Assembly (NCBI RefSeq): GCF_000275825.1
Contig: NZ_JH719942.1
Span: 1,490,575-1,554,574 of the forward strand
Length of the DNA stretch: 64,000 nucleotides
Direction: 5' to 3'
Origin: Saprospira grandis DSM 2844
Lineage (GTDB): Bacteria; Bacteroidota; Bacteroidia; Chitinophagales; Saprospiraceae
How positions within the stretch are numbered: the stretch's first letter is position 1; each line of letters opens with the position of its first letter. Both the position numbers and the translations under genes were made by a program. Under the pieces are notes generated by a model, which saw only the letters and a program-made list of their open reading frames with translations, did no database searches and was not told the DNA's origin. Positions 1 to 64,000 of this stretch are shown here, in pieces.

Positions 1-114
1 GATGTGCAGCAGTGCGGCGAAGCCGCAGACCAAGGCCGTCAGGCCGCAGGGCCGAGCGAACAGCGAGCTGCGAAACGTAGCGCCGACGAGCGAAGCGAGG
101 CGGAGGCCCCAAAA
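1..114 (-). repeat. GC-rich modular repeat, subfamily A, copy 1 (cut by window edge)
   Basis: This is the reverse-oriented form of the family, ending in GGCCCCAAAA at 105-114. Its 114 bases are identical to positions 218-331, so the two copies form a direct duplication with a 217-bp period. The outer end lies outside the window. Confidence 0.85.
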
Positions 115-126
115 CAGCAGCGAACC

Positions 127-182
127 CCAAAGCGACAACAAGCCCTTTAGGGCGCAGTTCGACGACCGAAGGGAGTAACCGA
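127..182. repeat. Module C of the GC-rich repeat family
   Basis: This stretch (CCCCAAAGCGACAACAAGCC followed by a TTTAGGGCG-type stem and GAAGGGAGTAACC) recurs almost unchanged inside the long repeat at 12617-12672 and, in reverse orientation and more diverged, around 40287-40330 and 40387-40432. It behaves as an optional insert of the repeat family. Confidence 0.7.
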
Positions 183-189
183 TGCGCAG

Positions 190-331
190 CAGTGGCCCGA
201 AGGGCCACAGGCCTAGCGATGTGCAGCAGTGCGGCGAAGCCGCAGACCAAGGCCGTCAGGCCGCAGGGCCGAGCGAACAGCGAGCTGCGAAACGTAGCGC
301 CGACGAGCGAAGCGAGGCGGAGGCCCCAAAA
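190..331 (-). repeat. GC-rich modular repeat, subfamily A, copy 2
   Basis: This is a complete reverse-oriented copy. It includes the outer GGCCC/GGGCC hairpin (about 193-206), the conserved GGCCTAGCGATG linker (210-221) and the GGCCCC end. That end stops 1 bp from the stop codon of the neighbouring reverse-strand gene, so the sense strand of that gene reads stop-CTTTTGGGGCC. Confidence 0.85.
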
Positions 332-332
332 G

Positions 333-1931
333 CTACCACAATTTATAACGAACGGCCAACTGCCAGCCCCAAAACAAGCGCTGTTCCCAATCGCCTTGTT
401 TTTTTTGCCAGAGCAACTGCTGCCCCAAAGCCTGGCTAGCTTCTATATTTTGCTGAACAAAATTGAGTTCGGGCCCCGTGAGCAGCTCCAGCCCTGGCCC
501 CAAAGAATGAGAAAAAAGGGCTCGTAACTGCAACAAATGCCCCTGTCTATTGGTCCAATCGGGCCCCTCTTGTAAGCTATAAGCCAGTAATTCGGGCTGC
601 AAATAATAGCCTTTTTCCATGGGCAGGCGGCAGCCCAAGCCAAAGCCCCAGAGCCAAATCGGTTGATCTAGGCGCTGGCCAATTTCATAAATTGTATAAA
701 AGCGGGGGTGGCCAATTTGCAGACTTTGCTGGGCGTGCAAAGCGGCAGAGCCTCCTAGACTGATGCGGTTGTAGCCTCCTTTTTTGTAGATATTGAGCAG
801 ACCGATGCCTAGGCCAGCAGCAGCCGTATCGCAAATATTCAAGAGGCCCAACTGGCAGCCCTGCAAATGGCCCGTATAGTTGATGCTGCCTAACTGCAAG
901 CCCTGCAGGCTATCTGTATCATTGAGGCCCAAACTGAGTTGGCAGCCCTGCAATTTGGGCGCCCGATTATAGTAGCCGCCCAGCTGCGCATGCGCATTGG
1001 ACCGGCTATAATTGAAGAGGCCTGCCAACTGCAAACTATTGGCCGCATAGCCTTGGCCCAAGGCCAAATTTCCGAAAAGCGCAAACTGCGAGCCCGACAA
1101 GCTGCTATCGACTCGATTTAGGCCCAAAGAAAGCTGGCTTCCATAAAGCCTAGCCGTCTGATTGTAGAAACCAGCGGCCTGCAAGCCCATTAGTTCCCCC
1201 TTCACCTGATTGGCCAAAAGTGCAAACTGAAAGCCCATAGCAGACTCCTCGACTCGGCTAGCGCCCAAGCTCAGCTGCAGGCCCAAAAGCTGTCGGCGGC
1301 GGCCCCAACCAATATCTAGCGCTAACACCTGCGCCTTGACGGCCTGCTCCTCGGCTGTACCAAAAAAAGACAGCTGAAAAATGGACAACTCCTCTAAAAA
1401 CTGACGTTCTAGGGCCTCCTTCCAAAGCGCTCCCCAGTCGACCAAAATGCCTTGGGCTTGAGGTTGGGCATCTAAAGAAATCAGTAAGCCCTCGCTATAA
1501 AGAGGCGGTAAAACCACCGAACTCAGGCGGATTTTGGGAGGCAGTGGGCGGCTATAAGGTAGAGGCGACTGTGGGGCTAGGGCTTGTTGTTTTGGGGCCA
1601 AAACGGGGGCGGCCAAGCTCCATTGTTCCTTGGGCGTACTATCCTTAAGGGCCCAGAGCTGACCTAGCTTTTGGTAGGCCAAATTATTCTTCCCCAATAA
1701 ATCGACTAGGGCCGTATCTAAGGGCAAATTATTGGCCCTATGAAAAATAGCTTTGGCCAAAGTCAAGCGACCTTGGCCATAGGCAAAGCGCAATCCATAA
1801 GACTGCTCCAATTCAACTAAGACTTCCTTTAAAGTTTCTCCCTTAAAGTCCCATTGAGCTCGCTGCCCCAAAATAAAAAGCGGCAGACTGCCCAAGAAAA
1901 ACAGCAAAAGGAAGCGGGCAAATAAACGCAT
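333..1931 (-). CDS. STN-domain protein with surface-repeat region (LA_2272-like)
   Basis: Exported protein of 532 residues with an N-terminal signal peptide ending near LFILGQ. Residues about 25-95 resemble the short STN domain found at the N terminus of secretins and FecA-type transducers. A Pro/Gln-rich linker follows. From about residue 195 to 395 come repeated units of the form GxQLSLGLN / GLQLGSIN, like the LA_2272 surface-repeat family, and then a beta-rich C terminus. It lies 19 bp downstream of fecR and is probably the last gene of the sigma/anti-sigma operon, which suggests it is an envelope partner of that pathway. It is not a TonB receptor, because plug and barrel are absent. The domain calls come from pattern recognition; the molecular function is unknown. 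Confidence 0.8.
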   Translation of the reverse strand: MRLFARFLLLFFLGSLPLFILGQRAQWDFKGETLKEVLVELEQSYGLRFAYGQGRLTLAKAIFHRANNLPLDTALVDLLGKNNLAYQKLGQLWALKDSTPKEQWSLAAPVLAPKQQALAPQSPLPYSRPLPPKIRLSSVVLPPLYSEGLLISLDAQPQAQGILVDWGALWKEALERQFLEELSIFQLSFFGTAEEQAVKAQVLALDIGWGRRRQLLGLQLSLGASRVEESAMGFQFALLANQVKGELMGLQAAGFYNQTARLYGSQLSLGLNRVDSSLSGSQFALFGNLALGQGYAANSLQLAGLFNYSRSNAHAQLGGYYNRAPKLQGCQLSLGLNDTDSLQGLQLGSINYTGHLQGCQLGLLNICDTAAAGLGIGLLNIYKKGGYNRISLGGSAALHAQQSLQIGHPRFYTIYEIGQRLDQPIWLWGFGLGCRLPMEKGYYLQPELLAYSLQEGPDWTNRQGHLLQLRALFSHSLGPGLELLTGPELNFVQQNIEASQALGQQLLWQKKQGDWEQRLFWGWQLAVRYKLW

Positions 1932-1950
1932 GACAATACATTAAAAGGCT

Positions 1951-2970
1951 TTAATCTAAAGCAGAAGTACAGGCTGCTCCAGAGAGCAAATAGGTTTTAT
2001 CGGCTACTTTTTTCACTGATAAATTGAGGGTAAAGCTAACTGCTTGTAGGACCTCCTCCACCTTAGGTGACTTAAAGCTGCCATTAAAAAGGCATTGGCC
2101 CAAAGCTTCGTCTTCAAACTCTAGATGCACTCCATATTTTTGTTCTACATCTTGGCGCAAATCGGCTAGGGCAAAATCCTTATAATTTAGGAGGCCATCT
2201 CGCCAATAGGTAGGATTGACAGGGCTTTTCAGTTTGGCCCTTTTGTCTTTATAATTATAATAAACGGCCTCTCCTTTTTCCAGAACGTACTCCTCTCCTT
2301 CTGGGCTGCGGTAGCGGACCTTTCCTGTGCTTACCGACAGGCACATTTCGCTTTCATTTTCATAGGCCCGAACATTAAAGCTAGTGCCCAGCACTTCTAA
2401 TTGTCCAGCTTTGGCAATTTGCAAAACGAAGGGATGTTCTAGATCTCGGTTAATCTCAAAAAAGGCCTCTCCGGCCAAAAGCTCTACCTCTCTACGATCT
2501 TGGAAGCGATCGGGATAGCGGAGTTTACTCTTTTTATTGAGGAAAATGATGCTACCATCGGGCATTTGCAAATTGCGGCTATCTTGGGCCTCTAGTTCTA
2601 GCCAATTGAGCTCGGCCACCGCTTCTGATTTCCAGTTAAAGCTACCGGTTCCATAAAGGACAAAAACCACCAGCAGCAAGCTAGCGGCTACAGCCGTCAG
2701 ATTGGTATAGCGTTGCCAAAAGGTTTTTTTCGGTCTTCTTTGCTGTAGCTTTTGCTGTAGCTGCAGCCAAACCTCTGCTTGGCTGCTGGGGGGCAAGTCT
2801 GCTTCTGGCAGGCTCCAAATGCGCCCTAGCTCGGCTTGTAGGGCCTGATGTTCTTTTGAAGCGGCCAGCCATTCGGCCAGGGCTTCTTCCTCTTCTTTTG
2901 CTAAGCAATTTTGGACGTCCTTGGCTAGTAAGGACCATGGAATATCTTCGCCATTGTATAATGTTGCCAT
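1951..2970 (-). CDS. FecR-family anti-sigma factor
   Basis: Protein of 339 residues with the typical Bacteroidota FecR layout. A cytoplasmic helical N terminus (about 1-85) would bind the sigma factor. One membrane helix spans about residues 91-109 (LTAVAASLLLVVFVLYG). A periplasmic FecR beta domain covers about 130-225 and includes GTSFNVRAYE. A C-terminal DUF4974-like domain covers about 265-335. By family knowledge it holds the neighbouring ECF sigma factor inactive until an envelope signal is transmitted. It sits 52 bp downstream of the sigma gene and 19 bp upstream of the STN protein, and all three are on one strand. No TonB receptor adjoins this set, unlike the classical arrangement. 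Confidence 0.9.
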   Translation of the reverse strand: MATLYNGEDIPWSLLAKDVQNCLAKEEEEALAEWLAASKEHQALQAELGRIWSLPEADLPPSSQAEVWLQLQQKLQQRRPKKTFWQRYTNLTAVAASLLLVVFVLYGTGSFNWKSEAVAELNWLELEAQDSRNLQMPDGSIIFLNKKSKLRYPDRFQDRREVELLAGEAFFEINRDLEHPFVLQIAKAGQLEVLGTSFNVRAYENESEMCLSVSTGKVRYRSPEGEEYVLEKGEAVYYNYKDKRAKLKSPVNPTYWRDGLLNYKDFALADLRQDVEQKYGVHLEFEDEALGQCLFNGSFKSPKVEEVLQAVSFTLNLSVKKVADKTYLLSGAACTSALD

Positions 2971-3022
2971 ATTATTCTTGAATCTAATTTGGGGCTCTGC
3001 CTTTGGTTTATTGCTGGATGTC

Positions 3023-3625
3023 TTAGAAGAACTTAGCCCCTATGCTAGAACAAACTTTAACAATAAAGAGCGCCAAAGGCAAGTAGGGGCTCAATAATTT
3101 GCGCATTACCTTTAGGGCCTTGCCCATTTGGTTCTCTACGGTTTTTACCGAGATATTCATGCTCTCTCCAATTTCCTTATAAGAGAGTCCATCAAATCGG
3201 CTAAGAACAAAGACAGAGCGACAGCGAGGCGGCAAACTCTTAATCGCTTTATTTAGGGCCTGCTTCAATTCTTTTTCTGCATAAACTGCTTCTGCATCGG
3301 CAGTTGGGGCTGCGGCCAGATCGTGTTGGTCCTCTATATCTTCTATAAAGTACTTTTTGTGCTTGCGCAAATGGCCCAAGGCCTCATTTACCGCCATCCG
3401 ACGCAAATAAGGCCCTATTGGTCCACGTATATTCAGCTTTTCTCGCTTTTCCCAAAGTTTGAGGAAGACCTCTTGAGAGAGGTCTTCAGCCGTAGCTTTA
3501 TTTTGCAACATCCGATAAATAATGCGGTATATCGACTGATAATGCTGCTCAAAAATGGCCTTGAGGGCCAGCTCTTGGCCCATACTCAATTGCTCTAGCA
3601 AAAGTATTTCGCGATCTGTATTCAT
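3023..3625 (-). CDS. ECF-type RNA polymerase sigma-70 factor
   Basis: Protein of 200 residues. Region 2 lies at about 25-65 (LSQEVFLKLWEKREKL) and region 4 at about 126-181 (LPPRCRSVFVLSRFDGLSYK, then the recognition helix ISVKTVENQ). The length and motifs fit the Bacteroidota-expanded ECF family that is usually paired with FecR. The C terminus carries an extra hydrophobic stretch of about 20 residues (LPLALFIVKVCSSIGAKF), which is unusual and might associate with the membrane. It probably directs transcription of its own fecR/STN operon, and possibly others. Confidence 0.92.
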   Translation of the reverse strand: MNTDREILLLEQLSMGQELALKAIFEQHYQSIYRIIYRMLQNKATAEDLSQEVFLKLWEKREKLNIRGPIGPYLRRMAVNEALGHLRKHKKYFIEDIEDQHDLAAAPTADAEAVYAEKELKQALNKAIKSLPPRCRSVFVLSRFDGLSYKEIGESMNISVKTVENQMGKALKVMRKLLSPYLPLALFIVKVCSSIGAKFF

Positions 3626-3648
3626 GCTCGCTCCCTAAATGGTTTGGC

Positions 3649-4122
3649 CTAGGATAATTTCTCCATGGCCTTCAAAATCTGCTCTGTGTGTTCTGCAGTT
3701 TTGGGGCGCTTAAATACTTTTAAAATGACGCCCTCTCCATCTATGATGAAGGTGGTCCGCAATACCCCTAGTTTGATTTTGCCATACATGTTTTTCTCGC
3801 CCCAGGTCCCATAAGCTTCCATAATGACTTTTTCCTCATCGGCAATCAATGGAAAGGGCAGGCTATATTTTTCAATAAACTTCTGATGCGAGGCTTCGCC
3901 ATCGGGGCTTACGCCAACTACCGCATAGCCTTGTTCCAATAAAGCCTCATAGTTATCTCGGAGGTTGCAGGCTTCTTTGGTACAACCAGGGGTGTCGTCT
4001 TTGGGATAAAAGTATAAAATCAGGGTTTTGCCCGAAAAATCGGCCAAGCTGATGCTTTTCCCACTCTGATCTTTGCCCTCAAAGTTAGGGGCCTTATCTC
4101 CTGCTTTTAATGTAACAGCCAT
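3649..4122 (-). CDS. bcp: Thioredoxin-dependent thiol peroxidase (BCP-type peroxiredoxin)
   Basis: Protein of 157 residues, the normal length for BCP/PrxQ. The peroxidatic cysteine is C47 in the motif DDTPGCTKEAC, and C52 is the likely resolving cysteine five residues later. By family knowledge it reduces hydrogen peroxide and alkyl hydroperoxides in the cytoplasm using thioredoxin. It lies 41 bp downstream of the ferredoxin gene and 23 bp upstream of the sigma factor, so it may be part of one long transcript. Confidence 0.95.
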   Translation of the reverse strand: MAVTLKAGDKAPNFEGKDQSGKSISLADFSGKTLILYFYPKDDTPGCTKEACNLRDNYEALLEQGYAVVGVSPDGEASHQKFIEKYSLPFPLIADEEKVIMEAYGTWGEKNMYGKIKLGVLRTTFIIDGEGVILKVFKRPKTAEHTEQILKAMEKLS

Positions 4123-4163
4123 TTTGTTTCTTGTTTTTGTTTTCCAAAATAAACGTAGATTCC

Positions 4164-4490
4164 TTACTCCTCTGCTGCGGCCAAGCGCACCAGCAAGCCC
4201 TCTAGATTGGGCCGCAACTGGATTTGACAGCCCAAACGACTATTGTCCTCCACAAAAAAGGCTTGGTCCAGCATATCTTCTTCATCATCAGAGGGCTCAT
4301 TCAATTCATGATCGCTCTCTATATACATATGGCAGCTTGCACAAAGCGCCATCCCCCCACAGGTCCCTTCTACAGGCAATTCATAGGCCTTGCAAAGCTC
4401 CATCATGTTCATATTCATATCGGTGGGGGCATCCAGTTCATGGGCCTGCCCATTTCGGTCAATCACCGTTACTTTGATTGTATCTGACAT
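4164..4490 (-). CDS. 2Fe-2S ferredoxin (adrenodoxin/fdx type)
   Basis: Small electron carrier of 108 residues. The cluster ligands are C44, C50, C53 and C88, a C-x5-C-x2-C-x34-C spacing typical of vertebrate-type/ISC ferredoxins, seen in GTCGGMALCASCHMY and RLGCQI. An extra cysteine is present at C33. The acidic composition fits docking to redox partners. It is the first gene of the reverse-strand run ending at 333. The partner enzyme cannot be told from this context. Confidence 0.93.
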   Translation of the reverse strand: MSDTIKVTVIDRNGQAHELDAPTDMNMNMMELCKAYELPVEGTCGGMALCASCHMYIESDHELNEPSDDEEDMLDQAFFVEDNSRLGCQIQLRPNLEGLLVRLAAAEE

Positions 4491-4506
4491 TTCTTTTTAT
4501 TTTTTT

Positions 4507-4627
4507 GGGGCCTCCTGCCTGCGGCAGGCGCTACGCTTTGGGGCTCGCAGGTCTGCTCGGCCCTGCGGGCTCCACTTCGTTCCGCCCTGGGTCTGGCCTG
4601 ACGGCCACCCCGCCGCATCGCTAGGCC
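4507..4627 (+). repeat. GC-rich modular repeat, subfamily A, copy 3
   Basis: Forward copy from GGGGCCTCC to CATCGCTAGGCC, preceded by a T-tract. Its first stem is CCTGCC/GGCAGG. The GGGG end faces the ferredoxin start codon 16 bp away. Confidence 0.85.
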
Positions 4628-4691
4628 AACAGCCGCAAAGTTAGGCTTTTGTTCGCATTCTAAAAATCTAGCTTCAGCTTTTATGCTTTTA

Positions 4692-5897
4692 CTAGGAGTT
4701 TGCCTTTCTCCATTGGTAGTAAAATAGCAGCCCTAAAGAGATAATGGCCCAGGCGGCTAGTCCCCAAATATAGCTCCCCAAAGGAAAGAGGAAATAAAGG
4801 GCCAAGGGAGTAGCGAGCAGCCGTAAATACTCGGAGGGCAAGCCCCATTTTTTGAGGTCCAATAAGCCGCCCAAATTGCCTAGTGCCCAAAGTATGACAA
4901 CATTTAAAGCCAAAAGTTTAGGCCAATCCAACTGACTTTCAACCATCAGAAAGACCGTGGCCCCCAAAAGGATAATGACATATTGTATGAGCACATAAAT
5001 GGGTAAAAAGGGCGGCAGGGGGGGATTATATTTCTCGGTCTTTTGTCGGTCTACTGCGGGCACCTTTTGCTGCCCGCCCATATCTTCAGGTAGCCAGCCC
5101 GGCCGCTCTACCCAAAGCCGCAGACGGTCTTTCCAACGAGGCATTTGCCCCGCCGCCGCCCATAAATCGGCATAATAATCAAAATTGGCCCAAATGGGAT
5201 TATATGTAGCTAAGGGCTTAGTTACGCCATAGACCACCTCGGCTTTTTCGGGCTCAAAGGTGCCAAACCAACGGTCAAATAAAATGAGGGTGCCCCCATG
5301 GTTTTTATCAATATACTCTGGATTGCGGCCATGATGCGCCCGATGATGAGAAGGCGTATTAAAGACATACTCAAACCAAGCGGGCATTTTGCGAATGGCC
5401 TCCGTATGAATCCAAAATTGGTATAAGGTCTGAAAGGTCCCAATGATAAAAAAGGGAACAGGATCAAAACCCAAAAAGGCCAAGGGCCAGTAAAAAACGG
5501 TCGAAAAAACGCCCTGAAATGCACTTTGGCGCAAAGCCACCGACAAATTATAGTCCTCACTTTGATGATGCACCACATGCGCCCCCCAAAAGCTATTGAT
5601 TTCATGTGAATAGCGATGAAACCAATAATAAAAGAAGTCGATCAAAATAAATAGTAGGATATAGCTGGCCCAATGATTTGGTACCGATAATAAGCGCCAG
5701 TGCTCATAAATATAAACATAGCTGCCCAGGCCAATAATTTTGATAAACACCCCAGTGACCTGTTGTCCTACTCCACAACTAATATTGGCTACAGTATCGC
5801 CCAAGCGATACAACTGTTGTTGACTAAAATAGCCAATCAATAGCTCTATTCCAATAAGCAAGAAAAATACTGGAATTGCATAAATCATGATGTCCAT
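4692..5897 (-). CDS. Sterol desaturase / fatty acid hydroxylase family membrane protein
   Basis: Integral membrane di-iron enzyme of 401 residues. Histidine clusters expected to bind two irons are visible: HRYSH (94-98), HVVHH (107-111) and HHRAHH (184-189), with a further H164. Hydrophobic helices lie at the N terminus and between and after the clusters, and the final 100 residues add several more helices. By family knowledge it hydroxylates or desaturates a lipid C-H bond; the substrate cannot be told. It is a monocistronic-looking gene flanked by two GC-rich repeats. Confidence 0.88.
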   Translation of the reverse strand: MDIMIYAIPVFFLLIGIELLIGYFSQQQLYRLGDTVANISCGVGQQVTGVFIKIIGLGSYVYIYEHWRLLSVPNHWASYILLFILIDFFYYWFHRYSHEINSFWGAHVVHHQSEDYNLSVALRQSAFQGVFSTVFYWPLAFLGFDPVPFFIIGTFQTLYQFWIHTEAIRKMPAWFEYVFNTPSHHRAHHGRNPEYIDKNHGGTLILFDRWFGTFEPEKAEVVYGVTKPLATYNPIWANFDYYADLWAAAGQMPRWKDRLRLWVERPGWLPEDMGGQQKVPAVDRQKTEKYNPPLPPFLPIYVLIQYVIILLGATVFLMVESQLDWPKLLALNVVILWALGNLGGLLDLKKWGLPSEYLRLLATPLALYFLFPLGSYIWGLAAWAIISLGLLFYYQWRKANS

Positions 5898-5937
5898 AAG
5901 GCAATAGTTTAGCGATGAGGATAACTATGGGTTCCTA

Positions 5938-6079
5938 CAGGCGGCAAAGCCGCCGCAGGCCCAGCGCTGCGGAGCGGGTGGCCCGCAGGGCCAGACCCAG
6001 CGGGCGAAGCCCGCGCAGGGCCGAACAGACCTGTGAGCCCCGCAGCATAGCGGCGGCCAGCTTGCTGGCCGCGGGCCCC
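5938..6079 (-). repeat. GC-rich modular repeat, subfamily A, copy 4
   Basis: Reverse copy. Its stems are GGCGGC/GCCGCC, GCGGGC/GCCCGC and GCGGCCAGC/GCTGGCCGC. The GGCCCC end lies 8 bp from the stop codon of the 6088-6810 gene. Confidence 0.85.
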
Positions 6080-6087
6080 AAATTATC

Positions 6088-6810
6088 TTACTGCATGATA
6101 AATATGGCCGCAGAAACCTCAAAAATGAGGTTATAGACCTTTTGTTCTTGGCTCATAATGGCATTTCCGTTTTGGTCTACCGTGCCCGTAGAGTAGCCAG
6201 CGGGCACAAAAACCTGCCGTGTAATATCGGGGCTAATGCTGGCCTCTAAGCGCAGGCCCAGGCCAGAATCGGGCAAGCGCAAATCATAGCCGCCCGCCAA
6301 TTTCACGCCCAAAAGCGCTCTGTTAACGCCCTCTACCCCAAAGCCCACTAATTGGTAGTCCATGGTGTATTCGGCCCGCAAACCGAGGAGAAAATAAAGA
6401 CGATCTCGCTCTTCGGGGCCAGTTAGATAATTCTTTTTGAAGGCGCCTAAAAGGGTTAAATTGTGAAACTCATTGGCGGGGACCTTGCTGCCGCCCACAA
6501 ACATATTGCGGAAACTACTGCCCTTTTTATGGTAGCCCAGGGCAAAGAGATAAGAAGTTTGTTGGCCATTTTCTGCGGCCCCCAAACTTTCGATAAACAG
6601 GCCCGTATGATAAGCCATCAAGGCATTTCGCTGAAAGTTATTCCAGTTTTGGGTGGCTACCGTTCCGCCCCCATAAAGGCCATAATAAAAGCCTCCGCTC
6701 TGCTGCTCCTCCTCTTCTTCTTGGGCCAAAAGCGCTGAGGAACTGCCCAAAAGGGCAAACAATAATAATAGATATTGGGCAAAGGCTAGCCCTATAATTG
6801 ATCTTCTCAT
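6088..6810 (-). CDS. Predicted outer-membrane beta-barrel protein, function unknown
   Basis: Protein of 240 residues. A signal peptide (about 1-29, ending LLAQ) is followed by an acidic EEEEEQQ stretch and then alternating hydrophobic/glycine strands (YYGLYGGGTVATQ, LYFLLGLRAEYTMDY, GVKLAGGYDLR, LGLRLEASISPDI) typical of a small outer-membrane barrel. No catalytic motif is visible. It is separated from the upstream yceI gene by a strong terminator, so it probably has its own promoter. Similarity to PorT-type porins is possible but unproven. Confidence 0.75.
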   Translation of the reverse strand: MRRSIIGLAFAQYLLLLFALLGSSSALLAQEEEEEQQSGGFYYGLYGGGTVATQNWNNFQRNALMAYHTGLFIESLGAAENGQQTSYLFALGYHKKGSSFRNMFVGGSKVPANEFHNLTLLGAFKKNYLTGPEERDRLYFLLGLRAEYTMDYQLVGFGVEGVNRALLGVKLAGGYDLRLPDSGLGLRLEASISPDITRQVFVPAGYSTGTVDQNGNAIMSQEQKVYNLIFEVSAAIFIMQ

Positions 6811-6849
6811 TGGCTAATTTTTTTTACAAAATAAGCCTTTTTTGTGGAG

Positions 6850-6890
6850 CAGCAAAAATAGAAAAGGCCCGAGGATGCTCCTCGGACCTT
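6850..6890 (-). terminator. Intrinsic terminator of the YceI gene
   Basis: On the reverse strand, AAGGTCCGAGGA and TCCTCGGGCCTT pair around a GCA loop with one G-U pair. A T-rich tract (TTCTATTTTT) follows. It starts 10 bp after the yceI stop codon. Confidence 0.85.
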
Positions 6891-6899
6891 AAAGAAAAC

Positions 6900-7412
6900 T
6901 TATTGCTCGATATGCAAAAAGAGCGTCAACTTGTTGGCTAGGGTCCAACTGCTGCCCCCCACCTCAAAATCTCTGCGGTTAATTTGCAGCTCGGTATCAA
7001 AAACCGTTTTGCCGTTCTTTTCACTAACCTTCACCTCAAAAACGACCTTTTTGCTCACATTCTTAATTTTCAGATTGCCCGCAATCTTTAGGCGGTTGGC
7101 CGAGACCTCGCTAACCGCCGTCGACTGAAAGCTCATTTCTGGATAAGTATCCACCTCAAAAAAGTCTTCATTGCGCAAATGCTTATCTCTGGCGTTGTTG
7201 TCGGTGTCTATAGATTTGACCTGAATGCTGCCATTAAAATAGCTTTGCCTAGGCACTTTTTTATCATATTTGATCTCGGTCTTGAAATCGGAAAAAGAGC
7301 CCGGCACCGTAAAGCCCGCATTCTTAATTTTAAATGTAACAGTCGATTGAGCTGTTAGGCTTGTAGCGAAGAGCAGCATGCTCAAACTTATCCATAGTTG
7401 TTTCATAGTCAA
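6900..7412 (-). CDS. YceI-like periplasmic lipid-binding protein
   Basis: Exported protein of 170 residues with a signal peptide ending SLTAQ. The body fits the YceI fold: VTFKIKNAGFTVPGSFSDF near the N terminus, RDKHLRNEDFFEVDTYPEMS in the middle, GNLKIKNVSKKVVFEV, and a final strand region. Members are lipocalin-like barrels that bind isoprenoid-type lipids in the periplasm; the ligand here is unknown. It follows the 7436-8146 gene by 23 bp and shares its direction, so the two are probably cotranscribed. Confidence 0.85.
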   Translation of the reverse strand: MTMKQLWISLSMLLFATSLTAQSTVTFKIKNAGFTVPGSFSDFKTEIKYDKKVPRQSYFNGSIQVKSIDTDNNARDKHLRNEDFFEVDTYPEMSFQSTAVSEVSANRLKIAGNLKIKNVSKKVVFEVKVSEKNGKTVFDTELQINRRDFEVGGSSWTLANKLTLFLHIEQ

Positions 7413-7435
7413 TTAAATTTGGAAGGGAAAAAATC

Positions 7436-8146
7436 TTAGAAGGGACGATAATAGAAGGCCAAAAAGCCTAAAATCGCCTTATGCCGAAAGCGGTCGTTGT
7501 CTTCAGTTAGTTTTTCATCTGACTGAAATTCGACAAAAGTCATATTCAGGCCGCCACGAACACCCAGTTTTTCAGTGATGTCATAGGCAACATAAAACTC
7601 CGAAACCAATTGCCCAATGTCATTATCGCCAATGAGCAAAACAGAAGGGGTAGTAGGGCGGCCAGTTTGGTTAATGGCATACTGACCATTATTATCAGTA
7701 CTTGTAAAAACGCCTGTTGTTTCTTTGCCAAAACCAAAGCCCAAAACATCAATATTAAAGCCCGCCTTGAGCTTGGGCGTAATCAAGTAGCCAACATGCA
7801 AAGAGGCGGCCAAAGCGGCACTAAAGGGCTTGTCCACCAACATACTATCAATCAAATCATCTTTGGTCAGTTTGTAGGGAGCCGTCGTATAGAGCAATTG
7901 ATCGCTGGCCCCAAAGGCCGAAAACCGAAGGCCATAGCCCAATAATAATCGACGGTTTTTGAGCAGGGCATGCTCTCGCTGAAAAGAAAGGGCGTTAATA
8001 TAAAGCGTACTCTCCGAGGCAGAGCCCGCCCCTATGGCAAGGTCCAAGCTGTTATAGATCTTGGGCAGCTCTTCGGCTTGCCCCCAGCTTTTTGGGCCGA
8101 TAAAAAGGGCCATTAACAGGCCCAAGGCCATCATCCAGTTTTTCAT
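7436..8146 (-). CDS. Exported protein of unknown function, probable outer-membrane barrel
   Basis: Protein of 236 residues with a signal peptide (MALGLLMALFIGPKSWGQ). Repeated amphipathic strands (LDLAIGAGSASESTLYINAL, LLLGYGLRFSAFG, KLGVRGGLNMTFVEF, GFLAFYYRPF) and a terminal aromatic residue are typical of outer-membrane beta-barrels. No enzyme motif is seen. It is upstream of and probably cotranscribed with the YceI gene. Confidence 0.75.
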   Translation of the reverse strand: MKNWMMALGLLMALFIGPKSWGQAEELPKIYNSLDLAIGAGSASESTLYINALSFQREHALLKNRRLLLGYGLRFSAFGASDQLLYTTAPYKLTKDDLIDSMLVDKPFSAALAASLHVGYLITPKLKAGFNIDVLGFGFGKETTGVFTSTDNNGQYAINQTGRPTTPSVLLIGDNDIGQLVSEFYVAYDITEKLGVRGGLNMTFVEFQSDEKLTEDNDRFRHKAILGFLAFYYRPF

Positions 8147-8225
8147 AAGGTATTGATTTAGATAAGAAGCTGTTGATTAGAACGACAATATATACAATCA
8201 AAGTAAAAAATTGTTGTATATACAT

Positions 8226-8264
8226 CAAAAAAAGCCTAACTCCTTTCATATAAAAAGAGTTAGG
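8226..8264 (-). terminator. Intrinsic terminator of hutI
   Basis: On the reverse strand, CCTAACTC pairs with GAGTTAGG and is followed by CTTTTTTT. It lies about 35 bp beyond the hutI stop codon. Confidence 0.85.
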
Positions 8265-8297
8265 TCCAATAAACCAATGAAGATCTAGTACTTTTGC

Positions 8298-9554
8298 TTA
8301 GCCTAAGGCTTGTTTTTCCCAATGCAACGCCCCATTTAAAAAGACGGCCTCAATGAGGTCCGAACCAAAGCTATAGGGCAAATAAGCCAAGCTAGGCAGG
8401 GCTTCCGTTAGGAAGAAATTGGCCCTAGCGCCTGGGCGAATACAGCCCAGTTCTTGCTCTAGGTCCATGGCATAGGCCCCATGCAAAGAGGCGGCATTAA
8501 TGGCCTCTTCGGGCAGCATCCGCAGCTGGATACAGGCCAAGGAGCAGACAAAGGGCATTCGGCCCGAGGGGGTGGTACCCGGATTATAATCACTGGCCAA
8601 AACAACAGCGGCTCCCGCCTCAATTAATGCCCTGGCTGGCGTCCGATGATCATCATTCAAAAAGAAGGGGGCCGTTGGCAAGAGGCAAGCTAGGGTATCG
8701 GCTTGGCCCAAGGCCTTCATTTCATCGGCATTGAGGACCTCTAGATGGTCCACAGAGCGAGCCCCAGCCGCTATCGCCGCCTCAATAGCGCCCATAGAAT
8801 TGAACTGATTGCAATGTATTTTGGCCGGCAAGCCATAGGCCTTGCCCGCTTCCATAATCCGCTGCGCTTCCTCCAATGAGAAAAAGCCTTTCTCACAAAA
8901 TACATCGATATAATCGGCCAGTTCTTCTTCGGCAATTTTGGGCAATAGCTGCTCTATTAATAGGTCCATATAGGCCGCTCGGTCTTCTTTGTATTCGGGC
9001 GGCAAAGCATGCGCCCCCAAAAAAGTCGCCTTGATGGGAATGGGTGCCCAGGCTTTGAGCGCCTTAATGACTCGCAGCATTTTGAGCTCGGCCTCATAGC
9101 TCAATCCATATCCACTTTTGATTTCCAAGGCGCCTGTCCCCAAACGCAAAAGGGCCAATAAGCGCTTTTTGGCCTCGGCCAACAACTGCTCCTCGGGCAT
9201 GGCTTGCAAGCGCTTGGCCGAGTTGAGGATGCCGCCCCCCTTGGCCGCTATTTCATGGTAGCTCAATCCCTGAATCCGATAGACAAATTCCTCCTGCCGA
9301 GGGGCGGCAAACACCAAATGGCTATGCGAGTCGCAAAAGCTCGGAAATAGGTCTCTTCCTTGGGCATCATAAACGCTATACCCTTCTTTTTCGGGACAGT
9401 TATGCATGGGACCAAATTCTACAATTCGGTCGCCTTCCAATAGCATGTAGGCATCTTTCAAATAGGGTAATTGGGCCAATTCGGCGCCTCTGCGCAAGGC
9501 GGGTAGCTCTTGCGCCTGCTGCCAAATGCAGCCAATGTTTGTTAGTAATTGCAT
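8298..9554 (-). CDS. hutI: Imidazolonepropionase
   Basis: Protein of 418 residues, the usual length for HutI, in the amidohydrolase superfamily. Metal ligands are visible as H77 and H79 in CDSHSHLVFA, a later His in KIHCNQF, and an Asp in ASDYNPGTTPSG. The EIKSGYGLSYEAELKML motif is typical of HutI. It hydrolyses 4-imidazolone-5-propanoate to N-formimino-L-glutamate, step three of histidine degradation. No other hut gene is present in the window. It stands alone between a terminator and a GC-rich repeat. Confidence 0.95.
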   Translation of the reverse strand: MQLLTNIGCIWQQAQELPALRRGAELAQLPYLKDAYMLLEGDRIVEFGPMHNCPEKEGYSVYDAQGRDLFPSFCDSHSHLVFAAPRQEEFVYRIQGLSYHEIAAKGGGILNSAKRLQAMPEEQLLAEAKKRLLALLRLGTGALEIKSGYGLSYEAELKMLRVIKALKAWAPIPIKATFLGAHALPPEYKEDRAAYMDLLIEQLLPKIAEEELADYIDVFCEKGFFSLEEAQRIMEAGKAYGLPAKIHCNQFNSMGAIEAAIAAGARSVDHLEVLNADEMKALGQADTLACLLPTAPFFLNDDHRTPARALIEAGAAVVLASDYNPGTTPSGRMPFVCSLACIQLRMLPEEAINAASLHGAYAMDLEQELGCIRPGARANFFLTEALPSLAYLPYSFGSDLIEAVFLNGALHWEKQALG

Positions 9555-9587
9555 CTCGTTTTTATTGCTGTTTATCTTGTTTCTTTT

Positions 9588-9738
9588 GGGGCCCGCGGCC
9601 GCCCTGTTCAGGGGGGCGGCCGCCGCTAGGCTTCGCCGCTCGCAGGGCTGCTCGGCCCTGCAGCCCTGCGGGCTTTGGTCTGGCGCTTCGCGCCACGGCT
9701 GCGCAGCGCTGGGCCATTTAGGGCCTGCGGCCCTAGGC
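9588..9738 (+). repeat. GC-rich modular repeat, subfamily A, copy 5
   Basis: Forward copy preceded by TTCTTTT, with the GGGG end facing the hutI start 33 bp away. Its stems are unusually long: GCGGCCGCC pairs with GGCGGCCGC, followed by AGCCC/GGGCT and GGCGC/GCGCC. Confidence 0.85.
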
Positions 9739-9750
9739 TACGCCCCAGCT

Positions 9751-9789
9751 AAAAAAAAACTCCCCCGCAGCCCATGGGCTGCGGGGGAG
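9751..9789 (-). terminator. Intrinsic terminator of the thioredoxin-SPOR gene
   Basis: On the reverse strand a 14-bp perfect stem (CTCCCCCGCAGCCC with its complement, loop AT) is followed by nine T residues. It lies 23 bp beyond the stop codon. Confidence 0.92.
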
Positions 9790-9812
9790 AAGATATTGAA
9801 CTCTGGGCGGTA

Positions 9813-10697
9813 TTACTTAAAATATCGCAAATCTTTAATCAATCCTTTGCGTATTTTCTTTTGCTGCAACACATTCTGAAAGCGTCTGGCGGCTGCCTGG
9901 CTCTCAAATTCACCCAGCAACAGCTGGTAGACCGTTTTGCCTCGCAGCTCATCGACATGCATGAGGATTTTGTGGCCAGGCAGCTGCTTTTGCAGGGCTT
10001 CCGCCTCTAGGGTCCAGTAATTGACTTCTTTATAGACGCCCATCTGCAAAGAAAAGCCTTCTGATTTTTGCCGTTTGAGCTCCACCTCATACAAACCTTT
10101 TCCGCTGGCCGGTATGCCCTGCTCAAAAATAGATAGGTTGCCCGATAAACGAGGCGACTCATTAGTTTTGGCTGGCGATTTTGCAGGCGGCAAAATGGGT
10201 TCTTCTGCAAGTGGTTGCGGGCTTTGCTTGGGCGTTGTGCTGCTGGGCACCGAAGGGCTGCCCTTGGGGCTGCGCACTTCCTCAAAAGCCTTGAGCAAAT
10301 CTGCCGAAGACTGATAGCCCACTAAACGCTTAACCAATTTGCCTTCTTCATTAAAGATGAGTAGGGTCGGCAAGGCTTCTATCTCATATTTTTGGGACCA
10401 CATGACGCCATCAAAATCTTGGACATCCAAGCGCAGGCCCACTACATTTTGGCCCATATAACTGGCCAAGCGGCTATCCTGATAGGTCGAGATATCCATA
10501 TTGCGACAGGCGGCACAATAACTGGCGTCAAAGTCGACAAAATAGAGTTTGTTTTCTGTTTTTGCTTGTTGCTTGGCTGCCGTCCACTCCATTTCAGAAA
10601 AGCTCACTTTAAGCGATTCGGGCTTAAAGAAGGCCAACAAAGGCAGTAGGGCAAAAATAGCCAATAGACTTAGGGCAGTAAGGGTGTATCGTTTCAT
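9813..10697 (-). CDS. Thioredoxin-fold protein fused to a SPOR domain
   Basis: Protein of 294 residues when started at the ATG ending at 10697 (MKRYTLTALS). I chose this start because it places the signal anchor at the N terminus; an in-frame start 66 bp upstream would add a poorly hydrophobic leader. Order: signal or membrane anchor (5-24), thioredoxin fold with active site CAAC (C61, C64; FDASYCAACRNMD), Pro/Ser linker (about 140-190), then a C-terminal SPOR-like domain (about 210-285, SLQMGVYKEVNYWTLEAEAL). SPOR domains bind denuded septal peptidoglycan, which suggests a periplasmic disulfide or thiol enzyme localised at septa. It lies 66 bp downstream of the methyltransferase gene. Confidence 0.85.
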   Translation of the reverse strand: MKRYTLTALSLLAIFALLPLLAFFKPESLKVSFSEMEWTAAKQQAKTENKLYFVDFDASYCAACRNMDISTYQDSRLASYMGQNVVGLRLDVQDFDGVMWSQKYEIEALPTLLIFNEEGKLVKRLVGYQSSADLLKAFEEVRSPKGSPSVPSSTTPKQSPQPLAEEPILPPAKSPAKTNESPRLSGNLSIFEQGIPASGKGLYEVELKRQKSEGFSLQMGVYKEVNYWTLEAEALQKQLPGHKILMHVDELRGKTVYQLLLGEFESQAAARRFQNVLQQKKIRKGLIKDLRYFK

Positions 10698-10763
10698 AAA
10701 AAAGGGTCTGTGCAGAGAAAAATTGTTCTTCCTTAAAGATACAAGTTCAAGAGAAAAAAACAA

Positions 10764-11684
10764 CTACCGACTCCACAAATAGACATGACTGACCGCCAAC
10801 TCTTCTACTGTAAACTGCGAGAAGTTCTGATCTATGGCCACTGTTTTTACTTCTTCGGGCCGGCCAGGGCGATGCTCTTCAGCCAAAAGGGCCAAGCCCA
10901 ACTCTTGATAAAGGCCTAAGTATTGGGGCAGGCGCCAGCGGTTCTGTGGCTGCACCTCATTGTCTATGCGGGCCCATTGTTTGGGCGTAAATTGCAAGAA
11001 ATTATAGATAGTAATATTGGGATCGGCATGCGCAAAATGGTCTGACATATCGACAAAGTGGGACATCAGGCCCTTGGGGTCCAGCAATTGCTGAAAACGC
11101 TGCAAAATCTGTCGTAAGGCCGCAGGATGCACATGCTCAAAGGTGTTATTGGAGTGGATCAGCTGTATAGATTGCTCCTTAAGTTCTCTCAATTCTCGAG
11201 CATCGCCCAAGAGGAAGGACAGCCTTAGTTGGGCCAAAAATGCGGCATCATCTAAATGGCTACTCTCCTTCGCCAAGGCTTGAAGAATGGCCCAGCGCTC
11301 TTCTAAAATGGGCAAACGTGCCCGAACCTCCCCTTCTTTCTCCAGAAATACTTGCAGGCAGCGCTCCCAATGCGCTCGATGCGTCAAGGGATTGAGGTCT
11401 AGGCTACGGACCTGCTCCGCCCCGACCAAAAACAAACTAATGGGCACCACCGGATACCAGCCCGTTCCCAATTCTAAGCTGTGTATACCCTGCAAACTGC
11501 CCGCATATTGCTGATAGGCAGCTATATGTTTTTGTGCATGCTCCAAACGGTCTAGAAAATAAGCATCAGAGAGCTGCACGCCCTTGGTCACATATTTTTG
11601 CATAAGGTAATTGACTTTGTGATCAAAGGGGGCGGGTAAAAAGGAGATCCCTTTTTGGACTACAGCTTTTAGCTTCCAGTTCAT
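10764..11684 (-). CDS. Predicted class I SAM-dependent methyltransferase
   Basis: Protein of 306 residues from the ATG at 11684 (MNWKLKAVVQK); an upstream in-frame ATG at 11741 is possible. A glycine-rich SAM-binding motif appears as LELGTGWYPVVPISLFLVG, followed by an acidic residue at the end of the next strand (VRSLDLNPL). A later motif IHSNNTFEHVHP resembles motif IV/post-I of Methyltransf_11-type enzymes. The substrate is unknown. It is upstream of the thioredoxin-SPOR gene in the same direction. Confidence 0.72.
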   Translation of the reverse strand: MNWKLKAVVQKGISFLPAPFDHKVNYLMQKYVTKGVQLSDAYFLDRLEHAQKHIAAYQQYAGSLQGIHSLELGTGWYPVVPISLFLVGAEQVRSLDLNPLTHRAHWERCLQVFLEKEGEVRARLPILEERWAILQALAKESSHLDDAAFLAQLRLSFLLGDARELRELKEQSIQLIHSNNTFEHVHPAALRQILQRFQQLLDPKGLMSHFVDMSDHFAHADPNITIYNFLQFTPKQWARIDNEVQPQNRWRLPQYLGLYQELGLALLAEEHRPGRPEEVKTVAIDQNFSQFTVEELAVSHVYLWSR

Positions 11685-11905
11685 TTTTATGACTTTAGTT
11701 TTCGGGCCAAAGATAAGATAAGATAGAACAGAGACGTACAAAAAGCTATAGAAGATGGAAATTTTGCCCAGATTTAAACCTTGCTATGGGCCTAGCGTCT
11801 TTAGGGCAGATGAAGCAACTTGAGCTTGCTTTTATCTTCTTTGTTTTGGAAGCAAGGAGTTGGTTGTGGAGGCCAGCTCCTTTTTTTTTGGGGGGACTGT
11901 TCAAC

Positions 11906-12390
11906 GTTTTGATGGGCTGTTTGATCTCTGTCAAATAGGGCATAAAAGTTTTGATGAGGTGTTTGATCTCTATCAAATAGGGCATAAAAGTTTTGATGGG
12001 CTGTTTGATATCTGTCAAATAGGGCATAAAAGTTTTGATGGGGTATTTTGCATCTGCAGAATAGGGCATAAAAGTTTTGATAGGCTGTTTTGCATCTGCA
12101 GAATAGGGCATAAAGGTTTTGATGGGCTGTTTTGCATCTGCAGAATAGGACATAAAGGTTTTGATGAGGTGTTTTGCATCTGCAGAATAGGGCATAAAGG
12201 TTTTGATGAGGTGTTTTGCATCTGCAGAATAGGACATAAAGGTTTTGATGAGGTGTTTTGCATCTGCAGAATAGGGCATAAAGGTTTTGATGAGGTGTTT
12301 TGCATCTGCAGAATAGGGCATAAAGGTTTTGATGAGGTGTTTTGCATCTGCAGAATAGGGCATAAAGGTTTTGATGGGCTATTTGATCTT
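11906..12390. repeat. 42-bp tandem repeat array, 11 full units plus a partial
   Basis: Units start with GTTTTGATG at 11906, 11948, 11990 and then every 42 bp to 12326, with a partial unit from 12368. Units 1-3 carry a TTTGA...TCAAA inverted repeat. Units 4-11 carry a TTTTGCATCTGCAGAATA core instead. Units 9-11 are identical, which points to recent expansion from that side. On the reverse strand each unit would read MPYSADAKHLIKTF, but the open frames are a trivial result of the period and I do not call a gene. Confidence 0.9.
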
Positions 12391-12399
12391 TGGCCATGG

Positions 12400-12697
12400 C
12401 GGCTTTTAAGCTGCAGGCCAAGGGGTGGCCAAAATCTAGCTTAGTGGTTCCGAAATTGGCTGCGGGTTTCAACCTGCAGCTATGGCCGAAGGCCAAACGG
12501 CCTAGCGATGCGGCGGGGTGGCCGTCAGGCCAGACCGAGCCAGCTTGCTGGCGACAACAAGGCTGAAAGCCGCAGTTCGATGACCGAAGGGAATAACGGC
12601 CGAGCAGACCTGCGAGCCCCAAAGCGACAACAAGCCCTTTAGGGCGCAGTTCGACGACCAAAGGGAGTAACCGCCGCAGCTTTGCTGCGGAGGCCCC
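12400..12697 (-). repeat. Long composite GC-rich repeat, copy 6 (subfamily A plus module C)
   Basis: Reverse copy. From 12697 down it holds the GGCCCC end, a GCCGCAGC/GCTGCGG stem, module C twice (12617-12672, and a variant at 12557-12602), the conserved GAGCAGACCTGCGAG linker, the GGCCTAGCGATG linker (12499-12510) and then an extension with a long stem (about 12459-12481). A related extension follows copy 14 at 40500-40615. The GGCCCC end touches the A-tract of the TonB-receptor terminator. Confidence 0.82.
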
Positions 12698-12734
12698 AAA
12701 AAAAAAGCCCCTATTCTTAGGCAGAATAGAGGCT
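12698..12734 (-). terminator. Intrinsic terminator of the TonB-dependent receptor gene
   Basis: On the reverse strand AGCCTCTATTC pairs with GAATAGGGGCT (one G-U pair) and is followed by nine T residues. The T-tract runs directly into the GGGGCC end of repeat copy 6. Confidence 0.88.
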
Positions 12735-12756
12735 ATAAAATATATGTGTCAGGAGA

Positions 12757-15405
12757 CTAGAAATCGAAATCTAGTCGTAGAGTAAAGTTGGCGGGAGCGG
12801 CTACTAGAGCTGGGCGCAGGGTATACTCTTGGTTGAGCAAGTTTTTGCCTACGACTGAGATCTTAGCGCCCCATTTTTCTTCACCTTCAGCATTTTTGAA
12901 AGCGTGGCGGTAGCCAATACGGGCGCTGAGGTTCACATATTCGCCACTATTAACGTGTTCACGGTAGCGGCCAATACCGAAGACATCAGCGGGGCCATAG
13001 CGTTCATAATCATTATCCGAGAAAACGAGATCTTGGAAAACGCGGTCGATAGCGAGCATACTACTGCTAGCGTTTACAGAGAGTCCGACTGAGAGGTTAT
13101 TTTCTTTGAGGAAAAAGGCTTCGGCATCGAACTTAATAGTATGGCGGGCGCGGTACTTAAGGATATTGGTGGTATCGTTAGAGCTGAGGAGTTGTTGGCG
13201 TTCGTCAAAATCTTGGAAGCGGGGATCGAGGAACGTATAGCCAGCGAGGAGGTTCATATCTACGCCAGCGATTTTTCCGGTACCCATTACGCTAAATTCT
13301 GCACCACGGATGCTCGTATTTCCGATATTGGCTGATTGGAAAAAGACGGGAGTTGATCCGTCATTTGCCCCTCCTAATGTAATTCTGTTAATAGCCGCAG
13401 TATCTCCGCCACCAAAAGAGAACTCCATCATATTCTGGTATTGGGTCCAGAAGAAAGAGACATCAACAAAGCCCTTCCAGTTAGAAGTAATCATGAATCC
13501 TTGTTTGATCCCGAGTTCGGCAGACCAGCCAGTTTCAGATTCTAGTTCTGGGTTGGCGCGGATTTCGAGGCCTAGGCCTGCGGGGTCACCGACAAAAGTA
13601 GTGATATATCGTTCGGCGATTGTGGGATAGCGGTAACCTTGTCCCCAAGAGGCGCGAAGGAAAGTAAAGGGAGTCAGCTCATAGTTTACTCCAGCGCGGA
13701 AAACGGGTTTAGCTTCCACAGAACTAGGTTCGGGGTTCTCAATTTTGGGTTGAGAGACCGAAACTAGGATAGAGTCGGGGCTTGTAATGGCATTGCGTTC
13801 GATACGGGCGCCGAAAGAGAAATTGAGTTTACTATCGCCAAACTCATCGGTAAGGAAGCCCTTATCGAGTTGGACATAGGCGGCATAATTAGAGATATCG
13901 TATTCGGCATTACCATAGAGTTGAGATTGGGCGGCAGAATACTGGCCAACTAGGCCAGCCACCATTTTGAGGCCTTGTAATTGTTTGAACTCTCTTTGGA
14001 ACTGGTACTCGCCATAGTAGAGCGTAGAGCTATTACTTTGGTTATTGCCATTCTCATTATTGATATAATAGATACGAGTTTGTAGGCGGTGGCGATTTCC
14101 TTTGCGATCAAAATAAGTGAGGTAGGGATCGACATTTATCCGAGAGGTTACTGATTCGGTCACAGAACCTGGGTAAGTAACTAAAGAGGCATTATCTATA
14201 TATCGTCTTTCTCTGGCTAGGAGATAATAATTCGAGTTATTCCAGAGGAAGAAAGAAGAAGAGTTTCCAAAATTCACATTGATATTTGCGCCAACATTGA
14301 GGCTATCGGTAAAGCGGTAGCGGATATTAGCGTTGGCTCTGAGTTTGCGTTCATATTCTCCAGCTAGGTAAGAATCTTTATAGAAACCGTTGGCCCCTAG
14401 CGTCAGGTCGAGTTTACCAATTTTGCGGCGGTGGGCCAAAGAGGCGCCAAACTCGATCGGTTTGCGGTAGCCACGGGGGCCGGCTAGCCATTGGGGGGTA
14501 AAAGTTGTATCATAATAAGACGCTCCACCATCATCGGTAAGGCTAGCAGAGATAGAATCTTGGGCCCACCAAGCTTGGCCAGAGACTTCCACCATTGTGT
14601 CTGGATTATATACAGAAGGAATTTTTCTGCTGCTAGGTTGAACAAAAGAAGTTTGGAAGAGCGAGAACTTCGTCATGGGTTTAGCTTTGGCGTAGGCCGT
14701 GCGGATATTGATAATTCCGTTTAGGGCCGAAGAGCCATAGAGGGCAGAGGCGGCTCCTTTGAGGACCTCAATTTGCTCAATATTTTCTACGGGGATATCT
14801 CTCCAGTTGGCAAAGCCGGCATCGGCAGACATAAAGGGGAGATCATCTACGAGGATAAGCACGCGGCTACCGGCTCCATAAGAATAGCCAGAGCCCCCGC
14901 GGATATTGGCTTGGCCGTCTACTACCGTAACGCCAGGCACCTTATCGACCACCTCATCTACCTTTGTAGCGTTGGTATTATCGACCAAAGTGGGTTTTAC
15001 CACATCAATAGAGACGGTATTTTTGGCCAGTTGCGTTCCGGCCTTAGAGCCCGTTACGGTAACCGTTTTCATGATATTATCCTCCTCTTTCATTTCCACA
15101 TTGATCTCTTTAGTTTCGCCAGCGGCTAATTCCAGATCAAAAGCCTGATCGGCTAGGCCGATATAAGAGACCGTCATTTTATAGGTTCCGGCATCTACAG
15201 AGATCATATATTCTCCAGAAAGCACATTGGCCCCGGCGCCGGTAACTAACTTACCCTCAGTATCGAGGATCCGGAGGGTAGCTGGAAGGGGTTCTTTAGA
15301 GTTGGCATCAGTAACAACGCCCTTTACCGTGGCTTTTTGCCCATAGGCCCAGCTAGTCAGCAAACTGAGTAGCAGGCAAAGGCCCAATACGTTAAAGTTT
15401 TTCAT
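12757..15405 (-). CDS. TonB-dependent outer-membrane receptor
   Basis: Protein of 882 residues. A signal peptide (ending SWAYGQ) is followed by a carboxypeptidase-regulatory-like domain (about 24-110, KATVKGVVTDANSKEPLPAT), a plug domain (about 115-230, including VPGVTVVDGQANIRGGSGYS and EVLKGAASALYGSSALNGII), and a 22-strand barrel ending FTLRLDFDF. It is a CirA/FepA-like receptor that imports a ligand across the outer membrane using TonB energy. There is no SusD-like partner next to it, so it is not a SusC pair. The ligand is unknown. A TAAATTTG promoter motif lies about 55 bp upstream and a terminator follows, so it is probably monocistronic. Confidence 0.93.
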   Translation of the reverse strand: MKNFNVLGLCLLLSLLTSWAYGQKATVKGVVTDANSKEPLPATLRILDTEGKLVTGAGANVLSGEYMISVDAGTYKMTVSYIGLADQAFDLELAAGETKEINVEMKEEDNIMKTVTVTGSKAGTQLAKNTVSIDVVKPTLVDNTNATKVDEVVDKVPGVTVVDGQANIRGGSGYSYGAGSRVLILVDDLPFMSADAGFANWRDIPVENIEQIEVLKGAASALYGSSALNGIINIRTAYAKAKPMTKFSLFQTSFVQPSSRKIPSVYNPDTMVEVSGQAWWAQDSISASLTDDGGASYYDTTFTPQWLAGPRGYRKPIEFGASLAHRRKIGKLDLTLGANGFYKDSYLAGEYERKLRANANIRYRFTDSLNVGANINVNFGNSSSFFLWNNSNYYLLARERRYIDNASLVTYPGSVTESVTSRINVDPYLTYFDRKGNRHRLQTRIYYINNENGNNQSNSSTLYYGEYQFQREFKQLQGLKMVAGLVGQYSAAQSQLYGNAEYDISNYAAYVQLDKGFLTDEFGDSKLNFSFGARIERNAITSPDSILVSVSQPKIENPEPSSVEAKPVFRAGVNYELTPFTFLRASWGQGYRYPTIAERYITTFVGDPAGLGLEIRANPELESETGWSAELGIKQGFMITSNWKGFVDVSFFWTQYQNMMEFSFGGGDTAAINRITLGGANDGSTPVFFQSANIGNTSIRGAEFSVMGTGKIAGVDMNLLAGYTFLDPRFQDFDERQQLLSSNDTTNILKYRARHTIKFDAEAFFLKENNLSVGLSVNASSSMLAIDRVFQDLVFSDNDYERYGPADVFGIGRYREHVNSGEYVNLSARIGYRHAFKNAEGEEKWGAKISVVGKNLLNQEYTLRPALVAAPANFTLRLDFDF

Positions 15406-15458
15406 TTCATCAAGTTTTAAAGTATATTTTGGATGTTCTGCATTTAGCGAAATGCCGA

Positions 15459-15466
15459 CAAATTTA
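15459..15466 (-). promoter_or_regulatory. Candidate -7 promoter element of the TonB receptor
   Basis: The reverse strand reads TAAATTTG, matching the Bacteroidota -7 consensus TAnnTTTG. It would give a leader of roughly 45 nt before the ATG at 15405. No clear -33 TTTG was found. Confidence 0.5.
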
Positions 15467-15723
15467 AGGCAAATAAACTAATTTCTAGGTAGATGTATAA
15501 CTTTCTTCTATTTGGCGCTTCTCTTCTTATTTATTTTGGATAGGCATAGGCTGGCCAAACAAAAGTAGGGGAACGGATAAAAAAACCTTTGCTTCTAAAA
15601 TTAAATGGGTAAAAAGGGGGGGAACTTCTGCCAAAATGAGCCATTTAGCCTCATTTTCCTTAGCTTGCTCTAGTTGCGGGCTTAAAAAAACTAAGGAAAA
15701 AGATTTTGTTTGCCGATAATCTT

Positions 15724-15731
15724 TAACTTTG
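15724..15731 (+). promoter_or_regulatory. Candidate -7 promoter element of the 15785 gene
   Basis: TAACTTTG matches TAnnTTTG and lies 53 bp before the ATG. TTTG sequences occur 12-16 bp upstream, slightly too close for an ideal -33 element. The remainder of the 379-bp divergent interval shows nothing else recognisable. Confidence 0.55.
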
Positions 15732-15784
15732 TAGGCCTAACAAGCATTCTGACACCAAAATTATGAACCTTTAAATTTCATCTA

Positions 15785-16810
15785 ATGAAAGGACTACAAC
15801 TCACTCTTTTTTTGGCCCTATCACTTTTTGTTGGCCAACAACTTTTTGCTCAAGCGACTACTACTTGTAATAACAGAACTGCTCCCGAGGTACAAACTGG
15901 TATGAATAGTTATGAGGTGGGCGGTACGGTTTGGACCCCGGCTCCTCCTATGAGTGTACAGGGCGTTGGTTTTGCCAATGTAGAGTACCTCATCGTGAAG
16001 AAGGGAACCTGTGCCCTAGATAGCGCTCGTACAACCTGCGATACCACCAATGGCGGTGGCGATGTGATCATTGGTACCGATGCTGATGGTATCTTGGATC
16101 CTGCAACTCTTGGCCGCTATGGCGTAACGGTTGCTCCTGGCGATACCTTTGGTATGATTGCTATTGGATATGATATGGGGCAAGTACAAACACTCCTAGA
16201 TAGTATTCTAAATGGACAATCTGCCCCCCCCTTCGTCAACCCTTGTTGTGATATTTTTAACCTTAGTGACGCTACAAGAGGTTTTTGCGATACACTTAGT
16301 AATCTAGGTATTACCTCTGTGAATGATATCAACACTCTTAGTGACGTATTGACTGTTTTTGACGCCTTTACTGATGCGCAGCTTTCTGCTCCTGCTTTGA
16401 TTTCTTATATGAACCTTGTGAACAGCTATGCTACTACAGTAAATGATGTTGAATGTGGCGACCTTACAGACAACGTACTTATCTGCTACGGCCTGAATCC
16501 TTCTCAGGCCCACTACTACCGCACATCTACTACTGTAGCCACTACGCATATTGATGGCCTCAATGCCTTTAGCGTATTCCCTAATCCTGCCGCTGGCGAT
16601 GTACAATTGTTCCTCGACCTTCAGGAAGAACAGGATCTACAGATCAATATCTACAATAGCTTGGGCCAACGCCTACACAGCCAAAACCTAGGCCAGCAAA
16701 TGGGCCAACAGCAATTCCAATTGCCTACTGCTCAGTTTGCTGCAGGAATCTACCTCATCGAAATCAACAATGGCAGCGCTTCTAGCACACAGAAAGTTAT
16801 CTTGCGCTAA
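15785..16810 (+). CDS. Secreted protein with T9SS C-terminal sorting domain
   Basis: Protein of 341 residues. A signal peptide (ending QQLFAQ) is followed by a cysteine-containing body I do not recognise, then a type A T9SS sorting domain over the last 80 residues (FSVFPNPAAGDVQLFLD, IYNSLGQRL, GIYLIEINNG, KVILR). By family knowledge the sorting domain directs export across the outer membrane and is cleaved, usually with anchoring to A-LPS. Cysteine pairs (for example PCCDIF) suggest disulfides. It has its own promoter motif and terminator. Confidence 0.85.
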   Translation: MKGLQLTLFLALSLFVGQQLFAQATTTCNNRTAPEVQTGMNSYEVGGTVWTPAPPMSVQGVGFANVEYLIVKKGTCALDSARTTCDTTNGGGDVIIGTDADGILDPATLGRYGVTVAPGDTFGMIAIGYDMGQVQTLLDSILNGQSAPPFVNPCCDIFNLSDATRGFCDTLSNLGITSVNDINTLSDVLTVFDAFTDAQLSAPALISYMNLVNSYATTVNDVECGDLTDNVLICYGLNPSQAHYYRTSTTVATTHIDGLNAFSVFPNPAAGDVQLFLDLQEEQDLQINIYNSLGQRLHSQNLGQQMGQQQFQLPTAQFAAGIYLIEINNGSASSTQKVILR

Positions 16811-16837
16811 TTTGCCGCTATTAGGAATATTATCATA

Positions 16838-16890
16838 AAAGACTATTTGAGAAGGCTAGCTAATTAGCTTCTTTAATAGTCTTTTTTTTT
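16838..16890 (+). terminator. Intrinsic terminator of the 15785 gene
   Basis: AAAGACTATT pairs with AATAGTCTTT, with a second inner stem (AGAAGGCTA with TAGCTTCTT, G-U pairs). A run of T residues ends at 16890, and the GGGG of repeat copy 7 begins at 16891. Confidence 0.88.
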
Positions 16891-17010
16891 GGGGCCTCCG
16901 CTGCGGCTTCGCCTTGCGGCGCTACGTTACAGGGCTCGCAGGTCTGCTCGGCCCTTCAGCGCTAAAGCGCTTCGGTCTGGCCTGCGGCCCCCCTTCCACA
17001 TCGCTAGGCC
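16891..17010 (+). repeat. GC-rich modular repeat, subfamily A, copy 7
   Basis: Well-preserved forward copy: GGGGCCTCC, a GC-rich first stem, GGGCTCGCAGGTCTGCTCGG, variable stem AGCGC/GCGCT, GGTCTG, stem GGCC-TGC-GGCC and CATCGCTAGGCC. It abuts the terminator T-tract directly. Confidence 0.9.
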
Positions 17011-17060
17011 GATTAGCTCCCGGCCCATATATTTAGCTAATCAATTAAACTATTATAATT

Positions 17061-18461
17061 ATGCGTCAATTTTCTTTTTTCGCACTCTTGCTACTCCTTT
17101 GTAGCCAATACAGCTGGGCCCAATGCCCCAACTGTACCGTCAACCTACCACAAATGCCCGCCGATACGGTCTATTTGGACAGCATCCCCAACGCGATGCA
17201 AAATAGCGCTTATCAGGAAGTCATTAACTTCCGTTTGCCTTATACCACCACGCCCCTAGTGGCCCTAGATTCTACGATTCCTTCTGGAATCAACCTCTCT
17301 GGTTTTCAGATTGTAGGCGTTTCTGGCCTTCCTCTGGGCATGAATTTCTTATTTGACCGCCCACTTCCTGCCGTTTATGATGAGGATAGCCCCGATACCC
17401 GCGATGGTTGTGTTACGCTTTGTGGTACGCCCCTACAAGCCGATACCTTTACTGTGGTTATTTCGGTATTGGCCGAAACAGGCATCTTGCCTCCCCAACC
17501 CGCAGATATTCCCCTTACTTTTGTGGTAGACCCCGACACTTCTGCAGGCTTTACGCTTACGCCTAATATGGGTTGTGCCCCTCTAGAGGTCAATTTTACC
17601 AATAGTGTTCAAGTAGACCCCAACTTTAACCAAGCCGCTACTTATAGCTGGGACTTTGGCAATGGCCAAAGCAGCACAGATGAAAACCCTGCGGCAATCA
17701 CTTATGCCGATAGTGGTACTTATGCCATTACTCAAGAGGCTATTATTAGTACAACAGAGTACTTTACCTACCTTAGCGGAATCACAATTACCGCCGCTAG
17801 TTGTCAAGATGCACTTGGCGATCCTGAAATCTTTTTAACGGTACAGGGCAGCCAGTCAGGTATTGATACCATTACAGGCGGCGGAGCGACCAATGTTCCC
17901 TCTAGTCAATTGCCTTTGGCTTTTAGCTTTGGGCAAGATATTCCCTTAATTTCTGGGACTCGCTACACCATTGATGTAGATGAGGATGACTCTTTTACTG
18001 CTCAGTTTCCCTCTATTCAGGATTGTGGCCTAGTTGACTTTGCGGCAGATACTGCGGCTAGTGTATTCAGCCTAACAGATGGTGCTCTTGAATTGACCGT
18101 TAACTTGAGCTACGACACCTTGGTAACTTATGATACGGTGAGCACAACAGAATATGTAGTGGTTCAGAACTGTACTTCTGTAGAGGAGGTAGAGCAAATT
18201 TTGGCTAGCTTTAAGGTCTATCCCAACCCCAGCCAAGGTCTACTTCATGTAGCCTTTGAGGTGCCTGGCCAAGAACAGGCGAGCAGCAGCCTTCGTTTGG
18301 TAGATCTATTGGGCCGTGAGCTCTTGTTCCTGCCCTTGGGCCAAAGAACTGGCGCACAAACGCAAAGCCTAGATCTTTCTGCTTATCCAGCGGGCATCTA
18401 TAACCTACAATTGCAAATTGGCGATCGTCAGGTATATCGCAAAATCCAGTTGATGGACTAA
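17061..18461 (+). CDS. Secreted PKD-domain protein with T9SS sorting domain
   Basis: Protein of 466 residues. Signal peptide ends SQYSWAQ. A PKD-like Ig domain is seen at about 155-235 (APLEVNFTNS, TYSWDFGNGQSSTDENPA, SGTYAITQ). The C-terminal 80 residues form a type A T9SS sorting domain (FKVYPNPSQGLLHVAFE, LRLVDLLGREL, GIYNLQLQIGDRQVYRKIQ). It is probably a cell-surface or secreted adhesion-type protein; no catalytic motif is seen. It neighbours another T9SS cargo gene but a terminator separates them. Confidence 0.88.
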   Translation: MRQFSFFALLLLLCSQYSWAQCPNCTVNLPQMPADTVYLDSIPNAMQNSAYQEVINFRLPYTTTPLVALDSTIPSGINLSGFQIVGVSGLPLGMNFLFDRPLPAVYDEDSPDTRDGCVTLCGTPLQADTFTVVISVLAETGILPPQPADIPLTFVVDPDTSAGFTLTPNMGCAPLEVNFTNSVQVDPNFNQAATYSWDFGNGQSSTDENPAAITYADSGTYAITQEAIISTTEYFTYLSGITITAASCQDALGDPEIFLTVQGSQSGIDTITGGGATNVPSSQLPLAFSFGQDIPLISGTRYTIDVDEDDSFTAQFPSIQDCGLVDFAADTAASVFSLTDGALELTVNLSYDTLVTYDTVSTTEYVVVQNCTSVEEVEQILASFKVYPNPSQGLLHVAFEVPGQEQASSSLRLVDLLGRELLFLPLGQRTGAQTQSLDLSAYPAGIYNLQLQIGDRQVYRKIQLMD

Positions 18462-18484
18462 GCGATAGCAAGATGTAAAAAGAG

Positions 18485-18520
18485 AAGGCCCAAACTAGTT
18501 ATTCTAGTTTGGGCCTTTTT
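18485..18520 (+). terminator. Intrinsic terminator of the PKD/T9SS gene
   Basis: A perfect 14-bp stem (AAGGCCCAAACTAG and its complement, loop TTATT) is followed by TTT. It is nearly symmetrical and could act in both directions. Confidence 0.92.
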
Positions 18521-18529
18521 GCGTTGGGC

Positions 18530-18686
18530 AGGCGGCGAAGCCGCCGCAAAGGAGCGCAGCGACGCGGCTGAGGGGCTGTAGCAGGGCCGCCGAAGGCGGC
18601 AGACCAAAGCGCCTTTGGCGCTGCAGGGCCGAGCAGACCTGCGAGCTGCGCAATGGCCCGACCCGACCAAAGGGAGGGGCAGCCCC
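18530..18686 (-). repeat. GC-rich modular repeat, subfamily B, copy 8
   Basis: Reverse copy ending GGGGCAGCCCC with the GCCCGACCCGACC linker and the GGCTGAGGGG linker that define subfamily B. Variable stem AGCGCC-TTT-GGCGCT. The remaining 148 bp up to the 18835 start are AT-rich with no further feature recognised. Confidence 0.85.
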
Positions 18687-18834
18687 AAAATAACAGCTGT
18701 AAAAAAATGTACCCAAATGTTGGATTTTATTTGCGGCCCTGAAAACTTATCCTTATAATTGTATAAATAACAGTTATAAAACTACGTATTTTAGCTTAAA
18801 ATAGGCTAAACTGCATTAAAGTCATCAGCCAATT

Positions 18835-21354
18835 ATGAATCCAAAAGAAAGAAAGCGGCTTATTGCCAAGCTAAAGCAGATGCTGGATCATTTTAAGGAA
18901 AATCCATTTTTAGCGCTTATGTATCCTGGCTTAAAGGAGCAAATCAAGGAATTGGAGCAGGAGCTAGTCTATAGCCAAGTAGAGAAAAAGGACAAAGGAG
19001 GATTGTTTAACGGTAAAGCCTTGGCTCGTTTTCGGGAGTATGTCTCTGCGATTGAGGGTTTAGTTTTGAGTTTTAAGGAAGCTGGAACGGATTTCGGCTC
19101 GGAAGATTTTTTGCCTGCCAGATCTTGGGAAGATGGAAAAAGCCAGATCATGGCCAACATTCCCGCTGATGTAGACAGGGCATTTCAGCCTGCGAGAGAG
19201 GCCATTCAGCAGACCGTTGATCGTTTATCGGGGCCGGTTAATTTGGCAGATCTAAGCTCATCGATAAAGCAGGCGGTAGAAGCGGCTTATTCGGATCTAG
19301 ATTTTTCGAATCTTAAGAATACGACGAGTTTGAAGGCGGTTCGCAAATTGGATATTCCGGTCTTAACTCATTTTCTAGACAACAAGAGTCGTTATAAGGT
19401 AGCGCCTAGCTGCGGCTTAAATGCCCAAGCCCTATTTGGTAGTCTTAAAGCTTTGCTTAAGGATAATAATGCTATGACGGTTACGGAACTGCATGCAGAC
19501 TTGCGTACAGTAGTTCAAAACTGGTGGGGAGAGCTAACAAATTTAAAGTCTTCTCAATATGCCAAAGTGCCTGTAGATGGGCCAAAGATCATTACTGCAC
19601 TATGCGCTGCGGTGACCTCCTTGGGGAATCACCCTATAGCAAACAATTTTGCCGAGGACTTGGGCAGCCTACTTCAGGCCGCTAATCAGCAATCACCTTT
19701 AATTTGGGAGAACTTCATTGCTGCGATTCTCTCTTCTTCTACAGATGAGTTGGTGTATCAAATGGCGAGTCCAGAGGAATTGCAAGATATCCAACAAACT
19801 ACCTTTTTTAGTGACCGATTGGGCCGCCTGCAATTAGCAGATATTTTTGAGCAGGCCATAGATAAGAGCTCGCCTTATTATACTGCTGCGCAGTCTGGTT
19901 TTGACTCAAGCTTAAGTGTAAAATTAAATCACTGGAAAACTACTTTAGAACTAGCCTTGGGAAGTAGTGCAGATGCGGTCTTGCTATTGGATGGGGCTGA
20001 TTTCAGTGCAAATTTATTCAAGACCTTTATTGCAAACAAGGTAGATAAGCGTTTTGAGGCTATTCGGCAGCAAATCATGGCTATCCCTATTGAGGACATT
20101 GTATTGAGTGGGCATAAGGATCTGGGGATTTTTAATGCTCAATGGATAAGCGTTTGGAGCAACAGCATTAAGAATTTGGACCTAAGCAGCATTAGTAGTT
20201 TGGAGGATATTCCCAAGAAAGTGGCTCTTTTTGAAAACTGGCAGCAATTTTTGCCCAATGATCAGGTTGTGGCGACAGCTTTATACTCGGCTATTTCCAA
20301 CAAGCAAGATCTGGCTTTAGAAGCTGTAGGCAAGGTGAACCAAAAGGTGAATCATCTGCAGCAGAACCAGCAGCAAATGAAGGCCAAGCAAGATGCAATT
20401 TTGCAAAAGCAAGAAGACATTGCAGCACAACAGCGGCAAACAGCCGAAGATATTCAGGGCATCAAGAAAGAGATCAAGGAAATCAAGGGGAGCATTAAGG
20501 AAATGCAAGCTCAGATTGGCAGCCTACTCGATCAATCGATTGAAGCGGCCAAGGCCGAGAGAGTTGACATTGATAAATTGGTAAATCCGGAAGAGCTATT
20601 TAAGAACATAGCGCGGCCAGACTCGGCGATAGAAGCCAAACTCAAGGAGGTGGTCAATGAATACCTTGCGACAAAAACAGCCGATTTAGCGTACAAGCAA
20701 AATCTAGGAGAGGTGGGGACGCCTCCTATTAGCTACATGGGGCTTGTTACGGGAAACATCAGCGTTGAGGGATGCTTTTCGGCCAAGCTGAAGGCTGCCA
20801 TGGCCAAAAACAGTCCATTAAACATAACGCTTTCGGGCCAGGCTGAATCTGAGCTCAGTCTTAACCTCAATCTGAATGTGGCCCAAATACCACTTACCAA
20901 ATACAGTCTGGCAAAAGCTACACTCTCTGGCCATTTAAATCTGGCGGGCAAAGTCATTGCGGGTTTAACGATCACGGAAGTGACCCAAATGGTTGGGCGC
21001 GTCCAGGCGGGTTTGGTCTTATCAACCAATGCGACCTTGACCTTTTCCATTGCCGACAAGTGGCAGGTTTACGAATATACCAGCAGCAGTTTGAATCTAC
21101 TGGTAGCTCGTACCCCTGTTTATCAGGCGAGTTTTAACATCAAAAATCTGAAGTTTAGCTGTAGCAGCCCAGAAGGGGGCTATCAGCTTAAGATGCACCC
21201 TGACTTAAAAGTCGCACTCAGCACAGCGGCCAATGCCCTTAAGCAGGCATCTACCTATGTCGGACATAGCATGCTTAATTTTGCCAAAAAGAAAATTAAG
21301 GCCTATGGGGATCTCATTGTAAGTGCTTGGAACAAGCTCCCCTCTTTTAGCTAA
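18835..21354 (+). CDS. Large coiled-coil protein of unknown function
   Basis: Protein of 839 residues that I do not recognise. There is no signal peptide or membrane segment, so it is probably cytoplasmic unless exported by another route. The N-terminal 500 residues are mainly helical. A coiled coil rich in Gln/Lys/Glu follows at about 500-580 (HLQQNQQQMKAKQDAILQKQ and onward). From about 620 to 770 the sequence becomes beta-rich and Ser/Leu/Asn-rich (SELSLNLNLNVAQIPLTKYS, SGHLNLAGKVIAGLTI), and the last 60 residues are again helical. The layout, helical body then coiled coil then beta domain, recalls fibre or effector-type proteins, but that is only an impression. The next gene starts 133 bp later. 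Confidence 0.8.
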   Translation: MNPKERKRLIAKLKQMLDHFKENPFLALMYPGLKEQIKELEQELVYSQVEKKDKGGLFNGKALARFREYVSAIEGLVLSFKEAGTDFGSEDFLPARSWEDGKSQIMANIPADVDRAFQPAREAIQQTVDRLSGPVNLADLSSSIKQAVEAAYSDLDFSNLKNTTSLKAVRKLDIPVLTHFLDNKSRYKVAPSCGLNAQALFGSLKALLKDNNAMTVTELHADLRTVVQNWWGELTNLKSSQYAKVPVDGPKIITALCAAVTSLGNHPIANNFAEDLGSLLQAANQQSPLIWENFIAAILSSSTDELVYQMASPEELQDIQQTTFFSDRLGRLQLADIFEQAIDKSSPYYTAAQSGFDSSLSVKLNHWKTTLELALGSSADAVLLLDGADFSANLFKTFIANKVDKRFEAIRQQIMAIPIEDIVLSGHKDLGIFNAQWISVWSNSIKNLDLSSISSLEDIPKKVALFENWQQFLPNDQVVATALYSAISNKQDLALEAVGKVNQKVNHLQQNQQQMKAKQDAILQKQEDIAAQQRQTAEDIQGIKKEIKEIKGSIKEMQAQIGSLLDQSIEAAKAERVDIDKLVNPEELFKNIARPDSAIEAKLKEVVNEYLATKTADLAYKQNLGEVGTPPISYMGLVTGNISVEGCFSAKLKAAMAKNSPLNITLSGQAESELSLNLNLNVAQIPLTKYSLAKATLSGHLNLAGKVIAGLTITEVTQMVGRVQAGLVLSTNATLTFSIADKWQVYEYTSSSLNLLVARTPVYQASFNIKNLKFSCSSPEGGYQLKMHPDLKVALSTAANALKQASTYVGHSMLNFAKKKIKAYGDLIVSAWNKLPSFS

Positions 21355-21487
21355 AAAAATTAATCAAGAGTTAGGGCTTGGCCCCTTCGCATTAGTTTTC
21401 AATCTCCTATTTGGGTTATTGACTAGCGGACTAATGTCTGTGGCCAGGCTACTTCCTCCTTTTTTATTCATTATTTAAACCCTACCC

Positions 21488-23128
21488 ATGACAAAAGTAG
21501 AATTAGAATTGGCCTTGGCCCAAGCCATGATGAGCCAACCGCCTCAGTTATCTTTGGCGGAAGAGCTGGCCCAACAGGCCCTTAATGACTTCCCCAATGA
21601 GCCCTTTGGCTATCAGTATCTTATTGAGCTGGGGCAAAATCGCAAATATCCGCCCTATCAGATGTTAGAAGACTGTCGGATTAAGCTATATCAGTTGGAG
21701 CTAGAGCCTTTGGAGCAGCTTTTTCAGTTGGCTGCGCTTAAATGGCAACAATCGGACTTTGATGCGGCCCTCTTGATTTACCAGCAAATTTTGGAAAAAG
21801 ACCCTCAGTATGTTGCGGCTCTATTGGGAGCGGGACAATACTTTTTGCAGATTAAGGAGGAGGCTCAAAAGGCCCTACACTTCTTTTATTTGGCCCTAGA
21901 AATAGAACTGAGCTACGAGGCTATGCGGGCCACGGCTCAGGCTCATTTTGCATTAGAGGAATATCAACGAGTGATTTTGTTTTTAGAAAAACTCCCGCTT
22001 CGAGAAGAAATAGATGCGGAAGTCCTGCGTCTACTAGCAGAGAGTCATGAAGCTTTGTCTCAATTTGACAAGGCCCTAGAACAATGGAAAGCGCTCTGCT
22101 TGGCTTTTCCGGAAGATGGCCGCTACTATCAGAGTGCTGCTTGTTTATTGATTCAGGAAAAGCGATATGTCTCTGCCCTACAGCATAGTCAGCAAGCGAT
22201 GGACTTGCTTGGAGAAGAGCAGCTAAGCGATACTTTTCTGGAGGCTGCTTATCGACTTTATATGACTACGGGATTGCCTGCCAAGGCCATTGAGGTCATG
22301 CAGCAGCTTTTGCTGCGTTTTGAGGGGGCTCTGATTTATGAGCTGCAGTTATTGCAGGCCGAGCGAGCCGATAATCATGCTCGTTTTCCTAGCCATTTGG
22401 CAAAGCTCAAGCAGCTAGACAATCCTTGGATTTTTAACAACTGCTTGTTAGAAGAGGCGCTTTACCTCTTGCAGCAGGGCAAAATGGCCGAAGCGGAAGC
22501 GCAGCTATTTGGCATGCTAGAGCAAGAAGGGCAGGGCAGTTTGGCCAGCTATGGCTTGGGCATTTTGGAGCAAAAGCGAGAAAACTGGGATGCGGCTTTT
22601 TATTATTTGCATCAGGCGCAGGAGCATGAAGAAGAGCGGGCGGCAGAGCAGATTGCCTACTACTTTGGGAGCTACTTAAAGGAGAAAGCCCAAAAGATCA
22701 TGGCGGAAAGAGCGGAGGAGATGAAAGCACTTTTGTCTTTAGATCGCTTTGCTGGCGTTCCTCGAAAAGCCTGGCAATTTAGCCGATTGAAGGAGGAGCC
22801 CCAAGAAGAGGGACATCCTACAGAAGAGCGCCTTGAACGTTTGGAAAAGCAACAACTCTATTTTGGTCCAAAGGCTGGTATCTGGAGAAATGAACAGGGC
22901 CATTACATTCGCTTTGCCTATGCTTTGGTTGCGCAGCAAGCGCCCGATGTTTTGGATATTCAGCTCTATCCGCTTAATGGCTTAACGCCTTTAAATTGCC
23001 GCCTAGCCTTGAGAGAGGGCGAGCTACTTTGTTGTATAGAGCTACAACCCATTATGGTTTACCGGGAAGAAGACTCTCTAAAACCTAGGCTAATTGATGC
23101 TTTGAGCCAAATTGGCTCGGCAAATTAG
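21488..23128 (+). CDS. TPR-repeat protein
   Basis: Protein of 546 residues without signal peptide. Tetratricopeptide-like helical pairs run through about residues 20-410 (for example DFDAALLIYQQILEKDPQYVA, SQFDKALEQWKALCLAFPED, YVSALQHSQQAMDLLGEEQL, NWDAAFYYLHQAQEHEEE). The C-terminal 120 residues form a separate domain of unknown type. TPR arrays mediate protein-protein contacts. Its nearest same-strand neighbour is the unassigned 839-residue protein, and a functional link is possible but only inferred from adjacency. Confidence 0.85.
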   Translation: MTKVELELALAQAMMSQPPQLSLAEELAQQALNDFPNEPFGYQYLIELGQNRKYPPYQMLEDCRIKLYQLELEPLEQLFQLAALKWQQSDFDAALLIYQQILEKDPQYVAALLGAGQYFLQIKEEAQKALHFFYLALEIELSYEAMRATAQAHFALEEYQRVILFLEKLPLREEIDAEVLRLLAESHEALSQFDKALEQWKALCLAFPEDGRYYQSAACLLIQEKRYVSALQHSQQAMDLLGEEQLSDTFLEAAYRLYMTTGLPAKAIEVMQQLLLRFEGALIYELQLLQAERADNHARFPSHLAKLKQLDNPWIFNNCLLEEALYLLQQGKMAEAEAQLFGMLEQEGQGSLASYGLGILEQKRENWDAAFYYLHQAQEHEEERAAEQIAYYFGSYLKEKAQKIMAERAEEMKALLSLDRFAGVPRKAWQFSRLKEEPQEEGHPTEERLERLEKQQLYFGPKAGIWRNEQGHYIRFAYALVAQQAPDVLDIQLYPLNGLTPLNCRLALREGELLCCIELQPIMVYREEDSLKPRLIDALSQIGSAN

Positions 23129-23146
23129 TCCTTTTTGGAGTTAGAA

Positions 23147-23289
23147 GGCGCGAAGCGCCTTGGCTGAGGGATGGTAGGGGGTGGCCGCAGGCCAGACCGA
23201 GCTTTTTTGAGCAAAGCGAAAAAAGCGATGGGCCGAGCGAAGAGCGAGCCCCCGCACAGCCCGACCCGGCCAAAGGCCGGGGCAGCCCC
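23147..23289 (-). repeat. GC-rich modular repeat, subfamily B, copy 9
   Basis: Reverse copy. Its variable stem is AT-rich, GCTTTTTT paired with AAAAAAGC, whereas other copies have GC-rich stems. The CCGGCC-AAA-GGCCGG stem and GGGGCAGCCCC end lie 37 bp before the next start codon. Confidence 0.85.
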
Positions 23290-23326
23290 AAACTAATAAA
23301 TTTACCTACAATCAAAATAACCCAAG

Positions 23327-24445
23327 ATGAATAAGATTTTTTTGTTTAACCTATTGATCAGTTTACTATTTATGCAAGCCGCAGAGGCCCAATTGCTCAA
23401 TCGGGTAAAGCGGGGCGAAAAGGCGGCTATTGTTCCAGATGCGCCCACAGTAGCAGAAGCTCGTTTGATGAGCAAAGAAGAGCGCTCGGATTTATATGCC
23501 AAGATATACCCTTTGCGGACAGATAGTGCGGCCTACTTTATAGAGGGGCTTGATTTGGGGGTACATATGGCGAATGGGAGTAAAGTAAAGCTAGCGGCGG
23601 CTGTTGCTAGCGGCAATCGTTTTGTACTACCCTTAGAGGGCTTTGCGATCTTTCATTTGACCGAAATTGGGTCGATAAAAGGCGATGAATATGTAGAATT
23701 TTATAGTCAGGCCAAGGATATTATTCCAGAAGGCAGCCTCCTTTTATCGGTAAACTGTCCTAAAACCAGCGTGTATAAAAATGGGCAAGAAGCCTATAGC
23801 TTATATGATGAAAAAGTGGAGCGTCGGATGTTGCAACTGGCCGATGGGCAATATATTTTATATAGTTTTAAGGAAGATGAGCAGGATTATAGCGAGGCGT
23901 TAAATGTGCTGGCGGTATTGGGTAAGGACAAGGCGGCGGCGCAGCAATTTTATGCTGATGGTCGGGCCGAGGCTATTGTTAAAGAAATTCTGGAAAAGAG
24001 AGACCAAAAAGTAAAAGCCTACCATGATGAGGTAGCGGCTCGGCATGCAGCGGCCAAAAAAGAGCGTTTTGAGCGGGCTAGTTCGGTTCGTTTTCCGGCC
24101 AAAGGGAAAGGCCAGCTACCGAAATCGGTTCGGGAGAAATGTTTGAACCAACTAATTTCCATTAGCAATAATGGCGGCTACGATATTGGCCCCCTACTCT
24201 ACTTTCATATTACCGATGATGATTTTAGTGTTCAGCGACATAAAAACGGATACATTCTCTATCGTTATTGGCGGGGGGCAATGGCCACCGATGAAAAAGA
24301 GGAAGGCCTGGCTCGAATTATCAAGTTTGAGCTTAGACAGCAGTATTTGGGCGATGGAAACTATAGTAAAGAAGTGGGTATAGCCTTGATTCGTTACTAT
24401 GAGCGCAATTATATGCTGGAGAAAAATATCCCTTTTCGGCGATAA
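23327..24445 (+). CDS. Exported protein of unknown function
   Basis: Protein of 372 residues with a signal peptide (MNKIFLFNLLISLLFMQAAE). The mature part is mixed alpha/beta with a Lys/Ala/Glu-rich helical stretch at about 215-250 (EKRDQKVKAYHDEVAARHAA). No known motif is seen. It stands between a subfamily B repeat and the yidC promoter region. Confidence 0.75.
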   Translation: MNKIFLFNLLISLLFMQAAEAQLLNRVKRGEKAAIVPDAPTVAEARLMSKEERSDLYAKIYPLRTDSAAYFIEGLDLGVHMANGSKVKLAAAVASGNRFVLPLEGFAIFHLTEIGSIKGDEYVEFYSQAKDIIPEGSLLLSVNCPKTSVYKNGQEAYSLYDEKVERRMLQLADGQYILYSFKEDEQDYSEALNVLAVLGKDKAAAQQFYADGRAEAIVKEILEKRDQKVKAYHDEVAARHAAAKKERFERASSVRFPAKGKGQLPKSVREKCLNQLISISNNGGYDIGPLLYFHITDDDFSVQRHKNGYILYRYWRGAMATDEKEEGLARIIKFELRQQYLGDGNYSKEVGIALIRYYERNYMLEKNIPFRR

Positions 24446-24526
24446 TCGATAGCTAAAAAAGCCCAATTTACCGAATAAGATTCTCCTAAAAAGGAAGCAG
24501 CCTCCTGAATTACGTATAGAATTCCC

Positions 24527-24534
24527 TATCTTTG
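24527..24534 (+). promoter_or_regulatory. Candidate -7 promoter element of yidC
   Basis: TATCTTTG, an exact match to TAnnTTTG, lies 72 bp before the yidC ATG. The leader contains a TAGGTC/GACCTA hairpin (24566-24582). Confidence 0.6.
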
Positions 24535-24605
24535 CAGCCAATTTATAGTCTGAAAGAACGTATAGGTCCTATTGACCTACAATTGAATAACTTACAATTA
24601 AAATA

Positions 24606-26609
24606 ATGGGAAATTCTAGGAGTACAGTCATTGGTTTTGCGCTGCTCTTTCTGCTTTGGATGGGTTATGTTTGGGTAAACAGCCCTTCTCAGGCCGAAAT
24701 AGAAGCGGCTGCACAGGAGAAGAAGCGCCTTGATGATAGCACCGCCATGGCTGACAGTCTACAATTGGTACAGGCACAAGCTATGCAAGCCGCCAAAGCG
24801 CAAGCTAGCAGCAAAAAGGATGAAATTCTGGCCGATAGCAGCCTGAGCCAAACGAAAAAGGATAGCTTAATTGCTCAACTACCAACGGCCCCTCAGGCTA
24901 GCTCTTTGGAAAAAGAGCTTTTTGGTCCTTTTGCCGCTGCGGCTAGCTGCCAAGGCGAATTGCAAACCCTTGAAAATGACAAAATCAAAGTTACTTTCAA
25001 TACCAAAGGGGGGCGCATTGTAGATGTAGAGCTAAAAGAGTTTAAGGGCTACGACCATGAAACAGCCGATAGCCGCGATAAAAAAGCCCTACACCTACTC
25101 AATAATGCCAAAGATCGCTTTAGCTATTTTATTCCTTTGGCCAATGTAGGCAAAGGCGGTATTGAAACCCAAGATCTCTGCTTTCAGGCAGAAGCAAAGG
25201 GGAATGTGCTCATTTTTAGAGCTTATGCCACCAACGATAAGGAGTTTATTGAACAACGCTACGAAATTGGCGAATCGGGCTATTTGCTCAATTATGATTT
25301 TGCCCTTCAAGGACTCGATCGCTATATCCCTAAAACGGCCAATAGCATCCCCTTTAGCTGGCAAAGTAACCTCAATAAAATTGAGAAAAACCCCAGCTAC
25401 GAACGCCGTATGTCTTCTATCCACTTTAAGGAGGCAGAAAGCAGCCCTAGCTATTGTACCTGCGGTTCTGATGCCGAGGAAACCCTAGAAAATGACATTC
25501 AGTGGGTGAGCCATGCACAACAGTTCTTTAGTAGCTCACTCATTATTGACGGCAGCAACAAACCCAAAAGTGGCCAATTGCAAACCTTCATGATGCCCGA
25601 TGATTCGGCGCATTTGAAAAGCTTGACCACTCGCCTAAACTTCCCCCTCGCCAATGCCAATGACCTAGTCTATAATATGCGCATCTATCTTGGCCCCAAC
25701 GATTATGACGGCCTAAGTAGCATTGATGTAGGATTGGAGCGAATTATTCCCTTCGGCTGGAGCATCTTCGGCTTTATTAGCCGACATGTCATCCGCCCCC
25801 TATTTAATTTCCTCGCCTCTTTTATTCCTAGCTACGGACTCATTATCATCATCCTGACGCTACTCATCAGAGGCCTGATGTTCCCACTTCAATACAAAAT
25901 GCTCAAGTCGAGCGTGAAAATGAGTATCCTCCGCCCTCGCCTGAGTAAGCTCAAAGAGAAGTATAAGGATGATGCACAAGGCATGCAGATGGAACAAATG
26001 AAAATCTATCAGCAATATGGCGTTAGCCCCTTGGGCGGATGCTTGCCGATGGTCCTCACTATGCCAATCTGGATCGCCCTCTACCGCTTTTTCCCGGCCT
26101 CTATCGAGTTCCGCCAAAAAAGCTTCCTCTGGGCCGATGACCTCGTTAGCTACGACTCGATTTTCGACTTTGGCTACATCCCCTTCATCTATGACTTTTA
26201 TGGCGATCACGTGAGCCTCTTCACCCTCCTTTGGTGTGTGTCTATGTTTGCTTACCTCACCTACAATGGCCGCCAACAAATGGACATGATGGCAGATAAC
26301 CCCAATGCCAAAATGATGAAGTATATGCAGTATGCCTTCCCCGTCATCTTCTTCTTTGCCCTCAATAGCTGGGCAGCAGGCCTTACTTGCTACATGCTCT
26401 TCTCTAACCTCTTTAACATTGGCCAAACCTTCTTGGTGAAATCCGTCCTTCTCGATAAGGATAAACTAGCCGCCGAAATGGAACAGCAACGCCAAGATCG
26501 CGAAGCTAACCCCAAAAAGAAATCCGGCTGGCAAGCTCGCTATCAAGATATGATGGAGCAACAACGCCAAATGCTAGAAGAACAAAAGAAGAATAAAAAG
26601 AAGAAATAA
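24606..26609 (+). CDS. yidC: Membrane protein insertase YidC
   Basis: Protein of 667 residues, the long form seen in Gram-negative bacteria. The N-terminal helix (9-24) is followed by a periplasmic domain of about 350 residues containing FNTKGGRIVDVELKEF. The conserved insertase core then begins (SYGLIIIILTLLIRGLMFPL, followed by the cytoplasmic hairpin MLKSSVKMSILRPRLSKLKE and GGCLPMVLTMPIWIALYRF). The C-terminal tail is highly basic (KKKSGWQARYQDMMEQQRQM through a lysine-rich end), a feature that in relatives contacts the ribosome. It inserts and folds inner-membrane proteins with or without SecYEG. A strong terminator follows. Confidence 0.97.
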   Translation: MGNSRSTVIGFALLFLLWMGYVWVNSPSQAEIEAAAQEKKRLDDSTAMADSLQLVQAQAMQAAKAQASSKKDEILADSSLSQTKKDSLIAQLPTAPQASSLEKELFGPFAAAASCQGELQTLENDKIKVTFNTKGGRIVDVELKEFKGYDHETADSRDKKALHLLNNAKDRFSYFIPLANVGKGGIETQDLCFQAEAKGNVLIFRAYATNDKEFIEQRYEIGESGYLLNYDFALQGLDRYIPKTANSIPFSWQSNLNKIEKNPSYERRMSSIHFKEAESSPSYCTCGSDAEETLENDIQWVSHAQQFFSSSLIIDGSNKPKSGQLQTFMMPDDSAHLKSLTTRLNFPLANANDLVYNMRIYLGPNDYDGLSSIDVGLERIIPFGWSIFGFISRHVIRPLFNFLASFIPSYGLIIIILTLLIRGLMFPLQYKMLKSSVKMSILRPRLSKLKEKYKDDAQGMQMEQMKIYQQYGVSPLGGCLPMVLTMPIWIALYRFFPASIEFRQKSFLWADDLVSYDSIFDFGYIPFIYDFYGDHVSLFTLLWCVSMFAYLTYNGRQQMDMMADNPNAKMMKYMQYAFPVIFFFALNSWAAGLTCYMLFSNLFNIGQTFLVKSVLLDKDKLAAEMEQQRQDREANPKKKSGWQARYQDMMEQQRQMLEEQKKNKKKK

Positions 26610-26618
26610 TTTATTTTT

Positions 26619-26649
26619 GCCCCTGAATCCTTTTTCAGGGGCTTTTTTT
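26619..26649 (+). terminator. Intrinsic terminator of yidC
   Basis: GCCCCTGA pairs with TCAGGGGC and is followed by seven T residues, starting 9 bp after the stop codon. Confidence 0.93.
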
Positions 26650-26703
26650 GTCCCTTTCCCTCCTGTTTTTCGTCCAATTAGATACTGAGCTGCTGTATCT
26701 TTT

Positions 26704-26852
26704 GGGGCCTCCGCTGCGGCTTCGCCTTGCGGCGCTACGCTACAGGGCTCGCAGGTCTGCTCGGCCCTTCGCAGGCTTCGCCTGCTCGGTCTGGCCTAAC
26801 GGCCACCCCTCCGCATCGCTAGGCCTGCGGCCCTATCGGGCCTGCAAACCGC
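26704..26852 (+). repeat. GC-rich modular repeat, subfamily A, copy 10
   Basis: Forward copy preceded by TATCTTTT. Variable stem GCAGGC-TTC-GCCTGC, second stem GGCC-TAAC-GGCC, then CATCGCTAGGCC and a further GGCC/GGCC hairpin. Its far end is 27 bp from the lptF/G promoter motif. Confidence 0.87.
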
Positions 26853-26879
26853 AAAAAGGACCTCTTTTCGTCTTGCACT

Positions 26880-26887
26880 TAACTTTG
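26880..26887 (+). promoter_or_regulatory. Candidate -7 promoter element very close to the lptF/G start
   Basis: TAACTTTG matches TAnnTTTG and ends only 5 bp before the GTG start. If used, transcription would begin at or next to the start codon, giving a leaderless mRNA. Confidence 0.45.
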
Positions 26888-26892
26888 CCACT

Positions 26893-28374
26893 GTGAAAAA
26901 ACTCGATAAACTCTTAGTCATTAGCTTTCTCCCCCCTCTAATCATTTGGTTTTTGGTGGCCGTCTTTATCTTCAATATGCAGTTCCTCTGGAAGTATGTA
27001 GATGATATTGTCGGTAAGGGACTAGAGGTGTACATTATTCTCGAACTGCTCTTTTATCAAGCCCTCGCTATGGTCCCTCAAGCCCTCGTCTTTGGAGTGG
27101 TCATTGCCTCGGTCATGACCATGGGCAACCTCTCTGAACACTATGAGCTGGCCAGCATGAAATCCGCAGGAATTTCTCTTATGAGAATCCTTAGACCTCT
27201 CTTTTTCTTTGTGCTACTGCTCGGAGGCGCCTCCTACTTTTTCTCCAATGTGATTATTCCCGTTACCGCCCTGCAATTTAAAACTCGGCTCTACGATATC
27301 CGAAAACAACGACCCGCCCTCGATCTGCAAGTGGGCCAATTCAATAATGATTTTCGGAATATGACGATTTATATTGGCGGAAAAAATGGCAACCAGCTCG
27401 AAAATATGCGCATCTACGACCATAGCGAGCAAAGAGGAAATAGCAGCCAAACCAATGCCCACTTTGGCCAACTTAGCCTCTCTAAAGATAAACGCTACCT
27501 GCTCCTAGAACTAGAAGACGGCAAACGCTTTGAAGAAATGCAACAGGGCCTCGATAAAAAGACCAGCTTCTACCCTTTTATGCGGATGAATTTTAAAAGC
27601 TATCGCTCTGTTTTTGACCTCTCCGAATTTGATTTTTCTGAAACCGATAAGGACCTTTTTAAAAATCATTATTCCCTGCTCAATAGTAAACAACTCCTCA
27701 ATGGAATTGACTCTATTCTAAGTAAAAGAGCCCGACGCCTGCAGGAGCTACAACGCAATACCGATAACTTCTTTTACTTCCGAAAAATGGGCGGCTCAAC
27801 AGTGGATAGCCTAGGCAAACGGCCCGATAAACAATATATTCCCTTTACTCATTTGGCCCAAGCGCAGCCCTTGGCAGGCTCCAAAAACTGGAAAAGCATT
27901 GTGGAGCAAACTCCAAAAATGGACCGACATGCCATTTACCAGAGGGCCCAAAGTTTTGCCCGAAATATTAAAACGCAGGCTCAAAATATTAACCGGGGCC
28001 TCCCTCACTATGAAGAAGATGTGGCCGAGCATGAAAATGAACTGCATAAAAAAATCATTTTTGCCCTAGCCTGTGTACTCTTTCTCTTTGTCGGCGCTCC
28101 AATGGGGGCCATTATCAAAAAAGGAGGCTTTGGTTGGCCCATTTTTGTGGCCTTTGTCTTTTTTATGACCTTTTTTGTCCTCCATCTCACCGGAGAACGC
28201 TTGGCCAAAAAACTCGTTTGGCCCTGTTGGGCCGGCTCTTGGCTGCCTATTTTGGTTTTACTACCTCTAGCTATTTTACTCTCTAGAGCCGCATTAAGAG
28301 ATGCTCAACTGATTAGCTTCTCTAGCATTTGGAACAGTATTAAACGTTTTTTACCACAAAAGAAAAAGGCCTAA
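26893..28374 (+). CDS. LptF/LptG-family lipopolysaccharide export permease
   Basis: Protein of 493 residues beginning with GTG (MKKLDKLLVISFLPPLII). This start is favoured because the KKLDK opening precedes the first membrane helix as in relatives. Helices lie at about 10-30, 50-80 and 100-120, followed by a large periplasmic beta-jellyroll region with an inserted charged segment, and three helices near the C terminus (IIFALACVLFLFVGAPMGAI onwards). In the Lpt pathway it pairs with LptB to extract LPS from the inner membrane. It is translationally close to the PAP2 gene (1 bp between stop and start). Confidence 0.92.
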   Translation: MKKLDKLLVISFLPPLIIWFLVAVFIFNMQFLWKYVDDIVGKGLEVYIILELLFYQALAMVPQALVFGVVIASVMTMGNLSEHYELASMKSAGISLMRILRPLFFFVLLLGGASYFFSNVIIPVTALQFKTRLYDIRKQRPALDLQVGQFNNDFRNMTIYIGGKNGNQLENMRIYDHSEQRGNSSQTNAHFGQLSLSKDKRYLLLELEDGKRFEEMQQGLDKKTSFYPFMRMNFKSYRSVFDLSEFDFSETDKDLFKNHYSLLNSKQLLNGIDSILSKRARRLQELQRNTDNFFYFRKMGGSTVDSLGKRPDKQYIPFTHLAQAQPLAGSKNWKSIVEQTPKMDRHAIYQRAQSFARNIKTQAQNINRGLPHYEEDVAEHENELHKKIIFALACVLFLFVGAPMGAIIKKGGFGWPIFVAFVFFMTFFVLHLTGERLAKKLVWPCWAGSWLPILVLLPLAILLSRAALRDAQLISFSSIWNSIKRFLPQKKKA

Positions 28375-28375
28375 T

Positions 28376-29044
28376 ATGCAAGGATTTTGGACCTTTTGGC
28401 AAAAGCATCAGCTTTATCTTCATCTGATGCTTTGGCCCATTTTATTGGGCTGGATTCCGGCCCTACTCTTTGATAAAGGAGATGGCGTTCACTTCTTTTT
28501 AGATTTTAGAGGACCAAAACTCAACCTCTTTTTTAGACTCTTCACACAAGCCACCGAAGGCTTTACCCTCCTCTTTTGTTTTGGCGCCCTGCTGTTTATT
28601 CGTCTGCGCTACAGCCTACTTTTTGTATTGGGGACCGGCCTAAGTTTGGTCCTGAGTCAGGGACTTAAACTCTTTTTTCAGTTTCCTCGCCCTCAACCCT
28701 ATTTCCTACATTTTAGGGGCGAACTACTAGCTGCTATAGAACATCTACCTCAAAAAACGAGCTGGGTATCGAGCTTTCCTTCTGGCCATAGCATGGTTTC
28801 GGCCTGCTTGTTTGGCTTATTGGCCCTTTGGAGCCCTCGGCCCATTATGCAGGTGTTTTTTGCCCTAATTGCCTTAGGGGTCGCCTTTTCTAGAGTATAT
28901 TTGGGCCAGCATTTTTTGCAAGATATATTAAGCGGTTGTGCTTGGGGGAGTTTACTGGCGGGCCTGATTCACTACTTTAGCCAAGATTGGTCAAAAACAG
29001 GAGGCCCAATGATCCAACTCCGATTTCCTTTTAGAAAAAACTAA
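28376..29044 (+). CDS. PAP2-family membrane phosphatase
   Basis: Integral membrane protein of 222 residues with about six helices. All three acid-phosphatase motifs are complete: K98-x6-R105-P106 (KLFFQFPRP), P135-S-G-H138, and S172-R-x5-H179-x3-D183 (SRVYLGQHFLQD). The family removes phosphate from lipid phosphates such as undecaprenyl pyrophosphate, lipid A or phosphatidate. Near-overlap with the upstream LPS permease gene suggests a role in envelope lipid metabolism; the substrate is inferred only. Confidence 0.92.
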   Translation: MQGFWTFWQKHQLYLHLMLWPILLGWIPALLFDKGDGVHFFLDFRGPKLNLFFRLFTQATEGFTLLFCFGALLFIRLRYSLLFVLGTGLSLVLSQGLKLFFQFPRPQPYFLHFRGELLAAIEHLPQKTSWVSSFPSGHSMVSACLFGLLALWSPRPIMQVFFALIALGVAFSRVYLGQHFLQDILSGCAWGSLLAGLIHYFSQDWSKTGGPMIQLRFPFRKN

Positions 29045-29073
29045 GCAACAGCCTTCAGTTAAAAAAATGATTC

Positions 29074-30531
29074 ATGGACCTTTTAGCAGAAATTAAAGCG
29101 CTAGAGCAACAAGCTCGGCAGCTAGAGCCCAATGCCCAAGAGCGGCAGAAATACTGGACCGCCGTACAAGATTATGCAGAAGATTTCCTGGAGCAAATAG
29201 AGGAGATTCCAGCCTATGTAGAAAGCGAAAAAAAGGGCCAGGAGCTGCTTGATGCAGAGATTGGTCCGGCCCGTTCGCTAAAAGAGCTTTTGGCCCTTAT
29301 GGGGCAAGCCCTAGATAAGCCGGGGCTGAATCCAGCTTCGGGCGGGCACCTAGGTTATATTCCGGGCGGGGGGCTCTACCCATCGGCCCTAGGCGACTTT
29401 CTAGCTGCGGTTTTCAACCGTTATGCGGGGGTGTTCTATGGCTCGCCGGGGGCCGTGCGCATGGAAAACCAGCTATTAAAGTGGTTGGCTAAACGCCTTA
29501 ACTTTCCGGATACCGCCGCTGGAAACCTTTGTTCGGGAGGGTCTATTGCCAACCAAATTGCCATTGGTTGTGCTCGGGATGCGGCCCAACTAAAAGCGAG
29601 AGACTTTGAGCGGGCCGTAATTTACAGCAGCAAGCAGGTGCACCATTGCGTGCATAAATCCATCAATATGGTGGGTTTGCGAGAGGCGCAAATCCGTTAT
29701 ATTCCGATGGATGAGCGTTTTCGGATGCGGGCCGATATTTTGGTCCAACAAATTGCGAAAGATAGAGCGGAGGGCCTTATTCCCTTTATGGTGATTTGTT
29801 CGGCGGGGACCACCGACAGCGGAGCGATAGACCCATTGGAGCAAATTGCCGACTGCTGTGCGGCTGAAGACATCTGGATGCATGTAGATGCTGCTTATGG
29901 TGGTTTTTTCTACTTAGTCGATGAGCTTCGCCCTAGTTTTAAGGGCTTGGAGCGGGCCGATTCTTTGGCCATAGACCCGCATAAAGGATTATTTTTGCCT
30001 TATGGCACGGGGGCGGTCTTGGTTCGGGATGGGCAACAACTCTTTGCGTCGCAGCATTTAGAGGCCAGTTATTTACAGGATGCCTATTTAGATACCGAAG
30101 AAGTATCGCCTGCGGATCTATCGCCAGAGCTGACCAAACACTTTAGGGGCTTGCGGATGTGGTTGCCCTTACAACTTTTTGGCCTTGCCCCTTTTGTTGC
30201 GGCCTTGACAGAAAAGCGGCGATTGACCCAATATTTTTATCAGAAGATACAGGAATTGGGCTTTGAAGTAGGTCCTCCTCCCCAGCTCAGCGTTATGTTA
30301 TACCGTTATTGTCCCAAAAGCGGGGAGCACAACAGCTTTAATTTAGCTTTGGTCAAAAAAGTGCGGCAAGATGGTCGAGTTTTCTTATCTTCCACAACGA
30401 TAGAGGGGCAAGTATACCTTCGTTTGGCGGTCCTTTCTTTTAGGACCCATTTGCAGACCATAGACAACTGTTTGCAAGTATTAGCAGAGGCCAAGGTCGC
30501 CTTATTGGCTAGTGGAGAATGGTCCGATTAG
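29074..30531 (+). CDS. PLP-dependent group II decarboxylase (aromatic-L-amino-acid decarboxylase-like)
   Basis: Protein of 485 residues. The cofactor lysine is K304 in LAIDPHKGLFLPYGTG. Other family landmarks are HLGYIPGGG, the glycine/serine loop LCSGGSIANQIAIGCARDAA, HHCVHKS and HVDAAYGGFF (Asp that pairs with the pyridine nitrogen). It would decarboxylate an amino acid such as an aromatic residue, glutamate or diaminobutyrate; the substrate is not decided by the sequence. It starts 29 bp after the PAP2 stop codon. Its TAG stop overlaps the outer edge of repeat copy 11. Confidence 0.9.
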   Translation: MDLLAEIKALEQQARQLEPNAQERQKYWTAVQDYAEDFLEQIEEIPAYVESEKKGQELLDAEIGPARSLKELLALMGQALDKPGLNPASGGHLGYIPGGGLYPSALGDFLAAVFNRYAGVFYGSPGAVRMENQLLKWLAKRLNFPDTAAGNLCSGGSIANQIAIGCARDAAQLKARDFERAVIYSSKQVHHCVHKSINMVGLREAQIRYIPMDERFRMRADILVQQIAKDRAEGLIPFMVICSAGTTDSGAIDPLEQIADCCAAEDIWMHVDAAYGGFFYLVDELRPSFKGLERADSLAIDPHKGLFLPYGTGAVLVRDGQQLFASQHLEASYLQDAYLDTEEVSPADLSPELTKHFRGLRMWLPLQLFGLAPFVAALTEKRRLTQYFYQKIQELGFEVGPPPQLSVMLYRYCPKSGEHNSFNLALVKKVRQDGRVFLSSTTIEGQVYLRLAVLSFRTHLQTIDNCLQVLAEAKVALLASGEWSD

Positions 30532-30679
30532 GCGGCGAAGCCGCCCTGGCCCGCAGGGGCAGAACGGCCTAGCGATGTGTAGGGGTGGCCCTTAGGCCAG
30601 ACCGAGCTGGCAAAGCCAGCGAAGGGCCGAGCGAATAGCGAGCCCCGAAACGTAGCGCCCGCCGCAGGCGGGAGGCCCC
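30532..30679 (-). repeat. GC-rich modular repeat, subfamily A, copy 11
   Basis: Reverse copy filling nearly the whole gap between two genes. Stems: GGCGGC/GCCGCC at its outer edge, GCTGGC-AAA-GCCAGC and CCCGCC-GCA-GGCGGG. The GGCCCC end lies 28 bp before the DUF4240 start codon. Confidence 0.87.
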
Positions 30680-30707
30680 AAAAGAACAACAGCATAAAAC
30701 AACAGCT

Positions 30708-31316
30708 ATGATAGAAAGAGATTTTTGGCTCCTGATAGATGCCGTCAAGCAGGCAGCGGGAGATGATCAGCAGAAGTATGTCACTTTATTGGAAAAGCGA
30801 TTGGAGGCGATGACCTCGGATAGTATTCGGCGGCATGCGGTTTATTTGATGCAGCTTTTGCAGCAGAGCAGTACTGAAGAAGTTTGGGCGGCGCATTACT
30901 TAATCAATGGAGGATATGAAGAGTGGGGATTTGAGGATTTTCGGTATTGGTTAGTGGCCCAAGGGAAGCAATATTTTTATGATTGTTTGGCCAATCCGGC
31001 AGAATTTCTTTGCGAGCGGGTCAATATTGAGGAAGGCGAGAACCCAGAGCTCAGTTTTTATGAATTTTGGTCGGCCTTTAAGACCGCCTATGAGCGGAAG
31101 AGTCAGCGCAACCTCTGCCACACCCATGACTGGCTTAGAGAGTATGAAAAAGTGCAGCAAGCTGAATTTAGCTTAGAAGAGAAAATGCGTCCATTGGCGC
31201 AAGAATATAAACTACGGAGGCGTTACCCTGCTTTATTTAAGAAGTTTTTTCAGCACTTCTACTATCGTTTACAGAAGTACCAAGAGCAGCAATCTCCATC
31301 TACAGAACCCGCTTAA
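30708..31316 (+). CDS. DUF4240 domain protein
   Basis: Protein of 202 residues, cytoplasmic by composition. Residues 1-130 match the DUF4240 pattern: FWLLIDAVKQAAGDD near the start, then LMQLLQQSSTEEVWAAHYLI, GGYEEWGFEDFRYWLVAQGK and DCLANPAEFLC. The function of the family is unknown. The C-terminal 70 residues are charged and helical. It starts 12 bp before the LRR gene, so the pair is probably cotranscribed. Confidence 0.82.
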   Translation: MIERDFWLLIDAVKQAAGDDQQKYVTLLEKRLEAMTSDSIRRHAVYLMQLLQQSSTEEVWAAHYLINGGYEEWGFEDFRYWLVAQGKQYFYDCLANPAEFLCERVNIEEGENPELSFYEFWSAFKTAYERKSQRNLCHTHDWLREYEKVQQAEFSLEEKMRPLAQEYKLRRRYPALFKKFFQHFYYRLQKYQEQQSPSTEPA

Positions 31317-31327
31317 TTGTTCCATCT

Positions 31328-32857
31328 ATGCTTAGTCGATACGAACTTCAGTTGGCCGAACTCCTGGCCCAAAAGAGCCTTAAAAAACTAGATGCCAGCC
31401 GAAAAGGCTTGCAAGAGCTGCCCAGAGAGATTGGGCGTTCTAAGGGCATGAAACAGCTCAATATAGAAGACAACCGCTTGAAAGACCTTCCTGACAGCCT
31501 TGCTAATTTGGGGCAATTGGAGTGGTTAGACATTTCGGACAATCGTCTATCGCCCTTACCCAAGGTGCTATTTCAGCTTCGGAAACTGAATTGGTTGGAC
31601 CTATCGAACAATGGCTTGAGCGAGTTGGGGGAAGAATTGGCGGCTTGGGAAGAGCTCATGCGTTTGGATCTAAAAAACAATCAATTGCAAGAACTGCCTA
31701 ATAACTTTGGGCAACTCAAGGCCCTGCGCAAACTGCTATTGGAGCGCAACCAATTATCGGCCTTGCCGGCTAGTTTTGGGCAATTGCAGCAACTGCAGCA
31801 GCTTGATTTATCGGAAAATGCCTTCACTCAACTGCCAGAAGAAATTGGGCAGCTCAAGGCCCTCAAGCAGCTCAGCATTAGTGCCAACCCCATGCCTCAG
31901 TTAGCTAAAGTATTGGGCCAGCTCTCCAATTTGGAAGAGCTACAGGCCGAAGGCTTGGGCCTAGAAGAAGTTCCTGAGGAAATTGGGCAACTCAATAACT
32001 TGCAGAGCCTATTTTTGGGCTACAATCGCTTAAAAAGCTTAGCCGCCAACTTGGGCAGTTGTTCGGCTTTGGAGCAGCTTGATTTGGGGAACAACCGCTT
32101 AGAAAAGCTGCCCCTGAACCTGGCCCGTTGTCAGCAGCTTAAAGTCTTGAACTTAGAAGACAACCCCTTGGGAGAACTGCCCTTATTTTTGCAGGAAATT
32201 CAGGCCCTAGAGGAATTGGATATGAGCAACTGTAATTTGGTCAATTTGGGGGCAGGTTTAAGCTTGCCCGCCCTACATTGGTTAGACCTATCGGCTAATC
32301 AGCTGCGGGATTTGCCTAGTAACTTTGGGCAATTGACGGCCTTGAGTTGGTTAGACCTTAGAGACAACCAACTGCAAAAATGGCCCAAGGCCTTGGAAGA
32401 GCTCAGCCAGATTCGGCAGCTTCTTTTGGCGGGGAACTTCCTTCGTCAGATTAACCTCAGTGAGCTAGATTGGCCAGAACTGGAGGAATTGGACCTTAGT
32501 AAAAATGAATTGACCGAATTATCGGGGCAATGGGATAAGCTGCCTCAATTGCGCCAACTCAATCTAGAAAAGAATCAATTGGCCCAATTGCCAGAAGACT
32601 GGCAGCCCTTGAGTAATTTGGAAGAACTGGATCTATCAGACAATCAGCTAGATAGCTTGCCCCAGAGCTTGGGAAAATTGGATCAGATTCAGTGGCTAGA
32701 CCTTAGAAACAACCAGTTTACTGAGTTTCCTCAGGCCCTGCTGCCTTTAGTGGGCCAGTTGCAGGCCCTTTACTTGAGCGAAAACAACTGGAGTGAGTCG
32801 GCCTTGGCCCTTTGGAAAACTCATTTTGAGGAAGTCATTGTAGACCTAGAGCTATAG
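31328..32857 (+). CDS. Leucine-rich-repeat protein
   Basis: Protein of 509 residues made almost entirely of about 20 leucine-rich repeats of 22-23 residues (LxxLxLxxNxLxxLPxxLGxL), from about residue 18 to the end. There is no signal peptide, membrane helix or attached GTPase or kinase domain. LRR solenoids bind proteins; the partner is unknown. The repeats resemble those of bacterial Roco and disease-resistance-like proteins, but no extra domain is present. It follows the DUF4240 gene by 11 bp. Confidence 0.9.
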   Translation: MLSRYELQLAELLAQKSLKKLDASRKGLQELPREIGRSKGMKQLNIEDNRLKDLPDSLANLGQLEWLDISDNRLSPLPKVLFQLRKLNWLDLSNNGLSELGEELAAWEELMRLDLKNNQLQELPNNFGQLKALRKLLLERNQLSALPASFGQLQQLQQLDLSENAFTQLPEEIGQLKALKQLSISANPMPQLAKVLGQLSNLEELQAEGLGLEEVPEEIGQLNNLQSLFLGYNRLKSLAANLGSCSALEQLDLGNNRLEKLPLNLARCQQLKVLNLEDNPLGELPLFLQEIQALEELDMSNCNLVNLGAGLSLPALHWLDLSANQLRDLPSNFGQLTALSWLDLRDNQLQKWPKALEELSQIRQLLLAGNFLRQINLSELDWPELEELDLSKNELTELSGQWDKLPQLRQLNLEKNQLAQLPEDWQPLSNLEELDLSDNQLDSLPQSLGKLDQIQWLDLRNNQFTEFPQALLPLVGQLQALYLSENNWSESALALWKTHFEEVIVDLEL

Positions 32858-32917
32858 GCCTTTTGCCTAATTTGGCCCTTTAGGCCTTTCACTAGTAAAA
32901 AAAGGATGCCCTTGCCC

Positions 32918-32925
32918 TATCTTTG
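32918..32925 (+). promoter_or_regulatory. Promoter element of the candidate small RNA
   Basis: TATCTTTG, an exact TAnnTTTG match, lies 60 bp after the LRR stop codon and just before a structured stretch. No clear -33 motif is seen. Confidence 0.5.
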
Positions 32926-32929
32926 TTAT

Positions 32930-33034
32930 GCAATCGGGAGGGAACACCTCCTTAAATTGCACTTCAATTAAGTTTGGGGTAAATCATGGGGATTACAGAG
33001 CAGCAGCCTTGGGGAAGGTTGCTGCTCATTTTTT
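32930..33034 (+). ncRNA. Candidate structured small RNA
   Basis: About 105 nt between the LRR gene and the converging methyltransferase gene. Successive stems: GGAGG-GAACA-CCTCC (32937-32951), AATTG-CACTT-CAATT (32955-32969), GTAAATC-ATGGG-GATTAC (32979-32996) and a terminator stem. A promoter motif lies at the expected distance upstream. A 44-codon frame from 32928 exists but runs through the terminator and looks accidental. It matches no RNA family I can name; it lacks the conserved SRP apical loop. Confidence 0.5.
32998..33034 (+). terminator. Intrinsic terminator of the candidate small RNA
   Basis: GAGCAGCAGCCTT pairs with AAGGTTGCTGCTC (13 bp, one G-U pair) around a GGGG loop and is followed by ATTTTTT. 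The T-tract direction shows it serves forward transcription and not the reverse-strand methyltransferase gene. Confidence 0.92.
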
Positions 33035-33038
33035 ATGC

Positions 33039-34238
33039 CTATACCAAAGCAACCCCTAGGCGTTTGGCCAATTCTTGTTCCTTGATGCCAAATTCGGCAG
33101 CTAATGTCTGAAGCTCGACCAAAATGCGGTCCTGCTCCTCCCTTTCTATTCCCTGCGGGCGTTTTTGGGCCGCCAACATCAGGTTTTTGGCGGTATGCTG
33201 GCCCGAAATAAACTCAAAGGCCTTAGCCTGATAGCCCTGATGCTCTAATAATAAGGCCCGGATGCTATCGGTTAATAACTCGGCTTGCCGCTCCTGAAAA
33301 ATGCCCTGTTTGAGCGGAAAGCGCCATTGTGGAGCCACCGCCTGAATCTGTTGGCGAACCTCTTTATGGCAACAGGGTGCCACCACTAATAGCTCGGCCC
33401 CTTGCAAAAGACCCTTATGCAGCGCATAATCTGTAGCGAGATTACAAGCATGCAAGGCAATTAAAACATCTATTTTTAGCTCCTTGGGAAAATCGGCAAT
33501 ATCCATAGCCATAAAGCGGATATTTTGCTGCCAGCCTAGTGTATGGCTCAACTGCTGGCAAAACTCCACTAGTTCGGGCCGAAGCTCTACCCCCAACAGC
33601 TCCACGTCTTGGCCTTGCTGCATCAAAAAATCGACTAAGGCAAAACTGAGGTAGCCCTTACCGCTGCCCATATCAACAATGCGCAAGCTTTCTTTTTGGC
33701 CCAGTAGCTTAGTTTGTTCCAATTGGGCCTGCATGATTTCTACATACTTATTGATCTGCCGAAACTTATCTTGCTGCTTGTCCTTCACCCGCCCCTTAGC
33801 ATCCGTAATGCCCAAGGCCTGCAAAAAAGGCCGATCGGCAGTAATGAGATATTGCTTTTTGCGGTTGTGGCTGAGCGGAGCGGGAGCGGCCTCTTTGGCC
33901 ATTTTTTTCCGTTGCAAACGGGCCTTTCCTCTGCGGTTAAAGAGCAGTTGAACCTCTTCAGTGGTCGTTTTCATATAGGCGGCTTTATAATCTTTTAGCC
34001 AAGCTTGCAACTTCGGCTCTAGTTCTGCCAATAGATAATTTTGCACCTTATCTTGCCTGGCGTAACGGTAGGTGGCTTGCAAGGCCAAACCTTTTTTTAG
34101 GGCAATCGGGCGGCCCAAAATCTTCTGGGCGCAGCCTTCTGGCCCCTTACTTAAGCTCAGTTTGATTAGGTTTTTTTGGGCCAAAGCCGCTGAGAGCAAT
34201 TGTATAAATTGCTGGATGGCAGTATCTTTTTCAGACAT
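33039..34238 (-). CDS. SAM-dependent methyltransferase (Methyltransf_32-like)
   Basis: Protein of 399 residues from the ATG at 34238 (MSEKDTAIQQF). I prefer this over an in-frame ATG at 34301, which would add a hydrophobic leader ill suited to a cytoplasmic enzyme. An N-terminal domain of about 150 residues rich in Lys/Arg precedes the Rossmann domain, with SAM motif I as VDMGSGKGYLSFALVDF and later LLGVELRPELVEF and DVLIALHACNLATDYAL. A conserved APCCHKEVRQQI follows. The layout resembles rRNA/protein methyltransferases of the Methyltransf_32 group; the substrate is unknown. Confidence 0.83.
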   Translation of the reverse strand: MSEKDTAIQQFIQLLSAALAQKNLIKLSLSKGPEGCAQKILGRPIALKKGLALQATYRYARQDKVQNYLLAELEPKLQAWLKDYKAAYMKTTTEEVQLLFNRRGKARLQRKKMAKEAAPAPLSHNRKKQYLITADRPFLQALGITDAKGRVKDKQQDKFRQINKYVEIMQAQLEQTKLLGQKESLRIVDMGSGKGYLSFALVDFLMQQGQDVELLGVELRPELVEFCQQLSHTLGWQQNIRFMAMDIADFPKELKIDVLIALHACNLATDYALHKGLLQGAELLVVAPCCHKEVRQQIQAVAPQWRFPLKQGIFQERQAELLTDSIRALLLEHQGYQAKAFEFISGQHTAKNLMLAAQKRPQGIEREEQDRILVELQTLAAEFGIKEQELAKRLGVALV

Positions 34239-34341
34239 AAATTTTCCTCTGATGCAAAAACTAAAGAATAACAGACTACCCAATTTGAGCAGCGGCCTCA
34301 AAATACTAATTTTATTAGTGGTTTTTTGACCCTTTTGTTTT

Positions 34342-34500
34342 GGGGCTGCCCCGCCCTGCGGGCGGGTCGGGCTGTGTCGGGGCTCGCAGGTCTGCTCGGC
34401 CCTGCGGGGCTTTCGCTTCGCTTCAGCCCCTTGGTCTGCGGCTGCGCCGCCCCCCTATCCATCCCTCAGCCTGCGGCCCTAACGGGCCTGTAGACCGCAG
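34342..34500 (+). repeat. GC-rich modular repeat, subfamily B, copy 12
   Basis: Forward copy beginning GGGGCTGCCCC, stem CCGCCC-TGC-GGGCGG, GTCGGGCTG linker, variable stem GGGGCT/AGCCCC, GCGGC-TGC-GCCGC, then CATCCCTCAGCC. The GGGG end faces the methyltransferase start. Confidence 0.87.
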
Positions 34501-34534
34501 AAAGAAAGAACGGCCTCAAACTATAAACTACGGC

Positions 34535-36013
34535 CTAATTGCTAGTGGCCCAGAGTTGAGCCAGCCAATCCTCGGCAATAGTAAGATGCTTGGCCTGTTT
34601 TTCTGGGCTCATTTTATCCCAAAGGCGGACCATCATCGCCATCCGATAATTTTTTAAGAAGACCGCTCTATGCTTTTGAATGAAGCGCCAGTAGAGGCCG
34701 TCCCAAATGGCCATCCAATCCCCTTTGGGAAAGTCGCTCATTTTACGGATATAATTGGAGCCCGAAATATAGGGTTTGCTACAAATGAGGCCTCCATCGG
34801 CAAACTGGCTCATACCGTAAATATTGGGGACCATCACCCAATCGTAGGCATCTATATAGTGTTCCATAAACCAGCGATAGACCTCATCGGGATGAATTTC
34901 GCAGAGGAGAAAGCAGTTGCCCAAAAGCATAAGGCGTTCTATATGGTGGTTGTAGGCCCTAGATTTCAGCTTTTGAATAGCATGGTCCAAGGGCAGCAGG
35001 CCGGTTTTTCCGCTATAAAAAACAGCGGGCATAGGGCGTTTGGGAAAGCCCCAAAAGTTGGCCGTTCGCTCTTTGCGGCCTTCTCGCTCATAGATGCCTC
35101 GCATATATTCTCTCCAGCCCATTATTTGCCGAATGAAACCCTCTAAGGAGTTGAGTGGGAAATTTTCTTCTTCATGGGCGGAGAGTGCCGCCGAAACTAC
35201 CTCTTGGGGAGAAAGCAGGCCCAAATTGATATAAGGGCTTAGCATAGAATGAAAGAGTTGGCTACCTCTTCGGCTGATGGCATCTTCATAGGGACCAAAA
35301 AGGGCCATGCGATCTTTTAGGAAAAGGGCCAGGGCTCGTCTGGCCTCGCTCCTTGTTGTGGCATAGCAAAAGGGCTCGGCCTTCCCTAGGTTTTGACCAA
35401 AATATTGCTTCACATAAGCTTTGGCCTCGGCCAGATAGTTGTCTTCTAGGGCTTGGTACTCTGGGGGAAGGGTTTGTTTGGCGGGCAGTTTTTTTCTATT
35501 CTCTGCATCAAGGTTCCATTTTTCGCCCCAGGGCTTGCCCTCGGCATCCAACATGATGTTCCATTCTTTGCGCAAATTGATATAGAAATCATTCATAAAA
35601 TAGCGCTTTCCGAAGGCGGTATCTAGAGCCTTGAGCGAGAGCATAAAATTGGGGTTTTCAAATATCTTGAGCTGAACACCTGCGGTTTTGGCCCCTTCTT
35701 TTAGCCTTTGCAGCAGCCAGTCGTCGCTAGGGTGGCTAAATTGGAGCTGGCTGCCTTTGGGCCAATTTTGCTTGCTCAGCCAGTCTCCAATATGGTCCAA
35801 CTCAAAGGCTTGGATATAGTGGAGCTGATGCCCCTGCGCCCGAAGCTCATCGGCATAGGCGCGCATACTGGCCCGATGCAAAATGAGCTTTTGCTTATGA
35901 AAATTATACTGTTTGAAAAAGAGCGGCAGCTCTATTAGATAGACCTGCTCTACCCCAGCTAGGGCGGCGGGCTGCTCATATAGTTGGTGCGGAAAAACGA
36001 GAGCTATTTTCAT
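34535..36013 (-). CDS. Cryptochrome/photolyase-related flavoprotein lacking Fe-S cysteines
   Basis: Protein of 492 residues of the deoxyribodipyrimidine photolyase-related (PhrB/FeS-BCP-like) group. It opens with MKIALVFPHQLYEQPAAL and contains YNHHIERLMLLGN, DAYDWVMVPNIYGMSQFADG and KPYISGSNYIRKMSDF, which line the FAD pocket in relatives. Characterised FeS-BCP enzymes have a CxxC pair right after MSDY; here the sequence is MSDFPKGDWM, so those ligands are absent. Repair of (6-4) photoproducts or a light-sensing role is inferred from family. It is flanked by repeats and looks monocistronic. Confidence 0.88.
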   Translation of the reverse strand: MKIALVFPHQLYEQPAALAGVEQVYLIELPLFFKQYNFHKQKLILHRASMRAYADELRAQGHQLHYIQAFELDHIGDWLSKQNWPKGSQLQFSHPSDDWLLQRLKEGAKTAGVQLKIFENPNFMLSLKALDTAFGKRYFMNDFYINLRKEWNIMLDAEGKPWGEKWNLDAENRKKLPAKQTLPPEYQALEDNYLAEAKAYVKQYFGQNLGKAEPFCYATTRSEARRALALFLKDRMALFGPYEDAISRRGSQLFHSMLSPYINLGLLSPQEVVSAALSAHEEENFPLNSLEGFIRQIMGWREYMRGIYEREGRKERTANFWGFPKRPMPAVFYSGKTGLLPLDHAIQKLKSRAYNHHIERLMLLGNCFLLCEIHPDEVYRWFMEHYIDAYDWVMVPNIYGMSQFADGGLICSKPYISGSNYIRKMSDFPKGDWMAIWDGLYWRFIQKHRAVFLKNYRMAMMVRLWDKMSPEKQAKHLTIAEDWLAQLWATSN

Positions 36014-36098
36014 CTTTTTGTTTGCCTTAACAGTTTCTCTGGGCTTTTGTTTGCCTCCTTCGGCGGCCGAAGCGGAGCGCTATGCCTTAGTAGAACCG

Positions 36099-36228
36099 AT
36101 GAGCGGCCCAGCGCTGCGCAGCCGTGGCCCGCAGGGCCAGACCAAAGCCGCCGCAGGCGGCTGCAGGGCCGAGCAGACCTGCGAGCGGCGAAGCATAGCG
36201 GCGGCCAGCAAAGCTGGCCGCGGGCCCC
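36099..36228 (-). repeat. GC-rich modular repeat, subfamily A, copy 13
   Basis: Reverse copy. Stems AGCCGCC-GCA-GGCGGCT and GCGGCCAGC-AAA-GCTGGCCGC. Its GGCCCC end touches the terminator tract of the metalloprotease gene. Degenerate related sequence (GGCGGCCGAAGC...) extends outward to about 36058. Confidence 0.85.
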
Positions 36229-36267
36229 AAAAAAACATCGCCTGTCTTCTGATGAAAACAGGCGATG
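36229..36267 (-). terminator. Intrinsic terminator of the secreted metalloprotease gene
   Basis: On the reverse strand CATCGCCTGT pairs with ACAGGCGATG and is followed by seven T residues that run straight into GGGGCC of repeat copy 13. Confidence 0.92.
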
Positions 36268-36289
36268 AATAAGCATTAAGCCGACTGAA

Positions 36290-39200
36290 TTAGCGATGAA
36301 TAATCAATTTGCGGCTCTGTTGTTTTTGGTCCAATTGCAGACGCAAATAGTAGACGCCAGCGGGCAGATCGCGGAGGTCAATTTGCTGCTGCCAGTTTTG
36401 CGTTACGGTATATTGGCGCAACTGCTGGCCCAAAGTATTGACCAAAGAAAGCTGGGCCTGTTCTGCCTGCTGCTCCAACTGCAACTGCACAAAGCAAGTT
36501 TGGCTGGCGGGATTGGGGAATACCTCAAACAAGCCAAGGCCATCAATCGCCTCCACCGCCGTGGGTTGGATACAGAAAGCGCGGCTGGTAGAATCGGTAA
36601 AATTGGCGCCCATTTCGGCCAAGACGGTAGCTGCGGTATCAGTGAGCAGAAAGTTTCCAGTATTCTGCCCGTCATTCAAACCATCTCCATAACTATCATA
36701 GATAATGAAGGTATAGCAACCTTCGGGCAGACAATTGGGCAAGCTAAAGGTTTGGTTGGCCGTACCATCCTGATAAGGGCCACCGCTAGCAATAGGAAAG
36801 TTCTGAGCATTGAGGATCTCCCAAGTTGTTTCGCTACCAAAGTTATCCGTGGTAATGGCTACGGTCACATCTTGGCCCGGACTTACATAGGTAAAGCTAG
36901 TGGCAGCTGTATTATTGCTCAAATCGCCATCGGTTTGTCCGTTAGGCGCTGTTAGCTCGACACTATAACTGTGTGTTCCTGCAGCTACGCTAATCTGCGG
37001 CAGGCTCACTGTAGTTGTGGCGTTGGTGGCGAGGGTACCGCTCCAGTTGAAGCTTTGCGGGCTGCCGCCATCTAGCGTATAGTTAATCGTTAGGCTAGTT
37101 AGAGTGCTAGCGCCAAAGTTGGCAATTTCGATTTCGGGAACAAAATCGCCTTGATTACAATAGCGGCCCGAAAGGTTAGTAATGTCTAAAAGAGCGGCAT
37201 CATTGGCATTGCTAGGCGCGGCTACACAAACCTGTAGTCCCCAGCTATCTAGGCTTCCGCCGTCTTGGTTGGCCCCATCCGAAACGCTGAGGGTCCAGGT
37301 TCCTGCAGGGTTTTGGCCATTGAAAACAGACAAAAGGTCCTCGGCCTGATAAGTTCCTCCTCCAACAGGCGGACAAGGCAATTGGCTGCTGGCTGCAGCA
37401 TCATCAAAATTGACATCAAAGTCATCATCTCCACCACAAATTTGGGCAAAAAGCGTAGCGCTACTATTGCTCGGGCTGTTCAACACAAAGGTCAAATCAG
37501 AAACCCAAGAGTGCGTACCCGTCAAGTTCACCACATTCAAATCAATGATGCTTCCCGCATTGGGGATATTGATATTGGAGCTAATAGTGGGCGCTCCTGA
37601 AGCTGGAATAGCGATGGGTAGATCGGCGGCGGCATAAATATTACAGTCGGCTGTAGTAAACTCAAAGACCGCAGAATTTGGCGAATTGCTACAGGCATTG
37701 CTCGCCGATACTCGCCAGTAATAAGTGGTATTAGAGCTCAGGTTGCCAGAGGTATAGCTAGGGCTGCTGAGGTTGCTGGCCGACTCTACAATATTTGTAA
37801 AGTTAGCATCTGTAGCGATCTCGATGCCGAAACTTTGGCCGGCGCTACTGCTGGCGGTCCAGCTAAAGTTAGCGGGACTAATCACGCCCTGGGCTTGGTT
37901 GGCGGGCAGTTGGGGCGTAGGCGCGGCCAAACTACCATCCAAAACAGAAAGCATCAAGTTGAGGCTTTGCGTATCCGAAGCATTCTGAGCAATGAGGTTA
38001 AGGCTATAGTCTCCAGCTGCCGCATTGCCCAAAGTAATAGCTAAAGTAGTGGTATCGCTGGGCGTAATATTGGTATTTCCAAAGCTAGCCATAGCTCCTG
38101 TGGGGAGGCCCGTTAGGCTAAGTTGAACGGGGTCTGTATAGCCCAAAAGTCCAGTTACCGTAATAAAATAGCTGCCGTTGCTATTGGGGCAGCCCGCTAG
38201 GCTATCCATAGCTACCGAGAGGTTGTAGCCAAAGCTAGCGCCTGTAATTTCAAAATCATTATCTGAAATATCAAAGAAGTTCCCTCCGCTAGCTCTAACC
38301 ATAATGCGGCAAGTGCTAGAGGGAGTATTGGGGACCGTAATCACTTCGGAGCCGTCATTGGGAGTAGCTGTAGCGAGTACAGTAGGATAGGTCAAGCCAC
38401 CATCGGTAGACAATAAAATATCGACTAGCGTACAGTTTATGGGCGCATTATTCGTATTAGCCACATCCCATTGCACGGTTTCTGGGGTGGTGCCGATCCA
38501 GCTAATGCCAGTAGCCGAAGGGTAGTTAATGATAAAAGGGCCAGAGTTAGCATCTACATTGACCGGAAGGTCTACATGATCGGTACAGCCGCCTCCGCTT
38601 GCATTATCGCGCACTGTTAGTCGGAAATTATAGCTTCTAGATACAGAAGAAAGGACCTCCCAAGTTGGGCTGATGCCTGCGCTTAGGTCGGCCAAATTGG
38701 GAAAATAGCGAGTAGGATTACTGCTTGGCGAAATCGAACGGAAGCTAGGCCCTACCGTAGCAGTAGGTAGAGGGGGCATAGTGGCCGTTTGGTTATCCAT
38801 TTGCTCCCAGCAATAGGTCAATACATCGGCGGTGTCTTGGTCCTGGGCATCTGCAGTGAGGAAGAAAGGCGTATTGGCTGGAATCACTAGGGTGTTTGTA
38901 CTATTATTGACCACTGGCGAATTATTGGCCAGGGGGGTTGTTATGGGACAGCTATGTCCGCTACTTGTAATAAAGGCCCCCATTTCTTCTAAGGATACCC
39001 CATGAAAATGGTCGTCGCTGTTGTTTTGCACATTGGGTGCACAAATGCCTGCATAGCCCATAATGGTCGAGGCGCTGCCAGGCTCCATGGCCGTGGCGCC
39101 ATTGCGGTTACAAGCATTGTTTTGGGTATGGTTGGCCCCAAACTGATGCCCCATTTCATGGGCCACATAGTCAATATCAAAGGGATCGCCAACAGGGTTA

Positions 39201-40183
39201 GCGCTACCGGTCACGCCACCAGCCTTATTATTATTACAGACCGATTGTAGGTAGGCCACTCCCCCACCGCCAGTAGAAAACACATGGCCAATATCGTAGT
39301 TGGCCGTACCAATAGAATCATCGCAGATCGTCTGGTTTTCGCCCAGCATGGCCCCACCGCTAGCATTGCTATAGGGGTCGGTATTGCCATTGGTATAAAT
39401 GATTTTGTAGTTATCGGCCACAATGACCATCCGAACGGCCAAATCTCTTTCATAGACGGCATTCACACGGTTCATAGACACCAGCTGAGCGGCCAAGGCA
39501 TCGGCCACGGTTCCCCCATGAAACTGGGTATATTCGCCAGTGGCGGCTAGGGCCAGGCGGTAGGTCCGTAGCTCACAGCTGCCAAAAGACTTAGGCAAAA
39601 GTGGCCGCTTATTCGTTTGGCCTTTGCTCATAGGCGTTTCGGTTTGGCAGCTAAAATTCTTGGCTACCGTAGAGCGGAAATCGCTGCGGTAATAGACCTG
39701 ATAATAGCGTTTGTCTCCCTTAAAATAGACAGGGTCAATAAAGATAGTGGGCCCATCGGCCTGCAAAATCATGGCATGAAAGCCCTCGGGCGTGAGGTCA
39801 AAGCGAAGCGATTTACTGGGGTCCGTCACCCCTCGCCCATTAAAGGTTTGGATATCGGGAAAACGCTCCGATAGGGCCGCTTCCATAATCGGCGACTCCT
39901 GTATATCAAAACTCTGCATACTGCCATCGGGCATCGGCAGGCTGATGAGGGTCTGGCTCATTTGCGCAATAGGCGTAAACTCCATAGGAGCCGCATCTAG
40001 GAGCTGCTGCAATTGGTCCAAATCTAATTGATAATAAGCTGCGGCCTGCGGCTGAATATAACGAACACCCAAAACGGGAATGCTCGCCTCTGTTTGGCTT
40101 TGCCAAAGCTCTTGCCCCTGAGCCCATAAGCCCGTCAGCATCAAACAGCTAAGAAAAATAGTGGATAAAATGCGCATAATCAT
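36290..40183 (-). CDS. Secreted reprolysin-like zinc metalloprotease with P-domain and T9SS sorting domain
   Basis: Very large exported protein, 1297 residues from the ATG at 40183 (MIMRILSTIFLSC); a further 36 bp of open frame lie upstream. Order: signal peptide; propeptide-like region to about 190; metzincin catalytic domain with HEMGHQFGANHT (first His about residue 342) and a later Met-turn region SASTIMGYAGIC; Ig/Fn3-like domains, one with WTASSSAGQSFGIEIATDAN; a proprotein-convertase-type P-domain (LNVVNLTGTHSWVSDLTFVL, GTWTLSVSDG); a final T9SS sorting domain (FEVFPNPASQTCFVQLQ to the C-terminal SRKLIIHR). It probably degrades proteins or peptides outside the cell. Confidence 0.92.
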   Translation of the reverse strand: MIMRILSTIFLSCLMLTGLWAQGQELWQSQTEASIPVLGVRYIQPQAAAYYQLDLDQLQQLLDAAPMEFTPIAQMSQTLISLPMPDGSMQSFDIQESPIMEAALSERFPDIQTFNGRGVTDPSKSLRFDLTPEGFHAMILQADGPTIFIDPVYFKGDKRYYQVYYRSDFRSTVAKNFSCQTETPMSKGQTNKRPLLPKSFGSCELRTYRLALAATGEYTQFHGGTVADALAAQLVSMNRVNAVYERDLAVRMVIVADNYKIIYTNGNTDPYSNASGGAMLGENQTICDDSIGTANYDIGHVFSTGGGGVAYLQSVCNNNKAGGVTGSANPVGDPFDIDYVAHEMGHQFGANHTQNNACNRNGATAMEPGSASTIMGYAGICAPNVQNNSDDHFHGVSLEEMGAFITSSGHSCPITTPLANNSPVVNNSTNTLVIPANTPFFLTADAQDQDTADVLTYCWEQMDNQTATMPPLPTATVGPSFRSISPSSNPTRYFPNLADLSAGISPTWEVLSSVSRSYNFRLTVRDNASGGGCTDHVDLPVNVDANSGPFIINYPSATGISWIGTTPETVQWDVANTNNAPINCTLVDILLSTDGGLTYPTVLATATPNDGSEVITVPNTPSSTCRIMVRASGGNFFDISDNDFEITGASFGYNLSVAMDSLAGCPNSNGSYFITVTGLLGYTDPVQLSLTGLPTGAMASFGNTNITPSDTTTLAITLGNAAAGDYSLNLIAQNASDTQSLNLMLSVLDGSLAAPTPQLPANQAQGVISPANFSWTASSSAGQSFGIEIATDANFTNIVESASNLSSPSYTSGNLSSNTTYYWRVSASNACSNSPNSAVFEFTTADCNIYAAADLPIAIPASGAPTISSNINIPNAGSIIDLNVVNLTGTHSWVSDLTFVLNSPSNSSATLFAQICGGDDDFDVNFDDAAASSQLPCPPVGGGTYQAEDLLSVFNGQNPAGTWTLSVSDGANQDGGSLDSWGLQVCVAAPSNANDAALLDITNLSGRYCNQGDFVPEIEIANFGASTLTSLTINYTLDGGSPQSFNWSGTLATNATTTVSLPQISVAAGTHSYSVELTAPNGQTDGDLSNNTAATSFTYVSPGQDVTVAITTDNFGSETTWEILNAQNFPIASGGPYQDGTANQTFSLPNCLPEGCYTFIIYDSYGDGLNDGQNTGNFLLTDTAATVLAEMGANFTDSTSRAFCIQPTAVEAIDGLGLFEVFPNPASQTCFVQLQLEQQAEQAQLSLVNTLGQQLRQYTVTQNWQQQIDLRDLPAGVYYLRLQLDQKQQSRKLIIHR

Positions 40184-40351
40184 TGTTTTTCGGTTGATGA
40201 TAGCGCAATTTACAAACAATAATTTGCCTGCTTCAAGTTTACAGATATTTTATTTTGAGTTCAAATCTGGTATTTTAGGCCTTGGGGCGTTACTCCTTTT
40301 AGTCGTCGAAGACGCCCTAAAGGGCTTGTTGTGGCCGCTCGCTGTTGTTTT

Positions 40352-40615
40352 GGGGCCTCAGCTGCGGCTTCGCCTTGCGGCGCTACGGTTACTCCCTTTG
40401 GTCGTCGAACTGCGGACTAAAGTCCTTGTTGTTAGGGCTCGCAGGTCTGCTCGGCCCTGCGTCGCCTTCGGCTCCTTGGTCTGGCCTGACGGCCACCCCG
40501 CCGCATCGGTAGGCCGTTTGGCCTTCGGCCATAGCTGCAGGTTGAAACCCGCAGCCAGATTAGGACCCAATCAGCTAGCTCTTTATCGCCCCTTGGCCTG
40601 CAGCTTAAAAGCCGC
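40352..40615 (+). repeat. Long composite GC-rich repeat, copy 14 (subfamily A plus module C)
   Basis: Forward copy starting GGGGCCTCAGC with module C inserted at about 40387-40432, then GGGCTCGCAGGTCTGCTCGG, GGTCTG, stem GGCC-TGAC-GGCC, CATCGGTAGGCC, and an extension with a GCTGC/GCAGC stem (40541-40557) and GGCCTGCAGCTTAAAAGCC (40599-40617). The same extension, in the same relative order, belongs to copy 6 at 12400-12483. Confidence 0.82.
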
Positions 40616-40631
40616 AGGTCCTGAAAAACCC

Positions 40632-40667
40632 AAGCCCCTGCCTTCTATCACCAAAGCAGGGGCTTTT
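40632..40667 (+). terminator. Orphan terminator-like hairpin
   Basis: AAGCCCCTGC pairs with GCAGGGGCTT and is followed by a short TT tract. No gene ends nearby, so this may be a remnant or may belong to an unrecognised transcript. Confidence 0.45.
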
Positions 40668-40764
40668 AAGCTCTTGCAGCGAGAAAGATGATGGCCCAAC
40701 AAGATTGGCTGCGGCCTTTAGACTGCAGATAGCGGCGAAGCCGCCATAGCCAAAGGCCAAACAG

Positions 40765-40812
40765 CCCATCAATACCTTTTTGCCCTATTCTGCAACTGCA
40801 GAACGACATATT
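40765..40812 (-). repeat. Single unit related to the 42-bp array
   Basis: On the reverse strand this resembles one unit of the 11906-12390 array (in the forward direction CAGCCCATCAATACCTTTTT then GCCCTATTCTGCA). Its core forms a perfect inverted repeat TTCTGCA-AC-TGCAGAA. It occupies the same relative place beside long repeat copy 14 as the array does beside copy 6. Confidence 0.75.
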
Positions 40813-40830
40813 CCATTTAGAGGAAGCTAT

Positions 40831-41115
40831 TCGGGGGACTGTTCGGGGTTTTGTGTATCCGAATAAAATTTGGGCCGTTAGCTTGTTAGGATTTGGCCAA
40901 TAGTCGCCTAGGGACAAGCCCCTAGGCTAATCAAATGGAGTCAGCCCTAAAGGGCCTCAAAGGTTGATATACAGGGACTGGCTAAGTAGTTCTTGCAGAG
41001 AAGGTCCTTATCCAAAGGCCCTCTTTAGAGGGCTGTCTAAAAAAGCTAGCCTAGGGGCTTGTCCCTAGGCAGCAAAAAGGAGAAACACAAAATTTTAAAC
41101 AGTCTCCTATTCGGA
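40831..41115. repeat. Nested inverted-repeat element (MITE-like)
   Basis: Two perfect 24-bp inverted repeats lie at 40906-40929 and 41047-41070, 117 bp apart. Each arm is itself a hairpin (GCCTAGGG/CCCTAGGC). Inside are further hairpins such as CCCTCT-TT-AGAGGG. Outside them an imperfect inverted pair is visible: GGGACTGTTCGGGGTTTTGT at 40834 against the reverse complement of 41086-41107. No transposase frame is present, so if mobile it would depend on enzymes encoded elsewhere. Confidence 0.65.
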
Positions 41116-41170
41116 ATTTGTGAAACCGTAGATCAAGACTTTGATGGACCATTCCAAAAATTCGTCCTAC

Positions 41171-41299
41171 AGGCCCGAAGGGCCGCAGGCCTAGGGGCCT
41201 GAAAGGGTGGCCGCAGGCCAGACCGAAGCCCGAAGGGCTGAAGGGCCGAGCAGACCTGCGAGCCCTGCAAGGGCCCGGCCGCCGAAGGCGGCAGGCCCC
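41171..41299 (-). repeat. GC-rich modular repeat, subfamily A, copy 15
   Basis: Reverse copy with stems AGCCC-GAA-GGGCT and GCCGCC-GAA-GGCGGC. The GGCCCC end lies 79 bp beyond the stop codon of the next reverse-strand gene. Confidence 0.85.
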
Positions 41300-41378
41300 A
41301 AAACAAGCTCCTACAGGCATAAAAAAGGGCCCAAACCCTAAGATTTGAACCTCTAACTATTATACTTTTCGAAATGGG

Positions 41379-42371
41379 CTATTGCTTTCTAAACTTTTGG
41401 TAGAAAACCTCTTGCTCTTCGTTCTCTAATTGTAGGATATAGAGTCCTGCTGGCAGATTGGGGACAGCAATCTGGTAGTTTTCTTGGCTGTTGCTAAGGC
41501 TCCCTTGCTGGACCAACTGCCCATTGAGTTGATAAATGGCGTAGCGCAAAAGGGGCTGCTGGCTCTGCAGGTAAAACTGCGCTTGAGTGGGGTTGGGAAA
41601 CAGTTTAACCTGCTGAGCATTTTGGGCCATAGAAGGATCGGCCAATTGCGCTACGGTAGTAATGAGGCTCTCGCAGCCCCAGTCCTCTTGCACCTCATCA
41701 ATGAGTACGCCCCGTTCATCATCTTGGTAGCAGACCAAGTCCGTAGTTTGGCCCTGAATGTAAACATTAGGGTCGCAAAGGCGTAGATTGGGATAGGGAA
41801 AAAAAGTAGTTTCTCCGCCAATATTGTGAATGATTTTCCCCTTAAAATACTGGCTAGTACTATCCTCTAAAACGCTAGAAGAAATATTGTAATAAGAGCG
41901 CTTAAAGGCCCATTGGCCCAGAGTTAAGGTATCTTGCTCCAAAATGGCTAAAGTATCTTGCAGCGGGTAATTACTATTGTTTCCGCAGGCATTTCGGTGC
42001 TGCTGAATGGCTAAACTATCGCCCACTAAGGCCGAAAAATCATGTAAGAGATAAAACTGCTGGCTGTCGGCCAGATGCTCATAGAGGAACTCATCGTTCT
42101 GCCAGCTAATCGTATGGCCAGCAATATAGGGCTGCATATTTTGGTATTGATAGTCATAGGCCACTCGATCATGGCGAATCTTTTTGACCGCCTGCCCATT
42201 GACCACCGTATCTTTTTCATAGCTAAACATGCTATAATGCGGGAAATACATCTGCACCGCATGCTTATAGACCCAGATACTGCCAGTAGGACAAAAGCCG
42301 CTAGTATCTTGTTGTTGGGCCATTAGGCCTTGAGAAATAAGGAAGAGGAGGATAAATAAAACTTGTTTCAT
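41379..42371 (-). CDS. Secreted protein with T9SS sorting domain
   Basis: Protein of 330 residues. Signal peptide ends QGLMAQ. The central part has no motif I recognise; it reads like an all-beta domain with aromatic-rich strands (SIWVYKHAVQMYFPHYSMF). The C terminus is a type A sorting domain (VKLFPNPTQAQFYLQSQ, YAIYQLNGQLVQQGSL, GLYILQLENEEQEVFYQKF). It is therefore a T9SS client exposed at or released from the surface. Confidence 0.83.
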   Translation of the reverse strand: MKQVLFILLFLISQGLMAQQQDTSGFCPTGSIWVYKHAVQMYFPHYSMFSYEKDTVVNGQAVKKIRHDRVAYDYQYQNMQPYIAGHTISWQNDEFLYEHLADSQQFYLLHDFSALVGDSLAIQQHRNACGNNSNYPLQDTLAILEQDTLTLGQWAFKRSYYNISSSVLEDSTSQYFKGKIIHNIGGETTFFPYPNLRLCDPNVYIQGQTTDLVCYQDDERGVLIDEVQEDWGCESLITTVAQLADPSMAQNAQQVKLFPNPTQAQFYLQSQQPLLRYAIYQLNGQLVQQGSLSNSQENYQIAVPNLPAGLYILQLENEEQEVFYQKFRKQ

Positions 42372-42433
42372 ATTCTTTGCGATTTAATTTGGGATAAAGT
42401 TATGTTTTTTTTTACAACAGTAATTTCAAGGCA

Positions 42434-42472
42434 TAAAAAAACAGCCAATACCCTAAGATATTGACTGTTTTA
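42434..42472 (-). terminator. Intrinsic terminator of hisS
   Basis: On the reverse strand AACAGTCAATA pairs with TATTGGCTGTT (one G-U pair) and is followed by TTTTT. It lies about 21 bp after the hisS stop codon. Confidence 0.88.
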
Positions 42473-42492
42473 CTGCTATATAGTTATGCTAA

Positions 42493-43890
42493 CTAGGCCT
42501 TGAGTTGAGCAATCAGCTCTTCTAGGTTACAGCTAGACTGTTCTCCTGTTTTCATATTCTTTAGTTGGAGCTGGCCGCTTGTTCTTTCGCTTTCTCCAAT
42601 AATGACCACTTTTTGCAGCCCTCTTTTGTTGGCATACTTCATCTGCTTTTTAAACTTGGCCGCTTCTGGATAAATATCGGCCTTGATGCCAGCGGCTCGG
42701 CAAGCTTGTAGGCAATTAAAGCCATACTTGAGCGAGTCCTCATCCATGCAGAGGAAAAACAGCTCGACCTCATCGGCTGGGATCTGCTCAAAGCGGCCCA
42801 ATTCCTCCATCACATCAAAGATGCGGGCGGCCCCAAAAGAGCAACCTACGCCCGAGTTTCCTTCCCAACCAAAGACCGCGGTCAGCTTATCATAGCGTCC
42901 TCCGCCGCCAATGCTGCCCATCTTGACCTTTTCTTGACCGGGGGCAGTTGTATCGACCACCACCTCAAAGATGCAGCCGGTGTAGTAGCTCAGGCCACGG
43001 GCCAGGCTAAAGTCGAGGACAAGATTATTGCTAAAGCTATAGCCCTCTAGAAAAGCCAGCACCTCTTGCAGCTCGGCAATGCCCTTTTGGCCCACTTCAT
43101 TAGTTGGACCAAAAAGCTCGGCTAGTTGATCTAGGCTTTTGGCCTGAATAGCGGCTTGGATTTGCTGTTGTTGCTGCTCGTCTAGGCCTAGTTTTTCTAG
43201 TTCTTGGGCCACGCCTTCCCACTCCACTTTGTCCAGCTTATCAATAGCTACGGTAATGGGCATAAAGAGTTCGGGCTGGCCAATCATTTGGGCCAAGGCC
43301 TCGAGGAGTTTGCGGTTATTGAGGCGAATATCGACCTTCACATCAAATTCGGCAAAAGCCTGATCATAAACTTGGAGGAGTTCGGCCTCATAGAGCAGAG
43401 CATCCGAGCCAATTACATCCACATCACACTGATAAAACTCTCTGTATCGGCCTTTTTGGGGGCGGTCGCCTCGCCAAACGGGTTGAATTTGATAGCGCTT
43501 AAAGGGAAAGGCAATATCGTTGCGGTTGAGGACCACAAAGCGGGCAAAGGGAACCGTCAGGTCGTAACGCAAGCCACGGCTAGCGATCAGCGGGCTGAGG
43601 GCGGCGCTATCTTTCTCGGCCAAAATCTTTTCGAGTTCCTCGGGGCTACTTTGTTTGCGCACCTCTTTGCCATTGAGGTAATCGCCATTATTGAGGATCT
43701 TAAAGAGCAGCTGGTCGCCTTCATCGCCATATTTACCCTGTAGGGTACTGAGCATTTCTAGGGCCGGCGTTTCAATTTCCTGAAAGCCAAAGCGGCTAAA
43801 AATATCGCGGAGCGTATTAAAAATATATTTGCGTTGGCGGAGCTGCAAAGGACCAAAGTCGCGGCTACCTTGTACTAATTTCGGTTTCAT
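42493..43890 (-). CDS. hisS: Histidyl-tRNA synthetase
   Basis: Class II aminoacyl-tRNA synthetase of 465 residues that charges tRNA-His. Class II motif 2 is clear (FKRYQIQPVWRGDRPQKGRY, REFYQCDVDVIG). The histidine-binding motifs LSYYTGCIFEVV and GGGGRYDKL and motif 3 (GVGCSFGAARIFD) are present, and an anticodon-binding domain forms the last 95 residues. It lies 51 bp downstream of thiL on the same strand, although a promoter-like motif sits in the gap. Confidence 0.97.
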   Translation of the reverse strand: MKPKLVQGSRDFGPLQLRQRKYIFNTLRDIFSRFGFQEIETPALEMLSTLQGKYGDEGDQLLFKILNNGDYLNGKEVRKQSSPEELEKILAEKDSAALSPLIASRGLRYDLTVPFARFVVLNRNDIAFPFKRYQIQPVWRGDRPQKGRYREFYQCDVDVIGSDALLYEAELLQVYDQAFAEFDVKVDIRLNNRKLLEALAQMIGQPELFMPITVAIDKLDKVEWEGVAQELEKLGLDEQQQQQIQAAIQAKSLDQLAELFGPTNEVGQKGIAELQEVLAFLEGYSFSNNLVLDFSLARGLSYYTGCIFEVVVDTTAPGQEKVKMGSIGGGGRYDKLTAVFGWEGNSGVGCSFGAARIFDVMEELGRFEQIPADEVELFFLCMDEDSLKYGFNCLQACRAAGIKADIYPEAAKFKKQMKYANKRGLQKVVIIGESERTSGQLQLKNMKTGEQSSCNLEELIAQLKA

Positions 43891-43912
43891 GATATATAAT
43901 AGGTATAACGGT

Positions 43913-43920
43913 CAAAAATA
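43913..43920 (-). promoter_or_regulatory. Possible promoter element between thiL and hisS
   Basis: The reverse strand reads TATTTTTG, matching TAnnTTTG, 23 bp before the hisS ATG. It may allow hisS to be transcribed independently of thiL. Confidence 0.35.
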
Positions 43921-43941
43921 AGATGGAAAAAAATCGATCGC

Positions 43942-44970
43942 CTAATGATGCGTCCAACCTTGGGCCACCAAATCCATCAACTTACCGCCCTTAGTTTGTA
44001 GGCGGATGCCATCTGCGGCGGGCACCATCTCCCCAATGATAGAAATACCCATATTGTACTTAATTTTATCGGCATCTTTGGGGTCAATACAAAACAGCAG
44101 CTCATAATCTTCGCCGCCATGCATAGCACAAACCAAGGGATCGAGATTAAAATCTAGAGCTTTGCGGTACACCTTCTCCTTAATCGGCACATGCACTTCT
44201 TCGAGCAAGAGCCCTAGGCCCGATTGCTTACAAAGATGTAGGGCCTCCGAAGAGAGCCCGTCCGAAATATCAATCATAGCGGTAGGGACCAGCTTCTGCT
44301 CCTCAAAGAAATCAATAATATCTTGGCGAGCTTCGGGCTTGAGCAGGCGGCCCACCAATTCCTCTTCTCCATCAAAATCGGGTTCCATTTCGGGCTGCTC
44401 TATAAAGATCTGCTTTTCTCTTTCTAGCAATTGGAGGCCCAAATAAGCGCCACCCAAATAGCCAGTAACACAAAGTAAGTCGCCCGCTTTGGCCCCACGG
44501 CGATAAACCACCTTATCGGCGGCTTGTTCGCCCATAATGGTCAGGCTAAGGACCAACCCTTTGAGTGAAGAAGTAGTATCTCCGCCCACCAAATCGACCC
44601 CATAGATATCGCAAGCGAGCTGAATTCCCGCATACAATTCCTCCATAGCTTCTACCGAAAAACGATTAGATAGGGCCATATTGACCAGCAACTGCTTGGG
44701 GCGAGCATTCATGGCATAGATATCTGAAAAATTGACCACAGCCGCCTTATACCCCAAATGCTTGAGGGGCGTATAGGCCAAATCAAAATGGATTCCCTCC
44801 ACCAGCATATCGCTAGAGACTAGGGTTAGTGGCCCTTCCGAAGCATAACGAATAGCGGCGGCATCATCGCCCACCCCCTTAATCGTAGAAGCATGCTTAT
44901 GCGCAAAGGCCTTTGTTAGATGGTCAATCAAACCAAATTCTCCCAATTCTTTCAGTTCTGTTCGCTTCAT
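43942..44970 (-). CDS. thiL: Thiamine-monophosphate kinase
   Basis: Protein of 342 residues. It phosphorylates thiamine monophosphate to the active cofactor thiamine diphosphate. Typical ThiL/PurM-fold motifs are present: GVGDDAAAI near the N terminus (metal-binding Asp residues), SSDMLVEGIHFD, VNFSDIYAMNARPKQLLVNM, GGDTTSS and IDISDGLSSEALHL. The C-terminal HGGEDYELLFCI is also characteristic. No other thiamine gene adjoins it. Confidence 0.95.
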   Translation of the reverse strand: MKRTELKELGEFGLIDHLTKAFAHKHASTIKGVGDDAAAIRYASEGPLTLVSSDMLVEGIHFDLAYTPLKHLGYKAAVVNFSDIYAMNARPKQLLVNMALSNRFSVEAMEELYAGIQLACDIYGVDLVGGDTTSSLKGLVLSLTIMGEQAADKVVYRRGAKAGDLLCVTGYLGGAYLGLQLLEREKQIFIEQPEMEPDFDGEEELVGRLLKPEARQDIIDFFEEQKLVPTAMIDISDGLSSEALHLCKQSGLGLLLEEVHVPIKEKVYRKALDFNLDPLVCAMHGGEDYELLFCIDPKDADKIKYNMGISIIGEMVPAADGIRLQTKGGKLMDLVAQGWTHH

Positions 44971-45007
44971 AGCTATTCAATCGTCTTAATAATTTTTAAT
45001 TTTTTTT

Positions 45008-45163
45008 GGGGCCTCCGCCTCCCTTCGGTCGTCGGCGCTACGTTGCGGGGCTCGCTATTCGCTCGGCCCTTCGGCAGCAAGCTGCCTTGGTCTGCGGCTG
45101 CGCCGCCCCCCTTCACATCGCTAGGCCAGTCGCTGCGCTCCTTTGCGGCTCGCTTCGCTCGCC
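45008..45163 (+). repeat. GC-rich modular repeat, subfamily A, copy 16
   Basis: Forward copy after a T-tract. Stems GGCAGC-AA-GCTGCC and GCGGC-TGC-GCCGC, then CATCGCTAGGCC and a tail of short hairpins. The GGGG end faces the thiL start 37 bp away. Confidence 0.87.
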
Positions 45164-45188
45164 TAATTTGGACCAACCAAAAAGGGGC

Positions 45189-45839
45189 TTAACGCATCTC
45201 TTTAATGAAAGGGTTCATTTTGCGTTCTCGGCCCACAGTCGTTTTGGGTCCATGTCCCGAATAGACCACTGTTTCATCGGGCAAAGGTAAAATCTCCTCC
45301 TGAATAGATTGCATAAGGACCTCATAATTTCCGCCAGGCAAATCGGTTCGGCCAATGCTACCCAAAAAGAGTACATCTCCAGCGAGCAGCAGATGGTCCT
45401 TTTCCGAATAAAAGCAAAGGCTAGCGGGCGAGTGGCCAGGGCAATAGAGCAGCTTAAAGCTCGTTTGGCCAAAGCTAAAGCTCTCGCCTCCTTTGAGGAG
45501 TTTATTGGGTTTTGGAGAAGGCGTAACATTGGGGATGCCATATTGTTGGGCCACTCGAGGAAAAGCCTCGAGCATAGCGGCCTCGCCTTCGGGCACATAA
45601 AGGGGAATATCCCAAGTTTTGCAGGCAAAGGCATTTCCAAAAACATGGTCCAAATGGCAATGCGTATTGACTACAGCCTCGGGCTTTAGGCCCCTTTCCT
45701 CCATGTATAGCTTCAGGCGATTTTGTTCTTGGGCCGTATAGCAGCCAGGGTCTACAATGATACAGGATTTGCTTTGGTCATATACTATATATGTATTTTC
45801 CTGAAACATATTGAAAGTGAAAGCTTGAACCACGGCCAT
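45189..45839 (-). CDS. MBL-fold metallo-hydrolase (glyoxalase II-like)
   Basis: Protein of 216 residues with the metallo-beta-lactamase fold. The zinc-binding motif H60-C-H62-L-D64-H65 (NTHCHLDHVFGN) is complete, followed by CPGHSPASLCFY, LLAGDVLF and YSGHGPKTTVGRE, which supply further metal ligands. Short bacterial members with this layout hydrolyse thioesters such as S-lactoylglutathione analogues or related thiol esters. The gene stands alone between repeats. Confidence 0.92.
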   Translation of the reverse strand: MAVVQAFTFNMFQENTYIVYDQSKSCIIVDPGCYTAQEQNRLKLYMEERGLKPEAVVNTHCHLDHVFGNAFACKTWDIPLYVPEGEAAMLEAFPRVAQQYGIPNVTPSPKPNKLLKGGESFSFGQTSFKLLYCPGHSPASLCFYSEKDHLLLAGDVLFLGSIGRTDLPGGNYEVLMQSIQEEILPLPDETVVYSGHGPKTTVGRERKMNPFIKEMR

Positions 45840-46000
45840 AATTCCTTATTTTAAGATAGTTTTAAACGGTTGTTTTGGCCTCAAAACAGCCAAAAGCGAC
45901 CTTTTGCCGCAAAAATACGTTTATTTAAGCAGAGAATCGATTTTATTGAGGCCCTAAAATTGTGGGCAATGGGCCTAAGGCCCTACTTTGGGGTTCTACA

Positions 46001-46154
46001 GGCGAGCGCAGCGAGCCGCAGAGGAGCGCAGCGACTGGCCTACTGGCCTGTAGCCGTGCCGCCGCAGGCGGCAGACCAAAGCGCTGAAAGCGCTGCAGGG
46101 CCGAGCAGACCTGCGAGCGGCGCAAGGGCAGGGCCGCCAAAGGCGGCAGGCCCC
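46001..46154 (-). repeat. GC-rich modular repeat, subfamily A, copy 17
   Basis: Reverse copy with stems AGCGCT-GAA-AGCGCT and GCCGCC-AAA-GGCGGC. The GGCCCC end is 53 bp before the 46207 start codon. The rest of the 367-bp gap shows only AT-rich sequence. Confidence 0.87.
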
Positions 46155-46206
46155 AAAAAAACAACCTCATTGGCCTCATTTAGAAATACCATAGCAGCAC
46201 CAACTT

Positions 46207-49200
46207 ATGCGACAACATCTCTACCTCTACCTTTTCTTTATTTTTCTATGGGCGGCTCCTCAGTTTGTGGCGGCCCAATTGGTCAGTTCTGAATTTGGGC
46301 AAAACCGATTGCAGCGAGAGCAGTACCAATGGAAGCGTTATGAGACCTTAAATTTCACCTTCTATTATCATAGCCAACAAGAGGGCTTAATGAAGACGAT
46401 TTTGCCCATGGCCGAGCAAGATTATCGGCAGCTCAAGAGTTTATTTGAGTATCAGATTCGGCAGCCTATCGAGGTCATTGTTTATGATGACTACAGTGAT
46501 TTGCTGCAATCTAATGTGGGCATATCGGCCCCGGCTTTGTTCAATTCGGGGCAGCAGGTCTATTTAGACAAAAAGCTATTGGTTCATTTTGATGGCAACC
46601 ACCAAAAGCTGCACAAAAACCTGCGGGAGGGCATTGCTCGGGCGGTGTTGAACCGCATGCTATTTGGGTCTAATTTGCAAGAAATTGTGCAGAACTCGGT
46701 CCTTTTAGAGTTGCCTGACTGGTTTACGGAGGGCCTAATTGCCCATGCCGTAGAAGAGTGGAGCACAGAAAAAGACGATCAGCTTCGGGAGGCCCTTTTA
46801 TCGGGTCGTTATGCCAACTTTTTAGAATTGGCCGAGGAGCATCCGCAGTTGGCGGGCCAATCCTTGTTTCATTATATCGCCCGCAATCATGGGCAGGCCA
46901 CCGTATCGAATTTGCTGTATCTCAGCCGCATCAATCATAGTATTGAGGCGGGCTTTCGCTATGCTTTTGGCAGTAGTTTTTATACGGTAGCGGGCAGCAG
47001 TTGGTACAAATACTTCATGCAGCGCTATGAGAGTGACAATTTGGGCAAATTATTTCCGAATGCGGGAGAGCTCGAAGTGAAGCTGGGCAAAAAGGCCATT
47101 AGTCAATTGGTTTTGGCGCCCAATGCTAGGCAGCTCGCCTATGTAAAGCAGAAATTGGGCAAACAGCAAGTTGTTTTGCAGCAGGCTGAAAGCCAAAAAG
47201 CCAAAGTCGTTTGGCGGCAAGGAGCCAAGGACCATAGCAACCGCAGCGACCAGCATTATCCGCTTTTGGCTTGGCGCAACGACCAAGAGCTAGCCATTGT
47301 CTTTGAGCGGGCCGATAAAGTCTACTTGCAATTTTTGAATACCGCCAAGGGCAAGCTAAGCAAGGCCCAAGAAATAAAGGACATTGAGCGGGTGGGCCAT
47401 ATTAGCCATTATCAGGGCAGTCAGTTTTTGCTATCGGCTCAGGCCGAGGGGCAAAGTGATTTGTTTTTATATAGTAATGGGCAGGCCAAAAACCTGAGTC
47501 AGGATGCCTGGGATGATTTGAGTCCGACCGTTATGCGTTTTCAAGGCAAAAAGGGGGTATTGTTTAGCTCTAACCGCCCAGCGGCCAAGATGAAGCTCCC
47601 CTTGGGCCAGCAACTGCCCTTGCTTCAGTTTGATCTCTTTTTCTTGCCATTGGAGGAGAAAGGAGCACCCATTCGCCTGACCAACAGCTTTTTGGTCAAT
47701 GAGAAAAACCCTCAGGCCTTGGGCGATGGGCAGTTTAGTTTCCTCAGTGACCAATCGGGCATTTACAACCGCTATATTGGCCAAATAGATAGTGTATTAT
47801 TGGGCCAGCAAGTAGTGGGCTACCCCAAATCGGGAGAGGCGCCTATTGTTTTGCCCTTAGATAGCAGCTTTAGCGCAGCCGATAGCAGCCAACTGGATAG
47901 CTTTGGGCAGCAGCCGCTTTATGGCTGGCAGACCAAATTGATGGCCAACACCAATTATAGCCGCAACATTTTGGCCCAAAGCATTACCCCCAATGGCGAA
48001 AAAGTGGCCGATTTACTCTTCCGTGGAGGCAAGTACAAACTCTTTTTGAGAAACTTGCGCAGCGATAGAGAAATGCAAATGTCTTCTAGCCGTTATCGCC
48101 TCATCTTGGAGCGCCAAAATGGGCTGTTACAACAGCAAAAAACCCGTTCTATTGAGCCTAAGAAAAAGGAAGAGCCCAAAGAAAAAAAGGGCCCACAAAC
48201 AGACAAAAGCTTAGAAGAAGAGCTCAAGGCTGTAGAGCAAGAAATAAAGTCAGATAGCCTGCCCCCCAGCCAAAGCGATACGGCCAAGGTAGATATAGAC
48301 AACTACTTATTTCAGACTGAATTTGAAGAAGTAGAAACGCCAAAACTCAACAAAAAAGATAGTACGCCACCTAAAGCCATTGAGCTGGTAGAAGGACAAA
48401 ATGGCCAAATTGTAGAAAAGGAAACGCCAGAGGAAAAAACCATTAAGGCCCCTAAACACAAGCTGCTCGTTTTTGATCCCCAAAAAGGCGAAAAGCAGGA
48501 AGATAACTTCTTCTTTGAGGGGGTAGAACTAAACCTAGACAATACCGTCCTCTACAATGGGCTAGACCTCTATTTAGGCGGCCCCTTCCGCCTGCCGCCT
48601 CTTGGCATCTCTGGCCAAATTAACTTTAGCGATGCCCTAGAAAACTACCGCCTAGAAGTGGGGATGCGCATCCCGATTACCTTTGATGGCATGGAGTATT
48701 TTCTTAACTTTGAAAATCGCAAGTATCGTCTGGACCAAAAATACAGCCTCTACCGCAGAGGCTTTAGCGAAGACTATATTTTGGAGGATAGCACGGGGAC
48801 CATTCAAGAACAGGTAGAGGGCCGCACCCTCAAGCATTTGGCCATGGCCGAATTTAGCTACCCCCTTGGCCGCTTCCGCTCTATCCGATCTACCCTGAGT
48901 TTTCAGGCCGATAGAGTAGCCATCAGCCCCGAAGATTTGGGCAGCCTAAGCGTTCCTATCTATGATGAAAATCGCCTAGGCATTCGCCTAGAATATGTCT
49001 ATGACAATAGCGTTATTTTGGGCCTCAATGCCCGCAAAGGCTCTAGAATGCGCATTTATGGCGATTATTTCCAAGGTATTCCCTTTAGCACTGGCGACCG
49101 CCTAGGGCAAGTAGCCAATACCCCCACTTTTGCCCTAGGCCTAGATGCTCGCCACTATATCTCATTGGACAATAAGAGCATTTTGGCCTTCCGCTTTGTG

Positions 49201-49749
49201 GGCGCTAGCTCTTTTGGCCAACAAAAGATTTTATACAATTTGGGCGGTATGGAAAACTGGCTCTTTAGTAGCCAAACCGAAACCATTCCCCTACCCGATG
49301 GTCAAGATTATGCCTACCAAACGGTGGCCGCCAATATGCGCGGCTTTGATGCCAATATCAGAAATGGAAACTCTTTTGCCCTCATCAATGCCGAATTGCG
49401 CATCCCCCTTGCCGAATATTTGGGCAACTCGAACAGCAATTCTAGCATTTTGCGCAACCTCCAACTCAGCGGTTTCTATGATGTGGGTACCGCCTGGCAG
49501 GGCAGCTCGCCTTTCTCCAAAGACAACCCCCTCAATAGTACCACCATCGACCCCGCCTCTGGGGTAAATGTGGTCTCGCCCATTCGCCTGCGAGTCAATT
49601 ATTACCGCCGCCCCATTGTACAAGGCTTTGGTTTTGGCCTGCGTTCGGTGGTTTTGGGCTATTTTGTCAAGCTAGATTGTGCTTGGGGCGTAGAAACTGG
49701 CGATGTCCAACAAGCCAAAATCTACTTATCTTTGGGCAAGGATTTTTAG
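46207..49749 (+). CDS. Large exported Tol/peptidase-MA-like protein with C-terminal barrel
   Basis: Exported protein of 1180 residues. A signal peptide (ending QFVAAQ) is followed by a peptidase-MA-like domain at about 30-270 with LPDWFTEGLIAHAVEEW. The HExxH zinc motif of active relatives is not visible where expected (the sequence is LREGIARAVLNRML), so this is probably a non-catalytic version. A TolB-like propeller region spans about 280-620. A charged Lys/Glu/Pro-rich linker covers about 640-760, and an outer-membrane barrel-like region (NRLGIRLEYVYDNSVILGLN, FGFGLRSVVLGYF) ends the protein. It probably spans or docks on the outer membrane; the role is unknown. The stop codon overlaps repeat copy 18. 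Confidence 0.78.
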   Translation: MRQHLYLYLFFIFLWAAPQFVAAQLVSSEFGQNRLQREQYQWKRYETLNFTFYYHSQQEGLMKTILPMAEQDYRQLKSLFEYQIRQPIEVIVYDDYSDLLQSNVGISAPALFNSGQQVYLDKKLLVHFDGNHQKLHKNLREGIARAVLNRMLFGSNLQEIVQNSVLLELPDWFTEGLIAHAVEEWSTEKDDQLREALLSGRYANFLELAEEHPQLAGQSLFHYIARNHGQATVSNLLYLSRINHSIEAGFRYAFGSSFYTVAGSSWYKYFMQRYESDNLGKLFPNAGELEVKLGKKAISQLVLAPNARQLAYVKQKLGKQQVVLQQAESQKAKVVWRQGAKDHSNRSDQHYPLLAWRNDQELAIVFERADKVYLQFLNTAKGKLSKAQEIKDIERVGHISHYQGSQFLLSAQAEGQSDLFLYSNGQAKNLSQDAWDDLSPTVMRFQGKKGVLFSSNRPAAKMKLPLGQQLPLLQFDLFFLPLEEKGAPIRLTNSFLVNEKNPQALGDGQFSFLSDQSGIYNRYIGQIDSVLLGQQVVGYPKSGEAPIVLPLDSSFSAADSSQLDSFGQQPLYGWQTKLMANTNYSRNILAQSITPNGEKVADLLFRGGKYKLFLRNLRSDREMQMSSSRYRLILERQNGLLQQQKTRSIEPKKKEEPKEKKGPQTDKSLEEELKAVEQEIKSDSLPPSQSDTAKVDIDNYLFQTEFEEVETPKLNKKDSTPPKAIELVEGQNGQIVEKETPEEKTIKAPKHKLLVFDPQKGEKQEDNFFFEGVELNLDNTVLYNGLDLYLGGPFRLPPLGISGQINFSDALENYRLEVGMRIPITFDGMEYFLNFENRKYRLDQKYSLYRRGFSEDYILEDSTGTIQEQVEGRTLKHLAMAEFSYPLGRFRSIRSTLSFQADRVAISPEDLGSLSVPIYDENRLGIRLEYVYDNSVILGLNARKGSRMRIYGDYFQGIPFSTGDRLGQVANTPTFALGLDARHYISLDNKSILAFRFVGASSFGQQKILYNLGGMENWLFSSQTETIPLPDGQDYAYQTVAANMRGFDANIRNGNSFALINAELRIPLAEYLGNSNSNSSILRNLQLSGFYDVGTAWQGSSPFSKDNPLNSTTIDPASGVNVVSPIRLRVNYYRRPIVQGFGFGLRSVVLGYFVKLDCAWGVETGDVQQAKIYLSLGKDF

Positions 49750-49870
49750 GGGCCTCAGCGGCGGCTACGCCTTGCTGCGCTATGTTGCGGGGCTCGCTCT
49801 CTGCTCGGCCCTGCAGCCGCCTGCGGCGGCTTGGGTCTGGCCTGCGGCCACCCCTCCACAGCGCTAGGCC
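49749..49870 (+). repeat. GC-rich modular repeat, subfamily A, copy 18
   Basis: Forward copy whose first G is the last base of the upstream TAG stop codon. Variable stem AGCCGCC-TGC-GGCGGCT, second stem GGCC-TGC-GGCC, and a changed CAGCGCTAGGCC linker. Confidence 0.87.
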
Positions 49871-49981
49871 AATAACAGCCCGCCCCTAGCTCCCCCCAGA
49901 AGATCAGATTAAAACAAGTTCTAAACAAGAACTTCTTTAATAATACTTAACTTAGCAGCGACTAATAAAAATGAGCAATTT

Positions 49982-51997
49982 ATGAGGACTTACTTACTTC
50001 TCTTTCTGCTCTTTGCCTTTAGTGGGGCCAGCTTTGGGCAAGAGCGCATTAACAAACTTAGAAAAGCCAACAACCTCTTTAATGAAGAGAGTTATGTAGA
50101 AGCTCAAGAAATATATGAGCTTTTGATGGGCAGCACTTCGGGCCAAGGCGTGATGGGCGTAGATGCCCGCATCAATTTGGCCAAAAGCTATAATGAAACA
50201 GGCCATGTAGATAAGGCCGTTCCTCTTTTTGAGGACCTGCTTCCCAATGCCGATGAACGCCCCGATATTCTATTGGCCTATGGGCAATCTTTACTCTCTT
50301 TGGGCAAATTTGATGAGGCCCGCTCGCAGTTTTTGCAGTATGCCGACCAACGGCCAGAAGACCCAGCCCCAGCAGAATTACTCAAACGACTAGATGCCAT
50401 TGAGTCTATTATTCCCGTTTATCCCGATGTGCAAATTAACTATCAAGCTGCGGTCAATGATAGCCTGAACGACGAATTTGGTCCCGCCTTTTATGGTACG
50501 GGCCTCGTCTTTAGCTCCGACCGTATCCAAGCCGCTGATATTAGCGCCAATTGGGGAGAGCAAGAACGCTCTTTCCTCAATCTGTACTTTGCAGAACTAA
50601 GCGCTGATGGCCAATTGGCCGCCCCAGCCGCTTTTGCCCGCCAGCTAAATGGCAACCGCCGACATGACGGTCCAGCTAGCTTTAGCCGAGACGGAAAACT
50701 CTGCTTTTATAACCGCTCGGTAAAAGAAACCCCCGATGCCGAAGCCTATACCCTACAAATTTTTGCCAGCGAATTGGTCGATGGCGACTGGAGCAAACCC
50801 TTGGTCCTAGAGTTTGTTACCCAAGGCTACCAATTTATGCACCCTAGCCTCTCCGCCGATGGCCGAGTCCTGTTTTTTGTCTCTGATATGCCGGGTGGAC
50901 TTGGAGGAACGGATATTTGGATGAGCCGAAAAATGGGCGATAAATGGTCTAAACCCCTAAACTTGGGAGAGGGCGTGAATAGCCGCAGCAATGAGGCCTT
51001 TCCCTTTGCCCACCCCAATGGTACGCTCTACTATGCCTCTAAAGGCAAGGCGGGCTATGGTGGCTACGATTTGTTCCGCTCTAGACCTACGGGTAACGGA
51101 ATTGACTGGACCGAGGCCGAGAACTTGGGCCAACCGCTCAACTCTGCCTTTGACGATACTTACTTCCTCTTAGATGACGACCAAACTAAGGGCTTTTTCT
51201 CTTCTTCTAGAAATGGAAGCGATGACCTTTATCAATTTATTTTGACCGGAGAAGAACCTCAGGACCTACCGCCTGGCATCGCCCCTAGAGGAAAGCTAAA
51301 TTTTACCGACAGCCTCGCCGATTCTGGCATCGACGACGAAAAACTCATCGACAGCCTCATCAATGCTGGTTTCGTCGTAGAAGAACCCACCGCTAAAGAA
51401 AAGGTGGATTCTATGGACCTAGCCATGCTAGAAGATGGTGGAGAGCTAGACGGAAATGAAGGAACAGGAGGCCAGCCTACGCCCAACCCCAATAGTTCAG
51501 ATAACTTTGACCCCGAAGTGGTGGTCGATAATGGCCAAATTGATGGGGACTGGAGTGACCCCAATGCGCCCAAAGAACCTTTAGATCCAGATGATCCTGA
51601 CTACAATCCCTGGGCCCTTCCTGATGACCCTAATGAGGAAAATACAACAAGCGCAGAGGACCCTTACAACTATGAAAATACCGAAGGGGATCCGCCCATG
51701 TTGGAAACCCAAGAGGACGTTAAGGTAAAGCTGAGCGTAGACCTTCAGGTGGTGCAGAAAAGCAACCAAAGCGGGATTGGGCAAGCCACTATTGTCTTGA
51801 CCAACCTGCTAGATGGCCGTGAAGAGCGCTTTACAAGCGATGCCAATGGTAAAATTAGTTTGCCCTTGCGGCCCGACCAAAAGTATATTATTCGGGCGGA
51901 GGCCGCTGGCTTTTATGGTGGAAACCTTCCGGTGGCGACCATGCAAGCCTATGAAGACCAAAACATTCCGGCCATTTTGCCTTTGATTGCAAAATAG
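49982..51997 (+). CDS. PorE-like TPR / PD40 propeller protein without OmpA domain
   Basis: Exported protein of 671 residues. Signal peptide ends GASFGQ. Order: TPR helices (about 20-135), a beta-propeller with PD40/WD40-like repeats (about 145-420; PASFSRDGKLCFYNRS, HPSLSADGRVLFFVSDMPGG, FPFAHPNGTLYYASKGKAG), a long acidic Asp/Glu/Pro linker (about 430-570), and a carboxypeptidase-regulatory-like domain (about 575-660). PorE of the T9SS has TPR, propeller, CRD and an OmpA-like domain; here the OmpA domain is missing. A role in envelope anchoring or T9SS is inferred from architecture and from PorZ next door. Confidence 0.82.
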   Translation: MRTYLLLFLLFAFSGASFGQERINKLRKANNLFNEESYVEAQEIYELLMGSTSGQGVMGVDARINLAKSYNETGHVDKAVPLFEDLLPNADERPDILLAYGQSLLSLGKFDEARSQFLQYADQRPEDPAPAELLKRLDAIESIIPVYPDVQINYQAAVNDSLNDEFGPAFYGTGLVFSSDRIQAADISANWGEQERSFLNLYFAELSADGQLAAPAAFARQLNGNRRHDGPASFSRDGKLCFYNRSVKETPDAEAYTLQIFASELVDGDWSKPLVLEFVTQGYQFMHPSLSADGRVLFFVSDMPGGLGGTDIWMSRKMGDKWSKPLNLGEGVNSRSNEAFPFAHPNGTLYYASKGKAGYGGYDLFRSRPTGNGIDWTEAENLGQPLNSAFDDTYFLLDDDQTKGFFSSSRNGSDDLYQFILTGEEPQDLPPGIAPRGKLNFTDSLADSGIDDEKLIDSLINAGFVVEEPTAKEKVDSMDLAMLEDGGELDGNEGTGGQPTPNPNSSDNFDPEVVVDNGQIDGDWSDPNAPKEPLDPDDPDYNPWALPDDPNEENTTSAEDPYNYENTEGDPPMLETQEDVKVKLSVDLQVVQKSNQSGIGQATIVLTNLLDGREERFTSDANGKISLPLRPDQKYIIRAEAAGFYGGNLPVATMQAYEDQNIPAILPLIAK

Positions 51998-52009
51998 GGG
52001 GAAGGCCCT

Positions 52010-52043
52010 AAGCGCCCCAAACTGCGGTTTGGGGCGCTTTTTT
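52010..52043 (+). terminator. Intrinsic terminator of the PorE-like gene
   Basis: AAGCGCCCCAAAC pairs perfectly with GTTTGGGGCGCTT (loop TGCG) and is followed by TTTT, 13 bp after the stop codon. Confidence 0.93.
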
Positions 52044-52052
52044 GGTCCAGAT

Positions 52053-52208
52053 AGGCGGCGAAGCCGCCGCCAAGGCGCGCAGCGCCTCGGCTGAGGGATG
52101 GAAAGTGGTGGCCCGAAGGGCCAGACCAAGGCGGCTTTGCCGCCGCAGGGCCGAGCAGGCCTGCGAGCCACGACACAGCCCGACCCGGCCTTTGGCCGGG
52201 GCAGCCCC
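52053..52208 (-). repeat. GC-rich modular repeat, subfamily B, copy 19
   Basis: Reverse copy with stems GGCGGC-TTT-GCCGCC and CCGGCC-TTT-GGCCGG and the GGGGCAGCCCC end towards porZ. Confidence 0.87.
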
Positions 52209-52268
52209 AAAAAAAGAAGAAAAAAGAAAAACTACCCCACCCTTTTGAAAAAGCCAGCGTTTGTAAAA

Positions 52269-52366
52269 GTGTAGTTGAAGTAAGGAGCAACTACAAAACA
52301 ACAAGAATGAACTAGATATTTTTAGAATAGGGCAATGCTGTAAGGGGCATTGTCCTATTTTTTTTT
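52269..52366 (+). ncRNA. Candidate structured leader or small RNA upstream of porZ
   Basis: A hairpin TGTAGTTG/CAACTACA (52270-52295) is followed by a strong terminator at 52326-52366. No TAnnTTTG promoter is evident upstream, so the transcript start is unknown. It could be an attenuated leader of porZ or an independent short RNA. Confidence 0.35.
52326..52366 (+). terminator. Strong intrinsic terminator 27 bp before porZ
   Basis: ATAGGGCAATGC pairs with GCATTGTCCTAT (one G-U pair) around TGTAAGGG and is followed by eight T residues. The preceding protein gene already has its own terminator at 52010-52043. Confidence 0.88.
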
Positions 52367-52393
52367 GAACTTGCTAGCTGTAAACTTAAAATT

Positions 52394-54706
52394 ATGCGAA
52401 CGACCTTCCTTTTTTTTCTTGGGCTAATGCTAAGTTTTTCATTTCTGCAGGCGCAATCTTTGGCTCCTAAAGTGGGGATTGGGCAATGGGAATCTTTTCT
52501 GCCCTATGGGCAAACCAAAGCCTTGATAGAAACCCCAGACCATATTTATGCGGCCACGGATTACGGGCTTTTTTCGGTATTTAAGGCCAGTGGAGAATTT
52601 CTGCTTTACAATAAAATAAGTGGGCTTTCTGATGTGGGGATTAGCAGCTTGGCCTATAGTGCGGACTACCAGCGCATTTTTATTGGTTATGAAAATGGCA
52701 ATCTAGATATTTTGGGCAGTGATGGCCGCATTATGAACCGGCCCGCCATTAAGCAAAATGCCAATATTAGTAGTGGGCGCAGCATTCGCCATATATTTTG
52801 CGATAGCAATCAGGTCTATTTATCTACAGAATTTGGTTTGGTTTGCTTTGAGCAAGAAAGCGGAGAATTTGCGCAGACCACCTTTACGAGCATGGAGGTT
52901 TATGCTAGTGATCGGCTGGGCCAAGAGCTCTTTATGGCCACCGCTATAGGTGTATACAAAGTGCCCGTAGAAGGCGTCAATTTGCAAGACTTTAATAATT
53001 GGGACAAGCTAGGCACTGCCGATGGTTTGGCCCTAGACTTTTATGAAAGCTTTACCTTGGGGAAAATGAATGGCCGTTTGTATGCTGATATCAACGATAC
53101 CCTGATGCGCTATGATGGGCAAAGTTTTAGTCATCTGCCTCATAATGGCGAGAACTATATGTATACGGGGCGTTCTAAGTTGCGCATGCAAGTTAATGCC
53201 TTTGGTACTCGTTTAACCATGGCCACAGGGACCAACTACGTAGAGGTTCTTTTTGAGGATGAGCGTTTAGAAGGCTACTTCTTTGATGGCGATATTTCGG
53301 GAAATATTTTTGATGCTCTTTCGGACCGCAGCTCGGCCATTTGGATGGCTGGGGGGCGAGGGCTCTACCGCAACAATGCAGACGGCAGTCTTAGTCCCTA
53401 CCTTCCTGAAGGGCCTTACAATGCGAATGTTTCGAGTTTGGGCGTAGATGAATATGGCGTACTTTGGGCCACTGGCGGTATGATTGATTACGTTAGTGTT
53501 TTCTTTGATGGTTTTGGGGCCTACCGCTATGAAGACTTTGATTGGCGGAGTTACCGCCCGGCCAACCGTTCTGAGCTCAATGGGGTAGATAACCTCTCTT
53601 GCTTGGCCATTAGCCCCAAAGACCGCAGCGTTTATATGGGCTCCTTTTTGGCTGGATTGGTCCAGATCACCAAGGAAGATAGCATCTATGTTTGGGACAA
53701 AGACAGCCCCAACACGGCCCTACAAGAGGCCCAAGGCGATGCCAACCGGACGCGTATCACGGGCCTCGCCTTTGATGACGATAACAACCTCTGGATGAGC
53801 AACCACAAAGCCGTGCAGCCCATTGTGGTAAAAACCGAAGAGGGCGATTGGAAGAGTTTTGCCAACCCCTACACTTCTGAAATTGGGCCGATTGCCATAG
53901 ATCGCTACGGCTACAAATGGATTGTTCAGCTGAGAGGAAACAACCTGCTCGTTTTTGATAGCGGAGAGCTAGAAGTAGATGGAGACGAGCGCTATAAGGT
54001 CCTTACCCCCAGCAATAGCGAGCTGGCCTCTAGTAAGGTTAATTGTGTAGTCAGTGACCGCAGCGGAAGCATTTGGGTGGGCACAGATAATGGTGTGACT
54101 ATTTTTAGCTGCTCTGTTTTTGATGATAATTGTTCTGGTCTTCGGCCCATCATCAATCCCGATGATTTTAATGGCCGTTTGTTGGAGAATGAAAACATTC
54201 GTAGCATTGCCGTAGATGGGGCCAACCGCAAATGGATCGCTAGCGATAATGGCGTCTTTTTATTAGATGAGGAAGACTACAGCCAAATTTATTATTTTAC
54301 CGAGGAAAATAGTCCGCTCTTTAATAATCGGGTGGGGGCGATTGCCGTAGACCCCGAGTCTGGACAAGTATATATGGCCACAGAAAGCGGCCTACAAGGC
54401 TTTAGAGCCGAGGCCACCCAAGGCAGCAGCTTTGCCAATAAATCGGCGGTGCGGGTTTTTCCCAACCCCGTTCGCCCAAATTATGAGGGACAGATTGCCA
54501 TTAGTGGCTTGGTTGAGGATGTCAATGTCAAGATTACCGATGCAAGGGGTCGCTTGGTCTTTGAACAAGATGCCTATGGTGGGCAAGCGGTTTGGAACGG
54601 CTACGATTATGAGGGACAAAAGGCTAGTCCTGGCGTTTATTTGGTCTTTACCGTCAATAGTGATGGCACAGAACGCCTCAACACTAAATTTCTTATTGTA
54701 AACTAA
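52394..54706 (+). CDS. porZ: Type IX secretion system protein PorZ
   Basis: Exported protein of 770 residues, close to the length of characterised PorZ. Signal peptide ends SFLQAQ. Two beta-propellers of two-component-regulator-propeller type follow; the opening IGQWESFLPYGQTKALIE, IYAATDYGLFSVFK, KISGLSDVGISSLAYS and YENGNLDILGSDGRI is characteristic. A T9SS-type C-terminal domain closes it (VRVFPNPVRPNYEGQI, VKITDARGRLVF, GVYLVFTVNS). PorZ belongs to the attachment complex with the PorU sortase on the cell surface and recognises A-LPS. It lies downstream of the PorE-like gene and upstream of a lipoprotein gene (8 bp gap). Confidence 0.85.
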   Translation: MRTTFLFFLGLMLSFSFLQAQSLAPKVGIGQWESFLPYGQTKALIETPDHIYAATDYGLFSVFKASGEFLLYNKISGLSDVGISSLAYSADYQRIFIGYENGNLDILGSDGRIMNRPAIKQNANISSGRSIRHIFCDSNQVYLSTEFGLVCFEQESGEFAQTTFTSMEVYASDRLGQELFMATAIGVYKVPVEGVNLQDFNNWDKLGTADGLALDFYESFTLGKMNGRLYADINDTLMRYDGQSFSHLPHNGENYMYTGRSKLRMQVNAFGTRLTMATGTNYVEVLFEDERLEGYFFDGDISGNIFDALSDRSSAIWMAGGRGLYRNNADGSLSPYLPEGPYNANVSSLGVDEYGVLWATGGMIDYVSVFFDGFGAYRYEDFDWRSYRPANRSELNGVDNLSCLAISPKDRSVYMGSFLAGLVQITKEDSIYVWDKDSPNTALQEAQGDANRTRITGLAFDDDNNLWMSNHKAVQPIVVKTEEGDWKSFANPYTSEIGPIAIDRYGYKWIVQLRGNNLLVFDSGELEVDGDERYKVLTPSNSELASSKVNCVVSDRSGSIWVGTDNGVTIFSCSVFDDNCSGLRPIINPDDFNGRLLENENIRSIAVDGANRKWIASDNGVFLLDEEDYSQIYYFTEENSPLFNNRVGAIAVDPESGQVYMATESGLQGFRAEATQGSSFANKSAVRVFPNPVRPNYEGQIAISGLVEDVNVKITDARGRLVFEQDAYGGQAVWNGYDYEGQKASPGVYLVFTVNSDGTERLNTKFLIVN

Positions 54707-54714
54707 TATATCTC

Positions 54715-55338
54715 ATGCGATTCGCTAGATTTTTTTTCTGCTGCTTTTTGATGCTACCCCTTTTTTCTTGCCAAAATACTAGCCAAGAGGCCCAAGCACT
54801 TAAGGAGCAACTGGCCCAAGACAGTAGCGGGCAGCAAGAGCGCCCTCTTCAGTTGGCGGGCGAACGAACGGCCAAAAATGCCGGTATTGACACCCTGATT
54901 GGGCGCAATCGCTATCAGTTAATGATAAAAGGAGATAGCCTGCTGGTCCAGAAAAATAACCTGAGCCTGCCCTTGCCCCTAAAGGGCAAAAAAAATAAGC
55001 TGGCCGCCCTACTTTTTGAGGCTCCGCAAGCCGATTTTCGGGCCATGCACCAATTTAGCGACTCTCTTTTTGTTTGTGGTAGTTTTAACGGCAAACAGCA
55101 AGAGCTGCATATCTTTAAAGAAAGAGAAGGCCAACTCTTGGCCCTAAAAGAAGATGCGGCCCAAAATCCACTAGAGACTTTGGGCCAATATCTTATTTTT
55201 TTACCCTCCGAATCGGTTCTGGCGATTCCTTCCCTCCCCATTATGGGGGCCAAACCGATGGTGGTCATTCGCCGCTATAAGGTCAATGAGCTCGATATGC
55301 TCCTCCCCCTTCGCAGCGATACGATTTACCAAAATTAG
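54715..55338 (+). CDS. Predicted lipoprotein of unknown function
   Basis: Protein of 207 residues. A lipobox is visible with C19 in LPLFSCQN, preceded by a hydrophobic signal, so it is probably an envelope lipoprotein. The mature part has no motif I recognise. It starts 8 bp after the porZ stop codon and is probably cotranscribed, hinting at a shared envelope role. Its 3' end overlaps the converging hemC stop by 4 bp. Confidence 0.75.
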   Translation: MRFARFFFCCFLMLPLFSCQNTSQEAQALKEQLAQDSSGQQERPLQLAGERTAKNAGIDTLIGRNRYQLMIKGDSLLVQKNNLSLPLPLKGKKNKLAALLFEAPQADFRAMHQFSDSLFVCGSFNGKQQELHIFKEREGQLLALKEDAAQNPLETLGQYLIFLPSESVLAIPSLPIMGAKPMVVIRRYKVNELDMLLPLRSDTIYQN

Positions 55339-56231
55339 GCTTCTTCTTGCAAGAGCGCATAGAGGCCTTCGGCCAATTTTGTATGGGTAGAAGCCGATAG
55401 TTGGACCCGCTTCACGGGGCTGTTCCAGCTTTTGGCTACTGCCGCATAAGCGTGATAACTGCCGTTTTCTTTGTAGCAATAGGCCCCCAAAGGCATCTGA
55501 CAACCGCCATCAAAGAGCTGCAACAAGCGACGCTCTACATTGGTACAGGCCACCACCTCTTTTTTGTGCAATTTGGCTATAATTCGCTGCGTTTGTAGGT
55601 CCTCCGAGCGACATTGCCAAACCAAAACGCCCTGGGCAGGAGCTGGCACAAATTCTCTAGGATCAAACTCAAAAACCTCAAACTCATCTAAGGGAATTTC
55701 TAGGCGATTAACACCAGCCGCAGCCAACAAAATCGCATCAAACTGCCCTTCTTTGAGCTTATTGAGGCGAGTGGGCACATTTCCCCGAATATCCTTGATC
55801 TCCAAATCGGGACGAAAATCTAAAATCTGGGCCTTTCTACGGGCAGAAGAGGTCCCCACAATGGCATTGGGCGGCAAGCCCAATAGCTCCTTCGCGGCAA
55901 CAACCTCCTTGCGAATCAAGAGCAAATCAGCCACCTTATCCCGATAAGATACCGCCGATAATTTTAGGCCTTTGGGCTGTGTGGTGGGCATGTCTTTCAT
56001 CGAATGCACGGCCAAATCAATCTCGCCCTCCAACAAAGCGGCCTCAATTTCTTTGGTAAAAAAACCCTTGCCTTCCATCTTATCAAAGCTGAGGTGCTGA
56101 ATGCGGTCTCCCTGCGTTTTGATAATCTTCAATTCAGACTCAAAGCCCAATGCCTTGAGCTGTTCTTGCGTATAATAGGCCTGCCAAAGCGCCAATTTGC
56201 TGCCTCTGGTCCCAATAATCAATTTTCTCAT
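55335..56231 (-). CDS. hemC: Hydroxymethylbilane synthase (porphobilinogen deaminase)
   Basis: Protein of 298 residues. It polymerises four porphobilinogens to hydroxymethylbilane in haem biosynthesis. The dipyrromethane cofactor is expected on C244 (LFDGGCQMPLGAY). The catalytic Asp is D80 in HSMKDMPT, and GTRGSKLALWQ, GTSSARRKAQ and DIRGNVPTRLNKL are typical. hemA lies upstream on the same strand, separated by repeat copy 20. Confidence 0.96.
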   Translation of the reverse strand: MRKLIIGTRGSKLALWQAYYTQEQLKALGFESELKIIKTQGDRIQHLSFDKMEGKGFFTKEIEAALLEGEIDLAVHSMKDMPTTQPKGLKLSAVSYRDKVADLLLIRKEVVAAKELLGLPPNAIVGTSSARRKAQILDFRPDLEIKDIRGNVPTRLNKLKEGQFDAILLAAAGVNRLEIPLDEFEVFEFDPREFVPAPAQGVLVWQCRSEDLQTQRIIAKLHKKEVVACTNVERRLLQLFDGGCQMPLGAYCYKENGSYHAYAAVAKSWNSPVKRVQLSASTHTKLAEGLYALLQEEA

Positions 56232-56286
56232 ATTCTATTTATTCTGTTCGCCGCCAAGATACTGAAGTTTTTCTATTTCTTTTTTT

Positions 56287-56441
56287 GGGGCTGCCCCGGC
56301 CAATGGCCGGGTCGGGCTGTTCCGGGCTCGCTGCTCGCTCGGCCCTTCGGCAGCTTTGCTGCCTCGGTCTGGCCCTGCGGGCCACCCTCTCCATCCCTCA
56401 GCCGCGTCGCTTCGCTCCTTTGCGGGGCCTTTGGCCCCGCT
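56287..56441 (+). repeat. GC-rich modular repeat, subfamily B, copy 20
   Basis: Forward copy between hemA and hemC, after a T-tract. Stems CCGGCC-AAT-GGCCGG, GGCAGC-TTT-GCTGCC and GGCCC-TGC-GGGCC, then CATCCCTCAGCC. The GGGG end faces the hemC start 55 bp away. Confidence 0.88.
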
Positions 56442-56455
56442 CTAGACGATAATGG

Positions 56456-57715
56456 CTAGTCTTCTTTCAACATATTTTGTTTGGCCACTTGCAAGGGAAT
56501 TGCAATGCAGCGTTTTTCCATATAGGCCATCATGCGGTCCAAAAGGGCCAAAGACTCCTCATCCAAATCGGCTAGTTCTTTCTTAAATACGTTATTGAGG
56601 GCATGTTGTCGGATGGCCTTCACCTGAATGGGCACTTCTCGGAGGGCCAGCTCAATTAGGCGTTCTTTAAAGGCCTGATAAAAGATATCTAGCTGTTCTT
56701 CTACAACTTCCTTGGCCCGCTCAAGTTCCTGCTCTCTAAAGGCCAAATTCTTTTGGGCCAATTCTCTCAGGCTCTCAATGGGAATATATTGGGCCTTGGG
56801 ATACTGCTCGGCAATAGTGGGCTCAATATTATTCGGGATACTCAAATCAATCAGTAACTTGCTGCTTGTTGCAGCCTCTTGGCCCAAAAGCTGCCCATAA
56901 AGGCTGCTTGTTAATAGGGCTGATTTGGCGCCTGTGGCGGCCACCACCACATCAAAGCCCTTTCTATATTCTCCCAACTGGTTTAATAGAAGGCCCTCCC
57001 CATCAAAATCTTGGGCCAACTCCTGTGCTTTTTTTAGGCTACGGTTAAATACTGTGACCTTGTGGTAGCCGTATTTTTTTAGAAACTTGGCAAAAAGGGC
57101 GTTGGTTTGCCCTGCGCCCAACAACAAAAAGCGGGAACTGGGCGGCAATTGGGCCTGCATGAGTTTAGAGACCGCCAAAGACACCACAGAAACGGGCTTT
57201 TCGCCAATGCGCGTAGAAGAATAGACTTTTTTGGCCGTTTCTACGGTAAAGCGCATCAGTAAGCGGATGGCATCTCCCGTAAGGCCTTGCTCCAAATTAT
57301 CTTGATAAGCTTCTCGGAGTTGGCGAAGAATTTCCCGTTCGCCCACCACCAAAGAATCCATAGAGGCCGAAACCCGAAAAAAGTGGTCAATTGCCTCTAG
57401 GCCCTCATACAAAAAGGCCTCTTTGAGGGCCTTAGCTTGTAGGGTCTCGCTCAAGTCTGCATATAGAGTTTGCATAAACTTTTGCTTAAAGGCCTTGCCT
57501 TTATCCTCTTTTTGGGCCAAGACAAGAAACAGAATGCGGTTGCAAGTAGATAGATAATAGATCTCTTTGGCGCCAATCTGCTGCTTAAAGGCATGCAATT
57601 GCTCCAAAACAGCTTGCTCCTCTGTTTTTGGTCGGAGTACAAATTGGCCAATCCCGTTTAAATCGGTTCGGCGATGGGTAAATGTGATAATTTTGTATTG
57701 TTCTATGGCCTTCAT
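56456..57715 (-). CDS. hemA: Glutamyl-tRNA reductase
   Basis: Protein of 419 residues from the ATG at 57715 (MKAIEQYKIITFTHRRTDLN), the usual start of the family; 75 bp of open frame lie upstream. It converts glutamyl-tRNA to glutamate-1-semialdehyde, the first committed step of tetrapyrrole synthesis by the C5 route. The nucleophile is C58 in YLSTCNRILF. VVGEREILRQLREAY, an NADPH-binding FLLLGAGQTNALFAKFL and a C-terminal helical dimerisation domain follow. hemC comes next on the strand. Confidence 0.95.
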   Translation of the reverse strand: MKAIEQYKIITFTHRRTDLNGIGQFVLRPKTEEQAVLEQLHAFKQQIGAKEIYYLSTCNRILFLVLAQKEDKGKAFKQKFMQTLYADLSETLQAKALKEAFLYEGLEAIDHFFRVSASMDSLVVGEREILRQLREAYQDNLEQGLTGDAIRLLMRFTVETAKKVYSSTRIGEKPVSVVSLAVSKLMQAQLPPSSRFLLLGAGQTNALFAKFLKKYGYHKVTVFNRSLKKAQELAQDFDGEGLLLNQLGEYRKGFDVVVAATGAKSALLTSSLYGQLLGQEAATSSKLLIDLSIPNNIEPTIAEQYPKAQYIPIESLRELAQKNLAFREQELERAKEVVEEQLDIFYQAFKERLIELALREVPIQVKAIRQHALNNVFKKELADLDEESLALLDRMMAYMEKRCIAIPLQVAKQNMLKED

Positions 57716-58204
57716 GGCGATATCTTTAGCAGCTGTTAAGAAAGGGGACGCCAACAAATTGTAGCGCTTTGGGGCCAGGGAGCATGGCAATCATGGCTTA
57801 CTGAAGTACGGTAGATTCTGCATAATAGTTTTTACTTGGTCTTTAGGCGAAGCAATTGGGCTAGCTCATACAGAAAAGACCTATGTTTACAGTAAACAGC
57901 AAAGCACTACAAAAGTACGGTCGGAGCGTCATTTTACTGTCATATTTATGTAAGTTTAGCCCTAAGGAAACTTATTTATATTCAATCTTAACACATTTTA
58001 GCGTTAGCTTATTTTTGCGGTAGACAGGCCCGGAGGGCCGCAGGCAATAGCCAGATTTAAACGCGCTCACTTTTATAGTTTGCAGCAACTTCCTGCTAGT
58101 CGGCCCTATTTTTCTCGGCCATAGCGAAGGCTATGCCCTTAAAAAATAGCTAGCCTAGCCAAAAATTCATAGCAAAGATGGCCAAAGCAGCGCAATTAAA
58201 TCTG

Positions 58205-58324
58205 GCTGAGGGATGGGCAGCAGGGCCGCCGAAGGCGGCAGACCAAAGCGGCTTTGCCGCTGCAGGGCCGAGCGAACAGCGAGCTGCGATACAGCCCGAC
58301 CCGACCAAAGGGAGGGGCAGCCCC
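58205..58324 (-). repeat. GC-rich modular repeat, subfamily B, copy 21
   Basis: Reverse copy with variable stem AGCGGC-TTT-GCCGCT and stem GCCGCC-GAA-GGCGGC, ending GGGGCAGCCCC. The promoter motif of the next gene lies between it and the start codon. Confidence 0.87.
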
Positions 58325-58344
58325 AAATCCTTTTATAAATGCAC

Positions 58345-58352
58345 TATATTTG
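58345..58352 (+). promoter_or_regulatory. Promoter element of the WbqC-family gene
   Basis: TATATTTG, an exact TAnnTTTG match, lies 28 bp before the ATG. Confidence 0.55.
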
Positions 58353-58379
58353 CTTAAAATTTATTGAACTGGACGACTT

Positions 58380-59012
58380 ATGCAGGATTCACTTTTAATA
58401 GAATTGCAGCTTTTTCCTTCTTTGCAGTACCTTTCTAAATGGCTGGGATTTTCGGTTATTTTGGAGGGCGAGGAGCATTATCAGAAGGGTTCTTTTCGCA
58501 ATCGTTATCATTTGGCGACGGCCCAGGGAAAGTTGGCCTTATCGGTGCCTTTAGAGAAGGGCAAGCATCAGCAATTGCCGGTTCGGGAGGTAAAAATTGA
58601 CTATAAAAAGGACTGGCCCAAGCAGCATTGGCGCAGCATAGAAACGGCCTATGGCAAGGCTCCTTTTTTTGATTATTACGGGGAGGAAATTCGGGCCATT
58701 TTGGAGAGTCGGCCCAGTCATTTGTTTGCTCTCAATTGGGCGGCTTTGCAGTTTTTATTGGAGCATTTTCAGTTAGAAACGCCTAGTTTTACTGCGCAGT
58801 TTTCGCATCAATTTGAGGCGGGCATTGATTTTCGGAATCAGATTCGGCCACAGCAGGCCAAAGCCCCAGATCCCTATTTTGCGCCTCTGCCCTACCCGCA
58901 GCTTTTTGAGGACCGTTTAGGTTTTTTGCCTCATTTATCGGCTTTGGACCTCTTGTTTTGCATGGGGCCCGAGGCGCCTTACTATTTGGCTCAACAATTT
59001 AAAACCCCTTAA
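58380..59012 (+). CDS. WbqC-family protein
   Basis: Protein of 210 residues. Landmarks of the family are the conserved QLFPSLQYLSKWLGF opening, FRNRYHLATAQGKLALSVPL and KKDWPKQHWRSIETAYGKAP. The family was named from an O-antigen cluster but its reaction is not established. It starts near a clear promoter motif and ends 4 bp before the next gene, so the two are probably cotranscribed. Confidence 0.87.
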   Translation: MQDSLLIELQLFPSLQYLSKWLGFSVILEGEEHYQKGSFRNRYHLATAQGKLALSVPLEKGKHQQLPVREVKIDYKKDWPKQHWRSIETAYGKAPFFDYYGEEIRAILESRPSHLFALNWAALQFLLEHFQLETPSFTAQFSHQFEAGIDFRNQIRPQQAKAPDPYFAPLPYPQLFEDRLGFLPHLSALDLLFCMGPEAPYYLAQQFKTP

Positions 59013-59016
59013 TTTT

Positions 59017-60024
59017 ATGCGTTTTCTTCTTTTTCCTTTGTTTGGCCTCCTTTTGCTGAGCAGCTGCCAGCAGCCGCCCCAAAAAGAGGGGCATCATGCC
59101 CTTTGCGACTATGAACTTTTATCTTTAGAAGCGGCCCAAGCTGCTATTGTTCAAGACCATAAGGAGGGTTATTTTGAGAAGGTGCAAGCCTTGGAGATGG
59201 CCATTCAGATGCAGTTAGAAAAGCCTACAAACCAGCGGTTAGATCTTTTGCCTCACTACAAAGAAATGTTGCAAAAGGATGTTCAGGAATTTAGTTCGAG
59301 CGAGCAAATTTTGCTACATAAAACCTTTCAGTCGGCCCTAGATCGCATTGCTGCTTTTGCGCCTAATATTGAGCTGCCCAAAATGCGGCTGATTAAGACT
59401 TTGGGCAGTTATTATGGGGCCTCAGTGTATTATACTCGAGAAAACTGCATTGTTATTCCAGCCGATCAATTGGCCAATAGCAGCAAGTTAGAACAAACCC
59501 TAATTCATGAGATTTTTCATGTTTATTCTCGCTATTCGCCCCAAAAAAGGAAGGCACTTTATGCGGCCATTGGCTATCAGCAAATAGACAGTTTGGTCTT
59601 ATCTGATTTTCTGCAAAAGCGCATTTTCTATAATCCCGATGGCCTGGATTTAAATTATGCCATTCGGCTAAAAGATAAGAACGAACAAGAATTTTTGGCC
59701 ACCCCTATTATTTTTTCTCGTTTTGGGGCCTATAAGGGCATTCCGATGCTACAAGCTATGCTTTTCCAGTTTTTTGAGCTAGAGGAGCTGCCCCAAGCGG
59801 GGCAATATCGCATAAAAAGTCCCGATTTGGGCCTAGAAGAAAAAGAGCTGAATAATTATTGGGAGCAAATTGGTCGCAATACCAATTACACCATTCATCC
59901 CGATGAGGTACTGGCCGATAATTTTACCTTTTTGGCCTATGCGGCTAGTGGTGAACCGATAAAATCATTAGGGCCCAAGGGTAAGGCTATTGCCGAGAAA
60001 ATCAAGACGATTATTCAGGAATAG
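59017..60024 (+). CDS. Lipoprotein with HExxH metallopeptidase-like motif
   Basis: Protein of 335 residues. A lipobox places the lipidated cysteine at C17 (LLLLSSCQQ). A zinc-binding-like motif H164-EIFH (TLIHEIFHVYSRYSP) suggests a metallopeptidase, with possible third-ligand residues further on; the family was not recognised. The mature N-terminal part is helical. It follows the WbqC gene by 4 bp. Catalytic activity is inferred from the motif only. Confidence 0.78.
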   Translation: MRFLLFPLFGLLLLSSCQQPPQKEGHHALCDYELLSLEAAQAAIVQDHKEGYFEKVQALEMAIQMQLEKPTNQRLDLLPHYKEMLQKDVQEFSSSEQILLHKTFQSALDRIAAFAPNIELPKMRLIKTLGSYYGASVYYTRENCIVIPADQLANSSKLEQTLIHEIFHVYSRYSPQKRKALYAAIGYQQIDSLVLSDFLQKRIFYNPDGLDLNYAIRLKDKNEQEFLATPIIFSRFGAYKGIPMLQAMLFQFFELEELPQAGQYRIKSPDLGLEEKELNNYWEQIGRNTNYTIHPDEVLADNFTFLAYAASGEPIKSLGPKGKAIAEKIKTIIQE

Positions 60025-60040
60025 CGGCCAATCAAAAAGT

Positions 60041-60080
60041 AGCGGCCAACTCTTCTTAAAGAGTTGGCCGCTTATTTATT
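60041..60080. terminator. Bidirectional terminator between converging genes
   Basis: AGCGGCCAACTCTT and its exact complement flank a CTTA loop (60041-60072), with T-rich sequence after it on the forward strand (TTATTTATT) and weaker T content on the reverse side. Confidence 0.82.
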
Positions 60081-60094
60081 AACTAAGCAAAGGC

Positions 60095-61726
60095 TTAAAA
60101 CAACTGAATGAGTTGTCGGCCCCAAGCTTGGCCCTCCTTATACAGGACCAAATAGTAGCTTCCTTTGGGCAGTTGATTCAGGCTTAGCTGCGCCTGCTGT
60201 CCTTGAATTTGACCGCTTAGAATGCTTTGGCCCAAGCTATTGAGCAGTTGGTAATCTAATTCTTGCGCTTGATCCAGCTCAATTTGAATTTGACCTTGGC
60301 TAGGATTGGGATATAGCTTGAAGCTCTGCAGTTCTGTTTGCCAAACCGAAACAGCAGGATCATATTGGCAGCTGCTGCTACCTTCATTGGTACAATAACG
60401 AGCAGAAAACTCTTGGAGGTACCAGTTGGCAATTTCGGCATCATGGATAATGAGCGTATTTTCATCATTATCGTCCTCTGCCCCCTGCGACCAGTTATGA
60501 GAACCCGTGACTACTTGAGGATCAGAGTTGGGCGTATTGGCATCAATGATTGCATATTTGTGATGAATGTCATGAGGCTGATTATCAGCATAAACATCCA
60601 CACCTCCAGCATTTAAATCATTATAATCGCTACCTTGATCGCCAATATTCTCAATAATTCCAGCTACTTGCTCTCCAGACTGTTGACGGTCCAAAACGGC
60701 ATCTCTCAACTCATTGTTGGTAAAGGTCAGTAGGGCAAAAGAAACATCTCCACCCGCAGAAAGAACCGCATTTTTTATAGCTGTAGTAGTATTATCTGTA
60801 GGCGAGAAATACTGCTCAACCAATTTGCCGCCAATCATAAACAAATGCGGCGTATTATCGGCTTTTTGGCTGCCTGCACGGCTAGCCACCACATCAAAGG
60901 TAGTGCTTGTGCTCCCCCACATCTCATTAAACTCTATGCTATAGGCCTTGGCCAAAGTTTGGTCTTGGACCAAAACGACATTATTAAAATCGTCATAGAT
61001 ATTTCCAGAAGTCAAGTTCATCGAGCCGGTCCAAACGTAGCTATCATAGACAGATCCCGCATCAAAAATAAGAAATTTGTTGTGCATTAGCCCCGTAGTA
61101 TTCACTTCCTCATAAGGAAAGTTGGCATTGCTCAACGCACTGTTCGAGGTCCCATCATTAGCAATATAACGCACCACAACGCCTCTAGTTTGGGCATTGT
61201 TTAGGGCCGTTACAATGTTTGCTTGGTTGATATTATAGGCGGCCACATCAATGCTCGTTTGGGCGCTATCAATTCGCTTAATGAGCTCGGCAACAATAGC
61301 GGCTGAAGAGTTGTTAATATGCGGATAGGTTCCATTAGATACATTCACATCAATGCTCTTATTAAAGAAGATTTTGATCTGCCCAGTAGAGTTGGAGGCC
61401 GTAGCCATAATGGCCGTTTTGGTCGAGGGAATGGTGTCGCCGTTCCGAATCAAACTAGGGCGAACATAATAGACCTCGGCGGCTTGTAGGCCCGAAAGCG
61501 CTATTTGGTGGCTGCTCGCATTGGGACCAGCAGAAGAAAAGCCCATTTCTAGGCTAGGCGTTAGGCCATACTCCAAAATTCCCTCCCCCGACTGAGAGGT
61601 AGTGTAACTAACGCTAAATCCAGAATTGCTAATATTCGATTGTAGGGCCTCGCCAAAAATGACAAACTGAGCCGAAGCCCAGGGCGCAAAAGCCAGTACA
61701 AAAAGAATAGGTAGTAATGTTTTCAT
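60095..61726 (-). CDS. Secreted phospholipase D-like protein with T9SS sorting domain
   Basis: Protein of 543 residues from the ATG at 61726 (MKTLLPILFVLAFAPWASAQ), chosen because it begins the signal peptide. Two complete HKD motifs of the PLD superfamily are present: HNKFLIFD (H215) and HHKYAIID (second His 389), each followed by the usual G/S-containing segment (GSMNLTSG, GSHNWSQG). Such pairs hydrolyse phosphodiesters in phospholipids or nucleic acids. The last 80 residues are a type A sorting domain (FKLYPNPSQGQIQIELD), so it is exported by T9SS. Confidence 0.92.
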   Translation of the reverse strand: MKTLLPILFVLAFAPWASAQFVIFGEALQSNISNSGFSVSYTTSQSGEGILEYGLTPSLEMGFSSAGPNASSHQIALSGLQAAEVYYVRPSLIRNGDTIPSTKTAIMATASNSTGQIKIFFNKSIDVNVSNGTYPHINNSSAAIVAELIKRIDSAQTSIDVAAYNINQANIVTALNNAQTRGVVVRYIANDGTSNSALSNANFPYEEVNTTGLMHNKFLIFDAGSVYDSYVWTGSMNLTSGNIYDDFNNVVLVQDQTLAKAYSIEFNEMWGSTSTTFDVVASRAGSQKADNTPHLFMIGGKLVEQYFSPTDNTTTAIKNAVLSAGGDVSFALLTFTNNELRDAVLDRQQSGEQVAGIIENIGDQGSDYNDLNAGGVDVYADNQPHDIHHKYAIIDANTPNSDPQVVTGSHNWSQGAEDDNDENTLIIHDAEIANWYLQEFSARYCTNEGSSSCQYDPAVSVWQTELQSFKLYPNPSQGQIQIELDQAQELDYQLLNSLGQSILSGQIQGQQAQLSLNQLPKGSYYLVLYKEGQAWGRQLIQLF

Positions 61727-61813
61727 AAGTCGTGTTGGTTTTAAAATCAATTGGAAAGCTACAGCTATTTGTAGGGCCAAACAAAAGCCGCTCTTGTTTT
61801 TTTGTATTTTTTT

Positions 61814-61934
61814 GGGGCCTCAGCTGCGCTGCGCTTGCTGCGCTACGTTCCGGGGCTCGCAAGCCTGCTCGGCCCTTCGCGGGCTAAGCCCGCTCGGTCT
61901 GCGGCTGCGCCGCCCCCCTACACATCGCTAGGCC
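61814..61934 (+). repeat. GC-rich modular repeat, subfamily A, copy 22
   Basis: Forward copy after a T-tract. Variable stem GCGGGC-TAA-GCCCGC, second stem GCGGC-TGC-GCCGC, then CATCGCTAGGCC. The GGGG end faces the start of the reverse-strand PLD gene 87 bp away. Confidence 0.88.
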
Positions 61935-62054
61935 AAGCGCTCGACAAAGGCTGCCCAAGGGCAGCAAAAGCCAGTTGGACCAAAATAATGACGCTCCGCT
62001 TAGCTAAAAGGCTTGATTTTGCCAGAAGTTTACTAACTTTCATTTGTTCTTCCG

Positions 62055-62062
62055 TAATTTTG
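62055..62062 (+). promoter_or_regulatory. Candidate -7 promoter element of the HD-domain gene
   Basis: TAATTTTG matches TAnnTTTG and lies 38 bp before the ATG at 62101. Confidence 0.45.
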
Positions 62063-62100
62063 ATGCGAAGAACTTCATTTAGGACCTAAAGATAGAAAAT

Positions 62101-62661
62101 ATGCCAACGCCTGTAGATGTTTATCGTAGAGCTTTAGATTTTGCTGCTCGCGCCCATGCCGGGCAAAAAATGTCGGGTAGTGAATTGCCATATTTACTAC
62201 ACCTTGCTCATGTTGGAGCAGAAATTAACTTCGCCCTAGAAAATGAAGCCGAGGGTTTTGACGAAAACCTCTGCTTGCAGGTCGGCATCCTGCATGATGT
62301 TTTAGAAGATACCGACATCCTGCCCGAGGAGCTCGCCCGGGAGTTTAGTGAGGAAATTTGCTTGGCCGTGCAAGCCCTAAGCAAAAATAAAAAGCTGCCC
62401 AAAGCGCAACAAATGGCTGACTCTCTCCACCGAATCAAAGCCAACTCTAAAGAAACTTGTTTGGTCAAATTGGCCGATCGCCTAGTCAATATGAGCCCTC
62501 CCCCTCATTACTGGAGCGCCGCAAGAAGAAAAGCCTATCAAGAAGATGCCCGAATGATTTTAGAGGTTTTGGGCGGCACTCATGCCTATTTAGAGGCCCG
62601 CTTGGCAAAAAAAATTGAAGATTATTCTAATTATATCGGAGAAGAAGATGGCGGGCAATAG
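62101..62661 (+). CDS. HD-domain protein (RelA/SpoT hydrolase-like)
   Basis: Protein of 186 residues that resembles a stand-alone (p)ppGpp-hydrolase-type HD domain (HD_4). Metal ligands are visible in [31 protein letters not shown] (the HD pair) and [10 protein letters not shown]. There is no synthetase domain. It could degrade alarmones or another nucleotide; the substrate is uncertain. Its 3' end overlaps aroC by 14 bp. Confidence 0.88.
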
Positions 62662-63724
62662 TTTTGGACGAATTTTTAAAATCACTACTTACGGAGAATC
62701 TCACGGAGCTGGAATTGGCGTCATCATTGACGGCTGCCCAGCTGGCCTCTTGCTAGATTTAGACCTCATTCGCCGCGATTTGGCCCGCAGACGACCCGGC
62801 CAATCCGCTATTGTTACGCAACGCCAAGAAACCGAAGAGTTTCAGATTTTATCGGGCCTCTTTGAGGGCCATACAACAGGCACGCCCCTACACATTTTTA
62901 TCCCTAACCAAAATGCTAAATCTAAGGATTATAGCGGCTGGGCCGATCTTTATCGCCCCTCTCATGCCGACTATAGCTATACCGCTAAATATGGCATCCG
63001 AGATTACCGCGGTGGGGGCCGCTCTTCTGCCAGAGAAACCGCCGCAAGGGTAGCCGCCGGAGCCATCGCTCGGCAGATTTTGGCCCAATATGATATTAAG
63101 ATTTGGGCCTATGTAAAAGCAGTGGGCGAAATAAAATGTACTCGCCCCTACTGGGAACTAGACCCCTCAGAAGTAGAACGAAATCCCGTTCGAGCAGCAG
63201 ATCCTAAAACAGCCCAAGCCATGGAAGCCCTCATCCGAGCCATCCGAAAAGCTGGCGATAGTATCGGGGGCCAAATTACACTGCTCATAGAGGGCGTCCC
63301 CCCCGGCCTAGGCGAACCCGTCTTTGATCGCCTCCAAGCCGATTTGGCCAAGGCTATGCTGAGCATCAATGCCTGTAAGGGCTTTGAATACGGCTCTGGC
63401 TTTGCCGGGACCAAAATGCGCGGCAGCCAACATAACGATCCCTTTGTCATGGAAGATGGAGAGGTCAAAACGACAACTAATTATTCTGGCGGAATACAAG
63501 GCGGAATTTCTAATGGAATGGATATCTATTGCAATTTGGCCTTTAAACCCGTAGCTACCCTCATGCAAGCCCAACAGACTATTAACCAAAAGGGCGAGCC
63601 AGTTACTTTAGCCGGCAAGGGACGCCACGACCCCTGTGTGCTCCCTCGGGCCGTCCCCATTGTAGAAGCTATGGCGGCTTTGGTTATCTTGGACCACTAT
63701 TTTATTCATCAGTCTCGCCTTTAG
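62648..63724 (+). CDS. aroC: Chorismate synthase
   Basis: Protein of 358 residues from the ATG at 62648 ([20 protein letters not shown]), the classic start; 33 bp of upstream open frame overlap the HD gene. It converts 5-enolpyruvylshikimate-3-phosphate to chorismate using reduced FMN, the last common step of aromatic amino acid synthesis. GESHG, the [12 protein letters not shown] and [12 protein letters not shown] motifs, [20 protein letters not shown] and [19 protein letters not shown] are present. It overlaps the HD-domain gene, so translation may be coupled. Confidence 0.97.
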
Positions 63725-63726
63725 CT

Positions 63727-64000
63727 ATGCTTTTACTTATTCTCCTCCCCATTAGCCTGAATATTTATGCCCTGATACAAATGTATTGGGATAAACGACA
63801 GGCCAAAAAAGACGCTTGGCGAGTTCCCGAAAAACAGCTGTTGCGCCTAGGTTTTTTGGGCGGCAGCTTGGGTATTTTAGCAGGCATTTATTGGTTTCGA
63901 CACAAAACCCGAAAACGCTCCTTTCTTTGGCGAGCTTGGACCGCCTTACTCTTGCACCTGCTTTTGTTGGGCTTCTTTTTATACTACTTCTATGGCTTAG
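63727..64000 (+). CDS. DUF1294 membrane protein, 3' end beyond the window
   Basis: An open frame from the ATG at 63727 runs to the window edge (91 codons, no stop). It reads MLLLILLPISLNIYALIQMY, then WDKRQAKKDAWRVPEKQLL, a GGSLGILAG helix and the diagnostic FRHKTRKRSFLW, followed by another hydrophobic helix. This is the DUF1294 pattern of small membrane proteins of unknown function. It starts 2 bp after the aroC stop codon and is probably cotranscribed. Most of the protein is present. Confidence 0.85.
   Translation, partial: MLLLILLPISLNIYALIQMYWDKRQAKKDAWRVPEKQLLRLGFLGGSLGILAGIYWFRHKTRKRSFLWRAWTALLLHLLLLGFFLYYFYGL

Follow-up and report, generated by a model that had tools for sequence, protein, structure and literature searches.

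The window analysed here, a 64,000-nucleotide stretch of the Saprospira grandis DSM 2844 genome, holds a short intergenic element between the gene for a leucine-rich-repeat (LRR) protein and a converging gene on the opposite strand. The features of the locus are as follows:

31328-32857, plus strand: upstream neighbour, LRR protein of 509 aa (matches to LRR-containing families, all below cut-offs)
32865-32885, plus strand: upstream box GCCTAATTTGGCCCTTTAGGC, an inverted repeat with an 11-nt spacer and a proposed regulator site (spacing common to the copies)
32918-32925, plus strand: -7 promoter box TATCTTTG (TAnnTTTG)
32930-33034, plus strand: proposed small RNA of about 105 nt, 5' end predicted to within a few nt (sequence, fold and comparison of copies)
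32930-32960, plus strand: 5' hairpin P1, pairing 32930-32934 with 32956-32960 and 32936-32941 with 32947-32952 (fold and paralogue pairing)
32961-32980, plus strand: small hairpin P2, ACUUCAA/UUGGGGU (fold; the only change is a one-sided C-G/U-G)
32973-32994, plus strand: invariant core TTTGGGGTAAATCATGGGGATT (28 Saprospira instances, C/A at one position)
32998-33027, plus strand: terminator hairpin of 13 bp with loop UUGGGGAA (loop common to the copies)
33029-33034, plus strand: terminator T-tract, T6
33039-34301, minus strand: converging neighbour, methyltransferase-like protein of 420 aa (weak methyltransferase matches below cut-offs)

On the plus strand, 60 nt separate the end of the LRR gene from the -7 box, and about 72 nt with small hairpins lie between the box and the terminator. 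The original prediction, made from the sequence of this DNA, had described a 13-bp terminator stem with a T-tract ending at 33034, and both were found as described, with 13 pairs between 32998-33010 and 33015-33027. It had also argued that the direction of the T-tract excludes service to the converging gene; the direction is as claimed, and the minus-strand gene ends at 33039.

The 111-nt fold has a predicted energy of -45.7 kcal/mol (z -6.7) that was equalled by none of 200 shuffles, and with the terminator removed the fold still reached z -3.5, equalled by one of 200. Seven other copies of the element, described below, gave z values from -3.6 to -7.4. The predicted fold consists of the composite hairpin P1, the small hairpin P2, in which the first GGGG is partly sequestered, and a weak hairpin in the core. 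Three short hairpins had been proposed ahead of the terminator, and while the stretch is indeed folded, the individual stems fared unequally. The GGAGG/CCTCC stem is real and is nested in the longer composite hairpin, with GCAAU/AUUGC outside it. GTAAATC/GATTAC does appear as a hairpin in the fold, but a weak one of 4 bp. The AATTG/CAATT stem was not supported, as it competes with the outer stem and its AATTG half is absent from paralogues other than the orthologues of the window copy. A scan of the window against Rfam gave no family at gathering score, and an ARAGORN search of the window found no tRNA or tmRNA; there was no qualifying match to SRP RNA, 6S RNA, tmRNA or tRNA in the window by these two methods, in agreement with the earlier remark that SRP and 6S landmarks are missing.

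The promoter motif proposed at 32918 was confirmed in that TATCTTTG fits TAnnTTTG, which the accessible part of PMC7366714 gives as the Bacteroidota -7 consensus, and an exact TAnnTTTG is present in 24 of 26 aligned copies. No clear -33 box was seen when the copies were inspected by eye, and most of them carry the upstream box about 52 nt away instead. CCTA lies exactly 52 nt 5' of the -7 box in the window copy and 51-53 nt ahead of TAnnTTTG in 20 of the 26 aligned copies, 18 of which have exactly 52. Over 464 kb of the same genome, CCTA-to-box distances form no peak, and a distance of exactly 52 is found at the window copy alone.

A DNA search of the genome that holds the window (G000) located the element at the window and at five further places, six full copies in all. 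The covariance model R1, built on core and terminator from 12 rows, found six full copies each in G000, G001 and G005, nine in G002, one in G004 (a 90% complete draft) and none in G003 (63% complete), for a total of 28 places in five of the six Saprospira genomes. One partial relative is present in each of four near-complete Saprospira genomes, and S. grandis Lewin has six copies and one partial relative. Promoter box, hairpin, core and terminator recur as a unit at the six places in G000 and at the 28 overall, which supports the original proposal of an independent small-RNA gene whose transcription is predicted from such comparison. The comparison also goes beyond that proposal in revealing a family of several copies per genome, to which RNAs of other genera are probably related.

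When 40 genomes (G000 and 39 relatives) were searched at the DNA level, all matches with E<0.001 fell within Saprospira, and the best match elsewhere had E 0.009. Among named genomes, the core pattern was found in six stretches of Lewin, one Saprospira draft and one Xenorhabdus contig, the last of which is about what we estimate chance would yield. The 119-nt element had no match in named phage and plasmid records, and the core pattern had none in viral contigs. In three other genomes, alignment with the window copy extends through the entire intergenic region, at 90, 98 and 99% identity; the orthologue in G001, that of S. grandis Lewin, is 99% identical, and the G002 copy has flanks like those of the window copy. 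In the ORF lists read, the copy in G004 and the five in G000 outside the window have mixed and mutually unrelated neighbours. A riboswitch or attenuator would be expected to precede consistent downstream genes on the same strand. The copies stand beside unrelated genes and a converging gene follows the window copy, and cis control by the element is therefore unlikely.

Two loci show the element in other arrangements. L043 (G002:C1:2942143-2942893) consists of four tandem copies about 205 bp apart, each with its own promoter box and terminator. L112 (G000:C2:2843518-2843552), the partial seventh member in G000, has the upstream box 52 nt ahead of TAAATTTG and a CUUGGGGGAG terminator loop, with a different middle and without the core; perhaps it is a second small RNA under the same regulator as the family.

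Apart from the one C/A position, the core UUUGGGGUAAAU(C/A)AUGGGGAUU, also written TTTGGGGTAAAT(C/A)ATGGGGATT, is identical in the 28 Saprospira instances, which were retrieved by a search that allowed two mismatches. At up to three mismatches it occurs in G000 at the six known places only. The terminator loop UUGGGG(A/G)A is unchanged across the copies and, among 432 terminator-like hairpins in 464 kb of G000, belongs to the window copy only. Core and loop together provide three UGGGG motifs per RNA.

Stem conservation was measured on subsets of the 28 copies, 26 of which were aligned (G001:1305041 and G005:1257912 were left out). Alignment A1 holds 23 distinct copies; A2 holds 12 of 15 prepared, three long-linker copies having been dropped; and A3 holds 12 of 23, with the window-type, type II and long-linker copies dropped because their P1 was not structurally alignable. 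In the terminator stem (12 rows), 96.2% of cells are paired against 77.7% after shuffling, and covariation is 0.58 against 0.20, a value reached by none of 500 shuffles. Seven of the 13 pairs changed on both sides with pairing kept, which is no excess over the 5.1 of shuffled rows (32 of 500 as high), and the number of pair types shows no excess either (385 of 500 as high). In P1 of the paralogues (12 rows, window type absent), three of seven pairs changed on both sides with pairing kept, where 167 of 500 shuffles were as high for both-sided changes and 500 of 500 for pair types. The four orthologues of the window copy have no both-sided change in P1. The covarying cells represent few independent evolutionary events, mostly between two subfamilies.

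Relatives outside the genus were sought by running R1 over 150 and then 398 Saprospiraceae genomes. At E 0.003, 14 of the 398 had matches, five of them Saprospira and nine others; reading of the sequences left G166 and G356 (genus g63) as clear relatives and G257 as a possible one. G166 was matched at E 3.8e-7, and G045 (g41) was matched at E 0.003 in the 150-genome search. In G166, G356 and G045, stretches roughly 300 nt long open with CATCTTTG or TATATTTG, carry a pair of UUCAUGGGAUUA-like motifs and close with a terminator whose loop includes GGGG; the putative RNAs of about 300 nt in another genus are built from modules around AUAUGUUCAUGGGAUUAUAA. Weak matches and other candidates at L076, L087, L088, L090-L092, L094, L095, L116, L118-L120 and L122-L124 looked on reading like unrelated terminators or coding sequence; the reading of weak R1 matches took in none of L093 and L096-L111. 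Used as a DNA query, the G166 stretch matched 31 of 398 genomes from 10 genera, some of these matches being coding coincidences. The g51 matches L190, L191 and L199 coincide with the start of a gene, presumably exbD-like, L198 is coding in appearance, and L194 lay outside the reading.

We use the name module RNA (GUUCAUGGGAUUAUAA) for the class defined here by the motif GATATGTTCATGGGATTATAA. At up to two mismatches, 238 of 298 Saprospiraceae genomes, representing 96 of 112 genera, carry the motif, with at least one match of the reversed control among the matches listed. In a Bacteroidota sample of 296 genomes it was present in four of six Saprospiraceae and one of 290 others, the latter at two mismatches. 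By this definition the window's genus falls outside the class, with the motif found within two mismatches in 0 of 6 Saprospira genomes, five of which have the short form. Tandem copies of the motif are frequent, up to a maximum of seven at about 163-nt spacing in G283, where L250 (G283:C397:19098-20102) is one array of seven near-identical modules. A perfect stem of at least 8 bp follows within 75 nt 3' of the motif in 59 of 74 distinct instances, compared with 72 of 370 shuffled sequences that keep base composition only; ahead of the motif, such stems show little enrichment (25 of 74 against 79 of 370). This 74-instance set includes IMG/VR loci, L215 and L216 among them, and its 100% columns within the motif are a product of the search pattern and uninformative. 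At 18 of 45 loci the first motif has a TAnnTTTG-like box 50-220 nt on its 5' side, compared with 97 of 900 random positions, and by this measure the remaining 27 are without one. Relatives also show indels of 1-2 nt in the core; set A6 comprises seven relatives, and L177 was missed by the pattern.

Seven IMG/VR contigs have an exact 18-mer match. L211, L212, L213 and L217 clearly, and L214 possibly, have the GTTCATGGGATTATAA motif followed by a hairpin, while L215 and L216 are coding in appearance. The IMG/VR matches suggest spread or use of the module by phages of Saprospiraceae. When 20 loci with relatives or candidates were scanned against Rfam, no family matched the RNA convincingly; a tRNA lies elsewhere in L088, and the best match below gathering score was Thr_leader (E 0.005) in L242, outside the motif region.

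G257 contains an exact Saprospira-like core and, twice, the family-wide motif, and is a possible intermediate between the two. The core match in this other genus, at L121/L165 (G257:C117:8351-8372, TTTGAGGTAAATCATGGGAATT), is without a clear terminator. The pattern TTTGRGGTAAATNATGGGRATT at up to two mismatches was found in 35 of 398 genomes, five of them Saprospira, and of the 30 others only G257 is exact. The reversed pattern gave at least 10 matches among the matches listed, and most of the non-Saprospira matches are probably chance, with an excess left over.

A reciprocal model (R3), trained on g63 and g41 without Saprospira, gave the window element the top rank over 495 kb of Saprospira sequence; the remaining copies in G000 came 3rd, 4th, 5th, 6th and 9th, and the G004 copy 13th. 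The window element scored 35.9 bits and a plain terminator came second at 34.8 bits, and therefore the terminator carries much of the R3 score. With the core alone, compared over 432 terminator upstream regions, the window copy ranked first for three g63 queries (31 against 25 for the next, 31 against 21 and 23 against 22), shared first rank for g60 and was 12th for g95. Over all 60-nt windows it was 4th, 33rd and 42nd of 37108 with the three queries tried. Judged from these sequence scores, common descent of the Saprospira RNA and the module RNA is likely, and the Saprospira family is probably a short, single-module branch of a Saprospiraceae-wide repeated-module RNA. In the wider picture towards which we lean slightly, most Saprospiraceae have an uncatalogued class of repeated-module RNA, in which each module is an AUAUGUUCAUGGGAUUAUAA motif with a variable hairpin after it; the RNA would act in trans, either as a sponge with several sites or as a regulator with several seeds, and would also be carried by phage-like contigs. 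In Saprospira, six to nine dispersed single-module genes, the window element among them, would have taken the place of the array.

Our main reading, to which we assign a probability of roughly 0.7, is that the element is a small-RNA gene in a family of paralogous trans-acting RNAs, whose transcription, regulator and partners are proposed from comparison. The multicopy unit, the fixed core, the pairing-preserving changes in the stems and the common promoter layout support a trans-acting RNA. A regulator would bind the upstream box, RNA polymerase would start after TAnnTTTG, and transcription would stop at the conserved terminator. The RNA of about 105 nt is predicted to fold into P1, P2 and the terminator hairpin, leaving the core UUUGGGGUAAAUCAUGGGGAUU and the loop UUGGGGAA exposed with three UGGGG motifs. 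Core and loop may then bind partners in trans, and the multicopy form could give a fast, dose-dependent output.

Three other explanations do without such an RNA. The element might be a dispersed repeat, MITE or REP-like, that carries a promoter-like box and a terminator by chance; it is multicopy with one tandem array, and the genome is rich in intergenic repeats. We regard this as improbable given that alignment of the window copy with its orthologues spans the full intergenic region, with like flanks in G002, that stem pairing is kept through changes while core and loop are fixed, and that no terminal inverted repeat was visible by eye in the copies read. The original prediction had mentioned read-through from the LRR gene as an alternative. 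The position of that gene, which ends so close to the -7 box on the same strand, and the capacity of the terminator to halt read-through would suit a 3' UTR or terminator without its own transcript, but the promoter-hairpin-core-terminator unit stands at five other places where the ORF lists read show no LRR gene, which makes this explanation very improbable. A small protein or leader peptide is hardly credible. The window copy does have an ATG and a 43-codon frame running through the core, but among the 26 aligned copies this ATG frame is shared only with two near-identical orthologues, the G002 orthologue is frameshifted, and some other copies have at most a TTG start with 8-49 codons. No start codon or frame is common to the subfamilies, and the core indels in relatives also speak against translation.

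How a trans-acting RNA of this kind would work is a more evenly divided question. The simplest reading is that it offers three UGGGG motifs, and the tandem modules of the relatives favour multi-site binding, whether through mRNA seeds or a protein. Base-pairing with mRNAs, with an RRM protein possibly helping, appears to be the most likely mode, at a little under even odds. G000 has one RRM_1 match (G000:C2:3121937-3122146), and Hfq (PF17209) had no match in G000 in a search that was positive in 5 of 14 control genomes. The next most likely mode, which we hold more tentatively, is titration, in which an RNA-binding protein would recognise the UGGGG/UCAUGGGAUUA motifs and be sequestered in the manner of CsrB. 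The three motifs per RNA, their frequent repetition in other genera in arrays of up to seven, the excess of stems 3' of the motif and the single RRM protein of the genome would all fit titration. Against it, the sense motif is not enriched in leaders (294-gene sample), stems ahead of the motif are barely enriched, and the conserved core has a greater length than protein motifs usually do.

No target was identified by the searches made. Antisense action on a single long target was rejected, as the complement of the core at up to three mismatches matches only the six copies in G000. Of the 7-mer complements tested near 294 starts, none but CCCCAAA had more than five sites. CCCCAAA, the complement of UUUGGGG, is enriched 5' of starts in G000: in the G000:C2 samples, 34 of 294 genes have it no more than 60 nt from the start, with a strong strand bias; per 10,000 7-mers, it occurs 23 times in -40..0, compared with 1 on the opposite strand and 3.1 in coding sequence. 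A larger comparison gave 35 of 295 genes in G000 and 10 of 139 in G002, with none among the 27 of G004, the 141 of G099 and the 23 of G166. The sites are mostly edges of intergenic repeats and are absent from the small G004 sample despite its identical core, and we rejected seed pairing through CCCCAAA as other than a weak lead. Pairing to rRNA was likewise set aside: with E. coli rRNA as the target, the best matches of the Saprospira core were 10 bp in 23S (2 of 60 shuffles equal) and 8 bp in 5S (4 of 60), values drawn from three queries by three targets and not relied on, and the family motif showed nothing unusual, with at least 19 of 60 shuffles equal in 23S and 16S and 8 of 60 in 5S.

Other repeats were observed in the same genome. 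The G000:C2 samples (L133-L152) and the window contain abundant GC-rich intergenic repeats ending in GGAGGCCCCAAAA just 5' of starts. Positions 40906-41070 of the window hold a 165-bp element with perfect 24-nt inverted ends (GCCTAGGGACAAGCCCCTAGGCTA). Several more copies of these ends occur in the 2.6-2.8 Mb sample of the genome, and the element has the appearance of a non-autonomous mobile repeat or of a further structured family.

To our knowledge, most studies of regulation by small RNAs in Bacteroidota concern Bacteroides, the genus treated in the papers found here. An RNA motif specific to the family and present in most of the sampled Saprospiraceae genomes offers a concrete handle on such control, the copies and partial relative of Lewin make the regulon and the RNA partner directly testable, and the question arises of RRM proteins in the role of Hfq in Saprospiraceae. 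A full-text literature search, with most subscription journals outside its scope, returned no paper on Saprospira or Saprospiraceae small RNAs of this kind, on the letters of the motif or on BTnc049. Membership in BTnc049 (RF04179), a Bacteroides small RNA, was rejected, the scores being 33.4 bits in the window and 34.7 and 30.7 in two other copies compared with a gathering score of 81.9; the match spans the whole length of the element in the window but does not rest on the invariant core, and five of seven other loci scanned had no match at E 3.

Sponge RNAs of the CsrB/RsmZ type carry a repeated motif with hairpins and sequester a protein whose canonical motif, in the case of CsrA, is ANGGA. 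The wider Saprospiraceae family resembles them in having a repeated motif with hairpins, several per RNA, although the motif here is not the canonical ANGGA. Qrr small RNAs require Hfq and sigma-54. Like the Qrr of Vibrio, which are named in the accessible part of PMC11697453, the Saprospira family has several paralogues and one conserved core, and it differs from them in that G000 has no Hfq match. The closest parallel is FopS, for which the accessible parts of PMC11697453 and PMC7366714 describe multicopy small RNAs (14 in B. thetaiotaomicron) that share a conserved core and have a terminator and a sigma-ABfr promoter. As described in the accessible part of PMC11697453, this Bacteroidota family is conserved within Bacteroidaceae, has a single-stranded 5' seed, represses mRNAs near their start codons, is bound by the RRM protein RbpB and has its sequence also in a phage; FopS/GibS are characterised by repression of susC-like mRNA near the start codon and by RbpB antagonism. 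The Saprospira family shares with FopS/GibS the multicopy paralogues, the TAnnTTTG promoter, the intrinsic terminator and the phylum. Unlike FopS, it has another core and another upstream box, and its relatives have up to seven tandem modules; no Rfam family, presumably including a FopS model in release 15, reached gathering score in the window. As far as tested, the Saprospira family is an analogue, and not a relative, of the FopS of Bacteroides.
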